A stretch of DNA of 54,999 nt. It comes from Flavobacteriales bacterium. GTDB lineage: Bacteria > Bacteroidota > Bacteroidia > UBA10329. This document shows, one piece after another, positions 1 through 54,999 of the stretch. Position 1 is the stretch's first letter. The number at the start of each line of letters is the position of its first letter. The position numbers and the translations under genes are program-made. Location of the stretch: contig WGMW01000042.1 in assembly GCA_016124845.1 (NCBI GenBank), positions 1 through 54,999 of the forward strand. The letters run 5' to 3'. The notes under the pieces are model-generated. The model had not been told where the DNA came from, searched no databases, and worked only from the letters and a program-made list of their open reading frames with translations.

Positions 1-110
1 AGCTTCTCCGAATACTTCTTCTTGCCTTGCATCTACCGAAGGTCGGACCGACCGCGCAAAAAGTCAAGATCATGGAAAACTGAGTTTTCAACAGGTATAT
101 TTGGGTTGTG

Positions 111-239
111 CAACGGGCACACCCGCTAAAATCTAATGCTTGTGACAGTACGTCAGTCGGGCTCAGTTTCGTTCTACGCTGTTTGTGCATGGCGAAAGGA
201 CGGAAGTTTCTAACGCATTATCTTTAGCGGTACCCGTTG
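111..239. repeat. Palindromic inter-cassette spacer A
   Basis: Imperfect palindrome of about 129 bp. The left arm (111-145) carries CAACGGG, CCGCTAA and TAATGC; the right arm (210-239) carries the complements GCATTA, TTAGCGG and CCCGTTG. The gene at 252 starts 12 nt later. Bases 210-239 recur exactly, in inverted orientation, at 22568-22597. The AAC...GTT ends and the long stem resemble integron attC sites, but the core boxes do not match the canonical RYYYAAC/GTTRRRY well. Bases 1-110 hold no gene I can support. Confidence 0.6.
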
Positions 240-251
240 TAGCGCATTAAA

Positions 252-944
252 ATGAGAACCTGGACACTGATAGTATTAATTTCAATTCTTAGTGCTTGCT
301 CCGCACCAACTGACAACGGCCAGAATGAAATGTCAACGGAACAAGCCAACCACTTCGACAATGTTTCGAAAGTTGAAGTGTTTGGCGACTCTCTAAGAAT
401 TGAGTACGAGATTTATGACAACACAATCATTCAACACCGTATCGACCTGAAAGGCACAAAGGACGATGGTTTTGACAACAGTTATACAGTAACTTCTATC
501 TGGTCGTCACGAGAGGCCTCTGCTATTGACTGTAAATCTGAGCTTCAAATTGTATGGGACAGTCTTGATTTTAGATTTTGCGTTGAACAGGTCATAAGAA
601 GATACGATAGTCTAATTACCGAAGCGGGCCCGTGGAGGGGAGAAGCATCAGATTCATTAAATGTATTCAACCAAAAAATTATTGAGTTGCAGGAAATAAA
701 ATCGCAATTGGAAAAAATAAAAAGTAAGAGAATTGGCAGGTTGAATTCTATGCCTTTTTACATGCCCTTTGACCTTTTAAGGACCATAGAATTCAGCGTT
801 ACAGACTTAAGAACGGATGACCAATTAAATCGAGTACTTGTTGAAGATTACGAAACGGAGTTTTCCGGGGGAAAGAACTTTTACTTAGTGAATAGTACTA
901 ACGACACAATAGGTAAAGTTCACAAAAACGAGTACATGAGATAA
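252..944 (+). CDS. Hypothetical lipoprotein, cassette-like
   Basis: The product has 230 residues. Its first 16 residues form a lipoprotein signal ending in the lipobox LSAC, so it should be lipid-anchored in the envelope. The rest is hydrophilic, with a lysine-rich stretch around residues 135-160 that may be helical. I recognise no family. The ATG lies just after palindromic spacer A, and the stop is 16 nt before spacer B, so the gene sits alone between two hairpin repeats like an integron cassette. Base composition is AT-richer than the terC-mutL type genes of the window, which fits horizontal acquisition. Confidence 0.75.
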   Translation: MRTWTLIVLISILSACSAPTDNGQNEMSTEQANHFDNVSKVEVFGDSLRIEYEIYDNTIIQHRIDLKGTKDDGFDNSYTVTSIWSSREASAIDCKSELQIVWDSLDFRFCVEQVIRRYDSLITEAGPWRGEASDSLNVFNQKIIELQEIKSQLEKIKSKRIGRLNSMPFYMPFDLLRTIEFSVTDLRTDDQLNRVLVEDYETEFSGGKNFYLVNSTNDTIGKVHKNEYMR

Positions 945-960
945 AAAAGAAAAACGCGCT

Positions 961-1016
961 ACAACAACGGCTATAGTGCATGCCCTGCGGGACACGCCCC
1001 ATAGCCTAACCGTTAT
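961..1016. repeat. Palindromic inter-cassette spacer B
   Basis: Short palindrome directly after the stop of the lipoprotein gene. CAACGGCTAT (965-974) pairs with ATAGCC...CCGTT (1001-1014), with inner complementary pieces GCCC/GGG. It has the same design as spacers A and C: an AAC-bearing left end and a GTT-bearing right end (GTTATGC). It could also work as a transcription terminator for the gene upstream, but no T-run follows. Confidence 0.5.
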
Positions 1017-1043
1017 GCGTCACTTTAGCGAGACATCCAAAAT

Positions 1044-1595
1044 ATGAATGTAGTTCAAGAATTTATGAACGAAGAGAAATCAAAATGCAATTGGTTGGAA
1101 AGGAGTTACGACAACTTTCCTGTATTTTACTTCGCTAAAGACATAACTACAATTGTAAAACATAAGAATCTTGAGCAGACTTTTGTTGTTAGACCTTCAA
1201 AATTTCGAAGACTTATTGCCATATTGTTTATTTGTTTAAGACTGTTTGGTTGGTTTTCTGTTTTTCTACTTGTGATTCAGAATATACTATTACCAATTTC
1301 AATTGTGTCCTTATTACTTGTTACTGTTTGGATTGGGCTTGTTCTTTGGACTTTTTTCTTAAACCCAAAATGGTCATACAAAATCTTTATTGACAAAGAC
1401 AAAATTAAACTTGGCAAACAGGCTTTTGAATGGGGTGACATAACTGAATATTTACTAATGGAAAAAGGTGGTGGTAGACGTTTGGTGACAACTCTTGTTT
1501 TATTCACAGACAAAAGCGTTTTCAAATACAACTTGACCAACTTGAATAAATCGGGACAAGAAATAATTAAACGAATTGAATTTTACAAACAATAA
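1044..1595 (+). CDS. Hypothetical two-pass membrane protein, cassette-like
   Basis: The product has 183 residues. Two adjacent hydrophobic segments (about residues 57-105) form a membrane hairpin, followed by a cytoplasmic-looking C-terminal half with alternating beta-type sequence. That pattern recalls small bacterial membrane proteins with a PH-like or YcxB-like domain, but I cannot assign a family with confidence. The gene is strikingly AT-rich compared with terC next door and is bracketed by palindromic spacers B and C. It therefore looks like a second single-gene cassette. Confidence 0.7.
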   Translation: MNVVQEFMNEEKSKCNWLERSYDNFPVFYFAKDITTIVKHKNLEQTFVVRPSKFRRLIAILFICLRLFGWFSVFLLVIQNILLPISIVSLLLVTVWIGLVLWTFFLNPKWSYKIFIDKDKIKLGKQAFEWGDITEYLLMEKGGGRRLVTTLVLFTDKSVFKYNLTNLNKSGQEIIKRIEFYKQ

Positions 1596-1607
1596 AAAGC
1601 GAACGCA

Positions 1608-1727
1608 CAACAGCACACAAGAAATTGGCGGTTCGGTGCTCCGCAGACACATTTGTGCTTAACCAAAGTTTGGTTCTCCGCATCAACATTTGTGGTTAAA
1701 ATCGCCAACCTCTTGTAGCTGCAAACC
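1608..1727. repeat. Palindromic inter-cassette spacer C
   Basis: Imperfect palindrome after the stop at 1595. The arm at 1611-1630 (CAGCACACAAGA..TTGGCG) pairs with 1703-1721 (CGCCAA..TCTTGT.GCTG). The outer ends are ACAAC on the left and CCGTTGC on the right. It marks the right border of the left accessory patch; core-like sequence begins before terC at 1838. Bases 1728-1837 hold no gene, only a GC-rich stretch with several GGCGG-type runs. Confidence 0.5.
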
Positions 1728-1837
1728 GTTGCAACGCGTGCTTCAAACTGTCTCATTTCTACTAATTAACACCCCCATGTGAGCAAACCGCTGGCGGGTG
1801 GCGGTGTTTCGGTATATGGCCGAAATATCTTCATTGC

Positions 1838-2593
1838 ATGGAAATATTCTTGCATTCGGAGACGTGGATCGCCATGCTGACGCTTACGTTCTTGGAGATC
1901 GTGCTTGGTATCGACAACATCATTTTCATTTCCATTGTTACCGATAAGCTGCCACAGGCGCAACAGGCCAAGGGGCGCAACCTGGGGCTGGGGCTGGCGC
2001 TCATCTTCCGCATCGGGCTGCTGCTGGGCATTACGTGGATCATCGGTTTTACCGAGCCGTTGTTCTCCCTCTTCAGACAAGACTTCAGCGGCCGCGACCT
2101 GATCCTGATGGCGGGAGGATTGTTCCTGTTGGGCAAGAGCACCTCAGAGATCCACCACAAACTGGAAGGCGAGAACGATGACCAGGAAAAGGGCATGAAA
2201 ACGGGACTGACCTTGGGCGCGGCCTTGGTGCAAATTGTGGCGTTGGACATGGTTTTCAGCTTCGATTCCATTCTCACGGCCATCGGTCTTACGGAGCATG
2301 TGCTCATCATGATCGGGGCGGTGATCATCTCCATGATCGTGATGATGCTGTTCTCGGGCGCCATCAGCCGTTTCATCAACAAACACCCGACCTTGCAGAT
2401 ATTGGCACTGGCATTCCTCATCCTCATCGGCTTTATGCTGGTGCTCGATGCGCTCGGATTCCACGTTCCGAAGGGATACATCTACTTCGCTGTGGCCTTC
2501 TCGCTCATTGTGGAGATGGTGAACATGCGGATGCGCAAGGGCAAGACCTCGGTGAAACTGAACAAACACATGGAGCAAGATGAAAACACGTAG
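1838..2593 (+). CDS. TerC family integral membrane protein
   Basis: The product has 251 residues and about seven membrane segments. It has the family signatures: an acidic first-helix motif LGIDNII around residues 23-29 and the later FSFDSI motif near residue 147. TerC-family proteins are thought to handle metal ions, for example manganese export that supports metalation of exported proteins, and were first named for tellurite resistance. No other ter genes are nearby, so a stress or metal-homeostasis role is more likely than a tellurite operon. The last codons overlap the start of the downstream TPR/SPOR gene by 14 nt, which suggests co-translation. Confidence 0.9.
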   Translation: MEIFLHSETWIAMLTLTFLEIVLGIDNIIFISIVTDKLPQAQQAKGRNLGLGLALIFRIGLLLGITWIIGFTEPLFSLFRQDFSGRDLILMAGGLFLLGKSTSEIHHKLEGENDDQEKGMKTGLTLGAALVQIVALDMVFSFDSILTAIGLTEHVLIMIGAVIISMIVMMLFSGAISRFINKHPTLQILALAFLILIGFMLVLDALGFHVPKGYIYFAVAFSLIVEMVNMRMRKGKTSVKLNKHMEQDENT

Positions 2594-3764
2594 CCTCATC
2601 CTCATTTCCCTCTTTCTGAATGTTGCATCCGTGCAACTTGGCGTGGCCAAGGATGGTTCGCCCTTGGAGGAGGCCAAGCTGTTGGTGGCATCCAACCGCA
2701 CACGGGATGCGATTCCCGTACTGGAAGACCTGATCAAGAACGACCCGCAATCGGCTGCTACCAATTACTTCCTCGGCATGTGCCTCATTAAGGAAGGTCT
2801 GCGCATTGAGGAGGCCATCAACTACTTGGAAAAGGCCGCGGCCGATTACAGCAAAACGGACCTCGACCCGGGCATGGGCGAACCCGAATTCTGCTGGTAT
2901 TACCTGGTTATCGGCTACAGCCGAATGAAGGAATGTGAGAAGGCCAAGGAGCGTTACGACAAGTTTGTGGAGGTGTATTCGCAGGGCGACCCGTTCTACA
3001 CCAACGAGGCCGTGAAATGGATCGAGCTCTGCCACGAACCGATGCGCATGGCGCAGGAGATAAAAACGCGGAATACGGAACACGCCAGTTCGGCCAATTA
3101 CCTGAAGGATCGTTTGGTGAGCATGCAGCCCGATGAGCCCGAAGTGGTGACCCGCGAGGTGAATTTCACAACGGCTTCCATGCTGTATGGCGTGCAGGTG
3201 GGCGCATCGCTCAAACCGAATTACACCACCGAGTTTCACGACCTGAAGAATGTGGGCGTGTATGTGGATGAGAACAAGATCTACCGTTATGTGATCGGCA
3301 ACCTGACGTTCCGTTCACAGGCGGAGGAACTGCTGGCCGAGGTACGGGCAAAAGGTTATCCCGATGCCTTTATTGTGGACATCAACCAACCCGAAACGTA
3401 TGGCGAAGAAGTGATGAGCCTGAACGACCTGAGCATTGCCCCGAACCTGAAAGGGAAGATCGAGTTCCGTGTGCAGATAGGTGCCTTTGCCGAAACGCTG
3501 CCCAAAGACCTCCGCAAGTATTATTTCGAGGTGGACAAGTTGAAGGAGTTCCGCGAGAACGACCTCACCATTCTCACCGCAGGGAAATTCGACACCTACG
3601 AAGAAGCACAGGCGCACCGCGACATGCTACAGCAGCAAGGGTTGGGAGATGCGTTCGTAACCGCCTTCAACAAACGCAAACGCATACCGATGAAGGTGGC
3701 ATTGCAATACGTGAACGGGCCTGAAAAGCAAGAGGTCACCCCTCAGAAGCGGGGGAAGAAGTAG
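2580..3764 (+). CDS. Exported TPR protein with SPOR-like repeats
   Basis: The product has 394 residues. An N-terminal signal peptide (about residues 1-23) is followed by a tetratricopeptide-like helical region (about 30-150). Two SPOR-like units follow (about 200-265 and 293-360), each with a VQ[VI]GA start and a YR/GxFxTYEEAxA end. SPOR domains bind denuded glycan strands of peptidoglycan, so a periplasmic cell-wall or division role is likely. The start ATG lies inside the end of terC. The C-terminus is very basic. Domain boundaries are read by eye. Confidence 0.75.
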   Translation: MKTRSLILISLFLNVASVQLGVAKDGSPLEEAKLLVASNRTRDAIPVLEDLIKNDPQSAATNYFLGMCLIKEGLRIEEAINYLEKAAADYSKTDLDPGMGEPEFCWYYLVIGYSRMKECEKAKERYDKFVEVYSQGDPFYTNEAVKWIELCHEPMRMAQEIKTRNTEHASSANYLKDRLVSMQPDEPEVVTREVNFTTASMLYGVQVGASLKPNYTTEFHDLKNVGVYVDENKIYRYVIGNLTFRSQAEELLAEVRAKGYPDAFIVDINQPETYGEEVMSLNDLSIAPNLKGKIEFRVQIGAFAETLPKDLRKYYFEVDKLKEFRENDLTILTAGKFDTYEEAQAHRDMLQQQGLGDAFVTAFNKRKRIPMKVALQYVNGPEKQEVTPQKRGKK

Positions 3765-3827
3765 CCGGAACAGATCCAGATAGCTGATGTTTATTGGATC
3801 TGGCAGGTTTGAATGAACCGGCCGTGT

Positions 3828-3835
3828 TAACTTCG
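3828..3835 (+). promoter_or_regulatory. Probable -7 element upstream of cysE
   Basis: TAACTTCG is a one-mismatch match to the Bacteroidota -7 consensus TAnnTTTG, 10 nt before the cysE ATG. It implies a very short leader. Similar elements precede several other genes in this window. Confidence 0.45.
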
Positions 3836-3845
3836 CGCCAACTTC

Positions 3846-4667
3846 ATGTCAGAGGAATCATTCATAAAAGCGCTGTTCGAGCAGCACCAGAAGACGGGAA
3901 AATGCCTGTCGCCAGAAGTTGTGGCCAAATGGCTGAACGAACTTCTGGGCATTCTCTATCCGGAAAGAAGCACTTCCAAGTTTGAGGATCTGGGCGATTT
4001 TGAAGTGCATTATGACGGATTGAAATCGCTGCTGAACGACATTCTTTGCTCCTGTTCGGAAGTGAATCCAGAGGAAACCGTGACAAGGTTTTTCCATCAG
4101 CTTCCTACAATCAAAGAAGCATTGGACAAAGATCTGGAAGCCACATTCCTTGGCGATCCAGCTGCCAAGACCAAGCAGGTGGTGGCACGCTCCTACCCTG
4201 GTTTCTATGCCATCTGCGCCTACCGAATTGCCAATGCATTGGATAGGATGGGAACACATTTGGTACCGCGTGCGCTGACCGAATATGCGCATACGCAGAC
4301 CGGAATTGACATCCATCCTTCGGCCACCATAGGTGCGTATTTCTGTATCGACCACGGAACAGGTGTTGTTGTGGGCGAAACCACCATTATCGGCAACCAC
4401 GTGAAGCTGTATCAGGGCGTAACGCTGGGTGCGTTGAGCGTGGACAAGAAAGACGCCACCTCCAAACGCCACCCGACCATTGAAGATGAAGTGGTGATCT
4501 ACGCTGGCGCCACCATCTTAGGCGGCAACACGGTTGTAGGCCGCGGTTCGGTGATCGGTGGAAATGTGTGGCTCACACGAAGCGTTCCTGCTGGAAGCAA
4601 GGTCTATTACAGCGCCAGCATGAGCGATGAAAGCGGGGAAACGGACAGGATCACCATTAAGAGTTGA
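3846..4667 (+). CDS. cysE: Serine O-acetyltransferase (CysE/EpsC type)
   Basis: This enzyme acetylates L-serine with acetyl-CoA to give O-acetylserine, the carbon acceptor for cysteine synthesis. The product has 273 residues. A helical N-terminal half is followed by a left-handed beta-helix of hexapeptide repeats, from about residue 155, with the family motif DHGTGVVVGETTIIG. The downstream sequence GVTLGAL and KRHPTIEDEVVIYAGATILGG (split here only for length) completes the signature. The next gene is cysteine synthase, so the pair covers the two last steps of cysteine formation. The ATG is supported by the upstream TAACTTCG element. Confidence 0.93.
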   Translation: MSEESFIKALFEQHQKTGKCLSPEVVAKWLNELLGILYPERSTSKFEDLGDFEVHYDGLKSLLNDILCSCSEVNPEETVTRFFHQLPTIKEALDKDLEATFLGDPAAKTKQVVARSYPGFYAICAYRIANALDRMGTHLVPRALTEYAHTQTGIDIHPSATIGAYFCIDHGTGVVVGETTIIGNHVKLYQGVTLGALSVDKKDATSKRHPTIEDEVVIYAGATILGGNTVVGRGSVIGGNVWLTRSVPAGSKVYYSASMSDESGETDRITIKS

Positions 4668-4764
4668 TCAGTTGAGAGAGTTTATAACGTTGAAATGTTG
4701 GGCAACGGCAATGCCTGTGCTGTAGCTCATTCGCATATTTGCACTTATTCGTAATTCGTAACCC

Positions 4765-5646
4765 ATGGGAATCGAAAGTCTTATCGGAAACACACCGTTG
4801 GTAGAGATCCAACACCTGAACACGAACCCGAACGTGCGCATTTTCTGCAAGCTGGAAGGCAACAACCCGGGCGGAAGCGTGAAGGACCGTGCTGCCTACG
4901 GCATGATCTCTGAAGCATTGAAACGGGGTGATATCAAACCGGGCGATAAACTGGTGGAGGCTACAAGTGGCAACACGGGAATTGCCTTGGCCATGATCGC
5001 GCAGCTGAAAGGTGTGGAAATGCACCTCATCATGCCCGATAATTCCACAGAGGAACGCATTCAGACCATGAAAGCCTACGGTGCAGAAGTAATCCTGACA
5101 CCTGCTGCCAAGACCATCGAATACTCGCGCCAGCTGGCGGAAGAAATGGCCGCCACAGGCGAATACTTCATGCTGAATCAGTTCGCCAATCCCGATAACT
5201 GGGGACAACATTACAAGACCACTGGCCCAGAAATTTGGCGCGACACGAAAGGCGAGATCACCCATTTTGTCTCAGCGATGGGAACCACTGGGACCATCAT
5301 GGGCGTTTCACGCTACCTGAAGGAACAGAACCCGAACATTCAGATTGTGGGTACACAACCGACCGATGGCTCCAGCATTCCAGGTATCAGACGTTGGTCT
5401 CCTGAATTTCTACCGAAAATATTTGACGCGGAACGCGTGGACCGCATTGTGGATGTGAGTCAGGATGACGCCACCGACATCACCCGCAGAATGGCCCGCG
5501 AAGAAGGAATTCTTGCAGGAATGAGCAGCGGAGGCGCGCTTTCGGCTGCGCTGAAAGTGGCCTCAGAACTCGAAAGCGGCACCATCGTCTGCATTACCTG
5601 CGACCGTGGCGACCGCTACCTGAGTTCCGACCTCTTCAAGTTCTAA
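4765..5646 (+). CDS. cysM: Cysteine synthase, CysM type
   Basis: This pyridoxal-phosphate enzyme makes L-cysteine from O-acetylserine and sulfide (or thiosulfate for CysM). The product has 293 residues, the usual CysM length. It shows GNTPLVEI at 8-15, the PLP lysine K40 in GGSVKDRAA, the phosphate/substrate loop EATSGNTGIA, and a C-terminal GGALSAALK. It lies 97 nt downstream of cysE on the same strand and probably shares its control. The length and the lack of an extended C-terminus favour CysM over CysK, but substrate preference cannot be read from sequence. Confidence 0.92.
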   Translation: MGIESLIGNTPLVEIQHLNTNPNVRIFCKLEGNNPGGSVKDRAAYGMISEALKRGDIKPGDKLVEATSGNTGIALAMIAQLKGVEMHLIMPDNSTEERIQTMKAYGAEVILTPAAKTIEYSRQLAEEMAATGEYFMLNQFANPDNWGQHYKTTGPEIWRDTKGEITHFVSAMGTTGTIMGVSRYLKEQNPNIQIVGTQPTDGSSIPGIRRWSPEFLPKIFDAERVDRIVDVSQDDATDITRRMAREEGILAGMSSGGALSAALKVASELESGTIVCITCDRGDRYLSSDLFKF

Positions 5647-5651
5647 CTTTG
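5644..5651 (+). promoter_or_regulatory. Probable -7 element before the APC permease
   Basis: TAACTTTG is a perfect TAnnTTTG match. It overlaps the cysM stop codon and lies 5 nt before the permease ATG. If used, the transcript would be nearly leaderless. Confidence 0.45.
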
Positions 5652-5656
5652 GCCGA

Positions 5657-6943
5657 ATGAAGGAGAAGATCGGCCTGCGTGAAGCAATGTCCATCGGAAT
5701 CGGTGGCATGGTCGGTGGCGGCATCTTCGCAGTACTCGGTCTGGCCGTTTCCATTGCGCAGGGAGGAACTCCAATTGCATTCCTTTTCGCAGGATTGCTC
5801 GCTCTGATCACTTCCTACAGCTACGTCAATCTTTCGCTGGCCTTTCCCGACAGGGGCGGTACCGTCAAGTTCATCAATCAAGGATTCGGCATCTCCGTTT
5901 TCAGCGGTGGCATCAATAACCTACTTTGGATCAGCTACATCATCATGCTCTCGCTGTATGCTTCGGCATTCGGCTCCTACGCTCCGAACCTTTGGGAGAT
6001 AACGGGCAATCGCAGCATCGACTTCCACATTTACGCCACGGGAATCATCGTGCTTGCCACCATCATCAACTACTACAGCATTGTAATTGTGGGAAAGATC
6101 GAGTCGTTTGCGGTCATCACCAAACTGATCATTCTCCTTGCTTTCGTGGGCATCGGGGCCTACGGTCTTATCGGCAATGCCAACCTGCCGCAGCTATCGC
6201 CCGAACATTGGGAAACCCCGATCAAACTCTTTGCAGGCGGCATGGTCATCTTTGTGGCGTACGAAGGTTTTGAGCTGATCGCGAATGCAGCTCCCGACAT
6301 CATCGACCCAAACAAGAATGTACCGCGCGCCTACTACTTTTCGGTCATTTTCGTCATCCTGCTTTACATGGCCATTGCCGTGGTCACGGTCGGTTCGCTT
6401 CCCTTCTCGGCCATTGCCACTGCGCAAGATTACGTGCTTGCCGAAGCGGCCAAACCGATGCTGGGTCAGGTAGGATTCACCATCATCACCGTTGCTGCCC
6501 TCATTTCCACCTTTTCGGCCATCAATGCCTCGCTGTATGGCGGTAGCCGCGTCAATTTTGAGATTGCGGAAGATGACGAGCTGCCGCGTCACTTTGCCTC
6601 CACATTTTGGAATGAGCCCATCGGGCTGTTGATCACCAGCATCGTCACCATCATCTTGGTCAACGTGCTGAAACTGGAAAGCATTTCCACCGCAGGTAGC
6701 GTGGGGTTCCTTATCATTTTCGGAACGGTGAACCTGGTCGGTTTCAAACTTTCCGACCAGATCGGTGGGAACAAGTTTCTGCCGATTCTGGGTGCGATCC
6801 TATGTGCCATTGCGCTGGCCGTCCTCATTAATCAGCAACTCTCGGACAATCTCACGGGCGTGGTCGTAGCTGCTGCCATTGTTGCATTCTGCATGGTCAT
6901 CGAATGGGTCTATAAACGCTACGAGAAATCGAAGAACAAATGA
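5657..6943 (+). CDS. APC family amino acid permease
   Basis: The product has 428 residues and about 12 hydrophobic segments. The first helix carries the APC-type glycine-rich motif IGIGGMVGGGIF (about residues 13-24), which forms the substrate backbone-binding break of LeuT-fold transporters. The sequence FVAYEGFELIANAAPDI around residues 200-216 is the TM6-type unwound region typical of cationic or neutral amino acid permeases. It is likely an inner-membrane amino acid/proton symporter; the substrate is unknown. Position directly behind cysE-cysM makes an amino acid substrate plausible. It overlaps the next gene by 4 nt (ATGA). Confidence 0.85.
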   Translation: MKEKIGLREAMSIGIGGMVGGGIFAVLGLAVSIAQGGTPIAFLFAGLLALITSYSYVNLSLAFPDRGGTVKFINQGFGISVFSGGINNLLWISYIIMLSLYASAFGSYAPNLWEITGNRSIDFHIYATGIIVLATIINYYSIVIVGKIESFAVITKLIILLAFVGIGAYGLIGNANLPQLSPEHWETPIKLFAGGMVIFVAYEGFELIANAAPDIIDPNKNVPRAYYFSVIFVILLYMAIAVVTVGSLPFSAIATAQDYVLAEAAKPMLGQVGFTIITVAALISTFSAINASLYGGSRVNFEIAEDDELPRHFASTFWNEPIGLLITSIVTIILVNVLKLESISTAGSVGFLIIFGTVNLVGFKLSDQIGGNKFLPILGAILCAIALAVLINQQLSDNLTGVVVAAAIVAFCMVIEWVYKRYEKSKNK

Positions 6944-7299
6944 GTTTGACGCGGAACATAGCCCTTGTCCTTCTCACGGCCATCTTGGCCATCTTGGCTT
7001 ACAAGTTCTTTTTCGTGGGGCCTTCCAACCTCTGGGAACGTTTCAAAGGCAAACCTTTGGATGAAGAATTCTATGAGGTTTCTGAAGATGGATTTTACCT
7101 GGATGATGAGAACGTTCCCGATCCCGAACTCATGGAAGAGGAGGATGATTCGTTGGAAGACCCGTACAAAAACTTGCCGAAGCAGCGCCTGCTGAACACT
7201 CCCGAAGGGCAATTTCTGATCACGGTGAAGAATGATTCCACCACGCTGGAAAACATCGAAAAGAACACAGCTTCTGAACCTGAGGTTGACAAGGAATAA
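6940..7299 (+). CDS. Small membrane-anchored acidic protein
   Basis: The product has 119 residues. One N-terminal hydrophobic helix (about residues 7-28) is followed by a strongly acidic soluble tail, with runs of D and E around residues 47-80. No family recognised. It starts inside the stop codon of the APC permease (ATGA overlap), so the two are probably translationally coupled and the small protein may be an accessory subunit or simply a co-transcribed gene. Confidence 0.65.
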   Translation: MSLTRNIALVLLTAILAILAYKFFFVGPSNLWERFKGKPLDEEFYEVSEDGFYLDDENVPDPELMEEEDDSLEDPYKNLPKQRLLNTPEGQFLITVKNDSTTLENIEKNTASEPEVDKE

Positions 7300-7302
7300 C
7301 CC

Positions 7303-7310
7303 TACTTTTG
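7303..7310 (+). promoter_or_regulatory. Probable -7 element before the epimerase-CBS gene
   Basis: TACTTTTG matches TAnnTTTG exactly. It lies 11 nt before the ATG at 7322 and between two same-strand genes. This suggests that the epimerase-CBS/DAHP synthase pair has its own promoter and is not just the tail of the permease operon. Confidence 0.5.
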
Positions 7311-7321
7311 CGCCACGATAG

Positions 7322-8329
7322 ATGCGCATTTCAGCTTCCATATACGCCAACGGAAACAACGACATTCTGGAAACGGTGAAGGAATTGGAGGCGCACCATG
7401 CCGATCTGCTGCACATCGATTGTATTGATGATGTGCGTGTGTTCGATGACGTTTCAGCCATCCGTTCTGTCTCAAAATTGCCCATCGACCTGCACCTGAT
7501 CTATGAGGAACCCAAGCGATACGAAAAGGTATTGAAGGTTCATCCTGTCGATTACCTCACCATCCAATACGAGAACCTGAACGGAAGCCGCGAACTTCCT
7601 TCCATCGGGTTCAAGAAATTGGGATTGGCGCTCACTTCCGAAACACCGTTGGAGGCGTTTGCGGAATTTGCAGACAGCTGCGATTTCGTGCTATTGATGG
7701 CCACTGAACCAGGCGTGAGTGGCGGCACATTCAATAAGCAGAATTTCAGACGCATCCGCGAGTTCAAACGGAAATTCCCGAACAAGCAGGTGCATGTGGA
7801 TGGCGGTGTGAATGCCGAAGTGTCGTTCATTCTGCGAAATCTTGGCGTGCATTGCGCAGTTTCGGGTTCGTACCTGTTCAAGCAGGATTCGGTGGGCGGA
7901 GCCATGCTGAATCTGAAGAACGCAGAGGTGGATTCGTACTATCGAGTGGCGGATTTTATGCGGGATATTGACGAGACCCCGACCGTCAACCTATCTGAAC
8001 TGACGCTGAAAAACGTGCTTCAATCCATTGAGGATGCAAAAATGGCGTTTACTGCAGTCGTTGACAAAGCAGGTTTTCTGAGCGGAATCATCAGCAATGC
8101 CGATGTACGGAAAGGGTTTCTAAGAAGCATTGATAATCTGAATGCATTGCAAGTTGAATCGCTTATCAATGCAAAACCGATCACAGTTAAAGAAGACATG
8201 ACCGTGACCGAACTGCTGCGCTTCGTCCGTCATCAATCAATACCCATTAATTACCTGCCTGTCACGAATGCTGAAGGAAAGTTGACGGGCTCACTCACAT
8301 TCAACGACCTCATTAAAGGAGAAGCATGA
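7322..8329 (+). CDS. Ribulose-phosphate-3-epimerase-like domain fused to CBS pair
   Basis: The product has 335 residues. Residues 1-205 are a TIM barrel of the ribulose-phosphate 3-epimerase family. The metal/acid-base positions are kept: H31 and D33 (HID), H58 (DLHLI), D160 (VDGGV), and the phosphate loop LLMATEPGVSGGTF at 124-137. The rest, about 220-335, looks like two CBS motifs, which usually bind adenine nucleotides or S-adenosyl methionine and regulate the attached enzyme. A normal epimerase is about 220 residues without CBS. The stop overlaps the ATG of the DAHP synthase by 4 nt, so the two proteins are made together. Catalytic activity is plausible; the true substrate is not shown. 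Confidence 0.75.
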   Translation: MRISASIYANGNNDILETVKELEAHHADLLHIDCIDDVRVFDDVSAIRSVSKLPIDLHLIYEEPKRYEKVLKVHPVDYLTIQYENLNGSRELPSIGFKKLGLALTSETPLEAFAEFADSCDFVLLMATEPGVSGGTFNKQNFRRIREFKRKFPNKQVHVDGGVNAEVSFILRNLGVHCAVSGSYLFKQDSVGGAMLNLKNAEVDSYYRVADFMRDIDETPTVNLSELTLKNVLQSIEDAKMAFTAVVDKAGFLSGIISNADVRKGFLRSIDNLNALQVESLINAKPITVKEDMTVTELLRFVRHQSIPINYLPVTNAEGKLTGSLTFNDLIKGEA

Positions 8330-9324
8330 TCATCAACCTGAATGCGAACTTAAGCGAAACAAAAGCGCACGAATTGGCCGAGAAAGCAAAGGCTTTCTGC
8401 ATCAATGATGGAAGTCGATTTGTGCTTATAAACAGTTCGTCCGTAAAAGAATTACCTACAGAACTGGAAAACTACACGGACGAATTCTTTGCAATGGAAA
8501 GCGACCTGCAGTTGGGAAGCCGTGCATACAGAAAGGAAACCCGTCAGATCCAACTCGGAAAAGTGGCCATCGGTGGCAACACGAACAACACGGTTGTCAT
8601 TGGCGGACCATGCTCGGTAGAAAGCGAAGACCAGATCCGTTCCTCCGCTTCGCTGATGAAAGAATTGGGCATCAGCACGTTGCGTGCGGGAGCTTACAAA
8701 CCACGCACCTCGCCCTATTCGTTCCAAGGAATGGGATTGGAAGGGTTGAAACTCCTTGCCAAAATGCGCGATGAGTTCGGGTTGAACATCATTACCGAAG
8801 TGCGCGATGCCACGCAGATCGATGACATCATCGAGTATGCGGACATCATTCAGATCGGGGCCAAATCCATGTACGACCACGGTATTCTGAAGAAGTGCGG
8901 AAAAGCAAAACAGCCCGTGCTGTTGAAGCGCGGTTTCGGCACCACCTTGCAGGAATTCGTACAGGCTGCTGAGTTTATTCTTTCGGGCGGAAACCAGAAT
9001 GTGATGCTCTGCGAGCGCGGCATCCGTACCTTTGAAACGAAGACGCGATTCACCTTGGACCTTTGCGGGGTTTCGTATCTGAAAGAATACACCAATCTGC
9101 CGTTGGTGCTCGACCCATCGCATGCCATGGGTTACGCGTATGGCGTTCCAGACCTGAGCCGCGCGTGTGTGGCCATGGGTGTGGATGGCCTTCTGGTGGA
9201 AGTACACCCGAACCCGAAAGTGGCCAAGAGCGATGCCTCGCAGCAACTGAACCACGATGAGTTCCGCGAGTTGCTTGGAACGTTAAGGCCGATTGCCAAG
9301 GCAATTGGGAGAGAGATTATATAA
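8326..9324 (+). CDS. Type I-beta DAHP synthase-like, divergent
   Basis: The product has 332 residues. A ferredoxin-like regulatory N-terminal domain (about 1-70) precedes a (beta/alpha)8 barrel. The DAHP synthase signatures GGPCSVES (93-100) and KPRTSPYSFQG (125-135) are present. The four metal ligands expected from the Thermotoga-type enzyme are visible: C96, H266, E292 and D303. Such enzymes join phosphoenolpyruvate and erythrose 4-phosphate at the entry of the shikimate pathway. Two changes are odd: the usual IGAR becomes IGAK (K180), and HSGG becomes HAMG (266-269). No other aromatic pathway gene is nearby. Coupling to the epimerase-CBS protein suggests a shared pentose-phosphate link or a non-shikimate 3-deoxy-ulosonate product. 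Confidence 0.8.
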   Translation: MIINLNANLSETKAHELAEKAKAFCINDGSRFVLINSSSVKELPTELENYTDEFFAMESDLQLGSRAYRKETRQIQLGKVAIGGNTNNTVVIGGPCSVESEDQIRSSASLMKELGISTLRAGAYKPRTSPYSFQGMGLEGLKLLAKMRDEFGLNIITEVRDATQIDDIIEYADIIQIGAKSMYDHGILKKCGKAKQPVLLKRGFGTTLQEFVQAAEFILSGGNQNVMLCERGIRTFETKTRFTLDLCGVSYLKEYTNLPLVLDPSHAMGYAYGVPDLSRACVAMGVDGLLVEVHPNPKVAKSDASQQLNHDEFRELLGTLRPIAKAIGREII

Positions 9325-9427
9325 ACCCCTCCTGACCTCCCCAAAGGAGAGGAAAACCGAAAAGTTTGAAAACCATCCAACGCTTCCTCATCAGTTTTGT
9401 CCCCCTTTGGGGGATGTAGGGGGCTTC
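9325..9427. repeat. Dispersed palindromic repeat (CCCCCTTTGGGGG family)
   Basis: The spacer between the DAHP synthase and kdsC begins with CCCCTCCTGACCTCCCCAAA and ends with CCCCCTTTGGGGGATGTAGG followed by more G. The two ends are partly complementary, so the whole can fold as one long hairpin. A half copy sits at about 48407-48437. Related sequences are common between genes in Bacteroidota. Confidence 0.6.
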
Positions 9428-9428
9428 C

Positions 9429-9436
9429 TAAATTTG
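9429..9436 (+). promoter_or_regulatory. Probable -7 element before kdsC
   Basis: TAAATTTG matches TAnnTTTG exactly and ends 4 nt before the kdsC ATG, directly after the dispersed repeat. This supports the chosen start and separate transcription of kdsC. Confidence 0.45.
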
Positions 9437-9440
9437 CATC

Positions 9441-9938
9441 ATGTCACACCAAGACGCATTTGAAGAATTCGCCACGCACAACATCAAATTTCTGGTGCTG
9501 GATGTGGATGGCGTGATGACCGATGGCGGCATGTATTACACCGAAGGTGGCGACCAGTTCAAGAAGTTCAACACCAAGGATGGCATGGCCATCAAAGTGG
9601 CGTTGAAGAAAGGTTTTGAAGTAGCGTTTCTGAGTTCGGGAAGTCAAGAAACGATTGTGAAGAACCGTGCTGAAACGCTTGGTGTGAAACGGGTCTATGT
9701 CGGCTCGCGCGAGAAGTTGGAAGTGCTGAATGAATGGTGCTCCGAACTGAATCTTAGCTTGGTGAATGTGGCCTACATCGGAGATGACATCAACGACCTG
9801 CAAGTGATCGATGCGGTCGGTTTTACGGGCTGCCCGGCCGATGCGGTAGAAGCCGTGAAACAGAAAGTGAACGTGATCTTGAACCGAAAGGGCGGTGACG
9901 CCTGCGTCCGTGAGTTTGTGGACGAACACCTGCTGTAA
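9441..9938 (+). CDS. kdsC: KdsC-like HAD phosphatase
   Basis: The product has 165 residues, typical of the small tetrameric KdsC group of the HAD superfamily. Motif I is DVDGVMTDG (about 20-28), with both catalytic aspartates; motif II is the serine in FLSSGS; motif III/IV is GDDINDL. KdsC removes the phosphate from 3-deoxy-manno-octulosonate 8-phosphate on the way to lipopolysaccharide Kdo. The neighbouring DAHP-type synthase makes a chemically related 3-deoxy-ulosonate phosphate, so the true substrate could differ. No kdsA, kdsB or kdsD is in the window. Confidence 0.82.
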   Translation: MSHQDAFEEFATHNIKFLVLDVDGVMTDGGMYYTEGGDQFKKFNTKDGMAIKVALKKGFEVAFLSSGSQETIVKNRAETLGVKRVYVGSREKLEVLNEWCSELNLSLVNVAYIGDDINDLQVIDAVGFTGCPADAVEAVKQKVNVILNRKGGDACVREFVDEHLL

Positions 9939-9944
9939 TTGACT

Positions 9945-11756
9945 ATGAAAACGATCGCGCGTACATATCGTTTTCTTGCCGATCGCTCTAAAAAGCTCCT
10001 TCGGGAGTTTGTTCAATGGCGGTTGAAGAATATCTCGCACCGCACTTTTCTGCTTATCCTCAGCGTGCTGGTAGGCTTCACATCGGGTTTGGTGGCGGTC
10101 ACCATCAAGAACACGGTGCATGTTATCCAAACGTTGGTTGTCAACGGACTTTTCAGCAAGGTTCAGCACCTGATGTATTTCGTGTTGCCCGCGCTGGGCA
10201 TTCTTATCACCTACTCCATTATCCGTTGGGTCATTCGGAAACCTGTGGGCGAAGGAGTGCCGATCATCCTCTACTCGCTTAGCAGGCTTGGCGGGAAAAT
10301 TCCGAGTTTCCACACGTATGCGTCATTGATCACCGCACCCTTTACCGTTGCTTTCGGGGGTTCGGTGGGATTGGAAGCACCGACCGTTATCACAGGTTCG
10401 GCCATCGGTTCCTACTTCGGACGGTTGTTCCACTTCGATTTTAAGATGCGGACGCTGCTCATCGGTTGTGCCACGGCCGGTGCGGTCTCCTCCATCTTCA
10501 ACGCGCCCATTGCGGGCATCGTTTTCGTGCTGGAAGTGATCATGATCGATCTGAACACCACCTCGCTGGTCCCACTTCTGATGGCATCTGCATCTGCATC
10601 GGTCACATCGCGCCTTTTTCTCGGCAACGACACGCTTTTCCATTTTCCGCTTACGGAAGGAATGCAGCTTATGGATGTTCCGTTTTACATTCTGCTCGGC
10701 CTGATCGCTGGACTGTTCTCCGTCTATTTCACGGTCAGTTTTCTCTCCATCGGGAAAGTGCTGGGACGCCAGCGAAACCCGTACCTGAGAATTGCCATCG
10801 GTGGCAGCGTGCTGGGACTGCTCATCTTCGTTTTTCCACCGCTTTACGGTGAAGGTTTCGACCTGATCAACTCCTTGATCGATGGTCATTACGCCCACAT
10901 TTTCACGCGTTCACTCTTTGTAGGCTTGGAATCCGACCTGCCGCTGATGCTGCTTTTCCTTGGTGGCGTGGTGGTTTTCAAAGCCATCGCCACTTCGGTG
11001 ACCATTGGCTCTGGCGGCATCGGAGGAATCTTCGCACCCACACTCTTTATGGGCAGTACCATCGGCTTTATTGTGGCCAAGGTCTGCATCATGCTCGGTT
11101 TCGATAACATCTCGGTGATCAACTTTACCATGGTGGGCATGGCCGCGCTGATGGGCGGCAACATGCGCGCTCCGCTCACGGCCATCTTCCTCATTGCCGA
11201 GATCACCAACGGTTATTCACTCTTCGTACCGCTGATGATCGCGGTCTCGGTGTCATTCCTCATGGCGAGAAGCCTGTTTGCGCATTCGGTCTATAACTTC
11301 CGATTGGCCAGTCGTGGGGAGCTCCTTACGCACCATTCCGACAGAAATGTGCTGACCCTATTGCGCATCGAGCAACTGCTGGAAAAGAACCTGATGTGTG
11401 TCCGTCCAGAAATGAGCCTCGGACAGTTGGTAAACGTCATCCGCGCATCAAGTAGAAACATCTTTCCTGTGGTGGATGATGAGGAGAAACTGGTGGGCGT
11501 CATTGTGCTGGATGATGTCCGCGAGATCATGTTCGATACGAGCAGATACGAAACCGTAACGGTGGCCGAACTCATGAAGGAGCCCATCGGTACCGTGGAG
11601 GTGACAGATACCATGGAAAAAGTGGTGAACACATTCAGAGACACCGATGCTTGGAACCTTCCTGTGCTTGAAAACGGCAAGTACCGTGGTTTCATCAGCC
11701 GCTCAAAGCTCTTCACGGAATACCGCAAAATGCTGGTAACGTTTTCGGAGGATTGA
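9945..11756 (+). CDS. CLC-type chloride channel/transporter with CBS domains
   Basis: The product has about 603 residues: a CLC membrane domain (about 30-430) and a cytoplasmic CBS pair (about 450-590). The gating glutamate motif appears as GSVGLEAPTV, and the pore motif GSGGIGGIFAPTLF matches GxFxP. The anion-coordinating GSGIP motif is changed to GEGVP. I chose the ATG at 9945; an in-frame TTG lies 6 nt earlier, directly after kdsC. The protein moves chloride or a similar anion across the inner membrane, as channel or proton antiporter; the CBS pair suggests nucleotide control. It converges on the RND pump gene with only 4 nt between stops. Confidence 0.85.
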   Translation: MKTIARTYRFLADRSKKLLREFVQWRLKNISHRTFLLILSVLVGFTSGLVAVTIKNTVHVIQTLVVNGLFSKVQHLMYFVLPALGILITYSIIRWVIRKPVGEGVPIILYSLSRLGGKIPSFHTYASLITAPFTVAFGGSVGLEAPTVITGSAIGSYFGRLFHFDFKMRTLLIGCATAGAVSSIFNAPIAGIVFVLEVIMIDLNTTSLVPLLMASASASVTSRLFLGNDTLFHFPLTEGMQLMDVPFYILLGLIAGLFSVYFTVSFLSIGKVLGRQRNPYLRIAIGGSVLGLLIFVFPPLYGEGFDLINSLIDGHYAHIFTRSLFVGLESDLPLMLLFLGGVVVFKAIATSVTIGSGGIGGIFAPTLFMGSTIGFIVAKVCIMLGFDNISVINFTMVGMAALMGGNMRAPLTAIFLIAEITNGYSLFVPLMIAVSVSFLMARSLFAHSVYNFRLASRGELLTHHSDRNVLTLLRIEQLLEKNLMCVRPEMSLGQLVNVIRASSRNIFPVVDDEEKLVGVIVLDDVREIMFDTSRYETVTVAELMKEPIGTVEVTDTMEKVVNTFRDTDAWNLPVLENGKYRGFISRSKLFTEYRKMLVTFSED

Positions 11757-11760
11757 TCAA

Positions 11761-14700
11761 TTACGAAGCCTGATCGGGTTGCATCTTCGAACGGTTGAGC
11801 AACCATAGGAATGTGGGCAGCACCAACAACAGCATGGGCAGACCGACCACAAAACCACCGATAACGGCAACGGCCAACGGTTGCTGCATCTGCGCACCGA
11901 GCCCGATTCCGAGTGCCAGCGGCATCAGGGCAAGAATGGCCCCGATGGCGGTCATCAATTTTGGACGGATGCGGAGCGCGATCGCGTATTTTATGGACTC
12001 TTCGATATTGTTCGATTCCTTGAAATTGGCCTGGAACTGAGCAATGGTGAATATGGCGTTCTCTGCCAAGATACCTACGATCATGATAATGCCCGTGTAG
12101 CTGCTCACATTCAGCGGAATATTGGTGATGTAAAGCGCAACTATGCAACCGCAAATGCCCATAACCGAGATGAAAAGGAGCAGCAGCGACAACAGCCATT
12201 CTTTAAAGAGGAACATGAACACAGCAAAAACAAGCAGTGAGGCCAAAATGAGAATCGTAAGCAGTTCGGTGAACGAGCGTTGCTGTTCGGCATAGGAACC
12301 TCCGTAGGCAATATAATAGCCTTTGGGCAAGGCCAGTTTGGCGTTCAGCTGTTTCTTAATTTCAGAGATGGCACTGCCCAGATCGCGGTTATTGAGCCGT
12401 GCTGTAAGTACAACGCACGACTTCAGGTTCTCCCTGTTCAGCTCGGTTTCACCTTCGGTAACCTCCACATCGCAGAAATAATTCAGTGGTCGCGTAGTGC
12501 CATCGGGCAGAAAAATGAGCTGATTCTCGATCTTCTGTAGATCGTTGTGGTGCAGATCGCTGAATCGGAGCGTGATGTTCCGCATTTGCTCCCCATCCTG
12601 CATCTGCCCTACCTGAATACCCGAGGTGAGGGCAGCTTGCGCTGGAGAAGGAACAGGCTGATTGGCATTCATTCCAAGCGTTACGCCCCCCGTATATGCG
12701 GCCAACTGGTTCTGAAAGTCGAGCAGCGGAATATTGTACTGCGCAAGCAACGCCTGATCGGGTTTGAAAATGATGGAAGGTCCCGCGATCACCAATCCAT
12801 TTTCGATGTCGGCCAGACCGTCAATTTTTTCCACTATCTGTTCCGCTTGGCGCGAAATGTTCTGGAGTTTCGAATAATCATCCCCAAAAAACTTGACCTC
12901 AATGGGTTGTGCGGTGCTGATCAGGTCGCCCAGCAGATCGGCAATACGCTGTCCAAATTCAATGTTGAGAACGGGGAATTTGGCCGAGATCTCTTTTCGA
13001 AGATCATCACTCACATCTACCGTACTCCGCTTATGATCTTTCTTCAACTGAATGGAATAATCGCCATAATTGGAAGGAACGGCACCAAAGTGCATGGCTA
13101 TTCCTGTCCTTCGACAATAGGTGTCCACTTCTGGATGTGCCACAATGATCTTTTCAACCTCCTTCAGAACGCGGTCGGTTTCGCGCAACGAGGTGCCGGG
13201 AGGCATATAGTAATCCAACACGATGGCGCCTTCATCCAGATCGGGCAGAAAACCCGTTTCCAACTTGCCGTAACTGAACCATGCCGAGAACAGAAAAGCG
13301 CCTATCAGCAAAAAGGAAATGATCGGTTTGTTGAAGAACCATGTAAGCCATCGCAGTCTTTTCAGGCTCTCTGCCTGTGTTCTGTGATGCGTTTTTTTAG
13401 GCGCTTTGAAACCGATGAGAATGTGAAAGACGGGCAACAATAACCACGTGACCAAGAACGATGTGACCATGGTGAGCTGCATCGTATCGGAAAGTTCTTT
13501 GAAGAAACTACCGGCCAAACCGCTCATCAACCCGAAGGGAAAGTGAATGACGATGGTGGCCAATGACGACCCGACCATGGCAGGAAAAAGTTCATGGATG
13601 GACTCGTGCACAACACGGAAACGGTCTTTTTCGGGATGGTCTTCGTGCTTCCGATAGATCTGTTCAATGATGACAATGGCATCGTCTATGATCAGGCCGA
13701 TGGATGCAGCAATGGCACCCAATGACATGATGTTTATGGTTATTCCCACCAGATAGAGAACAAGAATTGAAAACGCCAACGTAACCGGAATGGTAAGCAG
13801 AACAACTACACTTGCCCGCCACGAACGCAGGAAGACAACCATGACCAACAGGGCCAGAAACAGCCCTTCGTAAATGGTCTTTATCACGCTGTGAATACTG
13901 TCTCCTACGAATTCTGATTGGTTGTAATACGGCTTCAGCACCATGCCGGCCGGAAGCTGTGCTTGAATTTCCTTTGCCTTCACTTCGCATTCTGCGGCAA
14001 ATTCCAAGAGGTTAACACCCGGTTGTTTCACCAGATCGAGCAGCACGGCCTCGTGGCCGTTGGCGTTGATCACGATGAACTCGACCTGCTCTTTCAGTTC
14101 AATTTTGGCGATGTCCTTGAGTTTGACAATGCGTGTCCCATCATTTTTGATGATGAGGTTCTCCAGATCATCCACATCCATCACACGCGTGTCGGTAAGC
14201 GACAGATACAAACGGTCGAAATCTTCGATCACTCCGTTCGACATCACGAAATTATTGGAGCTGAACACATTTGAAATGCTGGCAGGCGTGATGCCCAGCG
14301 TGGCCATTTTCAACGCATCGGGCACCACCACAAACTCCTTGTTCTTGCCGCCTCTGACCACCACATTTGAAATGCCATTGACCTGAGAGAAAACGGGACG
14401 GGCGATGAGATTGGCCTTATCTCGCAATGCTACCAGACCGTGCTGTGTGCTTTCGAGGGTGTAGCCGTAAACCGGAAAAATGGATTGGTTCATGGCCTCG
14501 GTGGCAATGGTGAGGCCGGGCGGAAGGAACGCCTTTATCTCGTTCACACGGTTTTCAATCTGTGTTTTGGCGGTGTAGATGTCCGTTCCCCAGTCAAAGA
14601 ACACATCGATGGTGCAACTTCCTCTGCTGGTGCTGCTCTTCACCACTTTCACACCTTTCACTTTTTTGGCGGCACTTTCCAACGGTTTTGTCACCGTTAT

Positions 14701-14880
14701 CATCATACGGTCGATCGGTTGCTGGCCGGCCTCTACCGCAAGCGTTATGCGGGGGAAAAGCACTTCCGGGAAAAGATTGGTCTGCATCTGCGTGTAGGAA
14801 TAAATTCCCATCGCCAACAGCATCAATCCCACAAAGAGGATCGGTTTTGTGAATACCTGAAAGAAATTCTTCGTGCTCAT
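11761..14880 (-). CDS. RND efflux pump inner-membrane subunit
   Basis: The product has 1039 residues with the two-fold RND layout: 12 membrane helices and two large periplasmic loops. The proton-relay motif of TM4 is visible as GLIIDDAIVIIEQ, with both aspartates. It should pump a drug or metal outward using the proton gradient, together with the adaptor and TolC encoded just upstream. Its start overlaps the adaptor stop by 4 nt. Sequence character lies between the CusA/CzcA metal pumps and HAE drug pumps, so I do not assign a substrate. Confidence 0.88.
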   Translation of the reverse strand: MSTKNFFQVFTKPILFVGLMLLAMGIYSYTQMQTNLFPEVLFPRITLAVEAGQQPIDRMMITVTKPLESAAKKVKGVKVVKSSTSRGSCTIDVFFDWGTDIYTAKTQIENRVNEIKAFLPPGLTIATEAMNQSIFPVYGYTLESTQHGLVALRDKANLIARPVFSQVNGISNVVVRGGKNKEFVVVPDALKMATLGITPASISNVFSSNNFVMSNGVIEDFDRLYLSLTDTRVMDVDDLENLIIKNDGTRIVKLKDIAKIELKEQVEFIVINANGHEAVLLDLVKQPGVNLLEFAAECEVKAKEIQAQLPAGMVLKPYYNQSEFVGDSIHSVIKTIYEGLFLALLVMVVFLRSWRASVVVLLTIPVTLAFSILVLYLVGITINIMSLGAIAASIGLIIDDAIVIIEQIYRKHEDHPEKDRFRVVHESIHELFPAMVGSSLATIVIHFPFGLMSGLAGSFFKELSDTMQLTMVTSFLVTWLLLPVFHILIGFKAPKKTHHRTQAESLKRLRWLTWFFNKPIISFLLIGAFLFSAWFSYGKLETGFLPDLDEGAIVLDYYMPPGTSLRETDRVLKEVEKIIVAHPEVDTYCRRTGIAMHFGAVPSNYGDYSIQLKKDHKRSTVDVSDDLRKEISAKFPVLNIEFGQRIADLLGDLISTAQPIEVKFFGDDYSKLQNISRQAEQIVEKIDGLADIENGLVIAGPSIIFKPDQALLAQYNIPLLDFQNQLAAYTGGVTLGMNANQPVPSPAQAALTSGIQVGQMQDGEQMRNITLRFSDLHHNDLQKIENQLIFLPDGTTRPLNYFCDVEVTEGETELNRENLKSCVVLTARLNNRDLGSAISEIKKQLNAKLALPKGYYIAYGGSYAEQQRSFTELLTILILASLLVFAVFMFLFKEWLLSLLLLFISVMGICGCIVALYITNIPLNVSSYTGIIMIVGILAENAIFTIAQFQANFKESNNIEESIKYAIALRIRPKLMTAIGAILALMPLALGIGLGAQMQQPLAVAVIGGFVVGLPMLLLVLPTFLWLLNRSKMQPDQAS

Positions 14881-15821
14881 TCTGCCGTATTATGCTGAAT
14901 ATCAACGAGTGCCGTATCCGGAAGGCCGTAATTGCCTACAGAGATGATCCGATCATCTGGAGCGAATGTGGGCGATAGCACTTCCACTTCATCTTTGGTT
15001 CGCTGTCCGATCTTTACAGGAATTTTAACCGCCACCGAATCGTTCATCATCCGCATTACCCAGAATTCCTGCATCATTTCGTCCGAAAGCACGCACGACC
15101 TCGCGAGCAATTGAGCTGTTCCGTTCCCGCCTGTTCTCAACTCAGCGGTAACGATCATGTTCTCTGGCAGAAAAAGCTGCTCGTTGAATTTGGCAAGCAC
15201 GGTCTGCGTCTGTGCGGTCATGTTCATGGAAGAGAGCGCACGGGTGAATTTTGCGGTGTGAACCGATCTGTCTGGCAACACGATCCGACAGCTTTTGCCG
15301 TTGTCTGCCAGTGGAATGTATTCGAACGGTACGTTGACCTGCACCACCAGATCGTTGCTCTCGGCAATGGTGCAGAGCTGCACGCCTTCCAGCACATAAT
15401 CGCCTGACTGCTGCTTGTCCAACGTGGTGACCATTCCTGTGGCCGCGGCCTTCACTTTGATGATACCAAAATCGGCCATCGAACTATCTGGCAGGGTCAA
15501 CTCTCCGCCCAGCGCCCTGCTCTCCTTGGTCTGTAGTACGTAAAGCACATCCCCTTTCTGCACCTGATCGCCCAAATGCACATTCACCTCTTTGATGAAT
15601 GCTGGAATGGGTGCTGTAATGGTATTGCGTTTTAGGTAAAAGGTGGTGCCAAGCAGGGTAATGGGGTGATAGATCGAGCCATGTTGAACCCCCACAACCG
15701 AAACGGGTGTCTTCGGTGCCTGCGTGGCTTCCGGTTGCTCCTCCTGCTGTGCTTGTTGACCACATGATACCAGCAGCGATGCCAGCAGGGAAAGTATGGT
15801 GATATGGATGGAGATTTTCAT
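14877..15821 (-). CDS. RND efflux periplasmic adaptor lipoprotein
   Basis: The product has 314 residues. It begins with a lipoprotein signal peptide ending LLVSC (cysteine near 20), then a biotinyl-lipoyl-like half motif (about 60-95), a short hairpin, a second lipoyl half (VKAAATGMVTTLDKQQSGDY), and a beta-barrel domain. That is the order of membrane-fusion proteins linking RND pumps to TolC. It is shorter than AcrA-type adaptors because the alpha-hairpin is short. It sits between TolC (14 nt upstream) and the pump (4-nt overlap). Confidence 0.87.
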   Translation of the reverse strand: MKISIHITILSLLASLLVSCGQQAQQEEQPEATQAPKTPVSVVGVQHGSIYHPITLLGTTFYLKRNTITAPIPAFIKEVNVHLGDQVQKGDVLYVLQTKESRALGGELTLPDSSMADFGIIKVKAAATGMVTTLDKQQSGDYVLEGVQLCTIAESNDLVVQVNVPFEYIPLADNGKSCRIVLPDRSVHTAKFTRALSSMNMTAQTQTVLAKFNEQLFLPENMIVTAELRTGGNGTAQLLARSCVLSDEMMQEFWVMRMMNDSVAVKIPVKIGQRTKDEVEVLSPTFAPDDRIISVGNYGLPDTALVDIQHNTAE

Positions 15822-15835
15822 GCTTCGGACATTGG

Positions 15836-17149
15836 TTACCAGTTCCAGTAGTTATAGGCGTTGATGAGCAGTTGCCGCTGTGTGAAAAGCAGGGCATGAT
15901 CGCGCTGCACGGCCGCCATGTTCTTCACCGTGGTGATGTAATTGATAACAGAAAGCTGCCCCGACACGAGCTGCATTCTGTATGAATCCAGCAGGGTGCG
16001 ATAATCCTCCAACTGCTGCTCCAGAATGACCATGCGCTGATCGTACGAACGCATCTCGTTCAGGATCTTGGTCTTGCGCACCGTGTTCTGATCGATGAAG
16101 TTCTTCTTGTACCCTTCAATGGAACTCAGGTTCACACCGATCTTATTGCGGTTCAGTTTCTTCTGTCCACCATCAAAGAAGTTGTAGTTGAACGTGATCC
16201 CCGCACTCAGCCCAAAGCGATTGGCCATGGTTGGCGCATACACCGCATTAAGACCCGTGTTGGCAAAGAAGCTCACCTGTGGTCGGTACTTCAACTCAAA
16301 ACTGTGCTGCTGCGCCATCAGATTCATGCTGTCCAGTCGGTACTTCTCCAGAAAGAACGAATTGCTTTCGGTGGCCTGCTGCGTCACTTCAAGGTCGGGG
16401 GGCAAAATGTCCACAATGGCCGTATCGTTGATGCCACACATGATGTTCAGGTCGAGCAGATCCCTGCGGTAATTGGCCATGAAACCCGCCTGTTGCGCGG
16501 CCATGTTCTGTGTTTCTATCTGCAGTTGGGTGAGGTCGGAACGGAGATAGATGCCATGCTCCACCAGTTTTTCCAACACTTCGCGCTGCTCCTTCAGCAA
16601 ACTGTGCATGGACCGCACATAGTCCAGTTGCATCCTATCCTGCGTGCAGAGGATGTATTGGTCGGTCACCGCCTTTTCGATGTCGTGGGCCGAGAGCTTG
16701 GCGTTGTTCCTGTTAATCTCGGCAGCGGCATACAACTGCTCGTTGGCCGTTTCGAAGGTCTTTCTGTTGAAAAGCGGTTGCGTCAGGTTCAGCAATGCCT
16801 GATAAGTGCCACCGTTACTGGCCGCCAGATCGTAGCCGAAATAGCGGTCGGCCACCTCCGCATTGGGCTGAAAACTGACCTTGCCGTTGTCCTTGGAAAT
16901 GATGGGCGCAAACATGTAGCTGGCGCTGATGCCCACCTGCGGACGCAAGTACAGCGCCCTCAACCGTTCCGATTCGTACTTGCTGGCATCCGCCTGATTG
17001 AGATTATCGTTGATGACAGGGCTGTTGGCCTGTGCCGCATCCACGTAGTATTGCAGCGTGTTCTGCGCGTGGGTCATCACCCCGATCAGGACAAGGAGAA
17101 CCACCATCCATCCCGCTCTTATTCCTACGCCCCGTACCGACAATCCCAT
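15836..17149 (-). CDS. TolC family outer-membrane efflux protein
   Basis: The product has about 437 residues from the ATG at 17149; an in-frame ATG lies 27 nt further upstream but adds a poor signal peptide start. Residues 1-29 form a signal peptide ending THAQ. The rest has two repeats of long amphipathic helices separated by short beta strands, for example QPLFNRKTFETANEQLYAA and the C-terminal FNYNFFDGGQ, as in TolC channels. It is the first gene of the TolC-adaptor-pump operon and should form the outer-membrane exit duct. Confidence 0.87.
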   Translation of the reverse strand: MGLSVRGVGIRAGWMVVLLVLIGVMTHAQNTLQYYVDAAQANSPVINDNLNQADASKYESERLRALYLRPQVGISASYMFAPIISKDNGKVSFQPNAEVADRYFGYDLAASNGGTYQALLNLTQPLFNRKTFETANEQLYAAAEINRNNAKLSAHDIEKAVTDQYILCTQDRMQLDYVRSMHSLLKEQREVLEKLVEHGIYLRSDLTQLQIETQNMAAQQAGFMANYRRDLLDLNIMCGINDTAIVDILPPDLEVTQQATESNSFFLEKYRLDSMNLMAQQHSFELKYRPQVSFFANTGLNAVYAPTMANRFGLSAGITFNYNFFDGGQKKLNRNKIGVNLSSIEGYKKNFIDQNTVRKTKILNEMRSYDQRMVILEQQLEDYRTLLDSYRMQLVSGQLSVINYITTVKNMAAVQRDHALLFTQRQLLINAYNYWNW

Positions 17150-17257
17150 GTACCCGCCATTTGTTAGCACGTGCAAGATTGAAAACCGAATTGGAAGAAA
17201 TTCTGAATTGTGAGTTTTTTAACGTTCCCTTCAATCAACTCTCCGTAGCTTGGTTGC

Positions 17258-17989
17258 ATGAAACAAATACGTGGTGTTCTATTAATAATGCTTCTGCCAA
17301 GTGCGCTCCTGATAGGATGTGCAGGGGTTGACAAGGCCATTACCGAAAAAGACACGGGCCCGCGGGCCGATTCCTTGGCCAAGAAGATCATGCATGCCAC
17401 AGGATATGATGCCTGGCAGCAGACGGGCGTTATCGGGTGGACATTTGCTGGCAAGAACAAGCACATCTGGGACCGCCAACGAAAACTTTCGCGTGTAGAA
17501 TGGGGCAAGTACATCGTCATCTTCAACCACACCACCATGCAGGGCAAGGCCTGGAAGGATGGTATACCTGTGGAAGGGCAAGAACTGAGCGAACTCATCC
17601 AAAAGGCGTGGAATTCGTGGGCCAACGATTCATTCTGGCTCAACCCTTTTGAGAAACTTTATGACAATGGCACCGAACGCGCTTACGTGAAGACCGAAGA
17701 GGGCAGCGATGCGCTGCTCATCACCTACACCACGGGCGGCAACACGCCTGGAGATTCGTACCTCTGGATAACGGACGATAACGGATTGCCGATACGCGCC
17801 CGCATGTGGGTCTCCATCATTCCCATTAAGGGCATTGGCGTAAGTTGGGACAACTGGCAAACGCTGAGCACAGGTGCCAAAACGGCTGCACTGCACCAAC
17901 TGGCCTTCTTCAAACTGAAACTCACCGACCTGAAGGCCGCGCCCAACATGGAATCGTTCTCTGAAGAAGACCCGTTTGAGGGGCTTTAG
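17258..17989 (+). CDS. Hypothetical lipoprotein
   Basis: The product has 243 residues. A lipoprotein signal peptide ends LLIGC (cysteine near 21). The mature part has a central beta-rich region with tryptophan-rich motifs (WGKYIVIFNH, YLWITDDNGLPIRARMWVS) that resembles outer-membrane lipoprotein-sorting (LolA/LolB-like) folds, but I cannot assign a family. It is transcribed divergently from the tolC operon, with about 110 bp between the starts. No partner genes follow. Confidence 0.7.
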   Translation: MKQIRGVLLIMLLPSALLIGCAGVDKAITEKDTGPRADSLAKKIMHATGYDAWQQTGVIGWTFAGKNKHIWDRQRKLSRVEWGKYIVIFNHTTMQGKAWKDGIPVEGQELSELIQKAWNSWANDSFWLNPFEKLYDNGTERAYVKTEEGSDALLITYTTGGNTPGDSYLWITDDNGLPIRARMWVSIIPIKGIGVSWDNWQTLSTGAKTAALHQLAFFKLKLTDLKAAPNMESFSEEDPFEGL

Positions 17990-18067
17990 CAACAAGCCTC
18001 CAGCTGGAGAAGACCATCAAGGTTTTGAGAAGCTTGAAGGTATGATCGGACTTTGGTCCAAAAGAAA

Positions 18068-18096
18068 CCCCGACCGCAGGTAGCCAACGACCGGGG
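18068..18096 (-). terminator. Rho-independent terminator of the 40-codon gene
   Basis: Read on the minus strand, CCCCGGTCG and CGGTCGGGG form a 9-bp stem (with two G-U pairs) around an 11-nt loop, followed by TTTCTTTT. The plus-strand version has mismatches and no T-run, so it acts for minus-strand transcription. It lies 46 nt after the stop of the small gene at 18142. Confidence 0.65.
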
Positions 18097-18141
18097 CAAC
18101 TCTAATAAACCATGTAGTGACCTAACGCGGGATGGTGGGGT

Positions 18142-18264
18142 TTAGTATCTGCTTCCACTTATGTCACCTGCTGGTACGATACTGATATTACGAACGAACG
18201 CGTCACAACTTAGCATAGCGGTCTCACCGAAGGTAAACGCGCCCTTGCCGATGCAAGCGCGCAT
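18142..18264 (-). CDS. Candidate 40-residue microprotein
   Basis: A short reading frame from ATG at 18264 to TAA at 18142 encodes 40 residues. The product starts MRACIGKGAF, has a second cysteine at position 20 and ends DISGSRY. It lies in an otherwise empty 510-bp gap. A minus-strand terminator follows 46 nt after the stop, so a short transcript of about 200 nt is expected. The composition (two cysteines, many glycines and serines, no membrane helix) looks protein-like, but I know no family. No ribosome-binding site is obvious, which is normal in Bacteroidota. It could instead be a structured small RNA that happens to be open. Confidence 0.45.
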   Translation of the reverse strand: MRACIGKGAFTFGETAMLSCDAFVRNISIVPAGDISGSRY

Positions 18265-18293
18265 CAGCGGATAATTGGACTTTAGTCATTTTC

Positions 18294-18429
18294 AAACGGA
18301 ATTATAAAGTTGATGGGTTCGATCTGAGATTCCTCACTGCGTTCGGAAAAGCAGCCAAACTTTGTTCTTGTTTTCCTGACGAAGGAAGGAACTCAACGCT
18401 TTTGTACCGTTTACTTTATAATTCCGTTT
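18294..18429. repeat. Dispersed repeat element with 17-bp inverted ends
   Basis: The ends AAACGGAATTATAAAGT (18294-18310) and its exact complement (18413-18429) bracket a 136-bp element. Inside are GAGATTCCTCACTGCGTTCG and TTCCTGACGAAGGAAGGAAC, both relatives of the common Bacteroidota hairpin repeat that reads GAGGAATCTC in one direction. No reading frame is present. It looks like a small non-autonomous or REP-like element. Confidence 0.65.
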
Positions 18430-18499
18430 TCAAATTAACCCCAACACAACAACTAAAAGGGTTGCATTCGAATTATTTGGTACGAAAAGATGTTTGCAA

Positions 18500-18949
18500 T
18501 CAGTTCTTCTGGAGCGCAAACTGCACAGTGGTTTCACACCAAACCCCACACGCTTCATAGAGATAATAATCAATTGAGTCGGATCCGAATTGGAGAGAAA
18601 GTTCACGGTATCCACTACCACTGCCCGATTGAGAAGAATAGGCACCTGAAACAGGCAGTTTCAGATCAAAATACGATGATGTTAAAGTGTCATTGTATGA
18701 AACGAATACGTTCAACGAAGAGTCAACACTACTTTTTAGCACATTCACTGTGACATGTTTAGTTTGAGACCAGGTCTGAATCGAATCTCCGTTATGGGCT
18801 CTTTTGAAGTGATGCGATATGCCATCGTAGTCACCGGTCCATTTTTCCAAGTAGTATGGATCTTGTTCCGGAATATCGATGTTTTCGTTCTTTTTGCAAG
18901 ATGCAAGAAAGAATATGACACCCAACAGATAAAGAGGTAGTATTTTCAT
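18500..18949 (-). CDS. Hypothetical lipoprotein
   Basis: The product has 149 residues from the ATG at 18949, chosen because it gives a clean lipoprotein signal with lipobox FLASC. A second in-frame ATG 27 nt upstream would spoil it. The mature part is beta-rich and resembles small Bacteroidota lipoproteins that follow a KKNE linker. No family recognised. It is the first of five minus-strand genes for exported proteins in the AT-richer patch 18.5-22.6 kb. Confidence 0.7.
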   Translation of the reverse strand: MKILPLYLLGVIFFLASCKKNENIDIPEQDPYYLEKWTGDYDGISHHFKRAHNGDSIQTWSQTKHVTVNVLKSSVDSSLNVFVSYNDTLTSSYFDLKLPVSGAYSSQSGSGSGYRELSLQFGSDSIDYYLYEACGVWCETTVQFALQKN

Positions 18950-18997
18950 TTTCAATGTACCTAAAAGCAGTACCAAATTAACAACCTTCTGACAAAA

Positions 18998-19033
18998 CTA
19001 TCACAAGCATTTGGGTTAGCGGGTGTTGGCGGT
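18998..19033. repeat. Half copy of the spacer A/H palindrome (E)
   Basis: Read on the minus strand this begins CGCCAACACCCGCTAA and continues to AATGCTTGTGATAG. It closely matches the left arm of spacer A (111-147) and the outer arm of spacer H. The complementary second arm is missing, so it looks like a truncated inter-cassette site. It follows the stop of the gene at 19047 after 13 nt. Confidence 0.5.
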
Positions 19034-19046
19034 TGGTGCTTTTCAT

Positions 19047-19634
19047 TTAATTCCAAACGTCACTCGGATTGATCAAACCTGTAACCAAAATTTGATTGAT
19101 TGCCCTGAAAAGGCCTTCCAACCCCCTTTCCCGCGTCTCGTAGTCAGGCGACCAAATGTCATAGTAAATGTAGTCGTCACCAATTTTTACTTGGAGATTA
19201 CCACTTGTGCCGTAAAGACCTGATTCCGCCAATTCCACTTTCAAATGGTCGTGGTCCAGTTGCAAAAGAAGATTTTCTATTACCCCAAATTCTGATTCGG
19301 GTATTGAAAAGATAGTGTCAAACCTGTTTTCGTTTTGCTTGTAGGCAACCTTAGCTTTTACTGAATCTTCCTTGGTCAATGCTGTCTCATAGGCTCGGAA
19401 TAATTCGGCTGTTGCCGTCATTAGATCATCCATACTTGACCTGTCCGTTTCTACATGGACTTGGCAACTGTCGGACTTGAATTCAATTGTCACAGTTATT
19501 GACCTGTAGTTGGGTTCCAACTTCATGTTATCGTAGAAGGAATACTTCACCATTTCCACGCTATTTTGTCCAACGGTGTCATGTAGAAACAAGCAACCGC
19601 AGATTATAAGAAGTAAGTGTTTCAGACAGTTCAT
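19047..19634 (-). CDS. Hypothetical exported protein
   Basis: The product has about 195 residues from the ATG at 19634; in-frame ATGs at 19643 and 19652 are possible, but the last lies inside repeat F. A signal peptide covers about residues 1-22 and ends near VGQ. The mature part alternates beta strands and a helix (about 60-85), with many aspartates and glutamates. No family recognised. It sits between half-site E and repeat F, like a cassette in the minus direction. Confidence 0.65.
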   Translation of the reverse strand: MNCLKHLLLIICGCLFLHDTVGQNSVEMVKYSFYDNMKLEPNYRSITVTIEFKSDSCQVHVETDRSSMDDLMTATAELFRAYETALTKEDSVKAKVAYKQNENRFDTIFSIPESEFGVIENLLLQLDHDHLKVELAESGLYGTSGNLQVKIGDDYIYYDIWSPDYETRERGLEGLFRAINQILVTGLINPSDVWN

Positions 19635-19644
19635 TTTCAGCATA

Positions 19645-19777
19645 ACCGCCAACGGGTACTACTATGAAAATAGGGCTTTAACTCCTCCGACCTTTCGCCC
19701 AAGACCGAACTTGGTAGAAACCACTTAGGCTTGCGTACCTGTCGTCACGCCCTATTTTGATAGCAGATGTTGGCGGT
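19645..19777. repeat. Long palindromic direct repeat, copy F
   Basis: A 133-bp unit with outer ends ACCGCCAAC/GTTGGCGGT and inner arms CTATGAAAATAGGGC/GCCCTATTTTGATAG. A 60-bp internal stretch (19662-19721) is identical to 21254-21313 in copy G. It lies 6 nt after the stop of the NHL gene. This is the pattern expected of near-identical attC sites in a cassette array. Confidence 0.7.
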
Positions 19778-19783
19778 AGTTTT

Positions 19784-21142
19784 TTATTCTTTCACCACTT
19801 TTAGATTAGCGACTTTTCCGTCCGTGTAAAGCAGTTGAATCAAATAAACGCCTTTGGGATTCGGCATGATATATTCGATAAGTCCAGCGGCATTCCGTGA
19901 TTCCGTTTGAACCAACTCTCCCAAAACGTTGTACACATTTATGGTTATCGCCTCATTGATAGTACCTAAGTCAATTTGAATCCTGTCCGAAGTAGGGTTG
20001 GGGTAGAGATTGATTAAGTCCTTAGTGCTAATGCTGGTGGTAAGACCATCTGGATAATAGTTGACGGTTCTCACCCTATAATTTGCGTTATCCGAAATGA
20101 AAAGGTTGCCCATCTCACTGACTGCAACCGCATATGGATAATTCAGTTGAGCATTCAGTGGAGATTGTCCATCACCGCTAAACCCTCCAACTCCGTTTCC
20201 GGCCACGGTTGAGAGCAACCCAGACTCAGACACTTTTCGAACTCGGTGATTGTAACCTTCGGTAAAAAAAAGCTGGTCGTTGTGCCAAAGAATGCCAAGG
20301 GGGTGGTTAATCTGGGAATTCTCTGCCAAAATATTTTCCCCATTGTATCCTTGCACTCCACTTCCTGCGACCGTATAAATAAGCCCTAGTGTATCAATTT
20401 TCCGAATTCGCGAGCCAAATGTTTCTGTGATGTATATATTACCGTATGAATCAGCGGTAACATCATTTGGGAAGTGTAATGTGGCGGTTGTAGCTGGTAT
20501 GCTGTCCCCATTATATCCAAACTGCTCAATGCCTGCTATTGTCGTTATGATACCAGACTGATTTATCTTTCGAACGCGGTTATCGTTCCCTTGTGTGACA
20601 TAAATATTTCCCGATTCGTCCAAAGCAACGCCATCGGGTTTTCCAACACTGGCTGCACTCGCGAAGCCACCGTCACCGCTAACACCGGTCTGTCCATTGC
20701 CAGCAACAGTAGTGATAATACCGTTAGAATCAACTTTCCTTATTCGATTGTTCTCATAATCGGAAAAGAAAAGATTCCCATTTGAATCAAATGCAAGGTA
20801 ATGTGGAGTGGAAATTTCAGCCTCATTTGCGGGTCCGTCATCTCCTGAAAACCCTGAGTACCCAACCCCCACAACGGTACTTATTATTCCATTCCCATCA
20901 ATTTTACGGATAACGCTGTTTCCATCACAGACGTACAAATCACCAAATGGACCAAAGGCAACTCCGCCAACTCGATTGAACGAAGCTGAAACAGCATATC
21001 CCCCATCACCATCATATCCTGCTATTCCGAGCCCAGCATAAGTTTCTATTGTCTGAGCCAGACCCGTCAATGAATTCACAAGCACCAAAATCAATAATAG
21101 CGAGAATCTCGCATCGGGATTGACTATGAAAATTCGTGTCAT
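19784..21142 (-). CDS. Secreted NHL-repeat protein with T9SS sorting domain
   Basis: The product has 452 residues. A signal peptide (about 1-30, ending GLAQ) is followed by six NHL-type propeller blades of about 56 residues. Each shows a GYNGDG or GFSGDG turn, then GVA, G-[ND]-[LI]-[YF]-[VI], RIRK and ITTVAG. From about residue 375 a type IX secretion sorting domain begins with LYPNPTSDRIQI and ends with a short basic strand (VANLKVVKE). The protein should cross the outer membrane through T9SS and be anchored or released. It is flanked by near-identical palindromic repeats F and G, so a whole T9SS substrate may be a mobile cassette. Confidence 0.88.
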   Translation of the reverse strand: MTRIFIVNPDARFSLLLILVLVNSLTGLAQTIETYAGLGIAGYDGDGGYAVSASFNRVGGVAFGPFGDLYVCDGNSVIRKIDGNGIISTVVGVGYSGFSGDDGPANEAEISTPHYLAFDSNGNLFFSDYENNRIRKVDSNGIITTVAGNGQTGVSGDGGFASAASVGKPDGVALDESGNIYVTQGNDNRVRKINQSGIITTIAGIEQFGYNGDSIPATTATLHFPNDVTADSYGNIYITETFGSRIRKIDTLGLIYTVAGSGVQGYNGENILAENSQINHPLGILWHNDQLFFTEGYNHRVRKVSESGLLSTVAGNGVGGFSGDGQSPLNAQLNYPYAVAVSEMGNLFISDNANYRVRTVNYYPDGLTTSISTKDLINLYPNPTSDRIQIDLGTINEAITINVYNVLGELVQTESRNAAGLIEYIMPNPKGVYLIQLLYTDGKVANLKVVKE

Positions 21143-21236
21143 TGAATTAGGGTTAAGAAGATATCATTTTCGTTTCACGTTTAGAGGTTGCTTAGTTTTC
21201 AACTTCGAGCCGCGTTTTCAGATGGCTGCAAAAATT

Positions 21237-21370
21237 ACCGCCAACGTTAACTGCTATGAAAATAGGGCTTTAACTCCTCCGACCTTTCGCCCAAGACCGA
21301 ACTTGGTAGAAACAACTGAGGCTTGCGTGCATGTTGCCAAGCCCTATTTTGATCATAGATTTTGTAGGTA
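21237..21370. repeat. Long palindromic direct repeat, copy G
   Basis: Second copy of the F unit, in the same orientation. The left end ACCGCCAAC and the CTATGAAAATAGGGC arm are intact, and 60 bp are identical to F. The right end is worn (TTTGTAGGTAG instead of GTTGGCGGTAG). It begins 4 nt after the stop of the gene at 21375. Confidence 0.7.
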
Positions 21371-21374
21371 GTTT

Positions 21375-21893
21375 TTATTGCCAACTAAACCGTTGCGGCA
21401 ATAGGGACCACCAATCACCTCTTGTCCAACTTTCGCGAGACTTGACGTCACGAGGAATGAAATGCACCTCTCTTCGGGTAACTTGAAACTTTTCGTCCCA
21501 ATGAATTGAAACGTTGACCATAAATCGCCTGAACATATCGTTCCCCAGGTAAAAAATGTCCCGAAATGCAACCATTGTTGTGAAATTGACCGGTGTTGTG
21601 CCGCCAAACGTCACGTGTGTATCAATTCGTGCAGAATGTTGCTTAAACTGTTCAGAGGCTAAAGCTTCGTTGATATACTGCAGGTTAGAACTATCCGCGT
21701 TCAAAGTGTCGACCAGATACATTTCAAGAGTCGGTCCAACCTTTCCACTTATCAATTCTTTGTGAACTTGATAAGCTTCAAGTTTATGTTTTAAATAAGT
21801 TGAACTGAACTTATACTCTTTTAAAATTCTGTCCACTTGAGACATTCCGAATAGGGGAATGATGAGAAATAGTATGCTGATAGAGTGCTTCAT
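21375..21893 (-). CDS. Hypothetical exported protein
   Basis: The product has 172 residues. The signal peptide (about 1-18) ends GMSQ. The mature protein has an N-terminal helix, then a beta-rich part with VTFGGTTPVNFTT and a tryptophan-rich C-terminus (SWTRGDWWSLLPQRFSW). No family recognised. Its ATG lies 22 nt before spacer I and its stop 4 nt from repeat G, so it is a complete single-gene unit of the cassette-like array. Confidence 0.68.
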   Translation of the reverse strand: MKHSISILFLIIPLFGMSQVDRILKEYKFSSTYLKHKLEAYQVHKELISGKVGPTLEMYLVDTLNADSSNLQYINEALASEQFKQHSARIDTHVTFGGTTPVNFTTMVAFRDIFYLGNDMFRRFMVNVSIHWDEKFQVTRREVHFIPRDVKSRESWTRGDWWSLLPQRFSWQ

Positions 21894-21914
21894 GCGTTAT
21901 TTTTCAATTAATCC

Positions 21915-21978
21915 CAACGGTTTGGCTAACAAACGTGTCCTGAAGGTCATGTTTTGTTAGACTTTGTTGCGCACCGTT
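21915..21978. repeat. Palindromic inter-cassette spacer I
   Basis: CAACGG (21915-21920) pairs with CCGTT (21974-21978), and CTAACAAACGTG pairs imperfectly with CATGTTTTGTTAG. On the minus strand the unit begins right after the stop of the gene at 21982 and ends 22 nt before the ATG of the next gene. Size is 64 bp. Confidence 0.55.
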
Positions 21979-21981
21979 TTT

Positions 21982-22554
21982 TTAATCATCATTAGTTTCT
22001 TCGTAGTAGTCTGAAATTTCAATGTAATACATGACGTCAAGTATTCGATTCTTTATCAATCCGTAAAGCTTTGCAGCGTCATGAATCATGATTTCCCTAC
22101 CTTGTCCGTATTTCGAGTAGTTAGCATAGCCGACAAAAGCGTGATATACAAATTCCTTTTCGTTGTCGTAAAACTCTTGCCATGAAGCTTGACTTTTTTT
22201 GAGATTAAGATCATCAACTTTTCCAAGGTTCTTGTAAAGTGAGTCGATGAGGATATTCAGCTCATTCTCAGCATATTCTCGTGCTAACACATAACAGCAT
22301 GGCATGCCGTAATTTGTTTCGTTCTCAGGATGCGAAAAGTACGATATAAGAACTGAGTCGGCTTTGATTAATCTGTCACAGGAATCGGTCAAGAAATAGC
22401 TGTAGTATGCTTCTTGCCAATTGTCAGGTCCAAACTCTAAGTGTTCAACTAGGTTTGAATCTGTCCAATTTTTCAATACACATTGTCCTCAGACTGTGAT
22501 TGACCATAATTGAATGGACAACACGAGAAACAATATGTTGATTCTGATTTTCAT
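21982..22554 (-). pseudogene. LprI-like exported protein gene broken by in-frame UGA
   Basis: From ATG at 22554 the frame reads a signal peptide (MKIRINILFLVLSIQLWSI), then TGA at 22491-22489. In the same frame it continues GQCVLKNW and 164 more residues to the stop at 21982. The downstream part, usable alone only from a TTG at 22476, would lack the signal peptide. Residues such as AENELNILIDSLYKNL and KKSQASWQEFYDNEKEF resemble the LprI/DUF1311 domain of exported lysozyme inhibitors, with moderate confidence. Either a recent nonsense mutation, a sequencing error, or readthrough explains the stop. It lies between spacers I and H. Confidence 0.65.
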
Positions 22555-22567
22555 TTTAAATAGTGCC

Positions 22568-22796
22568 CAACGGGTACCGCTAAAGATAATGCGTTAGCAA
22601 CTGCTGTCCTGCAAAAGACCTACGAGGTTTGGGACATGGGTCAATTGGAGTGCGCGGTTGGGCCTCCCCACGGTCCTCGATACGTCCGCTTGTGGCGGAC
22701 ACTCGGACTGACCCACGCATGGACAGCACAGAACATGTAGAGACGCGATGCATCGCGTCTCTACCCTACCGTCACAAGCATTGGTTAGCGTTTGGC
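22568..22796. repeat. Palindromic inter-cassette spacer H
   Basis: The left arm (22568-22597) is the exact inverted copy of 30 bp in spacer A. The right arm ends GTCACAAGCATTGGTTAGCG, complementary to the left arm at CGCTAA and AATGC. Inside are GGACATGGGTC/GACCCACGCATGGAC pieces and the perfect palindrome at 22737-22764. It closes the right accessory patch. The 315-bp gap 22555-22869 holds nothing else. Confidence 0.6.
22737..22764. repeat. Perfect 28-bp palindrome (REP-like)
   Basis: GTAGAGACGCGATG is followed directly by its exact complement. Similar GAGACGC...GCGTCTC palindromes are widespread repetitive extragenic elements. It is nested inside spacer H, so it probably inserted there. 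Confidence 0.7.
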
Positions 22797-22908
22797 CGGA
22801 ACCTGAGAATTTAGATCCGTTCACATTCATGGTAACATCCGCGCAAAAAGTGCGTTCTAAGGCACAGGCATGCCTTTTGCCAAGGCTTTGCCCCAACCCA
22901 AAGGACCA

Positions 22909-25224
22909 ATGGCCTTTTTGAAGAAAGTATGGAACAGTTCGTTCGTTCAGCGGACGCTGTATTTCTTTCCGCTGCGGCTATTGGTACTTCACCTCAAAAA
23001 GAACCACGTTCTCATTTTCTTCTGGTTGGCCCTTGGGGCGTTTGCCTCTGGGGCTGTGGGCCAAGGTTATGGAGTGCCTTATCTGTTCTGGGACCCTGAA
23101 TACATGGGCCGTGTGGATTTCTGGTCGTTCATGATCCTCGGCTTCTCGTTCGGTGGTTTTCTGATGGCATTCCATATCTCAAGCTACATTCAGAATGCGT
23201 TTCGGTTTCCGTTTCTGGCCACGGTAAGCAAACCGTTCTTCAAGTACTCGCTCAACAATTCCATCATTCCAGGGATCTTTCTGGCGTTGTACCTCTATCA
23301 TATTCTGAATTTCCAGTATCAGAATGAGCTTTTCCGATTGGGCAACGACCTGGAAGTGACCAATGTGCTGCTTTGGGACCTGGCCGGTTTCATTTCGGGT
23401 GTGCTGCTCTTCATGATTCCCGGCCACACCTACTTTTTGGCATTGAGCCGCAACATCTTCAAGGTTTTCGGCATCAACCCGGACGACATCAAGAAATCCC
23501 GCAAGGGCAACAAACCCATACAGGTGCTGCTCCAGAAGAACCTGCAATGGCGCACGGTAAACGCTCCGCGCGAGAACGACTACGAATGGAAGGTGGTCAC
23601 TTACATGATCAACTGGTTCAAGATTGGATTGACGCGCGACTCGGACCACTACGACCCTAAAATGGTGCAGAAGGTATTTCAGCAGAACCACATGATAGCG
23701 GCCGTTTTTGAGATAGCGGTCATAGTCTCATTCATCATTCTGGGTGCGTACCGCGAAATTCCTGAACTGACGCTTCCTGCGGGTGCCGTCATTTTTCTGG
23801 TGTGCACCATGATGTTGATGATCTCCAGCGCGATCCATTCTGCCACCAGAGGATGGTCTACCGTGTTCCTGATCGCCATGGTCATCACGGTGCATTTCCT
23901 TGTTCAGAATGACATTCTCCTCTATGAGAACCGTGCTTACGGAATGGATTACGATGGCCCGAAGGCGGTCTATCAGCTCGATTCGCTGGAAAACGCACAA
24001 CAGAACTTCGCGACTTACGAGAAGGATCTGAGTTTTCATTATGAGATCCTGAACAAGTGGAAACTCAAGAACATCGACCGCAGGTGGGAAAAGCCTAAAA
24101 TGGTGATCGTCTGCGTAACGGGCGGGGGTGCCCGATCGGCACTTTGGAGCTACAAGGCCATGCAGGTGGCAGACAGCCTCACCGATGGCAAGTTGATGAA
24201 GCACACACAGGTGATGTGCGGTGCTTCGGGCGGCATGTTCGGATTGGCGTACAGACGCGAACTGTATCTGCGCTCTTTGGGAAATGACAGCATTGACCTG
24301 AACGATCCCGAATATGTGGACCGCATCGGGTTCGACATTCTGAACCCGATAGCCACCTCGTTGGCGCTGAACGACTGGTTCATCCATTTTGAGAAATTCC
24401 GTGATGGCACGTACATCTATTCCAAGGACCGAGGTTATGCGCTGGAGAAACAGTTCAACGACAACACATTGGGAATCGTTGATAAGCGATTGGGAGATTA
24501 TGCCGCGCCAGAGCGTGATGCGCTGATTCCGATGATGTTCTTTTCTCCGAGCATCATCAACGATGGTCGTTCGCTGTACATCAGTTCGCAACCCATTGCT
24601 CACCTCACATTCAATCATCCAAGCATTTTGAACGGGCAGGCGTTACAATCTGCCGTTGAATTCAGAAGACTGTTCAAAGACCAGGATGCAGACAACACGT
24701 GGTTCACAAGTGTGCTGCGCATGAACGCCACATTCCCATACATCTCACCTCAGGTCACATTGCCAAGTAAACCCGCTATTGAAGTGATGGACGCAGGCTT
24801 CCGCGATACGTACGGTGTTTCCATTGCGCTGAAGCATTTGTACGCCATTCGTAAATGGGTGGAGAAGAACACCAGCGGTGTGGTCATTCTTCAGATACGC
24901 GACAGTCCGAAGATCGAGCCGATCCATGGCAATCCGCCACGTTCTTTGTTCAGTATGATCACCAATCCGCTGGGACACATCTACGATAACCTGTTTGTGA
25001 TGCAGGATTACATCAACGATGATCTGACCGTCTATGCCCACAACTGGTTGCATTCTGACCTTGAGGTCATTGACCTGGAGTTGACCCGCCCTGAACTGGA
25101 GGACATTTCCCTGAGCTGGCACCTGACCACGAAGGAAAAGGACATTATCCGCAAATCGGCCTACACGAAAAAGAACCAGGCCGCGATGATGCGGTTGAAG
25201 GAGCTTTTGGAAGAGATCCGTTAA
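22909..25224 (+). CDS. Membrane-anchored patatin-like phospholipase
   Basis: The product has 771 residues from the ATG at 22909, which has AAAGGA 6 nt upstream; an in-frame ATG at 22870 would add 13 residues. The N-terminal half (to about residue 345) has about eight membrane helices. The C-terminal half is a patatin-type hydrolase: oxyanion loop TGGGAR, nucleophile elbow GASGG (GxSxG), and the aspartate of the dyad in MDAGF (DxG). Patatins cleave acyl groups from membrane lipids with a Ser-Asp dyad, so a role in lipid turnover at the inner membrane is likely. Patatin domains behind a large multi-helix module are unusual. Function of the membrane part is unknown. Confidence 0.78.
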   Translation: MAFLKKVWNSSFVQRTLYFFPLRLLVLHLKKNHVLIFFWLALGAFASGAVGQGYGVPYLFWDPEYMGRVDFWSFMILGFSFGGFLMAFHISSYIQNAFRFPFLATVSKPFFKYSLNNSIIPGIFLALYLYHILNFQYQNELFRLGNDLEVTNVLLWDLAGFISGVLLFMIPGHTYFLALSRNIFKVFGINPDDIKKSRKGNKPIQVLLQKNLQWRTVNAPRENDYEWKVVTYMINWFKIGLTRDSDHYDPKMVQKVFQQNHMIAAVFEIAVIVSFIILGAYREIPELTLPAGAVIFLVCTMMLMISSAIHSATRGWSTVFLIAMVITVHFLVQNDILLYENRAYGMDYDGPKAVYQLDSLENAQQNFATYEKDLSFHYEILNKWKLKNIDRRWEKPKMVIVCVTGGGARSALWSYKAMQVADSLTDGKLMKHTQVMCGASGGMFGLAYRRELYLRSLGNDSIDLNDPEYVDRIGFDILNPIATSLALNDWFIHFEKFRDGTYIYSKDRGYALEKQFNDNTLGIVDKRLGDYAAPERDALIPMMFFSPSIINDGRSLYISSQPIAHLTFNHPSILNGQALQSAVEFRRLFKDQDADNTWFTSVLRMNATFPYISPQVTLPSKPAIEVMDAGFRDTYGVSIALKHLYAIRKWVEKNTSGVVILQIRDSPKIEPIHGNPPRSLFSMITNPLGHIYDNLFVMQDYINDDLTVYAHNWLHSDLEVIDLELTRPELEDISLSWHLTTKEKDIIRKSAYTKKNQAAMMRLKELLEEIR

Positions 25225-25286
25225 TAGACCTTCATGTTATGTTGATTGTGCAGAATTAGCATGGAGTTATGACATGATGAATGAAT

Positions 25287-25664
25287 TCAGTTTGGCAAGG
25301 AAACCAGACCATACCCAGGCACTTGCTCTTGTTCTTCAGTAAGAGAGATAACCATGACGCCTGCAGGAAGATCGGACGGAGGAATGAGCAGTTCACGATA
25401 GACAAGAATCAACTCCACATCATCTTGCGGATGAAGAAGTAGATAGGAGGCCAGGATGTTCCTGGCCTCTTTCAAACCCATTCTATCTACCAAAGGTGCA
25501 TGCACCCTTTGAATCAATTTCACTCTTCCATCCAAATGCTCGAACCTGCAATCGATGAGAAACCGACCGATGCGGAAGTCATCGCTACAGGCCCAGCCCC
25601 TTGTTTCAGAATAACATTCCCTCAGAAACAGGTCGGTACTGTCGGTGGTCTGGCTCAGATTCAT
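25287..25664 (-). CDS. Hypothetical protein, probable frameshifted remnant
   Basis: The product has 125 residues with no recognised family. Its ATG is directly preceded by an in-frame TAA. A second minus-strand frame (25815 to 25606) encodes a hydrophobic signal-like start (MANCLFILLAVCLL) and overlaps it. Removing one base from the TTT run at 25664-25666 (plus strand) would fuse both into one frame of about 173 codons with a signal peptide. The intact gene would be divergent from the sensor kinase at 25839, only about 23 bp away. I suspect one exported protein broken by a single-base indel. Confidence 0.45.
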   Translation of the reverse strand: MNLSQTTDSTDLFLRECYSETRGWACSDDFRIGRFLIDCRFEHLDGRVKLIQRVHAPLVDRMGLKEARNILASYLLLHPQDDVELILVYRELLIPPSDLPAGVMVISLTEEQEQVPGYGLVSLPN

Positions 25665-25838
25665 TTAGCGGCTGTTTGGTATGCCACGAATCTAAATCAA
25701 GCGGCATCAACAAATCTGCCCGAGTTAATGGATGGCGGTTTTGACGTAATAAACAGACTGCTAAGAGAATGAACAGACAATTGGCCATCATTGTGCCGAA
25801 CCTTGGTTTTTTCACTATCCTTGGAAACTACTGCACAA

Positions 25839-28800
25839 ATGAGATCGCTTTCATTTCTATTCCTTTTACTTTTTGCAACAGTAGGTTCGGCACAAAATCA
25901 AGCTCTGCGGCAATTCACCATTGATGACGGACTGCCAAGCAATCATGTGTATGAGGTGAAACAGGATAGCAAGGGCTTTTATTGGATAGCCACCGACCAT
26001 GGAGTGGTGAAATATGATGGCTATCGGTTCATCCCTTTCGATGGCCCTTTCAGCAAGGACATCTGGTGGACGTATGAGGATAGCAAGGGGCGTATATGGG
26101 GACTTTCGAAAGGAACCGATCTGACTTATCTTGAACATGACTCCTTCAAAGTGAGAAGCCTGTCATGCGTTCATACTGGGCCGAAGACCGCTTTCCAAAC
26201 CCTACATCAAGACAACTTTGGAAATTATTGGCTCTTAGCTGGCTCCAGGCTGCACCGCTTCAACGAAGACTCATGCCATACCTTCGATAACTATAGCTAT
26301 TTTATTGCTCCTCGCAAGCAAATGAATCATTCATATCCAGAAATTATTGAAGGAGATTCGAACGAGTTCTACTTTATCACCAAATACCCGGTTACTGTTT
26401 GGAGGGCCAATGAAGAAGGACTCTTCGATAAAGTTTACTCCTACCCTGATACACTTTTCAGCGTATACACCCATTTTGAGCCGGGAGTTCTTAGCGGTCA
26501 ACCTCCACCCGAAGATCGAGAATTCGGATACTGCGACTTCAATATCTCCTTTGTACCACATTCTCCGGATTCACTATTTATCGTCAGAAATGGAAGGGTC
26601 AGAGGACTTATAAAAGGTAAGGCGATCGACCTTGGACCGTTACCGGATCCTCTGGGTTTTGAAGCGAAAAGCAATAGGGTCACCAAACTGAAAAATAAGT
26701 ATGCGTTCATCAATTCTTCCAAGAGCTTTGTGACCGACCATAGATTCAACCGCCTGGTTGAATATGATTTTCTATCAAAACTTCAGATCAACACGGTCTA
26801 TGAGGATAATGAGAAAGGACTCTGGATCTCTACCGTTGGTCAAGGTCTCTACTATATAAGTCAAGATGCTTTGGCCACCAGAAGCTATGAACCAACTGAT
26901 TCTGATCAGGGCGGTGTCACTTTTATTGGAGAAGATGAGCGACAAAATGTTTGGGCCGGTTTTCAGCGCGGAGCGATTGTCAAATTGACCAACACCAAGG
27001 TCACCACCTATATGGTTCACCCAAAAGGAAAAAGAGACTCCTATTGGACGGTTCGACAAGTGGAAATAATAGGGAACTTGATGGTTCTTATGATCGGTCA
27101 TTATGAAGTTCAATTGGTGGACCTTGATGAACTTAACAAGGGCATTTACAAACCAGTTGTATTCAGTGAATTCGAGAATTTGAAAAACATGACCGTTGAT
27201 GGAGATGGAAATGTGATTCTAACCGACTTCTGGGGAATTTGGTATTTGGATCTGAGGAATAAGAGTTTGAAATTGAAGAAAAGGTCGATGGCCGTAAGCA
27301 CATTTGAAGATTCCAATGGAAACGAGTTGACATCCTCATATCTTGGTGTTTACCTGAAAAAGAAAGGTGCAGATTCGACACTTGTGTGCAAAACCCAGGC
27401 AACATGTTTTCGTGGTGACCGATACGGAAGAACCTGGATTTATCAACAAGGAAGAGGGATACAGTATTTCGATGAAAACTACCTACTGAAAGATGTACTG
27501 GTTTTAAGAAATATGTTTGTCAGGGATATATGGTTCGATTCAGATAGTGTTGCGTTTGCAGCAACCAATGAGGGATTGTTTAAGCTTAGATACAACCGAA
27601 CAACCGACCAATATGCTTACCATGGCAAACTTACGATGGCCAACGGACTGCTGACCAACGATGTCACGGCCATTTATACTGACAGTACCTTTCTGTATGT
27701 CGGTACGGCCAAAGGGTTGAACGTGATTGACAGACGGAAGCTATCCGATGCTTCAAAAGGCCATAACGTCATTCTGACCAACGCAAGGTCGCGTGGAAGA
27801 GAACTTGTCCTTGACAGCGTCTTCATACTTGAGCCCGACAATAATGCCTTGGAGCTGGATTATGTCTACATCTCGCCAAAGAGTGATGGACAGATCACCT
27901 ATGAATATAAACTGGAGGGAATTGATGATGAATGGCAGACAACGGATGAGACACGCGTGAACTATCCCTTCCTTCCGGCAGGGGATTATCGGTTTGAACT
28001 GCGCGCAAAGGACATCAACGGAATTCCATCAACCGAAAACATCAACCTGAAGATAACCGTCAAGCAGCATTGGTGGGAAACCACTTGGTTCTTTGCATTG
28101 GCTTTTCTAAGTGGCATCGCTTCCATTACCGGATTCTTCATGATTCGATTCCGGCAGTTGCGAAAGCGGGAACAGGAACGGACTGAGATGAACAACCGGA
28201 TCGCGGAACTCAAACTCAACGCCCTACAGTCGCAGATGAACCCGCATTTTGTGTTCAACGTCCTCAACAGTATTCAAGATGCATTCGTAAGCAACAACGT
28301 TATGGAGGCCAACAGGTACATGACCGATTTCTCCAAACTCATGCGGCTGTTTCTCGAATCGTCCGATGATAAATTCATCACGCTGAGCAAAGAGATCAAA
28401 CTCCTCTCCTACTACATGGAGCTGGAACGGATGCGGCTGGATAAGAAATTTGAATTCGAATTTCTGGTGGATGATGACCTCGATACGGACCACTACCGCA
28501 TTCCTACCATGATACTGCAACCAATTGTGGAAAATGCCATTCTGCATGGGCTACGATACAAGGAAGGAGAAGGAAAACTCAGCATATTATTCAAACTGGA
28601 GGAAGATGATGGCCTGCTCGTTTCCATTGAAGACAATGGCGTTGGCAGAAAAAGATCCGCTGAGATAAATACCACAAGGCGTAAAGATCACGTTAGCAAG
28701 GCGGCAAGCATCATTGAAGAAAGGATACAGATCATCAACAGCGGGTCAAACGACCACATAGAAATGCATTATATTGACCTCGAAGATGACAACGGCCCGA

Positions 28801-28847
28801 TCGGAACCCGTGTTGAGTTGAAACTGAAGTTGGAGATAAACCGATAA
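25839..28847 (+). CDS. Reg_prop/Y_Y_Y sensor histidine kinase, LytS type
   Basis: The product has about 1002 residues from the ATG at 25839; this start gives a clean signal peptide ending GSAQ. A long periplasmic two-component-regulator propeller (about 20-640) with IDDGLPSNHVY and GLWISTVGQGLYY blades precedes a Y_Y_Y domain (about 650-735). One membrane helix (about 755-775) leads to a His_kinase domain. The phospho-acceptor box is QSQMNPHFVFNVLNSIQ, the N box QPIVENAILHGL, and the G box SIEDNGVG. It should sense an extracellular or periplasmic cue and phosphorylate the LytTR regulator that starts 4 nt downstream. The gene is AT-richer than its neighbours. Confidence 0.9.
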   Translation: MRSLSFLFLLLFATVGSAQNQALRQFTIDDGLPSNHVYEVKQDSKGFYWIATDHGVVKYDGYRFIPFDGPFSKDIWWTYEDSKGRIWGLSKGTDLTYLEHDSFKVRSLSCVHTGPKTAFQTLHQDNFGNYWLLAGSRLHRFNEDSCHTFDNYSYFIAPRKQMNHSYPEIIEGDSNEFYFITKYPVTVWRANEEGLFDKVYSYPDTLFSVYTHFEPGVLSGQPPPEDREFGYCDFNISFVPHSPDSLFIVRNGRVRGLIKGKAIDLGPLPDPLGFEAKSNRVTKLKNKYAFINSSKSFVTDHRFNRLVEYDFLSKLQINTVYEDNEKGLWISTVGQGLYYISQDALATRSYEPTDSDQGGVTFIGEDERQNVWAGFQRGAIVKLTNTKVTTYMVHPKGKRDSYWTVRQVEIIGNLMVLMIGHYEVQLVDLDELNKGIYKPVVFSEFENLKNMTVDGDGNVILTDFWGIWYLDLRNKSLKLKKRSMAVSTFEDSNGNELTSSYLGVYLKKKGADSTLVCKTQATCFRGDRYGRTWIYQQGRGIQYFDENYLLKDVLVLRNMFVRDIWFDSDSVAFAATNEGLFKLRYNRTTDQYAYHGKLTMANGLLTNDVTAIYTDSTFLYVGTAKGLNVIDRRKLSDASKGHNVILTNARSRGRELVLDSVFILEPDNNALELDYVYISPKSDGQITYEYKLEGIDDEWQTTDETRVNYPFLPAGDYRFELRAKDINGIPSTENINLKITVKQHWWETTWFFALAFLSGIASITGFFMIRFRQLRKREQERTEMNNRIAELKLNALQSQMNPHFVFNVLNSIQDAFVSNNVMEANRYMTDFSKLMRLFLESSDDKFITLSKEIKLLSYYMELERMRLDKKFEFEFLVDDDLDTDHYRIPTMILQPIVENAILHGLRYKEGEGKLSILFKLEEDDGLLVSIEDNGVGRKRSAEINTTRRKDHVSKAASIIEERIQIINSGSNDHIEMHYIDLEDDNGPIGTRVELKLKLEINR

Positions 28848-28851
28848 GCGC

Positions 28852-29304
28852 ATGTACACCGCAATTATTTTGGATGACGAGGAGAAAGGACGGAATTCGC
28901 TGAACAAGTTCCTCACCGAATACTGCCCAGAGATAGACATCGTTGGAGTTGCATCTTCCGGAGAGCAGGCACATGAGATCATTTCAAAGCTGCGACCTCA
29001 GGTCCTGTTCTTCGATATCGAGATCGCGCAGGCATCCTCCAAATACAACACCACCTTCGACCTGCTTCCGAGCCTGCCCAAGTACAACTATGAGGTGGTA
29101 TTCGTTACAGCCTACGAACATTACGCTTTGCGGGCCATCCGTTCGCATGCCATTGGTTACGTTCTAAAACCTATCTCTATCACCGATCTGATCGAATGCG
29201 TTAATGGTGTTGTCGAGCGTTTACGATCATCTTCCACTCCTGAACGTTTGGAGGAGCTGGTCAGACAGATCCGTACAGAAGAACACACACCGAAGCGCAT
29301 TTGA
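28852..29304 (+). CDS. LytTR response regulator, receiver part (split gene)
   Basis: The product has 150 residues and forms a full receiver domain. The acidic pocket is ILDDEE (about 6-11), the phospho-acceptor aspartate lies in VLFFDIE, the threonine in FVTAYEHYALRAI, and the lysine in YVLKPIS. The frame ends at TGA 29302-29304 in the linker, after PKRI. In the same frame the LytTR DNA-binding domain continues from 29305, so one normal regulator of about 251 codons has been cut by an in-frame UGA. Without the DNA-binding part this receiver could act only as a phosphate sink. It is partner of the kinase just upstream. Confidence 0.82.
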   Translation: MYTAIILDDEEKGRNSLNKFLTEYCPEIDIVGVASSGEQAHEIISKLRPQVLFFDIEIAQASSKYNTTFDLLPSLPKYNYEVVFVTAYEHYALRAIRSHAIGYVLKPISITDLIECVNGVVERLRSSSTPERLEELVRQIRTEEHTPKRI

Positions 29305-29607
29305 GTGCATTCACATAAAGATGTTTTGCCACTGAACGTAATAGAAATTGTGCGATTGGAGGCCCAAGGCAAGTATACTGAGATATACTGCGATGACGGG
29401 AAAGTGCATACCTCTTCAAAGAACTTGGGTGAATTCGCTGAAATGCTCGAAGGCAATCAGTTTCTCAAGATACATCGGTCTCATCTGGTCAATACAGACA
29501 AGATCAAGGTATTCTCAAAAGCTGATGGTGGAACGCTGATAACCACAGACGGTAAGGAACTACCGGTATCAAGGGCAGGAAGAGAACGATTATTAGGTTT
29601 ATTTTAA
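29305..29607 (+). CDS. LytTR DNA-binding part of the split regulator
   Basis: The product has 100 residues if started at the GTG directly after the UGA. The LytTR core is complete: VIEIVRLEAQGKYTEIYC, then LGEFAEML, FLKIHRSHLVNTDKI, and LPVSRAGRERL. LytTR domains bind pairs of short direct repeats near promoters. In-frame position relative to the receiver shows that both were one protein. Independent initiation at GTG, UGA readthrough, a real nonsense mutation or a base-call error are all possible. Confidence 0.8.
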   Translation: MHSHKDVLPLNVIEIVRLEAQGKYTEIYCDDGKVHTSSKNLGEFAEMLEGNQFLKIHRSHLVNTDKIKVFSKADGGTLITTDGKELPVSRAGRERLLGLF

Positions 29608-29612
29608 GCTGA

Positions 29613-30566
29613 TTGAAGTCAAATGTTAAAAACAACACCACTAAAGTATCTAATACATACTTAATCATTATAAAAAATATTAATTACATTATTATAATAA
29701 AGCATTTTACATATTTGTTACGTTTAATACTTCTAAACGTATCTATTTCCATCCACTGCTATGCCCAATACGCTGAAACCATTGCCAGTGACCGCCCTTG
29801 CATGACCAATGCGGCAACAACAGTGGGGGCACGTGTGTTGCAATTTCAAGTAGGAAGCGATTTCCTACAGACAACCAACAATTCCTCATGGGGTTCTGGT
29901 CAGAACGGTGCCTATGCCGAAGGGGTGATCCGCGTTGGTGTGGTAGAACGCTTGGAAGTTGATTTTCTGCTCGGTTACCAGCGATTGGGACCGCAACGAA
30001 CCAATGGCACAACGGGCGCTTCTCAAAATCTGGGCTACGGCTTCCGGCTACGAGGAAACATGCTAAAGGCCAATGGTCACATTCCCTCGATAGGTATGCT
30101 GGCAGAGGTGACGTTTCCCCAGCGTGGAACACCTATGTATCAGAACTCCATCATTCCCAAATTCCTTGTTCTTATTGAGGAACAATTGGAGGAACGGGTG
30201 AAACTCTCCTCCAATATTGGAATGACCTGGGTGAACTCGCCAACGCTTCAGTACACGCTTAACCTAAGCGTGTCCATTTCACCGAAGTTGACCATGTATC
30301 TGGAACATTTTGGGCAATATTATGCGCTATATGGGAGCCTGTATTACTGGGGGCGATCGGATAAGAAAACGGATTACTGGTATCCACGACTTAATGGCGG
30401 ACTTTCGTTTCTGGCAACCAAAGACCTACAATTGGATGTTCAGGCGGGCATTGGCAAATGGCTGGTTTCTCCCCATCCCGAACAGAAAGATTGGTATGTG
30501 GGTCTGGGTTTGAGTTATCGGGTTCGGTTCAAGAAACGTGAGAAGAAGGGCCAAACAGACAGTTAG
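29613..30566 (+). CDS. Outer-membrane barrel protein, transporter-like
   Basis: The frame is open from a TTG at 29613, but no ATG fits. A TTG at 29715 gives a short signal peptide ending HCYAQ and is my preferred start. The mature part begins AETIASDRP and is rich in alternating beta strands and aromatic residues, with GSDFLQTT, GLGLSYRV and tyrosine-rich turns. That is the look of the phenol-degradation-type or DUF-type outer-membrane transporters of Bacteroidota. The 110 bp before 29715 are very AT-rich and may be promoter. The stop overlaps the convergent cyclase stop by 4 nt. Confidence 0.65.
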   Translation: MKSNVKNNTTKVSNTYLIIIKNINYIIIIKHFTYLLRLILLNVSISIHCYAQYAETIASDRPCMTNAATTVGARVLQFQVGSDFLQTTNNSSWGSGQNGAYAEGVIRVGVVERLEVDFLLGYQRLGPQRTNGTTGASQNLGYGFRLRGNMLKANGHIPSIGMLAEVTFPQRGTPMYQNSIIPKFLVLIEEQLEERVKLSSNIGMTWVNSPTLQYTLNLSVSISPKLTMYLEHFGQYYALYGSLYYWGRSDKKTDYWYPRLNGGLSFLATKDLQLDVQAGIGKWLVSPHPEQKDWYVGLGLSYRVRFKKREKKGQTDS

Positions 30567-32458
30567 AGCTTCTCCACGAAGTACATCTTCAGCTTGCCTT
30601 TGCCTTTGGCCTCTACCTCGCCACGGTATTCGCAGGTAAATTGGTCTTTCACCAACTCATACGTGGTCTGCGAGATGTTCACTTTTCCGGCTTCGCCCGA
30701 TGATTCCATGCGGCTAGCAGTATTCACCGTATCGCCCCAAATGTCGTACTGGAACTTCTTGACGCCCACAATACCTGCCACCACGGGGCCTGTGTGTACG
30801 CCAATACGGATTTCGAAGAATGGAAGTCCTTTCGCTACCTTATCCCGTTTTCCCTTTTCAACGAATTCCCTCATTTCAAGCGCAGCTTTTACCACATCCT
30901 GTGCATGGGTGGTATTGGGCGATGGAAGCCCGCCAGCGGCCATGTAGGCATCGCCAATGGTCTTTATCTTCTCGATGCCGTACTTACCACAGATGTTGTC
31001 GAAGGCGGAGAAACACTCGTGCAGGTCTTTCACCAACTCCTTTGGCGTTACCTTTTCACTTAGTGCAGTAAAGCCCTTGAAGTCGGTAAAGAGAACCGTT
31101 ACATGTTCAATGAGTTGGGCATCTGAGTGACCTTTTTCCTTCAGTTCCTGCGCGGTTTCCTCTGGAAGAATGTTCAGGAGCAGTTCATCACTCCGTTTTT
31201 TGCCACGGTAAATGGCAAATGCCAAAGCTATCAACAACACTAGCCCGCCTCCTGCAGCTACCAGTCCCAACCGCTGCTTTTCTGAATGCTCCACCATCAC
31301 AGCCTCTTTCTTGGCAAACTCCAAGCTATCTGTGAGGGCTTCTTTCTCGTATTCGTACTTGTATTCCTGACGGAGTATTTCCCGCTGGTTCTGTTCGCTG
31401 AGTAAGCTGTCGCGTGTCGTGACGTACAGCTCGTACATTTTCAGGGCATCCTCATATCTACCAGCACCTTTGTACAGTTCAGATAACATCTTTGAGGTTG
31501 AACGCTGCTTGTCCAATGCGCCTAACCCTGTGGCAATGGCATGTGCCTGTTCAACATAATCGATGGCCTTGCTGGTCTCGCCACGGGTCTTGTACAGTTC
31601 ACCCAAATTTCCCAGGGCACTTAGCTCCGACACCTTCAGCCCTCTCTCGCGCGAGATCTGAAGGCTTTTGTTCAGATAGGCCTCAGCCGAATCGATCTCA
31701 CCCAATTTCACATAGTTGCCTCCTATGTTCAGCAGCGATGATGCGATACTTCGTACATCATTCATCTTGTACTTATAGATCAGAGCCTGTTTGAAATAGG
31801 ATGTTGCAGAATCCAATTCTCCCTTTACTGAATACAGAATTCCGAGATTCTCCAAGGTGGTGCCAAGTCGGGTATCATTACCAAGGTTCTCTGCCAACTT
31901 GAGAGCCCTATTGAAAAGTTCAACAGACCTATCATATTGCTCCTGTTCCTTGTATAGAAGCCCTATGTTGTTCAGGATGCTTGAAACACCGAGTGAATCT
32001 CCTTCTGCCTCCCTGATTTTCAGGGCTTTCATGTAGTAGGAAATGGCCTGGTCATGATTTCCCAATTGCGAATGGATCACGGCCAGGCCGTTGTTGGCAG
32101 TTCCAACCTTCATAATATCCCCATCCTTTTCCCACAGCTTCAATGCTTCTTTAAACAGTGGCAGAGCCGCTGTAAAATCACCCTTGTAAAAAAAAGTGGT
32201 CCCCTTCATGTAATCTGCTTCCGCGATCCAATCGGGGCGATCTATTTTTCGGGCAAATTCTTCCATGACCAGACACAACTTGAAGGCACTGTCGGGGTTT
32301 GCATGGAGAAACCCTTTTCTGATGTAGTTGGAGTAGGCTTCAATTCTGACCGTGTCGGGAAACGATCGGTCATCCCACACACCTTTGAGCGAATCCAATT
32401 CGGTTTTTGCTGACGTGGAAAGCGCAACAAACACAAGGATGGCCGAAAGAACTCTCAT
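30563..32458 (-). CDS. TPR-containing class III adenylate cyclase
   Basis: The product has 631 residues. A signal peptide (about 1-17) is followed by about seven tetratricopeptide repeats (to about 330), a helical linker, one membrane helix (about 395-415) and a class III cyclase domain (about 435-630). Metal aspartates are visible in LFTDFKGFT and GDAYMA. The adenine-selecting pair is lysine in KIKTIG and aspartate in QYDIWG; NTASRM supplies the transition-state Asn and Arg. It therefore should make cyclic AMP from ATP, with the TPR part outside the cytoplasm as a sensor or scaffold. TPR-cyclase proteins are common in Bacteroidota. The convergent neighbour shares stop-codon bases. Confidence 0.87.
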   Translation of the reverse strand: MRVLSAILVFVALSTSAKTELDSLKGVWDDRSFPDTVRIEAYSNYIRKGFLHANPDSAFKLCLVMEEFARKIDRPDWIAEADYMKGTTFFYKGDFTAALPLFKEALKLWEKDGDIMKVGTANNGLAVIHSQLGNHDQAISYYMKALKIREAEGDSLGVSSILNNIGLLYKEQEQYDRSVELFNRALKLAENLGNDTRLGTTLENLGILYSVKGELDSATSYFKQALIYKYKMNDVRSIASSLLNIGGNYVKLGEIDSAEAYLNKSLQISRERGLKVSELSALGNLGELYKTRGETSKAIDYVEQAHAIATGLGALDKQRSTSKMLSELYKGAGRYEDALKMYELYVTTRDSLLSEQNQREILRQEYKYEYEKEALTDSLEFAKKEAVMVEHSEKQRLGLVAAGGGLVLLIALAFAIYRGKKRSDELLLNILPEETAQELKEKGHSDAQLIEHVTVLFTDFKGFTALSEKVTPKELVKDLHECFSAFDNICGKYGIEKIKTIGDAYMAAGGLPSPNTTHAQDVVKAALEMREFVEKGKRDKVAKGLPFFEIRIGVHTGPVVAGIVGVKKFQYDIWGDTVNTASRMESSGEAGKVNISQTTYELVKDQFTCEYRGEVEAKGKGKLKMYFVEKL

Positions 32459-32480
32459 GGGTTGAATGGGGCGTGCTTGA

Positions 32481-32488
32481 CAAAACTA
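32481..32488 (-). promoter_or_regulatory. Probable -7 element of the adenylate cyclase gene
   Basis: On the minus strand TAGTTTTG matches TAnnTTTG, 22 nt before the ATG at 32458. Between here and the inositol oxygenase stop lies a CCGTTAC/GTAACGG hairpin (32507-32528). Confidence 0.4.
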
Positions 32489-32558
32489 TACCCTAAAAAC
32501 CAGTTTCCGTTACATTTTCAAGTAACGGTTTTATGAAATTCCTCAGAACAGGTGTATT

Positions 32559-33383
32559 CTACCAGTAAACAGGCCCTTTGCCCAGATACTTCTCGATAAT
32601 GGGTAGGTAGTATTCCTTCACTTCATCCAAAGTGTAGGTCTGTGGGCGCTTGGTGTAAAGGTCGTATTGGTTGAAATCGCGAACCCAGTCCAAGTAAGGC
32701 TTCTCCTCCTCGGCCATGATGTCCATGTACGAACCGCCCGTGTGCCAAGGATAGAAACTATGGTAACGCACCATGATCATCCCTTCCTTCGGTATCTTGT
32801 TCTCCTTGTGGTTGGAAAGCACTTGGAAGAGGTATTCGTCATGTCCCCATGCTTTTAGGGCGTTGTCCAATCCATAGCCTTTGGTGTACATGCCCAGGTC
32901 GGTATTGTAGCGCGGGTCGTGCATATCGGGGTTCAGGTCGTTGAACTCTGGATAGACCAATGTTTGCGGGAATTTGCAGCCTACGAGAAAGATGTCGCCC
33001 ACCAATCCCCATTGTTCGTTCATGCTGGCGCCATCCTCATCCTCTCCCCATAGGAACATGCATTTGCCAAGGTCGTGGATCAGACCCACTAACTGCATCC
33101 AATCGGGGCGGCCATCTGCGCGCATGCCTTCGGCTGTCTGGATAAGATGATGAAGATTGGGAAGGTTCATGTCGGGATCGCTCAGATCAACGAACACATT
33201 CAGCTTCTCCATGGCTTCCCACACGTGCATCGGTCTGTTGAACGTGAGGTACTTCTTGCGCATGCGCTGCACATATTCCACCGTTTGGTTGGTGCGCATC
33301 TTCTTATAGTTCTCCCGCACGCGGGGAATCAGTTCGCCCTCATCGTAATTGCGGAAGTTGGCGGCTTTCGTGGTCGTTTCCAT
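32559..33383 (-). CDS. Myo-inositol oxygenase (MIOX)
   Basis: This non-heme di-iron enzyme splits myo-inositol with oxygen to D-glucuronate. The product has 274 residues, the family's normal length. All iron ligands known from the mouse enzyme appear: H79 (HLIQTAEG), H103 and D104 (LIHDLGK), the histidine of AWGHDEYL, the histidine of VRYHSFYPWH, and the aspartate of FNQYDLYTK. MIOX is mainly eukaryotic but is also found in some Bacteroidota, so ancient transfer is likely. No glucuronate or inositol catabolic genes are nearby. A TAATTTTG promoter element sits 4 nt before the ATG. Confidence 0.93.
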   Translation of the reverse strand: METTTKAANFRNYDEGELIPRVRENYKKMRTNQTVEYVQRMRKKYLTFNRPMHVWEAMEKLNVFVDLSDPDMNLPNLHHLIQTAEGMRADGRPDWMQLVGLIHDLGKCMFLWGEDEDGASMNEQWGLVGDIFLVGCKFPQTLVYPEFNDLNPDMHDPRYNTDLGMYTKGYGLDNALKAWGHDEYLFQVLSNHKENKIPKEGMIMVRYHSFYPWHTGGSYMDIMAEEEKPYLDWVRDFNQYDLYTKRPQTYTLDEVKEYYLPIIEKYLGKGPVYW

Positions 33384-33387
33384 AGTG

Positions 33388-33395
33388 CAAAATTA
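33388..33395 (-). promoter_or_regulatory. Probable -7 element of the inositol oxygenase gene
   Basis: On the minus strand TAATTTTG matches TAnnTTTG and ends 4 nt before the start codon, supporting the chosen ATG and separate transcription. Confidence 0.45.
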
Positions 33396-33432
33396 CATGT
33401 AGGATCAATGCGATGGCAACTGCTGACAACTG

Positions 33433-34479
33433 TCATTTCTGTTGAGGTGAAAGCGACCGCAATCTTACCTTCTCCCCGTCAATGGTCAGGTTGACCTCTG
33501 CACAATGGCTTGGATATGCGATGACAAAGGAAGGCGAACCATCCCATGGCATTCCATCGGTCTGCTGCATCTCCAACATGCATTCCTGTTGCCCATTCTG
33601 CGCATAGCGCACCAACAGGAAACCATTCTCCTGCTTTTGCAGGTGAAACCAGGAACCGGAACTTTCTCCGGCAAGCCATTGCGCCTCAATGGGAATGTGC
33701 AAAGGACGGTCAGGTTCGGGAATGACGCTTTTGAACAGCGAGTCGGGCAAGGCGCTGAGCCGTTCCTTGCGTTCCTCGGCCTCTTTGTCCAAACAGCCTG
33801 GAACCTTGGTCCAATGATAAAGCGCAGAGACCGGATAGAGCGTGGTGGGCGTGATCATTGGCACCACTTCCAAGCGAAGCGCATGCGCCCAATTGGGTTC
33901 TCCTGCCAGAATGATCTGCCGCACGAACCTTGAACAGTTCAAACCTCCTTTCTCGAATGGTCCGTATGGAATTGCCCCCTTTTCCTGCAACGCTTTGGCT
34001 GAATCAAATGCCTTTTCGTAATCGATGCGGACGTAACTGGCATACATGGGGCCCGAAGCGTGTGTACTTCCATTGTACTGCACTTCGCAGAGGATCGCAT
34101 CCAAGTTAGTGAGGTGCTTCCCATCAAAAACGGCTTTGGTGGCGATGGTGAGTTCATGGTCCGTTTCCGCATCCCGTACCCGCCCGAAACCGACAGGCGT
34201 GTGGTAACGCCCGAAGTCGAAATAATGGCACGAACTATCGGCTGCATTCACAAGAATAAGGGCCGCGTGGCCAACGCGATAGAAACCGCCATCGTTGAAA
34301 CCCAGTCCGCGCATGAGGTGGTCGTAGCCATCGCCAGCTTCCTTGGCCCACGCCTTCGGCCAAGCCAACGCAACGACAAACCCTGTGTAGCGCGTACTAT
34401 CGCTCTCATGAACGGGAATTGCCACTACTGCTGTCCTGACCAGTAGTAACTGAAGAAAGATAATGGCCGCAGCACGCAT
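33433..34479 (-). CDS. Exported protein with permuted papain-like motifs
   Basis: The product has 348 residues with a signal peptide at about 1-20. The region 30-215 starts YTGFVVALAWP, has GHAALILV with a histidine near 70, then YFDFGRYH and GLNCSRFVRQ with a cysteine near 183. The order histidine first, cysteine later is that of circularly permuted NlpC/P60- or LRAT-like cysteine hydrolases. It matches a Bacteroidota domain of unknown function, possibly DUF6695. The remaining C-terminal part is a beta-rich domain. Enzyme activity is a guess from motif order. Confidence 0.6.
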   Translation of the reverse strand: MRAAAIIFLQLLLVRTAVVAIPVHESDSTRYTGFVVALAWPKAWAKEAGDGYDHLMRGLGFNDGGFYRVGHAALILVNAADSSCHYFDFGRYHTPVGFGRVRDAETDHELTIATKAVFDGKHLTNLDAILCEVQYNGSTHASGPMYASYVRIDYEKAFDSAKALQEKGAIPYGPFEKGGLNCSRFVRQIILAGEPNWAHALRLEVVPMITPTTLYPVSALYHWTKVPGCLDKEAEERKERLSALPDSLFKSVIPEPDRPLHIPIEAQWLAGESSGSWFHLQKQENGFLLVRYAQNGQQECMLEMQQTDGMPWDGSPSFVIAYPSHCAEVNLTIDGEKVRLRSLSPQQK

Positions 34480-34581
34480 GCTTCAATTTAAGACCACATA
34501 GTTAAGACTGTTGGGGCAAATAGCGGTGATACGCGTCAGCATTCCAACTGACCTGTCAAGCATTGGCTGTACACGAATCAC

Positions 34582-34589
34582 TACCTTCG
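34582..34589 (+). promoter_or_regulatory. Probable -7 element of the desaturase gene
   Basis: TACCTTCG is a one-mismatch match to TAnnTTTG and ends 4 nt before the ATG at 34594. Confidence 0.35.
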
Positions 34590-34593
34590 CGCC

Positions 34594-35532
34594 ATGCTCG
34601 AATACAAAGCCGACATCCGGACCATAACTGTGGTAGCGCTCTACTTTACGGTTCTTGTTCTGGGTTGGATGTACTTTCCGGAGGAATGGTACCTGCGGCT
34701 GCCCATCATGGCGCTGCTGTGCGTGCTTTCGTTCATGTGTGCGGTCATCGTTCACAATACCATCCATCATCCCATTTTCAAAAGCCGATGGATGAACAAG
34801 GTCTTTCAGGTGGTGCTTTCCTTCACGTACGGACATTCGGTAAGTGCCTACGTTTCGGGGCATAATTTCAGTCATCATCAGCACACACAAAAGGCCATGG
34901 ACCGCATTCGCAGCACGCAGATGCGCTACGAGTGGAATTTCCTCAATCAGTTCATGATCTTCTTTCAGAATGCGCCCGGTATTATGAAGGATGAGAATGA
35001 GTTTGCGAGACGCATGATGAAGGAGCGTCCCAAATGGTTTGCGCAATATGTAGTGGAAATGGTGCTGGTCATCGGTTTCAAGATCGCCATCACCATCTAC
35101 AATTGGGAGTATGCACTGCTCCTCATTTGGATTCCGCACTTGTATGCTGCTTGGGGCATTGTGGGCACCAACTACTGGCAGCACGATGGTTGCGATGAGA
35201 ACCATCCGTACAACCACTCGCGCAACTTTACGGGCAAGTTCTTGAACTTCATTGCCTTCAATAATGGTTTCCACACGGCCCATCACAATAATCCGTACAT
35301 GCATTGGAGCCTGTTGCCCGCCTACCACGAGAAGGAAATTGTACCGCACCTGCATCCCAACCTCAACCAAAAGCAACTTCTGCCCTACCTCTGGAAAACC
35401 TGCATCTGGCCCGCCAAACGGTTGGATTATCTCGGAAACCCTGTGATATTGGACGATAACGTGAAGTATGAGGATTGGATCCCTGCCGCTGATGTGGAGA
35501 AGTACCACTATCAGCTTGGGGTTGAGCAGTAG
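34594..35532 (+). CDS. Membrane fatty acid desaturase
   Basis: The product has 312 residues with about four membrane helices. The three histidine clusters of the membrane di-iron desaturase/hydroxylase family are seen: HNTIHH (about 55-60), HNFSHHQHTQ (about 91-100) and HTAHH (about 229-233), plus a further GTNYWQHDG motif. Such enzymes introduce a double bond or hydroxyl into acyl chains using electrons from a ferredoxin or cytochrome b5 type donor. Lipid substrate cannot be predicted. No electron donor gene is adjacent. Confidence 0.88.
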   Translation: MLEYKADIRTITVVALYFTVLVLGWMYFPEEWYLRLPIMALLCVLSFMCAVIVHNTIHHPIFKSRWMNKVFQVVLSFTYGHSVSAYVSGHNFSHHQHTQKAMDRIRSTQMRYEWNFLNQFMIFFQNAPGIMKDENEFARRMMKERPKWFAQYVVEMVLVIGFKIAITIYNWEYALLLIWIPHLYAAWGIVGTNYWQHDGCDENHPYNHSRNFTGKFLNFIAFNNGFHTAHHNNPYMHWSLLPAYHEKEIVPHLHPNLNQKQLLPYLWKTCIWPAKRLDYLGNPVILDDNVKYEDWIPAADVEKYHYQLGVEQ

Positions 35533-35569
35533 TTAGAAGGTTTCAGGAAACAGGTTTTCAGGCGAGCCG

Positions 35570-35695
35570 CATTCTTTGTCATGCTGACGAAGGAACCGAC
35601 CGAAGGGAGTTCACGGCCGAAGGACGTAACTGCAAGTATTTCCTAAATTCCCAAGATGGACACTTTGAGATTCCTCGTTCCTCGGAATGGCAAAA
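35570..35695. repeat. Dispersed hairpin repeat (GAGATTCCTC family)
   Basis: The gap 35533-35738 contains TTTGTCATGCTGACGAAGGA at the left and GAGATTCCTCGTTCCTCGGA at the right; the two are partly complementary. The same family occurs inside the element at 18294-18429. No gene is visible in the gap. Confidence 0.5.
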
Positions 35696-35738
35696 AATGG
35701 TCTGACGCTTTTTGTCGGTCTGCCTTATCGCTCCAAAG

Positions 35739-36320
35739 TCAGTCTATTCCCAATTCTTTCAAACGCTCCTCAATAAGTTCTGGTCGCTTTTTCGGGTTGT
35801 ACAACGAAGAATTCCGAAGCATTATGGCCAGAGTTGCAAACTCTTTTCTGTCAAGGTCATTAAAGTCCTTGTCAAAATAGAATCGGGCAGCACCATATAT
35901 GTCAGTATTTCCATAAAGGAAGTCGTAATGATGTACTAGAAAGCTAAGACACTCCTCCTGACTGACCATTCTTTCCAGTTTCAAACTCATTATGTACCTG
36001 TTTCCGAACAACCAATAGTTCTTATAGTAGAGATGATGATTGATTCCCACCACGTTCAAGCAAGGACATTGGTTATCGTAATTCTTCAGTGCCCAATCAT
36101 AAAGGATACCTTTTGTGGTCACTATCGGTGATACTTGAGCGTAAACCTCCAAAAACGCTGATGGCAACTCCTCTGCATTCATTACACCAGACTGTAATTG
36201 ACGAACCTCCTTTTCATCATAATCGGGATTTAAGTCGCTAAGCAGAAACTCAATGAATATAAACAGGCATAGGACAACGCCTACCAAGGTAAGTACTCCA
36301 ATACGTAAGATGCATTTCAT
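35739..36320 (-). CDS. GT51-like membrane protein lacking the catalytic motif
   Basis: The product has 193 residues from the ATG at 36320; another ATG lies 12 nt upstream. One membrane anchor (about 5-28) precedes a domain whose second half resembles peptidoglycan glycosyltransferases of family GT51: MSLKLERMVSQEE matches the KLE/ExxxS region, and YGAARFYFDKDFNDL matches the AARxYFGK segment. The normal first motif with the catalytic glutamate (EDxxFxxHxG) is not seen, so the protein is probably catalytically dead or very divergent. It is 19 nt behind the NagZ-fusion gene in the same direction, which fits cell-wall work. Family call is moderate. Confidence 0.55.
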   Translation of the reverse strand: MKCILRIGVLTLVGVVLCLFIFIEFLLSDLNPDYDEKEVRQLQSGVMNAEELPSAFLEVYAQVSPIVTTKGILYDWALKNYDNQCPCLNVVGINHHLYYKNYWLFGNRYIMSLKLERMVSQEECLSFLVHHYDFLYGNTDIYGAARFYFDKDFNDLDRKEFATLAIMLRNSSLYNPKKRPELIEERLKELGID

Positions 36321-36338
36321 AATACCAAGCAACTTTCA

Positions 36339-39300
36339 TCAATTCACTACCGAATCATAAATCACCTGCTGGATCTTAGTCCTCACATCCATTTTCAGCA
36401 GTTTGGTATTCTCTGCATCGGGGTAAACGCGGTTGGAGAGGAAGATGTACACGATCTTCTTGTCAGGGTCGGCCCACGCCATGGTGCCCGTAAAGCCCGT
36501 GTGTCCGAAGCTGAGCATGGAAACGCACTCGCACGTGGGGCCACCGTTGCCATCTGGTTCAGGTTTATCAAACCCGATGCCTCTGCGGTTGCCGTTCTTA
36601 CAGAACTGACATTTGGTGAACTCCTTGAGGGTTTCGGCAGAAATGTACCGCTGCCCACCGTATTCACCTCCGTTCAAAAACATCTGCATCATCACCGCCA
36701 GATCATTCGCATCGGAGAACAGCCCTGCGTGGCCGCCCACACCGCCCAGCATGGCTGCACCAGGGTCGTGAACATCGCCTTGCACCAATTGCTTGCGAAA
36801 AGCCATATCGTATTCGGTGGGTACAATTCGGTTCAATTCAATTCGCTTACGCGGCAGAAAGCCCATGGTGGTCAATCCCAAAGGCGTGTAGAATTGCTCT
36901 GCGGTGTAATCCTGAAGCGGCTCGCCCGTTTCCTTCTCGATCACCTTCTTCATATAGTAATACCCGAGGTCGCTGTACTTGTACTGCTTGCGGCTCAGCA
37001 AATTCGACTCGTTGATGATGCGGTACATGGTATCGGGATAATCCTTGCGCATGTACAGGTCCTGCGCCACATGCCATGGGAATTCCTCCGATTGCGTGCT
37101 GCTGTAATAGGCCGAATCAGGGCCGCCATCCTTCAGCGTTTTGGTGTAGAACGGAATCCATGCCTGCAATTGCGCATAGTGCGCCAGCATATCGCGGAAG
37201 GTGATGTCCTTCTTATTGGTGCCCTTCAGTTCGGACAGATGGTCCGAAACCTTGTCGTCCACCTTCACCTTGCCCTCATCTACCAGTTTCATGAACGAAA
37301 CCAGCGATGCGCCAATTTTGGTGATGGATGCAAGGTCGTACACGTCATTCCATCGCACCTCGCGCTCGGCCGCATAGGTATGATGCCCGAAATTCTTCTG
37401 ATACACCACCACTCCATCCTTTGCAATGAGCAGTTGCGCCCCGGGCGTGGCCTTCTTGGCAATGGCATCGAGGGTTATCTCGTCCACCTCCTTCAGCACA
37501 TTCTCATCCATGCCTACCTGCGCGGGTTCTCCGTACCCAAGGCGTATCTTCTCCGTTTTTACTCCAGCACCATAACCGAACTGGCGACTGACGGTAACGG
37601 GCAACTTTCCAGAAATACCGATGCCTCCGAAAATGGCCTCCGCTGCCATCTGCTGCGAGGTTTCCGATTCGTCAAATGAGAACAGCAGCGCATTGGCGAA
37701 TTCTGCACCTGTCATGCGGGCAAGCGAATATGGGTTTCCGAAGATGTTGATGATAAGTTCGGTGCTGTAGCTCAATTCCCCGATCACGTCCAGCATTTCC
37801 TGCGTGATGCCGTAGTTCTTGTTGCGTCTGTTGTTCAGCCCGTGAATGCTCAGTATCACCGTTCCGTACGATTTCACCTGATTCAGAAGGTCGAAACGCT
37901 CCTGCTGCGTGGCATTATCACTTAGCGCGAAGTTGTCAACGGGCGCATACTTCGAAAGCGTCTGCTGAAACGTGTTGTTCTCCTTATCGCCAATGACAAG
38001 CGAGGCAATTCGCTTATCTGCCAGTTTTTTGATGGGAACCGCGTTCTTGTTGGTGAGCAGCGTGATGGCAGCAGCGGCCAAGCGGTTGTGTACCGCGCGG
38101 GCCTGACTGTTGTTCAGGTCGGCTGTCAGGTTTTTCAATTCAACAGGCTTGTACTTATCGAGCCCGAACCATGCTTTGGCCTCCAGCACCTTGCGGCAAC
38201 GCGCGTCAATGTCATCTTGAGATACAATTCCTTCGTTCACCGCTTGGCGGATGAGTTCCATGGCCTTCGGAACGTCTTCGGCAAACTCCATCACATCATT
38301 GCCCGCCAAAAAGGCTTTCAGCTCCACTTCCCCCGGACCGAAATACTTGCTCACGCCCTTCATGTTGAGCGCATCGGTAAAGATGAGCCCCTCGAAACCC
38401 AGCGAATCCTTCAGCAGTCCGTTTACAATTTTCGGGCTCAGCGTGGATGCAAGGTTCTTGGTGTCGTCCAGTTCGGGAATGTAGAGATGCGCCACCATCA
38501 TGCTGCCAATGCCAGCCTTGATGGCTTGCTTGAACGGATAGAGTTCAAGGGAATCGATGCGCTCGTAACTGTGCTTGATGATAGGCAGCGTGAGGTGCGA
38601 ATCGGAATCCGTGTCGCCATGCCCGGGGAAGTGCTTGGCACAGGCCATGATGCCGTTGTCCTGCATGCCTTTCATCACCGCAATGCCTTTCTCCGCCACG
38701 CGGAACTTGTTCTCGCCAAAGCTTCGGGTTCCTATCACGGGGTTCTCTGCGTTGCTGTTCACATCCACCACAGGTGCGAAGTTGATATGCATGCCCATGC
38801 GCTTCATCTGCCGCGCAGTCTCCACCCCGAAATCGTACAGCAACTTATCATCCTGAATAGCCCCGAAAGCCATCTGCCGCGGGTAATCAATAGTGGAATC
38901 CAAGCGCATACCAATACCCCATTCCGCATCCATCGCAATCATCAGCGGCACCTTTGATGCTTCCTGTAAGTAATTCTGCATCACAGCCTGTCTGACAGGT
39001 CCTCCCTGAAAAAAGATCAACCCACCAATGTGCTGCTCGCGAATGAGTGCTTCGAGTTCGGCCACGTGTGCTGAATCCTTATTGGAATAGGCCGCCACCA
39101 TGAACAATTGGCCCAACCGCTCATCTGGCGAAAGGCTATTGAAAACCGAATCGACCCACGCCTTTTTGGTGTGGTTGTAGAAAACGGGGCGCTGCTGGGC
39201 TTGCGTTACTGAGATGAACGCGAAAAGGAATAGCACACAGAGACGCAGGGAAAATGAGTTAAAACCTGACGGAAAGATCGATTGCACGCAAAGACGCAAA

Positions 39301-39443
39301 GACGCTAAGGACAGAACTGACGGGAAAATTTTCTTCACACGGAGATGCAGAGAAGCAGAGTGCGCAACTGATGAAGGATCGGTTTTCTCGCGAAGACGTA
39401 AAGACGCGAAGAATTGAAGAAATTTATGTGAGATGAGATTCAT
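36339..39443 (-). CDS. NagZ-type GH3 hydrolase fused to class C beta-lactamase-like domain
   Basis: The product has about 1034 residues from the ATG at 39443. Residues about 90-430 are glycoside hydrolase family 3 of the beta-N-acetylglucosaminidase type. It shows KHFPGHGDTDSDSH with the Asp-His dyad and the nucleophile aspartate in IFTDALNM. A C-terminal GH3 sub-domain follows, then from about 640 a serine hydrolase with SITK (SxxK), KYSDLG (YxN-like) and GHTGFTG (KTG-like). It likely removes GlcNAc from muropeptides and acts on peptide or ester bonds, in periplasm or surface. The first 80 residues are abnormal: three 17-residue repeats ending SLRLCV or SLHLRV sit inside the signal peptide. 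The open frame extends to 39623 but that part is repeat DNA. Confidence 0.88.
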   Translation of the reverse strand: MNLISHKFLQFFASLRLREKTDPSSVAHSASLHLRVKKIFPSVLSLASLRLCVQSIFPSGFNSFSLRLCVLFLFAFISVTQAQQRPVFYNHTKKAWVDSVFNSLSPDERLGQLFMVAAYSNKDSAHVAELEALIREQHIGGLIFFQGGPVRQAVMQNYLQEASKVPLMIAMDAEWGIGMRLDSTIDYPRQMAFGAIQDDKLLYDFGVETARQMKRMGMHINFAPVVDVNSNAENPVIGTRSFGENKFRVAEKGIAVMKGMQDNGIMACAKHFPGHGDTDSDSHLTLPIIKHSYERIDSLELYPFKQAIKAGIGSMMVAHLYIPELDDTKNLASTLSPKIVNGLLKDSLGFEGLIFTDALNMKGVSKYFGPGEVELKAFLAGNDVMEFAEDVPKAMELIRQAVNEGIVSQDDIDARCRKVLEAKAWFGLDKYKPVELKNLTADLNNSQARAVHNRLAAAAITLLTNKNAVPIKKLADKRIASLVIGDKENNTFQQTLSKYAPVDNFALSDNATQQERFDLLNQVKSYGTVILSIHGLNNRRNKNYGITQEMLDVIGELSYSTELIINIFGNPYSLARMTGAEFANALLFSFDESETSQQMAAEAIFGGIGISGKLPVTVSRQFGYGAGVKTEKIRLGYGEPAQVGMDENVLKEVDEITLDAIAKKATPGAQLLIAKDGVVVYQKNFGHHTYAAEREVRWNDVYDLASITKIGASLVSFMKLVDEGKVKVDDKVSDHLSELKGTNKKDITFRDMLAHYAQLQAWIPFYTKTLKDGGPDSAYYSSTQSEEFPWHVAQDLYMRKDYPDTMYRIINESNLLSRKQYKYSDLGYYYMKKVIEKETGEPLQDYTAEQFYTPLGLTTMGFLPRKRIELNRIVPTEYDMAFRKQLVQGDVHDPGAAMLGGVGGHAGLFSDANDLAVMMQMFLNGGEYGGQRYISAETLKEFTKCQFCKNGNRRGIGFDKPEPDGNGGPTCECVSMLSFGHTGFTGTMAWADPDKKIVYIFLSNRVYPDAENTKLLKMDVRTKIQQVIYDSVVN
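39236..39437. repeat. 51-bp tandem repeat inside a signal-peptide region
   Basis: Four diverged units start near 39236, 39287, 39338 and 39389. Each begins with a CACRSARAGACGCARAG-like core, for example CACGCAAAGACGCAAAGACG. The period of 51 bp equals 17 codons, so the units stay in frame and encode SLRLCV-type peptides on the minus strand. ACGCAAAGACGC arrays are well-known dispersed repeats in Bacteroidota. Confidence 0.75.
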
Positions 39444-39469
39444 ACGATATGTTTTTCGGGTTCTGATAC

Positions 39470-39610
39470 GCTTGGCAGCCGCGTTAGGGATTGTAGCGGT
39501 TACCCCGCAAGGCGCGTGAGCGACTGAGGAGTAAAAGCGAAAAGCCCGACCGCGCTTGCGCAGCTTGGCGGAGCTTGCGCGGGAACGCCCAGTAAAACAG
39601 AACCCAAGTT
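39470..39610. repeat. Dispersed intergenic repeat upstream of the NagZ fusion
   Basis: The stretch contains AGGGATTGTAGCGGTTACCC, then AAGCCCGACCGCGCTTGCGC and GCTTGCGCGGGAACGCCC, with CCGCGC/GCGCGG able to pair. It resembles repetitive GGGATTGTAGCGG...AGCCCG elements frequent in Bacteroidota. It is open on the minus strand by chance and should not be translated as part of the NagZ fusion. Confidence 0.5.
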
Positions 39611-39684
39611 CGAAGGTGAACAAATAAAGTGCCTTGGAATTGCGTTAAACCTGTTAATTATTCACACTTTCCTGTCAGATCCAA

Positions 39685-39692
39685 TAACTTTG
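39685..39692 (+). promoter_or_regulatory. Probable -7 element before the mutL partner gene
   Basis: TAACTTTG matches TAnnTTTG exactly, 4 nt before the ATG at 39697. Confidence 0.45.
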
Positions 39693-39696
39693 AGGC

Positions 39697-39999
39697 ATGA
39701 GTTCCGGAATTCCATCCATGTTCAAGACACCGAAGCATCGCAGCTTCGACTATAAGCCGATGATCTATGATGAGCAGAAGGAGCGCAAGAAGGAACTGGA
39801 GCAACTGGTTGAGGAGCAGCGCTCGGGCAAGGTGGCTGACGAGCATCGGGCTGAGCGACTTCGTGGCAAGTTGAGCGACAAATGGTCGGCCAGCGCACGT
39901 AAGCAGCGACAAAGTCAAAGCGCGGCCCAAGGTCTTCGCCTGCTGACCATTCTGGCGGCTTTGGGAGTTCTCGTTTGGTTGTTCTTCAATATAGGTTGA
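39697..39999 (+). CDS. Small tail-anchored protein upstream of mutL
   Basis: The product has 100 residues. The central part (about 25-75) is a charged helix, likely coiled coil, with KERKKELEQLVEEQRS. A single C-terminal membrane helix (about 80-98) ends near the stop. No family recognised. The stop is 10 nt before mutL, so the two probably share a transcript. Whether it has a role in repair is unknown. Confidence 0.7.
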   Translation: MSSGIPSMFKTPKHRSFDYKPMIYDEQKERKKELEQLVEEQRSGKVADEHRAERLRGKLSDKWSASARKQRQSQSAAQGLRLLTILAALGVLVWLFFNIG

Positions 40000-40009
40000 A
40001 GGAGGCTGA

Positions 40010-41842
40010 ATGGGAGACATTATCCGCTTACTTCCTGATTCCGTTGCCAACCAGATAGCCGCTGGTGAGGTCATTCAGCGCCCTGCTTCTGCGGTAAAAG
40101 AACTACTGGAGAATTCCATCGATGCAGGTTCAACTAAGATTCAACTCGTTATTGAGGACGCGGGAAAAACGCTCATCCAAGTAATCGACAACGGCAAAGG
40201 CATGACCGAGAACGATGCACGGATGTGTTTCGAGCGTCATGCCACTTCCAAGATTGAATCGGCTGAACAGCTTTTCGCCATTAAGACCAAAGGATTCCGA
40301 GGTGAGGCGATGGCTTCCATTGCGGCTGTGGCGCAGGTGGAAATGCGTACCCGAACGGAAGACAATCCGATCGGAATTCAGATAAACATTGCGGGTTCCA
40401 AGATCCAGAAACAGGAAGCGTGTCAGACGCCCGTTGGCACGAATCTGATGATCAAGAACCTGTTCTTCAACGTTCCTGCACGAAGAAATTTCCTAAAATC
40501 GGACCAAATCGAAGCGCGACACATCATGGATGAGTTCATGCGTGTGGCATTGGCGCATACTTCGGTGGAAATGAGCCTCTTCCAGAACGGTGATGAGATC
40601 TTCAATCTGAAACCAGGAAAGTTGCGCCAGCGAATTGTGGAACTTTTTGGCAAGAATTTCAATGAGAAATTGGTTCCTATTTCGGAGGAGACGAGCATTG
40701 CAAAACTGGAAGGATTTATTGGTAAACCCGAATTCGCACGCAGAAAGCGGGGTGAACAGTTCTTCTTTGTGAACGACCGTTTCATTCGTAGTTCGTACCT
40801 GAATCACGCCATTGCCTCGGCTTACGATGAACTCCTTGAAGAGAAAATGCACCCAGCGTATTTCATCTTCTTTACGGTGGATCCGTCCTTTATCGACATC
40901 AACATCCACCCGACCAAAACGGAGATCAAGTTTGAGGATGAGAAGTCGATCTATGCCATTTTGCGTTCGGCTGTGCGGCAGTCGCTGGGCAAGTACAATA
41001 TTGCTCCTACGCTCGATTTCGATCAGGAGATGAGCATCAACTTTCCACCACCGCCAAAGGATGTTCGGATGTTCCAACCCGAACTGCCCATTAAACATTC
41101 TGGTTCGGTAAGTACCAAAGGCGCGCATTCGGCCGCCATGGTCAAAACCCGGACAGAAGGTTGGCAATCGCCATCGGATGACGATTGGCAGAAACTCTAC
41201 GAAGGACTTTCCGAGCAGTCGATTCAGCCGCAACCTGAAACGACCACGGTGCAAAGCCGCATGTCGGTTGGTGAGGAAGTGGAGAAGAAACCTGTGCAGA
41301 TCCATGGTCGGTACATTCTTTCCAGCATCCGTTCGGGTGCCATCATCATCGACCAGAAACGGGCGCACGAACGCATCATCTACGAACAGATCATCCGCAG
41401 TTTGGCGTTGCATCAGGCCCCGAAACAGCAACAGCTTTTCCCGATAAACATCGAGCTGAGCAGTGCGGACACCAAAACGCTCACTTCCATTTTGGATGAA
41501 GTAAAATTACTTGGAATAGACATTGAACCGTTCGGGAAGAACACGTTCATTATACAGGGATTGGCCACATACATCGATGAGAATACGGTGAAAGATGTGA
41601 TCGATGAACTGTTGGATGAATACAACGAATCGGGCAGCCTTACCACCAGCAAACGGCAGGAAAAACTGGCGCAGGCCATGGCGCGCAAAGCCGCCATTCC
41701 GTACGGAAAGATTCTTCAACAGGAAGAAATGACACAGTTGATAGATGAGCTTTTCGCCTGCGACCTTCCCTACTCTGCCCCAAACGGAAAACCAACGCTC
41801 ATCACACTTGGTTTAGATGAGCTGGAGAAACGATTTGGGTAA
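40010..41842 (+). CDS. mutL: DNA mismatch repair protein MutL
   Basis: The product has 610 residues. The N-terminal GHKL ATPase (about 1-330) shows IAAGEVIQRPASAVKELLEN, the ATP-binding DNGKGM and GFRGEAMASI motifs. A linker (about 340-430) leads to the C-terminal dimerisation domain. In MutL endonucleases that domain carries DQHAxxER; here the site reads IDQKRAHERIIYE, so the metal-binding histidine position is lysine, and the usual CPHGRP-like motif is APNGKP. Nicking activity is therefore uncertain. MutL couples MutS mismatch recognition to strand removal. MutS is not in the window. Confidence 0.95.
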   Translation: MGDIIRLLPDSVANQIAAGEVIQRPASAVKELLENSIDAGSTKIQLVIEDAGKTLIQVIDNGKGMTENDARMCFERHATSKIESAEQLFAIKTKGFRGEAMASIAAVAQVEMRTRTEDNPIGIQINIAGSKIQKQEACQTPVGTNLMIKNLFFNVPARRNFLKSDQIEARHIMDEFMRVALAHTSVEMSLFQNGDEIFNLKPGKLRQRIVELFGKNFNEKLVPISEETSIAKLEGFIGKPEFARRKRGEQFFFVNDRFIRSSYLNHAIASAYDELLEEKMHPAYFIFFTVDPSFIDINIHPTKTEIKFEDEKSIYAILRSAVRQSLGKYNIAPTLDFDQEMSINFPPPPKDVRMFQPELPIKHSGSVSTKGAHSAAMVKTRTEGWQSPSDDDWQKLYEGLSEQSIQPQPETTTVQSRMSVGEEVEKKPVQIHGRYILSSIRSGAIIIDQKRAHERIIYEQIIRSLALHQAPKQQQLFPINIELSSADTKTLTSILDEVKLLGIDIEPFGKNTFIIQGLATYIDENTVKDVIDELLDEYNESGSLTTSKRQEKLAQAMARKAAIPYGKILQQEEMTQLIDELFACDLPYSAPNGKPTLITLGLDELEKRFG

Positions 41843-41861
41843 AAACCCGCAGCTTCGAAGT

Positions 41862-42197
41862 ATGGACACTCAAATGTTTAGGACGGTTTTCGGTCGAAAT
41901 CGCAATAGTTTGGACGATTTGGTAGACTATTTACAAAAGGTATCAGAGAATTTACCTCCAAGAGTAGTAATCGGATTTGACCAATCAGAACCTGAATTAA
42001 TCAAAAGGTTTGTGAAAGACACGCGGGAATTTGTTGAGGTCAATGAATCCCAACTAGGTATTGAGAGTTTCCTTGAAAACCTTTATGAAGTCAATTTTCG
42101 TTTGGACGAAGAAGGCTACAAATTGATCTGGAAAGTCATTGATGATTGGGAATTAAGTCGTGCCCAATACGAGTACCTTGAAGAACTAAGGAGATAA
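41862..42197 (+). CDS. Hypothetical small acidic protein
   Basis: The product has 111 residues from the ATG at 41862; an earlier in-frame ATG at 41817 lies inside mutL. The sequence is soluble and acidic. The stretch GIESFLENLYEVNFRLDEEGY is reminiscent of small immunity proteins of contact-dependent inhibition or MafI type, but this is weak and no toxin gene is adjacent. It is AT-richer than mutL, compatible with insertion. Confidence 0.55.
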   Translation: MDTQMFRTVFGRNRNSLDDLVDYLQKVSENLPPRVVIGFDQSEPELIKRFVKDTREFVEVNESQLGIESFLENLYEVNFRLDEEGYKLIWKVIDDWELSRAQYEYLEELRR

Positions 42198-42232
42198 TCG
42201 AATCCCAAATCTGCCATTGGCAAAAAAGAAAG

Positions 42233-42260
42233 CCCCGAAAAGCTGTCGCTTTTCGGGGCA
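42233..42260 (-). terminator. Terminator of the rhodanese gene
   Basis: Perfect 12-bp stem GCCCCGAAAAGC with a 4-nt loop (42233-42260). On the minus strand it is followed by TTTCTTTTTTG, so it ends the rhodanese transcript. On the plus strand no T-run follows. Confidence 0.8.
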
Positions 42261-42297
42261 GTTCAAGGTGGGCCATAACCATCAACCAAGAAACCTT

Positions 42298-42609
42298 CTA
42301 CATCATCGCCTTCACACTATTCCAAGGCCCACCATTCTCTACTTCCACGCCTGCTTTTCGCAGTAGATCCGCAGCCATTCCGCTTCTTGCGCCAGATCGG
42401 CAACAAGTGATTATTGGCTTGTTTTTACGCTTCAGTTCGTTCACCTTATTCGGAATGAGATTCAACGGAATGTTCACTGATTCTTTGATGTGACCTGCCT
42501 TATATTCCTCAGGCGTACGCACATCCACGATCAATGCCCCGTTCTTCAGCATTTCCGATACCTTCTCGTTCGTCTTGTTTGCTCCAAAAAGTGTTGATAA
42601 TAGTCCCAT
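42298..42609 (-). CDS. Rhodanese-like domain protein
   Basis: The product has 103 residues: a single rhodanese domain. It shows LIVDVRTPEEYKAGHI (about 26-41) and the active-site loop ITCCRSGARS with the catalytic cysteine near 70. It likely transfers sulfane sulfur in the cytoplasm. The short N-terminus has no signal peptide. It is divergent from the DUF2892 gene, and an FNR-like palindrome lies between them. Confidence 0.88.
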   Translation of the reverse strand: MGLLSTLFGANKTNEKVSEMLKNGALIVDVRTPEEYKAGHIKESVNIPLNLIPNKVNELKRKNKPIITCCRSGARSGMAADLLRKAGVEVENGGPWNSVKAMM

Positions 42610-42681
42610 GATTTTCTAATTGTTGCCACAAAGGACGGTAGCGGATTCTGCACGGTGCGTAACCAGAGTTACACAACCAAG

Positions 42682-42695
42682 TTGATCAGTGTCAA
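42682..42695. promoter_or_regulatory. Crp/Fnr-like operator
   Basis: TTGATCAGTGTCAA is a one-base variant of the FNR consensus TTGAT-N4-ATCAA, within the larger palindrome AAGTTGA-N6-TCAACTT (42679-42698). It lies between divergent rhodanese and DUF2892 genes, 73 nt and 104 nt from their starts. No regulator gene of this family is in the window. Confidence 0.45.
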
Positions 42696-42798
42696 CTTAA
42701 TGTAGGCTTGAACGAAAGTCATTCAGCAAGATGACGGACATCACCCAAGACCGTGTTCAGGTCGGGTAATCTTGTGGCAAACTTTAAATCAAATTGCT

Positions 42799-43002
42799 AT
42801 GAAAAAGAATATGGGAATGGCCGACAGAGTGATCCGAGTGGTTTTAGCCGTGGTATTTGCAGCCCTTTATTTTGCAGGAACAGTTTCGGGTGCATTGGGC
42901 ATTGCGTTGCTCGTATTAGGCGTAGTTTTTCTGCTTACGGCATTCGTTAGCTTTTGTCCGTTGTACGTGCCATTTGGCATTCGAACCTGCCCGAAAGAAT
43001 GA
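42799..43002 (+). CDS. DUF2892 (YgaP-type) small membrane protein
   Basis: The product has 67 residues with two membrane helices. It shows the family pattern: KKNMGMADRVIRVVLAVV at the start, then FCPLYVPFGIRTC near the end. The DUF2892 domain is often fused to or next to rhodaneses, as here, and is thought to help sulfur-related or membrane-redox functions. The start ATG is chosen by the family pattern. Confidence 0.85.
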   Translation: MKKNMGMADRVIRVVLAVVFAALYFAGTVSGALGIALLVLGVVFLLTAFVSFCPLYVPFGIRTCPKE

Positions 43003-43135
43003 GCTTAGCGAATTCATGTAATTCAGGAGAATACTTGATGGTTGTCGTTTTGTGGACAACATTTACTGAATCTTAAGGCAACACCTTTCCGTTTTCTCCG
43101 TTCGGATGTTGACATTTGTCAGACAACGCTGAACC

Positions 43136-43552
43136 ATGAAAAAAATCCTCATTCTGATTCTTGCCGGTGCATTGGTTGCCGGTGTGGCAGTTTACTTCGT
43201 TTACAATAAACCACATCGCGATGTGGCCAATGAGAAACCTGCTTTCACGGTTACGGCCGACCAACTCTTCGATGAGTACGAAGCAGATGAGAATGCTGCA
43301 AACGCCAAATATCTTGATGCTACCATTGAAGTAACCGGAACCGTTATCGAGACCGGAACGAATGATGCCGGTCAGCCTTTTGCGGTACTTGAAGCTTCCA
43401 ATGCCATGATCGGTGGTATTCATTCCACCTTTAAAACGACATTCTCAAGCGAAGACCTCCAAGAGGGAAAAGAAGTGTGCGTAAAAGGAAGATGTACAGG
43501 TAAATTGATGGACGTGGTCATAACCGATGCCACGTTGAAGAAAACTCCTTGA
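43136..43552 (+). CDS. tRNA_anti-like OB-fold protein
   Basis: The product has 138 residues. One N-terminal membrane anchor (about 4-22) is followed by a periplasmic or cytoplasmic-facing OB-fold: VTADQLFDEYEADENAANAK, then ATIEVTGTV, and CVKGRCTG near the end. This matches the Bacteroidota family annotated as tRNA_anti-like; there is no evidence that it binds tRNA. A TTGACATTTGTCAG palindrome lies 14 nt upstream, related to the FNR-like site at 42682. Confidence 0.75.
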   Translation: MKKILILILAGALVAGVAVYFVYNKPHRDVANEKPAFTVTADQLFDEYEADENAANAKYLDATIEVTGTVIETGTNDAGQPFAVLEASNAMIGGIHSTFKTTFSSEDLQEGKEVCVKGRCTGKLMDVVITDATLKKTP

Positions 43553-43655
43553 ACCTTTCGTGCAACTTGCTTCAACCATAAGATTTCCTTAAAAGCCGTA
43601 TCCGTATTCAAATAAGAATTCCATTTCGTTTATTTTGCACCAACTCTGAATTAGA

Positions 43656-44381
43656 ATGAAAAAATCCACAGCCTCTATCGTTCTTCTGCTCGCATTATTT
43701 GTTTTTACAAGTTCGTGTAAGCATGATCCATGGGTACCCACCAGTTTCAATCCCAGCCCCGATGATACCGTTACGACAAGCCTAGGGTGCGATCCGGACA
43801 CGGTCTATTTTGTGAATGACGTACTACCCATTTTCACATCATCATGCGCTATGAGCACCTGTCATGATGCCATTTCGGCAAGAGAAGGTGTAATACTGAC
43901 CGATTACCTGCACATTATGAGTACTGGACATATACATGCCGGTGATCCGCAGACAAGTAGTGCTTATCACTCATTGAATGCTGGAGGAGAAAACCACATG
44001 CCTCCTATCGGTTCGGGCGTAGTGCTCACGCAGGATCAGAAGGATGCCATATATAACTGGATTCTGCAGGGAGCCGCAAACAACAGTTGTACCGAGACGA
44101 CCTGCGATAGCACAAGCGTTTCGTATTCGGGAAGTGTCGTTCCTATCTTGGAATTGTACTGTTTCGGTTGTCATTCATCAACCTCAGCACCAAATTCTGG
44201 TGGAGGCGTGGCCTTAGAACCATACTCGAATCTAATGACCTATGTAAATAATGGATTTCTTATCGGTGACATTACCCATCAGAACGGATACAACGCCATG
44301 CCACTTGGCGGAAACAAGTTGGATGACTGTAAGATCGGTACGATCAGAAATTGGATAAACGAAGGAGCTCAGAACAACTGA
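43656..44381 (+). CDS. c-type-cytochrome-like lipoprotein with CX4CH and CXXCH
   Basis: The product has 241 residues. The lipobox is TSSC (C21). Two haem-like sites follow: CAMSTCH (C64-x4-C69-H70) and, near 170, CFGCH (CXXCH). Methionine-proline motifs HMPP and AMPL may supply distal ligands. Each half contains the VLPIF/VVPIL plus ILQGA or NEGA pattern of tandem cytochrome domains, as in planctomycete-type cytochrome proteins. Likely an outer-membrane or periplasmic electron carrier. Its TGA overlaps the ATG of the next cytochrome gene by one base, so both belong to one operon. Confidence 0.72.
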   Translation: MKKSTASIVLLLALFVFTSSCKHDPWVPTSFNPSPDDTVTTSLGCDPDTVYFVNDVLPIFTSSCAMSTCHDAISAREGVILTDYLHIMSTGHIHAGDPQTSSAYHSLNAGGENHMPPIGSGVVLTQDQKDAIYNWILQGAANNSCTETTCDSTSVSYSGSVVPILELYCFGCHSSTSAPNSGGGVALEPYSNLMTYVNNGFLIGDITHQNGYNAMPLGGNKLDDCKIGTIRNWINEGAQNN

Positions 44382-44758
44382 TGAAGAAAAACCACAAGGG
44401 CCTTTATGGCGTTTTCCTGATAAGCATGGTGTTGCTCTCGTCATGCTACTACGACAATGAAGAGCAAGTTTACGAATACTACAATCAGAACAACACCTGC
44501 GATACCTCTGCGGTAACCTTCGCAAACGATATTATGCCAATGATCCAGGGTAACTGCGTAAGCGGTGGCTGCCATATGGCAGGAGGCACAGGCAACGGCA
44601 TTTTCGAGAACTATTCTGAAGTGAAGGCCAAGGTCGACAATGGTTCTATGATGCAGCGTGTGGTAGTTGCGCAGGACATGCCTCCAGGCGGTGGACTCAC
44701 CAGTTGTCAAATTAGCCAAATGCAGGCATGGATCTTGAATGGAGCTCCGAACAACTAA
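44381..44758 (+). CDS. c-type-cytochrome-like lipoprotein with CX4CH
   Basis: The product has 125 residues. The lipobox is LLSSC (C22). One haem-like site CVSGGCH (C59-x4-C64-H65) and DMPPGGG downstream match the first half of the preceding gene. The start ATG shares a base with the upstream stop. It appears to be a single-domain relative of the larger cytochrome. The CX4CH spacing is rarer than CXXCH. Confidence 0.7.
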   Translation: MKKNHKGLYGVFLISMVLLSSCYYDNEEQVYEYYNQNNTCDTSAVTFANDIMPMIQGNCVSGGCHMAGGTGNGIFENYSEVKAKVDNGSMMQRVVVAQDMPPGGGLTSCQISQMQAWILNGAPNN

Positions 44759-44770
44759 ACAATCTCAAGA

Positions 44771-45325
44771 ATGATAAAGACAATATTCATATTGGCGGTT
44801 GCCATGTGTGCCGCCACAGGCAGCTTTGCACAGAAATATTTCACACGTTCGGGCAACATAAGCTTCTTTTCAGACACTCCGATGGAAAAGATCGAGGCCA
44901 CCAATCATCAGGTAACAACCGTGGTGGATATTGAAAAAAATGAAATGGTGTTCAGCGTACTGATGAAATCGTTCGAGTTCGATAAGGCGTTGATGGAAGA
45001 GCATTTCAACGAGAAATATGCCGAATCGGACAAGTTTCCGAAGGCGCAGTTCAAAGGAACATTCAAACCTGAAAAGCCCATTGACATGAGCAAGGACGGT
45101 GAATATCCTGCAAGTGTATCCGGAACGATGAACCTGCATGGTGTGGATAAAGAGATCAAGACCAATGGCATCTTTACCGTTAAGGGCGGAAAATTGATGG
45201 GGAAAGCCGAGTTCATGTTGAAATTGGCCGACTATGACATCGAAATTCCCGGAGTAGTAAAAGACAACATTGCAGAAGAAGTTAAGATCACCGTTGACGC
45301 CACCTATGAACCTTACAAAAAGTAA
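44771..45325 (+). CDS. YceI family protein
   Basis: The product has 184 residues with a signal peptide ending GSFAQ (about 1-21). The lipocalin-like YceI fold is indicated by SGNISFFSDTPMEKIEA, FDKALMEEHFNEKYAESDKF and a C-terminal VKITVDATY strand. YceI proteins bind polyisoprenoid or other amphiphiles in the periplasm. It follows the two cytochrome-like genes by 12 nt and overlaps the next gene by 20 nt, so all four belong to one operon. Confidence 0.9.
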   Translation: MIKTIFILAVAMCAATGSFAQKYFTRSGNISFFSDTPMEKIEATNHQVTTVVDIEKNEMVFSVLMKSFEFDKALMEEHFNEKYAESDKFPKAQFKGTFKPEKPIDMSKDGEYPASVSGTMNLHGVDKEIKTNGIFTVKGGKLMGKAEFMLKLADYDIEIPGVVKDNIAEEVKITVDATYEPYKK

Positions 45326-46277
45326 ACTTCTACCCCTTCTCTTCTTAGTTCTTTCATTGCCCGCCATCGCTCAGGATGAAGACCTGATGGATGTGTTGAA
45401 TGACGTGGAACCACCCAAGGAAGAAACCACCAACTATACCGAGGCTACATTCAAGACCACGCGGCTTGTGATCGGTCAGAGCGTAGAGACCAATAAGGAA
45501 GGTGTGCTGAACTTCATGATCGGTCACCGTTTCGGCAGAGTTAACGGAAGCGCCAAGGAATTCTTCGGGCTGGACAACGCCACCATTCGATTAGGATTGG
45601 AATATGGTATTACCGACAACCTGAATATCGGCTTTGGCCGCAGTTCCTACGAAAAGACCTATGATGGATTTCTGAAATACCGCGTACTGAAGCAGAGTAC
45701 GGGCAAGCGAAAAATGCCAATTACTATGACGCTGTTTGCCAGCATGGCCATCAAAAGCCAGCAATGGCCCGACCAGAACCGTAAGAACTACTTCACCTCA
45801 AGGTTGTACTACACGTTTCAGGTGATGATCGCAAGGAAGTTCTCAGAGAGACTTTCCTTTCAGTTGACGCCAACGATGGTTCACCGGAACATGGTTGCCA
45901 CCAAGGCCGACAAGAACGATGTGTTCGCCATTGGTGCGGGTGGTCGTGTAAAGGTTTCGCGCAGCGTTTCCATCAATGCCGAATACAACTGGATCATTCC
46001 AGGACAGATAAGCTCTACCATTGGTGGACAGAAGGTGCGCGATTCGTTTGCCTTGGGTGTGAACATTGAAACGGGGGGGCACGTGTTTCAGATACACGTA
46101 ACCAACTCACGCGGCATCATTGAAAAGATGATATTCACCGAAACGAACGGAGACATCACCAAAGGCGACCTTCATATCGGCTTCAACATCTCACGCGTGT
46201 TTAACGTGTACGACAGGAACAAGATCCGCAGAAAACGAGAAGAAAAGCGTGCTGCCAAGGCAGCAGTTGAGGGTTAA
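45306..46277 (+). CDS. DUF5777 outer-membrane beta-barrel protein
   Basis: The product has 323 residues from the ATG at 45306, chosen for its signal peptide (LPLLFLVLSLPAIAQ). The mature protein is a likely beta barrel of the DUF5777 family, seen from TRLVIGQSVETNKEGVLNF, GHRFGRVNG and DNLNIGFGRSSYEKT. The C-terminus is basic and rather unusual (KIRRKREEKRAAKAAVEG). It is encoded behind the cytochrome and YceI genes and may work with them at the outer membrane. Confidence 0.8.
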   Translation: MNLTKSKLLPLLFLVLSLPAIAQDEDLMDVLNDVEPPKEETTNYTEATFKTTRLVIGQSVETNKEGVLNFMIGHRFGRVNGSAKEFFGLDNATIRLGLEYGITDNLNIGFGRSSYEKTYDGFLKYRVLKQSTGKRKMPITMTLFASMAIKSQQWPDQNRKNYFTSRLYYTFQVMIARKFSERLSFQLTPTMVHRNMVATKADKNDVFAIGAGGRVKVSRSVSINAEYNWIIPGQISSTIGGQKVRDSFALGVNIETGGHVFQIHVTNSRGIIEKMIFTETNGDITKGDLHIGFNISRVFNVYDRNKIRRKREEKRAAKAAVEG

Positions 46278-46278
46278 A

Positions 46279-47052
46279 TTACCTTTTAATGAAATCAACA
46301 CCCGGAACCTTGAACGATTCCGTTGTTGACTCACGTAGCGCTTCAGAAAAAACGACCTCAAAGCCATCCTTGGCATTTGCCTCTCCTTTTCCGAACTTAT
46401 GTAGAACACGGACGATCCCCATCTTATTGGGGGTGACGTAGAGAGGCTCGTTCACCGTTTCCTGATTATCTACCGTGGTTCCGCTGGAAAGTTTGATCCT
46501 TATCTCATTGGGTGAAATAATGCCCAAACCCTCGCCACGGTAACGGATCTTATATTCTGCAAATGCCTCCTTCGAACTCGGATTCCACTTTAATGCGGTA
46601 ATGGAAAACGGTCCGTCCATCAGGCTTTTCGTCTGTGGGGGAATCGGAAAATTATTGGCATCGGTACTTGTTCCCTGCTTGTTCACTCGGAAAAATTCTC
46701 CAAACTCTATACGCAACTTGTCCTGCCAGTAATCTTCGCCTCCGTTCACTTTGAAAATGCGAGTAATGTCTCCCTTCGGCTCAATGAACATGACCGATTC
46801 CATCATGTGCTTTTCACCCCAGTTGAAGATGAATTTCACATCCTCGCGATGAATAAGGATGAAATCATTGGTCTTGTTGTAGATACGTGCAGTAAACTGA
46901 GTGAATGTTTTCTGTGAATGCTGATCATAGATCAAAATCCGCACTTCATCGGTTTCTATCTCATCTACTTTTTCATAATGAATCTCATGCGGTTGCGCCA
47001 AAAGCACATGAAAAGGAATGAAGAAGAAGAGACCGGAAAGCAGTTGTTTCAT
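46279..47052 (-). CDS. Hypothetical exported protein, paralogue 1
   Basis: The product has 257 residues from the ATG at 47052 with a signal peptide ending LLAQ. The frame is open further upstream, but that part covers a terminator. The body shares patterns with the next upstream gene: NKTNDFILIHREDVKF against NNTNDFLMVDPSKLLI, and YRGEGLGIISPNEIRI against YKGNDYGIVDPSRISV. So both are paralogues, likely beta-sandwich periplasmic proteins. No function is known to me. Converges on the DUF5777 gene with 1 nt between stops. Confidence 0.7.
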   Translation of the reverse strand: MKQLLSGLFFFIPFHVLLAQPHEIHYEKVDEIETDEVRILIYDQHSQKTFTQFTARIYNKTNDFILIHREDVKFIFNWGEKHMMESVMFIEPKGDITRIFKVNGGEDYWQDKLRIEFGEFFRVNKQGTSTDANNFPIPPQTKSLMDGPFSITALKWNPSSKEAFAEYKIRYRGEGLGIISPNEIRIKLSSGTTVDNQETVNEPLYVTPNKMGIVRVLHKFGKGEANAKDGFEVVFSEALRESTTESFKVPGVDFIKR

Positions 47053-47074
47053 GATAAGGTTTTGGGTAAAACTA

Positions 47075-47106
47075 AAGATCCCGTCCAAAGTTTTGGGCGG
47101 GATCTT
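47075..47106 (-). terminator. Terminator between the two paralogues
   Basis: Stem AAGATCCCGTCC and GGGCGGGATCTT (one imperfect pair) around an 8-nt loop. On the minus strand it is followed by TTTAGTTTTA. It lies 20 nt after the stop of the upstream paralogue and 23 nt before the start of the next, so it may end or attenuate transcription between them. Confidence 0.65.
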
Positions 47107-47125
47107 CATCAATATGTAAGTAGAA

Positions 47126-47971
47126 TTACTTGTTCTTTTCTGCAGTGAGTGCTTCATCCAGCATGAATGTGGCGTTTTCATCCACATCCAACGGCTTGGC
47201 CTTGGTCTCTACCATCGCGTCATTCCATTGTACCATCAGCTTCGCAAACTGCATGTCCACAACCTTGGCTGGAATATGAAAAACGGCATTTACAGTTTTG
47301 CTGTCGCCCTTTTCCAACAGGATGTTTTTCGATTTACGGTCGTCATTGGCAAACTTGTCGCCACCTTCTGTAACTACCGAAATGCGGCTTGGATCCACAA
47401 TTCCGTAGTCATTACCCTTGTACGTGATCTCAAATTTTGCCCAGGTCTCCTTGGTCTCTTGCTTCAGGTTCTTCAGGTTCACCTCGAAATTCCCGGATTC
47501 AACAGAATTGGTTGATGCCGGAAGTTGAAAATCGGGCATCTGAACTTCTTTACCATCGCTAATCGGAATTACTGAGAAGCCATCCAGCGCCACTTCAAAT
47601 TCATCCACATGAAAATTGGCGCCATCTTTCAGGTCAATGGTCTTGCTCTTGTTATCGTTCGGGTCAAGAATAAAGCTCTTCTCATTCGGATGCATCTCTT
47701 TTCCATCAACAGTAATAAGAAGTTTGGAAGGATCCACCATTAGAAAGTCGTTGGTGTTGTTGGTGAACTTGGCCTTGAACTTCAGGAAATCCATGCGGGA
47801 GACCCCATTGCTGAGTTCCACCACGAACTCTTTGGTCTCAATGGCCTCTTCCACATCTTGGAAGTAATTGGTGTGTTTCGGGTCGTCTTTTTTGTCTTTT
47901 TGGGCAATGGCTTGGCCTGATGTTACCATAATGGCTGCTGCCATCAAAAATGTACTGATGTGTGGTTTCAT
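47126..47971 (-). CDS. Hypothetical exported protein, paralogue 2
   Basis: The product has 281 residues from the ATG at 47971 with a signal peptide ending QAIAQ. It has the same layout as the protein at 46279-47052 (see matching NDFLMV and YGIVDPSRI segments) with more lysines and acidic residues. The family is unknown to me. It is separated from its paralogue by the terminator at 47075, suggesting distinct expression levels. Confidence 0.7.
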   Translation of the reverse strand: MKPHISTFLMAAAIMVTSGQAIAQKDKKDDPKHTNYFQDVEEAIETKEFVVELSNGVSRMDFLKFKAKFTNNTNDFLMVDPSKLLITVDGKEMHPNEKSFILDPNDNKSKTIDLKDGANFHVDEFEVALDGFSVIPISDGKEVQMPDFQLPASTNSVESGNFEVNLKNLKQETKETWAKFEITYKGNDYGIVDPSRISVVTEGGDKFANDDRKSKNILLEKGDSKTVNAVFHIPAKVVDMQFAKLMVQWNDAMVETKAKPLDVDENATFMLDEALTAEKNK

Positions 47972-48085
47972 TGGGTATTTGATTTTAATGTTCGAGCCAG
48001 ATTTACAACAAACATACCAATCCCTGTTCAATGAGAAAATGGAGGAATTAGCAAATGCTGGAAACTCGAGACCCTTAACTCGTTG

Positions 48086-48313
48086 CTACAACTGCTCCAC
48101 CTTTATGATCTTCACGGGGCAGAGATTGGCGGCATGCACGTTCTCGTCATACTCGTCATCGCCCACAATTACCGAATGGAAACCGCGCTTTTCCTTGGAA
48201 CCGATAAGCGTACACTTACCGTCCTTCTTGCTCATGCGCCAGCGATGCAAGGCCGCCTCCACGCAGTAGTTGCAACCGATGCATTTGTCTCGCTGTTGGG
48301 TAATTCTAATCAT
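48086..48313 (-). CDS. Small ferredoxin-like protein
   Basis: The product has 75 residues. Cysteines C11, C14 and C17 in CIGCNYC and one in NLCP near 65 form one cluster-binding set of a [4Fe-4S] (or [3Fe-4S]) ferredoxin; the usual second set is missing, so a single cluster is expected. The gene is 111 nt downstream of the U32 gene on the same strand, with a dispersed repeat between, and may donate electrons to it or to other enzymes. Confidence 0.78.
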   Translation of the reverse strand: MIRITQQRDKCIGCNYCVEAALHRWRMSKKDGKCTLIGSKEKRGFHSVIVGDDEYDENVHAANLCPVKIIKVEQL

Positions 48314-48339
48314 CCTATCCGTGTTCCTTCCATTCAGAT

Positions 48340-48437
48340 TGTTTCGTTCTCTTCGACTTCGCTCAGGGCAAGCCGCAATTACGCTTTGACCTAACCGTCT
48401 GCAATGAATCCCCCTTTGGGGGACTTAGGGGGTTTCT
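48340..48437. repeat. Dispersed repeat pieces between U32 and ferredoxin genes
   Basis: TTCGACTTCGCTCAGGGCAAG (shown in part: TTCGACTTCGCTCAGG, about 48353) belongs to the common Bacteroidota TTCGACTTCGCTCAG repeat. CCCCCTTTGGGGGACTTAGG (about 48411-48430) is a half copy of the element at 9325-9427 and touches the 3' end of the U32 gene. Confidence 0.55.
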
Positions 48438-49657
48438 ACGCGGTAGAGTTTATCGGATGGGCGAATAATCTCATCAATGGCAATGGAGAAACTTACGCCC
48501 TTTTCCACCACATCCACGCTCTTGTCGTCCACGCGCAGTTCTTCGATGATCTTCTCCACCACACCTGTTGTTGGACCAGTGACGATGATCTTGTCTCCCA
48601 CCTTCAGTGAGTGTGATTCCATCTTGAATTCCGCCACATTGATCTTTGGGAAGTACTTAACGCCCTTACCGATGTATTTCTTCTTGGTGGTGGCCTGCGA
48701 CCCATGGCCTGGGCTCCACTCGCCCAACTCACGACCGAGGTAATAGCCATCCCAGAAACCACGGTTGTAAACGGTGGCCAAACGCTCGTTCCAGCCTTCA
48801 ATCTTCTCTTTGGTGTAGGTTCCATCCTGAATGGACTCAACCGCTTCCTTGTAGCACTTGGTCACTTCCTTCACGTACTCGGGAGCACGTCCGCGACCTT
48901 CGATCTTCAGCACCTTTACTCCTGCATCGATCACCTGATCCAAGAATCCGATTGTACAAAGATCTTTTGGTGACATGATGTATTCATTATCGATCTCCAA
49001 CTGGTTTCCTTCCTCATCGGTCACGGTGTAGGTTCTGCGGCAGTTCTGCACGCACGCCCCACGGTTGGCTGATGAGTTATTGGTATGCAGACTCAAATAG
49101 CACTTACCCGAAACGGCCATGCAAAGCGCGCCATGTGCGAAGATCTCAATACGCACCAACTCCCCGCTCGGCCCGGTCACCTGATTGCGCTCAATGCCTT
49201 TCACGATGTCCTTCACCTGCTTCAGGCTCAGCTCACGCGAAGTGACCATTACATCTGCAAAGTTCGAGAAGAACTCAACCGTTTCGAGGTTCGTCACATT
49301 GGTCTGGGTACTGATGTGCACCTCCACTCCTTGCTTGAACGAATAGTTGATCACGGCCTGATCGGAAGCAATGATGGCCGTTACGCCAGCTTTCTTCACG
49401 CCATCCACTATCCGCTTCATCAGCGACAGGTCGTGGTCATAAATAATCGTGTTCAACGTCAGATAGGTCTTCACACCCTTCGGTTCGCAGATCTCCACGA
49501 TCTTCTCCAGATCCTCGAACACGAAATTGTTGGCCGCACGGGCTCGCATGTTCAATTGTTCAATTCCGAAATACACCGAATCGGCACCGCCCTGTATGGC
49601 CGCCATCAGCGAATCGAACGACCCCGCAGGGCTCATTACTTCAATATCTCCCGTCAT
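48425..49657 (-). CDS. Peptidase U32 family protein (YegQ/TrhP-like)
   Basis: The product has 410 residues: a TIM-barrel core from VMSPAGSFDSLMAAIQGGAD to about 300, and a small C-terminal beta domain. Cysteines in HGALCMAVSGKCYLS and NRGACVQNCRR are those of the Fe-S-binding U32 group. Family members YegQ/TrhP are known for prephenate-dependent hydroxylation of tRNA uridine 34, others for collagenase-type annotation. The paired ferredoxin gene downstream supports a redox-type tRNA hydroxylase role. The last codons lie in a dispersed repeat piece. Confidence 0.85.
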   Translation of the reverse strand: MTGDIEVMSPAGSFDSLMAAIQGGADSVYFGIEQLNMRARAANNFVFEDLEKIVEICEPKGVKTYLTLNTIIYDHDLSLMKRIVDGVKKAGVTAIIASDQAVINYSFKQGVEVHISTQTNVTNLETVEFFSNFADVMVTSRELSLKQVKDIVKGIERNQVTGPSGELVRIEIFAHGALCMAVSGKCYLSLHTNNSSANRGACVQNCRRTYTVTDEEGNQLEIDNEYIMSPKDLCTIGFLDQVIDAGVKVLKIEGRGRAPEYVKEVTKCYKEAVESIQDGTYTKEKIEGWNERLATVYNRGFWDGYYLGRELGEWSPGHGSQATTKKKYIGKGVKYFPKINVAEFKMESHSLKVGDKIIVTGPTTGVVEKIIEELRVDDKSVDVVEKGVSFSIAIDEIIRPSDKLYRVETP

Positions 49658-49759
49658 TACTTGATGGTTTGGGGCGTGAAGATAGGGAAGGTATTAAGTT
49701 TTGTCGAGAACCGTCTTTCAGTCACAAAAATCGGAGTCTGCTTCTTTTCATGATATGAA

Positions 49760-51370
49760 TTACACGTTTGGATCTGGTGAAACCCGCTTCCACCCATCCG
49801 CTTTTCTGTCAACGGATTTTCCATTCACTTCGGTGATCACCCATTTTCCTTTGGGCGCTTTCGTATCGAAAAGAATTTCCGTGCGAGAACTTTTGAAAAC
49901 ACCTTCTGAAAGCTGTGGGGTTTGCGCTTCCAGCTGCCGCAGATCCACGCTTTCTGTCGGTAGGTAAATAAGTCCGAAGTCTTCTTCTGAATAGGTGACC
50001 ACGGTGAGTTTTTCGCTTGGGCGGAACAGTTTCCAATCACCAATAGAATCAACCGCTTGGTACTGTGGCGGAACATGTACGGTACTTCTCCCAACGGCAA
50101 ACCGATGATACACACCCGTGTTGTTCCAATGCTGCCATTTACCCTTGCCTTTGATGTAAAAGCAACTGTCAATATCCGTGGCACCGTCATCCAACATCAA
50201 CACAATGGGCCGCGCTACGATCTGCGATGCTTCTCCGCGTTGGAATCCTCCCGCAGAAAGCAGAAAACCGTTACCTCGGCTGTGTATCTCTGGGCTGCTT
50301 CCCTTTCCGTGACCGATGAGCAATAGCCGCTCCGAATCATCCTTTTTCCAAATTTCGGATGGCGGTCTGTAATCGAACACCAATGCCGAGAATGCCTGAT
50401 GCAGGTTCTCTGGAATCGCATCCACATCGAATGCTCCTTTCTCTTTTTCCAAGAACCAGGTCTTGATCATGCTGCTGCTGGCATTATCCACCAAGGATGT
50501 CTTTTCGGCCCGTTCCATCCTTCTTCTGAACGGGGAACTCTTTCGGAAATCGGAACTGGTCTGTAGATATTCCCAAACCCATTCATCAAGCGTTTCCGCA
50601 GCCTTGGCTTTCAGCTCTTGCGAATGGGCATACGAATACAACACCAGCAACGCACTGATGGTGTAACCCTCGTACGGCTTGGCGTTGAACTCATACGGCC
50701 CTGTCAGTTGTAATTCCTCCAAGTTATCGAGCAGAAACTGCTCCATGCCATTCTGCCTGTTATCGAATTCTGGGGCATCATTTCCGTGTTCGTGCAACCA
50801 TTGGTTTTTGAGGTATTGCGAGATATTGGTCATGAGGATGTGGTTCTCCGTATCCTTCATGATGTGCATGGTATGAGGCGTTTTGGTATGCGGCCTCCCT
50901 CCTTCTTCAATCAATAGATTATCGGCAATGTAATCGGCCGTTTTAGGCCAAAGTGTAGCGGTATCTTTCTCAAATCGGAACAGAATGGCCGAAAGTAGGA
51001 TGGTTGTGAAATCGTAGTCCCCGTTCGGATTGAGAAAGCCGCTGGTTCCGCTGTTTCCCCACGGAACGGAATTCAACAGAAACTCATTCACTTCTTTGAT
51101 GTCCCGACCTGCAACAAGTTTGGCCAGCAATGTTCTCGGAGAGCTTGTCTTGGCTTTCTGCGAAGGATCGATAAGATCCTGCTCCGCAAAGTGCAGTACC
51201 AACGGATGATTCTTCAATGCTTCATCTGAGATGCGCTGCGAATGCTCGCTATAAGTCGGAAACTCCGTTGGTGGGATTTTCCTGTAACTGTTCTGCCAAC
51301 TGTTTCCGAAGTAATAGGCACAGCCGCTGAGGCTGAAGAGTAGAATAGACAGTATGAGATAACGCATCAC
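49760..51370 (-). CDS. Hypothetical lipoprotein, helical-toroid-like
   Basis: The product has 536 residues with lipobox LSGC (C17). The helix-rich middle part (about 60-320) with LLVLYSYAHS and TISALL segments looks like an alpha/alpha toroid, and the rest is beta-rich (about 340-500), as in some polysaccharide lyases and heparinase-like proteins. I could not see a definite catalytic motif, so no function is assigned. It is divergent from the cotransporter-like gene, with 60 bp between starts. A TGATATGAAT region follows the stop. Confidence 0.6.
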   Translation of the reverse strand: MMRYLILSILLFSLSGCAYYFGNSWQNSYRKIPPTEFPTYSEHSQRISDEALKNHPLVLHFAEQDLIDPSQKAKTSSPRTLLAKLVAGRDIKEVNEFLLNSVPWGNSGTSGFLNPNGDYDFTTILLSAILFRFEKDTATLWPKTADYIADNLLIEEGGRPHTKTPHTMHIMKDTENHILMTNISQYLKNQWLHEHGNDAPEFDNRQNGMEQFLLDNLEELQLTGPYEFNAKPYEGYTISALLVLYSYAHSQELKAKAAETLDEWVWEYLQTSSDFRKSSPFRRRMERAEKTSLVDNASSSMIKTWFLEKEKGAFDVDAIPENLHQAFSALVFDYRPPSEIWKKDDSERLLLIGHGKGSSPEIHSRGNGFLLSAGGFQRGEASQIVARPIVLMLDDGATDIDSCFYIKGKGKWQHWNNTGVYHRFAVGRSTVHVPPQYQAVDSIGDWKLFRPSEKLTVVTYSEEDFGLIYLPTESVDLRQLEAQTPQLSEGVFKSSRTEILFDTKAPKGKWVITEVNGKSVDRKADGWKRVSPDPNV

Positions 51371-51430
51371 GCAAAGCTATTATTCGTGAGGCTTTGCAGG
51401 ATTAAGGTTTTCTTACCTTGGCACCTCAGA

Positions 51431-53662
51431 ATGGCAAGCAAGCTCGAGAACAATTCGCTGCAGTTGGGAACCATGCCCGTGTTCCTCACTTCCATTGCCA
51501 CCATTTTGGGCGCCATCCTTTTCCTACGTTTCGGGTATTCGGTTGCCAACGTCAGTCTGCTGGGAACATTTGCTTTGGTGCTTATTGCACACTTGGTAAC
51601 GGTGCCAACAGCGTTGGCGGTGTCCGAAATTGCCACCAACCAAAAGGTGGAAGGTGGCGGCCTGTACCATATCATCTCACGCTCGTTCGGGTTGAACATC
51701 GGTGCGGCCATCGGTATTGCACTGTATCTGAGTCAGGCCATCAGCATTGCCTTCTACGTGGTGGCTTTCACCGAAGCATTCATGCCGTACATTAACCAAT
51801 GGGCGGAAATGCTCGGTTACCGCATCCTTTACACACAGGCGGTCAGTATTCCTACAGCCGTTATCCTTTGTGGACTGATGCTTTACAAAGGCGCAGATAT
51901 TGGCATCAAACTGCTGTATCTGGTCATTATCCTGCTGACGGCCTCTTTGGCCATGTTCTTCATGGGTTCTACGGGATATGTGGCGAGTTCCAGTTCGCTC
52001 ACAGACACCATTTCCAATTCGGATGATTTCTTTCAAGTGTTCGCCATCTGTTTCCCAGCGTTCACGGGCATTGCAGCAGGCATCGGACTCTCAGGCGACC
52101 TGAAAGACCCGAAAGTGGCCATTCCGAGAGGAACCATTGTGGCCACTATCGTTGGAGGCGTCATCTACATGGGCGTGGCCTACAAACTCTTCATTTCGGC
52201 TTCGCCAGAAGATCTGGGAAGTGATATGATGATCATGGAGAAGATCGCGCTTTGGGGGCCGATCATCCCAATAGGGTTGGCAGCAAGTACGCTTTCGTCT
52301 GCGTTGGGTTCGGCCATTATCGCACCACGTACGTTACAAGCCATTGGCAACGACCGCATTTTTCCTTCGGATGCGGTGAACAGCTGGCTGGCCAAAGGAA
52401 CCGAGAAAGGCAACGAACCGATCAACGGTTCTCTCATCACCACGGGACTTGCCTTGTTATTCGTAGCAGTCGGTTCGGTGGATTTTGTGGCCGAGATCAT
52501 CACCATGTTCTTCATGGTCACCTACGGTGCCATCTGCCTCATTTCTTTCTTGGAACACTTCGCGGCAGATCCATCTTACCGACCTACGTTCCGCTCGCGT
52601 TGGTACCTTTCTTTGCTTGGCGCAGTGCTGAGCGTTTGGCTCATGTTCAAGATCAACACGCCTTATGCGATTGCTTCGCTCAGCATCATGCTCTTGATCT
52701 ATTTCGGAGTAACGTTCCTAAGTCCGCAGAAAACGCAGATGGCCAAGGTCTTCCAAGGTGTGATCTTTCAGTTGAGCAGACGTTTACAGGTATTCCTTCA
52801 GAAATCGGACACAGGCGATGACAGCGACCATTGGCGCCCAAGCGTGGTGTGCATCACCAGCCATTCATTCGAACGCTTTGCCGCCTTCGACATGCTTCGA
52901 TGGATCTCGCACAAATACGGATTCGGAACATTCATCCACCTAATTGAAGGTTATCTCTCCAAAAAGACCCATAAAGAGGCTAAAGTGGCGTTGCAACGTC
53001 TGATAAAGATGGCAGAGCATTCGAGCAGCAATGTTTACCTCGATACGCTCATCAGCCCATCCTCCACTTCGGCCATTGCGCAGGTCATTCAACTTCCGGG
53101 CATTTCGGGCAAAGACAATAACATGCTGATGTTCGAATTTGCGCGCAGCCATCCGCAGGACCTTGACCAGATCGTAGAGAACTACTCCCTCATCCGTTCG
53201 GTGAATTTCGACACGGTGATCCTCGGCAGCACCGAAAAAGGCTTCGGCTATCACAGCCAAATGCACATTTGGATCACGCCAACCGATTTCGAGAATGCGA
53301 ACCTGATGATCCTCTTGGGCTACATCATTCTCGGCCACCCAGAATGGGCCGAATGCGAGATCAGCATCAACGCCATTGTACGCGAAGAACGCATGGAGGA
53401 ACAGAAGCAATACCTGATGGATCTGACCACCAGCGGCCGCTTGCCCATCTCATCCAAGAACATCAACATTATTGTGCAGGAAGAGAACCACAACTTCCGC
53501 GATATTGTGTGCGAACGTTCGAAGGAGGCTGACCTCATCCTTATTGGTTTCCGTGGTGAGACCATGAAGCGTAAAGGTGCCGAGACATTTGAAGGTTACG
53601 ATGGGTTGGGAAACATCCTCTTCGTTCATGCGGTGAGCGAGAAGGAGATCAATATGCTTTAA
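51431..53662 (+). CDS. Cation-chloride-cotransporter-like APC permease
   Basis: The product has 743 residues from the ATG at 51431. About 12 membrane helices (to about 430) are followed by a cytoplasmic domain of over 250 residues. The first helix shows ATILGAILFLRFGYSVAN, the SLC12-type signature, and FTGIAAGIGLSGDLKDPKVAIP matches the TM6-TM7 region with the SGDLKDP motif. The C-terminal domain resembles the regulatory tail of SLC12 proteins and ends with a USP-like segment (DLILIGFRGET). Likely couples chloride or potassium to a second ion. Ends with the terminator at 53668. Confidence 0.8.
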   Translation: MASKLENNSLQLGTMPVFLTSIATILGAILFLRFGYSVANVSLLGTFALVLIAHLVTVPTALAVSEIATNQKVEGGGLYHIISRSFGLNIGAAIGIALYLSQAISIAFYVVAFTEAFMPYINQWAEMLGYRILYTQAVSIPTAVILCGLMLYKGADIGIKLLYLVIILLTASLAMFFMGSTGYVASSSSLTDTISNSDDFFQVFAICFPAFTGIAAGIGLSGDLKDPKVAIPRGTIVATIVGGVIYMGVAYKLFISASPEDLGSDMMIMEKIALWGPIIPIGLAASTLSSALGSAIIAPRTLQAIGNDRIFPSDAVNSWLAKGTEKGNEPINGSLITTGLALLFVAVGSVDFVAEIITMFFMVTYGAICLISFLEHFAADPSYRPTFRSRWYLSLLGAVLSVWLMFKINTPYAIASLSIMLLIYFGVTFLSPQKTQMAKVFQGVIFQLSRRLQVFLQKSDTGDDSDHWRPSVVCITSHSFERFAAFDMLRWISHKYGFGTFIHLIEGYLSKKTHKEAKVALQRLIKMAEHSSSNVYLDTLISPSSTSAIAQVIQLPGISGKDNNMLMFEFARSHPQDLDQIVENYSLIRSVNFDTVILGSTEKGFGYHSQMHIWITPTDFENANLMILLGYIILGHPEWAECEISINAIVREERMEEQKQYLMDLTTSGRLPISSKNINIIVQEENHNFRDIVCERSKEADLILIGFRGETMKRKGAETFEGYDGLGNILFVHAVSEKEINML

Positions 53663-53667
53663 AAACG

Positions 53668-53693
53668 AAGGCCCGACCAAATGGTCGGGCCTT
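53668..53693. terminator. Bidirectional terminator
   Basis: Perfect 11-bp stem AAGGCCCGACC with AAAT loop and GGTCGGGCCTT, between convergent genes. It serves both the cotransporter gene (plus) and the VWA fragment (minus). Confidence 0.85.
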
Positions 53694-53702
53694 GCTCCCA
53701 TC

Positions 53703-54875
53703 TCATCCGATCTTAATCGGAATTGTGACCTTCGAGTTCACTTTCAAACCCGATATTTCCGCAGGTTTCCATCTTGGCATTTTCTCAAACACCTTCAGGA
53801 TCCGTTGTTTCAGTTGCCGGTCGTTGCAACCATGGATCTGAACATCCGTGATGGAACCATCCTGTTTCACCACCAGCTCAACCGTAATGGAAAGTTGCTT
53901 CCATTTGGCGATCTCCTCATCGGTCAGGCCAAGATGTTTGCGAATGAACTGATCCATGGCTGTGCTACCGCCAACAAACTCGGCCAGTTTTTCAGGCTTG
54001 CTGAAAATGATGCTTGAATCTGCTTTTTGACGCGCGAGGATTTGAGCTTGTTGCTCGCTTTGCTTCCTGGCTGACGCTTCAATTGCAGACAGTTCAGCTT
54101 CTTCTCGCTTCGCCTCCATGGCCATGCTTACATCCTCTGCCGCAGCAACGTTCATCGACTTGTACATGCTATTTGCGCCAACCGCATAACCGACAGCCCT
54201 ATCCGAAACACCTTCTGGCAACGGCAATGGCTGCACAACCGTAGATTGCTTTCCGCCCTTGTTGCGGATCTCAGAATCGATGGCAATAAATGACGTGTAC
54301 TGCGTCAGCAGATTGTACTTCAATCCCAGTGCGGTTACTTCCTTTTTAGCCTCTTCTGTTCTGCCGAACTGGGCAAAATCATCCAACAACTGAATACGTT
54401 TCCGTGCCCAGAGATATTTCAACGCCTCATTGTCAGCAGATGCGAAAGCGGGTTCAAGCGGCATTTCCTTCACGTACTTTCCCTGACCGCCTGTTCCTGT
54501 GATCTTCAATTTGCCATAAGGCGATCCTTTGTATTTGCCGAACACGATGACAGGACGCTCAGCAAACACATCAGGCACGTTCATCGGCTCTACATCGTAC
54601 GCCTCAAAGCCGTCCAGTTCGATCTTGATGTCTGTGAGTACAGGCGATTCAATGTACGTTCGGAACTTTTTCGCACCTTTTTTGGCCTCCTGTTGGCTCG
54701 TGAGTACAAACGGTTCGCCTTTTCCTGCCTGCGCCATGCCTTCGATCAAAAAGCGGTTGACGCTGCTGCCTATTCCGAACGAGAAGAAATTGGCCTCGCC
54801 CAAGTTGTTGCGGATAAAATCAATGGCTTCGCGATCCACAGAAACGTAACCATCCGTAGCAATTGTAAAAGTCAA
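53703..54875 (-). CDS. VWA-domain/TonB-like protein, N-terminally truncated
   Basis: The remaining 390 residues start inside a von Willebrand A domain: ATDGYVSVDREAIDFI followed by FFSFGIGSSVNRFLIEGMA. A beta-rich middle and a helical, glutamine-rich linker (about 230-275) lead to a TonB-like C-terminal domain (about 300-390, VELVVKQDGSITDVQI). Such VIT/VWA proteins normally have a further VIT domain and the first half of VWA with the MIDAS motif, about 300-400 residues more. Here a TAG stop lies directly upstream in frame, the only start is TTG, and transposase-like sequence begins about 30 bp on. The gene is probably broken by an insertion sequence. Confidence 0.75.
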   Translation of the reverse strand: MTFTIATDGYVSVDREAIDFIRNNLGEANFFSFGIGSSVNRFLIEGMAQAGKGEPFVLTSQQEAKKGAKKFRTYIESPVLTDIKIELDGFEAYDVEPMNVPDVFAERPVIVFGKYKGSPYGKLKITGTGGQGKYVKEMPLEPAFASADNEALKYLWARKRIQLLDDFAQFGRTEEAKKEVTALGLKYNLLTQYTSFIAIDSEIRNKGGKQSTVVQPLPLPEGVSDRAVGYAVGANSMYKSMNVAAAEDVSMAMEAKREEAELSAIEASARKQSEQQAQILARQKADSSIIFSKPEKLAEFVGGSTAMDQFIRKHLGLTDEEIAKWKQLSITVELVVKQDGSITDVQIHGCNDRQLKQRILKVFEKMPRWKPAEISGLKVNSKVTIPIKIG

Positions 54876-54907
54876 CTAATTCGGTAACAAAACTTTAGGT
54901 TTCTGTT

Positions 54908-54999
54908 ATGCGAATAAACACCAATGACATGACCCTTCAACGGAACTACCTGGAGAAGTTCCGTTTTCTGATAAAGGAGTATGAACAGGTCAAAGCAAA
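54908..54999 (+). CDS. Start of a transposase-like gene (window edge)
   Basis: From ATG at 54908 the frame is open to the edge; 30 residues can be read, including MTLQRNYLEKFRFLIKEYEQ and VKAK. This resembles the N-terminus of Bacteroidota DDE-type (IS481-like) transposases, which begin with a short helical segment of this type. Identification rests on few residues. It lies directly at the point where the VWA gene is cut, supporting a mobile element. Confidence 0.45.
   Translation, partial: MRINTNDMTLQRNYLEKFRFLIKEYEQVKA

Follow-up and report, generated by a model that had tools for sequence, protein, structure and literature searches.

A probable integrase-less, partly decayed cassette array in a Flavobacteriales genome and its relation to Bacteroidota integrons whose integrase lacks the IntI patch

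Five co-oriented genes lie on the minus strand at 18500-22556 of the window (the whole stretch of 54,999 nucleotides from a Flavobacteriales bacterium that was analysed here) and alternate with hairpin sites that are their 3' neighbours, as an earlier note on this DNA had described; all features given below are on the minus strand. Followed in the reading direction of its genes, the array has as its first element site S0 (22571..22792), a hairpin with an inserted GTAGAGACGCGATGCATCGCGTCTCTAC palindrome whose right box, G|TTGGGCACTAT, opens the first cassette; this spacer, containing GTTGGGC, had previously been taken to close the array. The first gene, c1 (21982..22556), is LprI-like (PF07007, E 9.7e-05) and shows in its reading frames an in-frame TGA behind the signal peptide (MKIRINILFLVLSIQLWSITV, then the stop); it is probably a pseudogene. 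Between c1 and c2, where no site had been noted, there is the short site S1 (21918..21968; left box ACGGTGCGCAAC, right box G|TTGGGATTAAT). The gene c2 (21375..21893) encodes a predicted exported protein of no known family and is followed by S2 (21245..21363; right box G|TTGGCGGTAAT; 158.8 bits), while c3 (19784..21142) encodes a beta-propeller (NHL) protein with a T9SS sorting domain and is followed by S3 (19653..19771; left box ACTACCGCCAAC, right box G|TTGGCGGTTAT; 170.3 bits). S2 and S3 are indeed near-identical, with 87% identity over 143 nt.

The last two genes are c4 (19047..19634), for another predicted exported protein of no known family, and c5 (18500..18949), for a lipoprotein, also of no known family, with a fitting N-terminus (MKILPLYLLGVIFFLASCKK). 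Between them, near 19027, lies S4 (18985..19034, the truncated end being approximate; left box AACCGCCAAC), which has lost its right half. The array end (18288..18460) is weak, consisting of a cassette-start-like GTTGGGGTTAATTTG and an inverted repeat of another type with 23-nt arms; the hairpin here (18288-18435) differs in kind from the others. For the four proteins other than that of c1, the N-termini (one lipoprotein, three signal-peptide-like starts) are consistent with export.

The decisive evidence is what the ends of the sites pair with. The partner of a site's left box is not the right end of the same site but the beginning of the cassette to which the site belongs, directly after the preceding site; because of this we regard the sites as attC-like and the genes as integron cassettes, and we consider such cognate pairing stronger evidence than similarity of the core boxes. 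At the four window junctions 5, 3, 7 and 7 of 7 positions match, the best of 24 permutations: the left box of S1 matches the c1 start at 5/7, that of S2 has mutated from CAAC to CAAA and does not match the c2 start, and those of S3 and S4 match the starts of c3 and c4, respectively, at 7/7. In congeneric genomes, the left box of a site agrees with the right box of the preceding one at a mean of 5.78/7 over 27 adjacent pairs (shuffled 3.20, maximum 4.33; 0/20,000 shuffles reach the observed mean), while the two boxes within one site agree at 3.14/7, which equals chance. Stem covariation across 64 sites (27/34 pairs changed on both sides; observed values reached in 0/500 shuffles) is supporting only, as the alignment was fitted to the model. 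No Rfam family reached the gathering threshold, and no tRNA was found.

It could be argued that chance has placed dispersed palindromic repeats (REP/MITE-like), or terminators, between these genes, as two of the spacers are near-identical, the hairpins are strong and similar copies are present elsewhere in the genome (contigs C64, C29, C49 and, twice, C27), several near contig ends. A palindrome, however, would pair its own ends, whereas here pairing within the same site is at the chance level and pairing with the own cassette start is nearly perfect; moreover, sites and genes correspond one-to-one with a constant orientation, and in relatives the sites lie behind an integrase. The sites are linked to gene ends, and we find this explanation extremely unlikely.

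The flanking gene at 22870-25224 has orthologues in seven of eight congeneric genomes, none of which showed the array at this locus, although several contigs end nearby; the array sits at a synteny break, and the flank comparison gave no clean empty site. Apart from a shared sorting domain, no relatives of the five window genes were found among the fetched loci.

The same anatomy is seen in relatives. One congener (G004) has long arrays in which gene and site alternate 1:1 in a single orientation, and its integrase stop codon overlaps the start of the first cassette (CCCCTAG|TTGTGG). Three contig ends, one in the integrase (C45), one in a site (C9) and a third (C16), share this cassette and separate precisely at G|TT. 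The integrase 3' end is present in a second copy (C33), which bears another first cassette, with an identity of 152/161 before the junction and 18/58 after it, and two integrase-end copies in a further genome (G245) give 161/161 and 20/58. Related integrase ends bear different first cassettes, with divergence exactly at G|TT, and an attI site beside the integrase with insertions at G|TT is present in relatives. Across Bacteroidia, a tyrosine recombinase is followed by cassettes 0-250 nt past its stop codon at 27/66 loci, compared with 2/214 control gene ends, and at 16/37 and 11/29 loci a site behind the integrase stop belongs to an exact cognate pair of 10 nt, for which control gene ends give 2/77 and 0/137 (p 1e-7 and 7e-10, respectively). 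By these criteria about one third to one half of the integrase loci in relatives showed no cassette start, and some of the recombinases there may do something else. Two recombinases that had been set aside as ordinary ones (L044/L045) were reinstated by an array behind L045 (G058). Cassette chains of 5-13 occur in Rufibacter, Winogradskyella and Seonamhaeicola, and one locus (L185) holds an exact 945-bp tandem duplication of a cassette.

These junctions also bear on the possibility that we are looking at an operon for defence or secreted proteins, whose intergenic repeats serve only expression or homologous recombination. Many cassettes do encode exported or immunity-like proteins, and published descriptions of the arrays of recombinase-associated acquired interbacterial defence (rAID) include a recombinase as well as intergenic motifs that are conserved (PMC12247911). 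Yet the cassettes beyond the junctions are unrelated and begin precisely at G|TT, and the one duplicated cassette was copied precisely between its two boundaries; breaks at these points are not what homologous recombination between repeats would produce, and we give the operon explanation hardly any credence. We consider it very probable that the array in the window is a CALIN, a partly decayed row of cassettes without an integrase, and that it comes from a Bacteroidota lineage of integrons, in agreement with the earlier reading as integron gene cassettes and with its suggestion of a Bacteroidota-specific recombination site. As one of the four window junctions is unpaired and one site is truncated, the array itself may be dead.

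As previously observed, the window contains no integrase, and none was found in the 99%-complete draft genome, which would have lost it. Integron recombination is held to depend on the IntI patch, which also serves as the mark by which integron integrases are recognised. In the Bacteroidota integrase this patch (approx. 42 residues) is absent: the distance from the catalytic K to H is 63-66 residues in nearly all members (one has 69; two were not measurable), compared with 105-106 in most patch-bearing IntI, and the TIGR02249 score is below the cut-off. In a quick tree without bootstrap, IntI forms its own clade (SH-aLRT 100) and the Bacteroidota members are placed apart from it, in clades with values of 95 and 91. 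The closest HMM family is XerA (NF040815; 209-233 bits, cut-off 220), and XerA is also the closest structure by VIA (PDB 4a8e, Z-score 24.0), while the best fold match by Foldseek is IntI4 bound to attC (2a3v). The integrase has an extra N-terminal domain, possibly HARP-like, in which Pfam recognises HARP in 1/24 members (E 6.6e-4) and DUF5710 in 6/24; against the HARP domain of SMARCAL1 (4o66) it gives a profile E of 0.077, a Foldseek E of 0.055 with probability 0.80, and a VIA Z below 7 in all rows. VIA matches of this domain to eIF1 and XPB (Z below 7) did not suffice for a fold assignment. No phage records carrying the integrase were found.

Could canonical integron cassettes have been moved here in trans by an ordinary patch-bearing IntI? 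The anatomy equals that of attC, with R'' and R' boxes pairing over 9-11 nt (as in most known cassettes, PMC2727003), an unpaired central spacer and an asymmetric stem. Against this, nowhere in the genome, its genus and 59 relatives does TIGR02249 match over the cut-off (as a marker it was discarded, since it picks Xer-type proteins in every control genome, none over the cut-off), and arrays begin at a patchless recombinase in many genomes, and of the two sides of the G|TT junction it is the recombinase 3' end that is conserved. Transfer by IntI is very unlikely; the window array belongs to a large Bacteroidota integron family with an integrase that lacks the insertion thought to define IntI.

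Like IntI integrons, including CALINs, this family has one gene and one hairpin site per cassette, arrayed, with a variable hairpin loop, AAC/GTT end boxes that pair within the cassette, exchange at G|TT and attI beside the integrase gene. Unlike them, its integrase is patchless, outside the IntI clade and extended by the N-terminal domain, and the array follows the 3' end of the integrase gene and runs in its direction. An integron-like subgroup of tyrosine recombinases, whose integron insertion is "not fully conserved", was reported by Smyshlyaev et al. 2021, and in excerpts of that paper its patchless members are not assigned cassette arrays or attI sites (PMC8138268). In the rAID arrays of gut Bacteroidales, short genes of one orientation, separated by conserved intergenic motifs, come after a recombinase related to this one (PMC12247911). 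Their cassettes start with (C)ATTA, compared with GTT(A/G) here, and are rich in immunity genes. The window genes are not recognisable as immunity genes, and no recombinase adjoins them. A rAID-type array on a Bacteroides ovatus plasmid (L284) has cognate end pairing of 8.5/11, compared with 7.1 when shuffled (0/2000), and the integron lineage of the window probably includes the rAID defence arrays, which are said to have been described originally by Ross et al. 2019 (Nature). Known members of XerA (NF040815, PDB 4a8e) act at dif, where they resolve chromosome dimers; they lack the N-terminal domain and have no cassette arrays.

Each cassette reads TT, a variable stretch of about 9 nt, the gene, the complement of that stretch, AAC, the site and G. 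From these sequences we infer recombination of the following kind. Excision to a circle would join the two complementary cassette ends, and one strand would fold into the attC hairpin. The enzyme that joins this hairpin to attI would be the tyrosine recombinase whose gene, in relatives, directly precedes the array; attI would lie at, or up to approx. 250 nt behind, the 3' end of the integrase gene. Strand exchange would take place at G|TT, and new cassettes would enter beside the integrase and be read in the same direction. The integrase is XerA/IntI-like but without the IntI patch, and its HARP-like N-terminal domain may help to recognise folded or forked DNA.

In Acinetobacter, tet(X3) sits behind a truncated integrase of this type, and 171 nt past that integrase there is GTTATGTGCCAT, which resembles a cassette start; no R'' matching GTTATGTGCCAT was found behind the tet(X3) gene. 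To hypothesize further, Bacteroidia may widely carry a second lineage of integrons, with a patchless XerA-like recombinase performing attC hairpin recombination and an N-terminal forked-DNA-binding (HARP-like) module replacing the patch; both the rAID arrays and tet(X3) behind the truncated integrase would be products of this lineage. For this wider proposal we see the chances as evenly balanced.

Surveys found almost no complete integrons in Bacteroidetes, at first only In0 and then one in Salinibacter ruber (PMC9024848). The rAID literature aside, we found no description of patchless Bacteroidota integrons in open-licence literature, and standard tools appear to have missed most of the family. 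Cassette arrays behind a patchless integrase in Flavobacteriales, Cytophagales, Sphingobacteriales and Bacteroidales would shift the known range of integrons, and such an integrase would be a natural test of the purpose of the patch. The finding would also offer a mechanism by which arrays of immunity genes are built in gut Bacteroides, and would suggest a route to mobility for Bacteroidota genes such as tet(X).

The array in the window, which is contig C42 of its draft genome, lies on the minus strand, where from 22,792 to 18,288 five genes (c1 to c5) alternate with attC-like hairpin sites (S0 to S4) in the reading order S0, c1, S1, c2, S2, c3, S3, c4, S4, c5, end. S2 and S3 share 87% identity across 143 nt, and more copies of this type of site occur in the same draft genome (4.36 Mb, 65 contigs) on contigs C64, C29, C27 (two) and C49; three of these contigs stop no more than about 1 kb from the site, a pattern that repeated, assembly-breaking sites should produce. 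Parts of the array have decayed: c1 has an in-frame stop behind its signal peptide, the left end of S2 is mutated (CAAA), and the right half of S4 is missing. The loop of S0 (22737-22764) holds an inserted GTAGAGACGCGATGCATCGCGTCTCTAC palindrome, which resembles a dispersed REP-like repeat.

Integron cassettes have a site whose left box (R'') is complementary to the beginning of its own cassette; in an array, that beginning comes after the preceding site. Simple palindromic repeats should give the opposite pattern, and the pairing of ends therefore separates cassettes from palindromes. Over the seven bases beyond GTT/AAC, 27 adjacent pairs from the genus had a mean of 5.78 matches, with 17 pairs perfect, against a mean of 3.20 and a maximum of 4.33 for shuffled pairs (20,000 trials), while the left and right ends of the same site matched at 3.14, which is the chance level. 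The four junctions of the window matched at 5, 3, 7 and 7 of the seven bases, the best among 24 permutations. The plan of a cassette array, proposed in the earlier note for these genes and hairpins, is thus borne out, in partly decayed form, by the anatomy and by the pairing of R'' with its own cassette start. In known attC sites, pairing likewise spans 9–11 nt (PMC2727003).

A covariance model (R1) built from seven site copies of the window's own genome had matches in 7 of 9 congeneric genomes. The congeneric genome G004 had 49, and its contigs C23, C16 and C43 carry alternating genes and sites in a single orientation throughout, with contig ends falling inside sites. In the stem of the sites fitted to this model, 27 of 34 pairs showed changes on both sides, 0 of 500 shuffles gave values as high as the real alignment, and the signal vanished when the partners were slid; because the structure had guided the alignment, this covariation is supporting evidence only. 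Recombination would probably proceed through the hairpin.

On G004 C45, the stop codon of a 426-residue tyrosine recombinase overlaps the beginning of a cassette (CCCCTAG|TTGTGGTTAAT). One cassette is common to the ends of C45, C9 (at a site) and C16, and the sequences part exactly at G|TT, the proposed strand-exchange point. One cassette start here has two predecessors, the integrase end and an attC site; either the cassette is present twice or the assembly captured a mixed population. On C33 the integrase 3' end occurs again, next to another first cassette, and this copy is identical at 152/161 positions before the junction and 18/58 after it; the corresponding values are 161/161 and 20/58 for two integrase-end copies in genome G245, and 150/161 and 19/58 between G328 and G263. 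Junctions of this kind are what attI next to differing first cassettes should show, and cassette insertion would have a set direction. Neither the window nor its 98.9% complete genome holds a candidate integron integrase (XerC, XerD and some phage-type recombinases are present); the earlier remark that no integrase is seen extends to the genome. Decayed integrase copies in congeneric genomes (G004 C38 and C19, G006 C62 and C27) suggest repeated loss. The window's genome has probably lost its integrase.

In the integrase, the catalytic residues R, K, H-R, H and Y are all present. In almost every Bacteroidota member, the catalytic K lies 63–66 residues from the H of HxLRH (one 69; two unmeasurable), compared with 105–106 in most patch-bearing IntI of the same search and 71–72 in XerC/D; by this spacing, the IntI patch is absent. 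A quick maximum-likelihood tree grouped the IntI sequences as a clade of their own (SH-aLRT 100) that excluded the Bacteroidota proteins, most of which fell into clades of 53 and 18 rows (SH-aLRT 95 and 91). By two sequence criteria, patch and clade, the integrase is placed outside the IntI family. The best Foldseek match of its AlphaFold2 model (pLDDT 83) was IntI4 bound to attC (2a3v), and by Z-score XerA-type 4a8e came first and 2a3v second. The N-terminal 70–80 residues make up a domain of their own (pLDDT 92.6 modelled alone), for which weak but concordant signals give a lead to a possible HARP-like, forked-DNA-binding kinship (Z below 7 throughout in the VIA comparison), and the domain may play such a role in the integrase. 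Related recombinases from Marinilabiliaceae and relatives (L224, L236, L239) are far longer than the others, at 675–718 residues.

Relatives of the recombinase (E <= 1e-50) were present in 174 of 395 sampled Bacteroidia genomes. By a stringent rule (a perfect 10-nt pair beginning <=260 nt from the stop codon, then a site), which overlooks arrays plain by eye or under a looser rule, 16/37 and 11/29 integrase loci of two sets were linked to an array, compared with 2/77 and 0/137 other gene ends in the same DNA (p 1e-7 and 7e-10) and 0/17 patch-bearing IntI loci, tested downstream. Another 13 contigs stop <=300 nt from the integrase stop. Rufibacter sp. SYSU D00344 has 13 cassettes in a row, their sites measuring about 60 nt, Winogradskyella ursingii and Seonamhaeicola aphaedonensis five cassettes each, Flavobacterium aciduliphilum three, and Algoriphagus ornithinivorans and Zunongwangia mangrovi two each. 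One 945-bp cassette is exactly duplicated in locus L185, and cassette genes with 83–89% identity were found in different families (L240/L166, L245/L161).

According to the IntegronFinder 2.0 paper, Bacteroidetes had at first yielded only In0 elements and then, in Salinibacter ruber, one complete integron (PMC9024848), and Smyshlyaev et al. state that, within their integron-like subgroup, conservation of the integron insertion is incomplete (PMC8138268). The defining features of the rAID systems, known from gut Bacteroidales, are a tyrosine recombinase, short genes in one orientation and conserved motifs between the genes (PMC12247911). A rAID-like immunity-gene array on a Bacteroides ovatus BFG-107 plasmid (L284, 8953-17428) has ends that obey the cassette pairing rule of the window's relatives (8.5 of 11 bases, against 7.1 shuffled; 0/2000), although its core is ATTA instead of GTTA. 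A plasmid of Parabacteroides distasonis (L288) also carries a rAID-like immunity-gene array. The comparison of rAID with integrons may partly be in print already, the original rAID paper being Ross et al. 2019. On the Acinetobacter indicus plasmid p80-1-2-tetX3 (L283, 5052-7073), tet(X3) is directly preceded by a truncated relative of the patchless integrase. A GTT cassette-start-like GTTATGTGCCAT stands 171 nt past the stop of this relative and ahead of tet(X3); no matching R'' was found after tet(X3) in this locus, and the link is a lead only.

What the window holds is a decaying cassette array without an integrase, from a lineage of integrons that is typical of Bacteroidia; by its anatomy, it would work like an integron.
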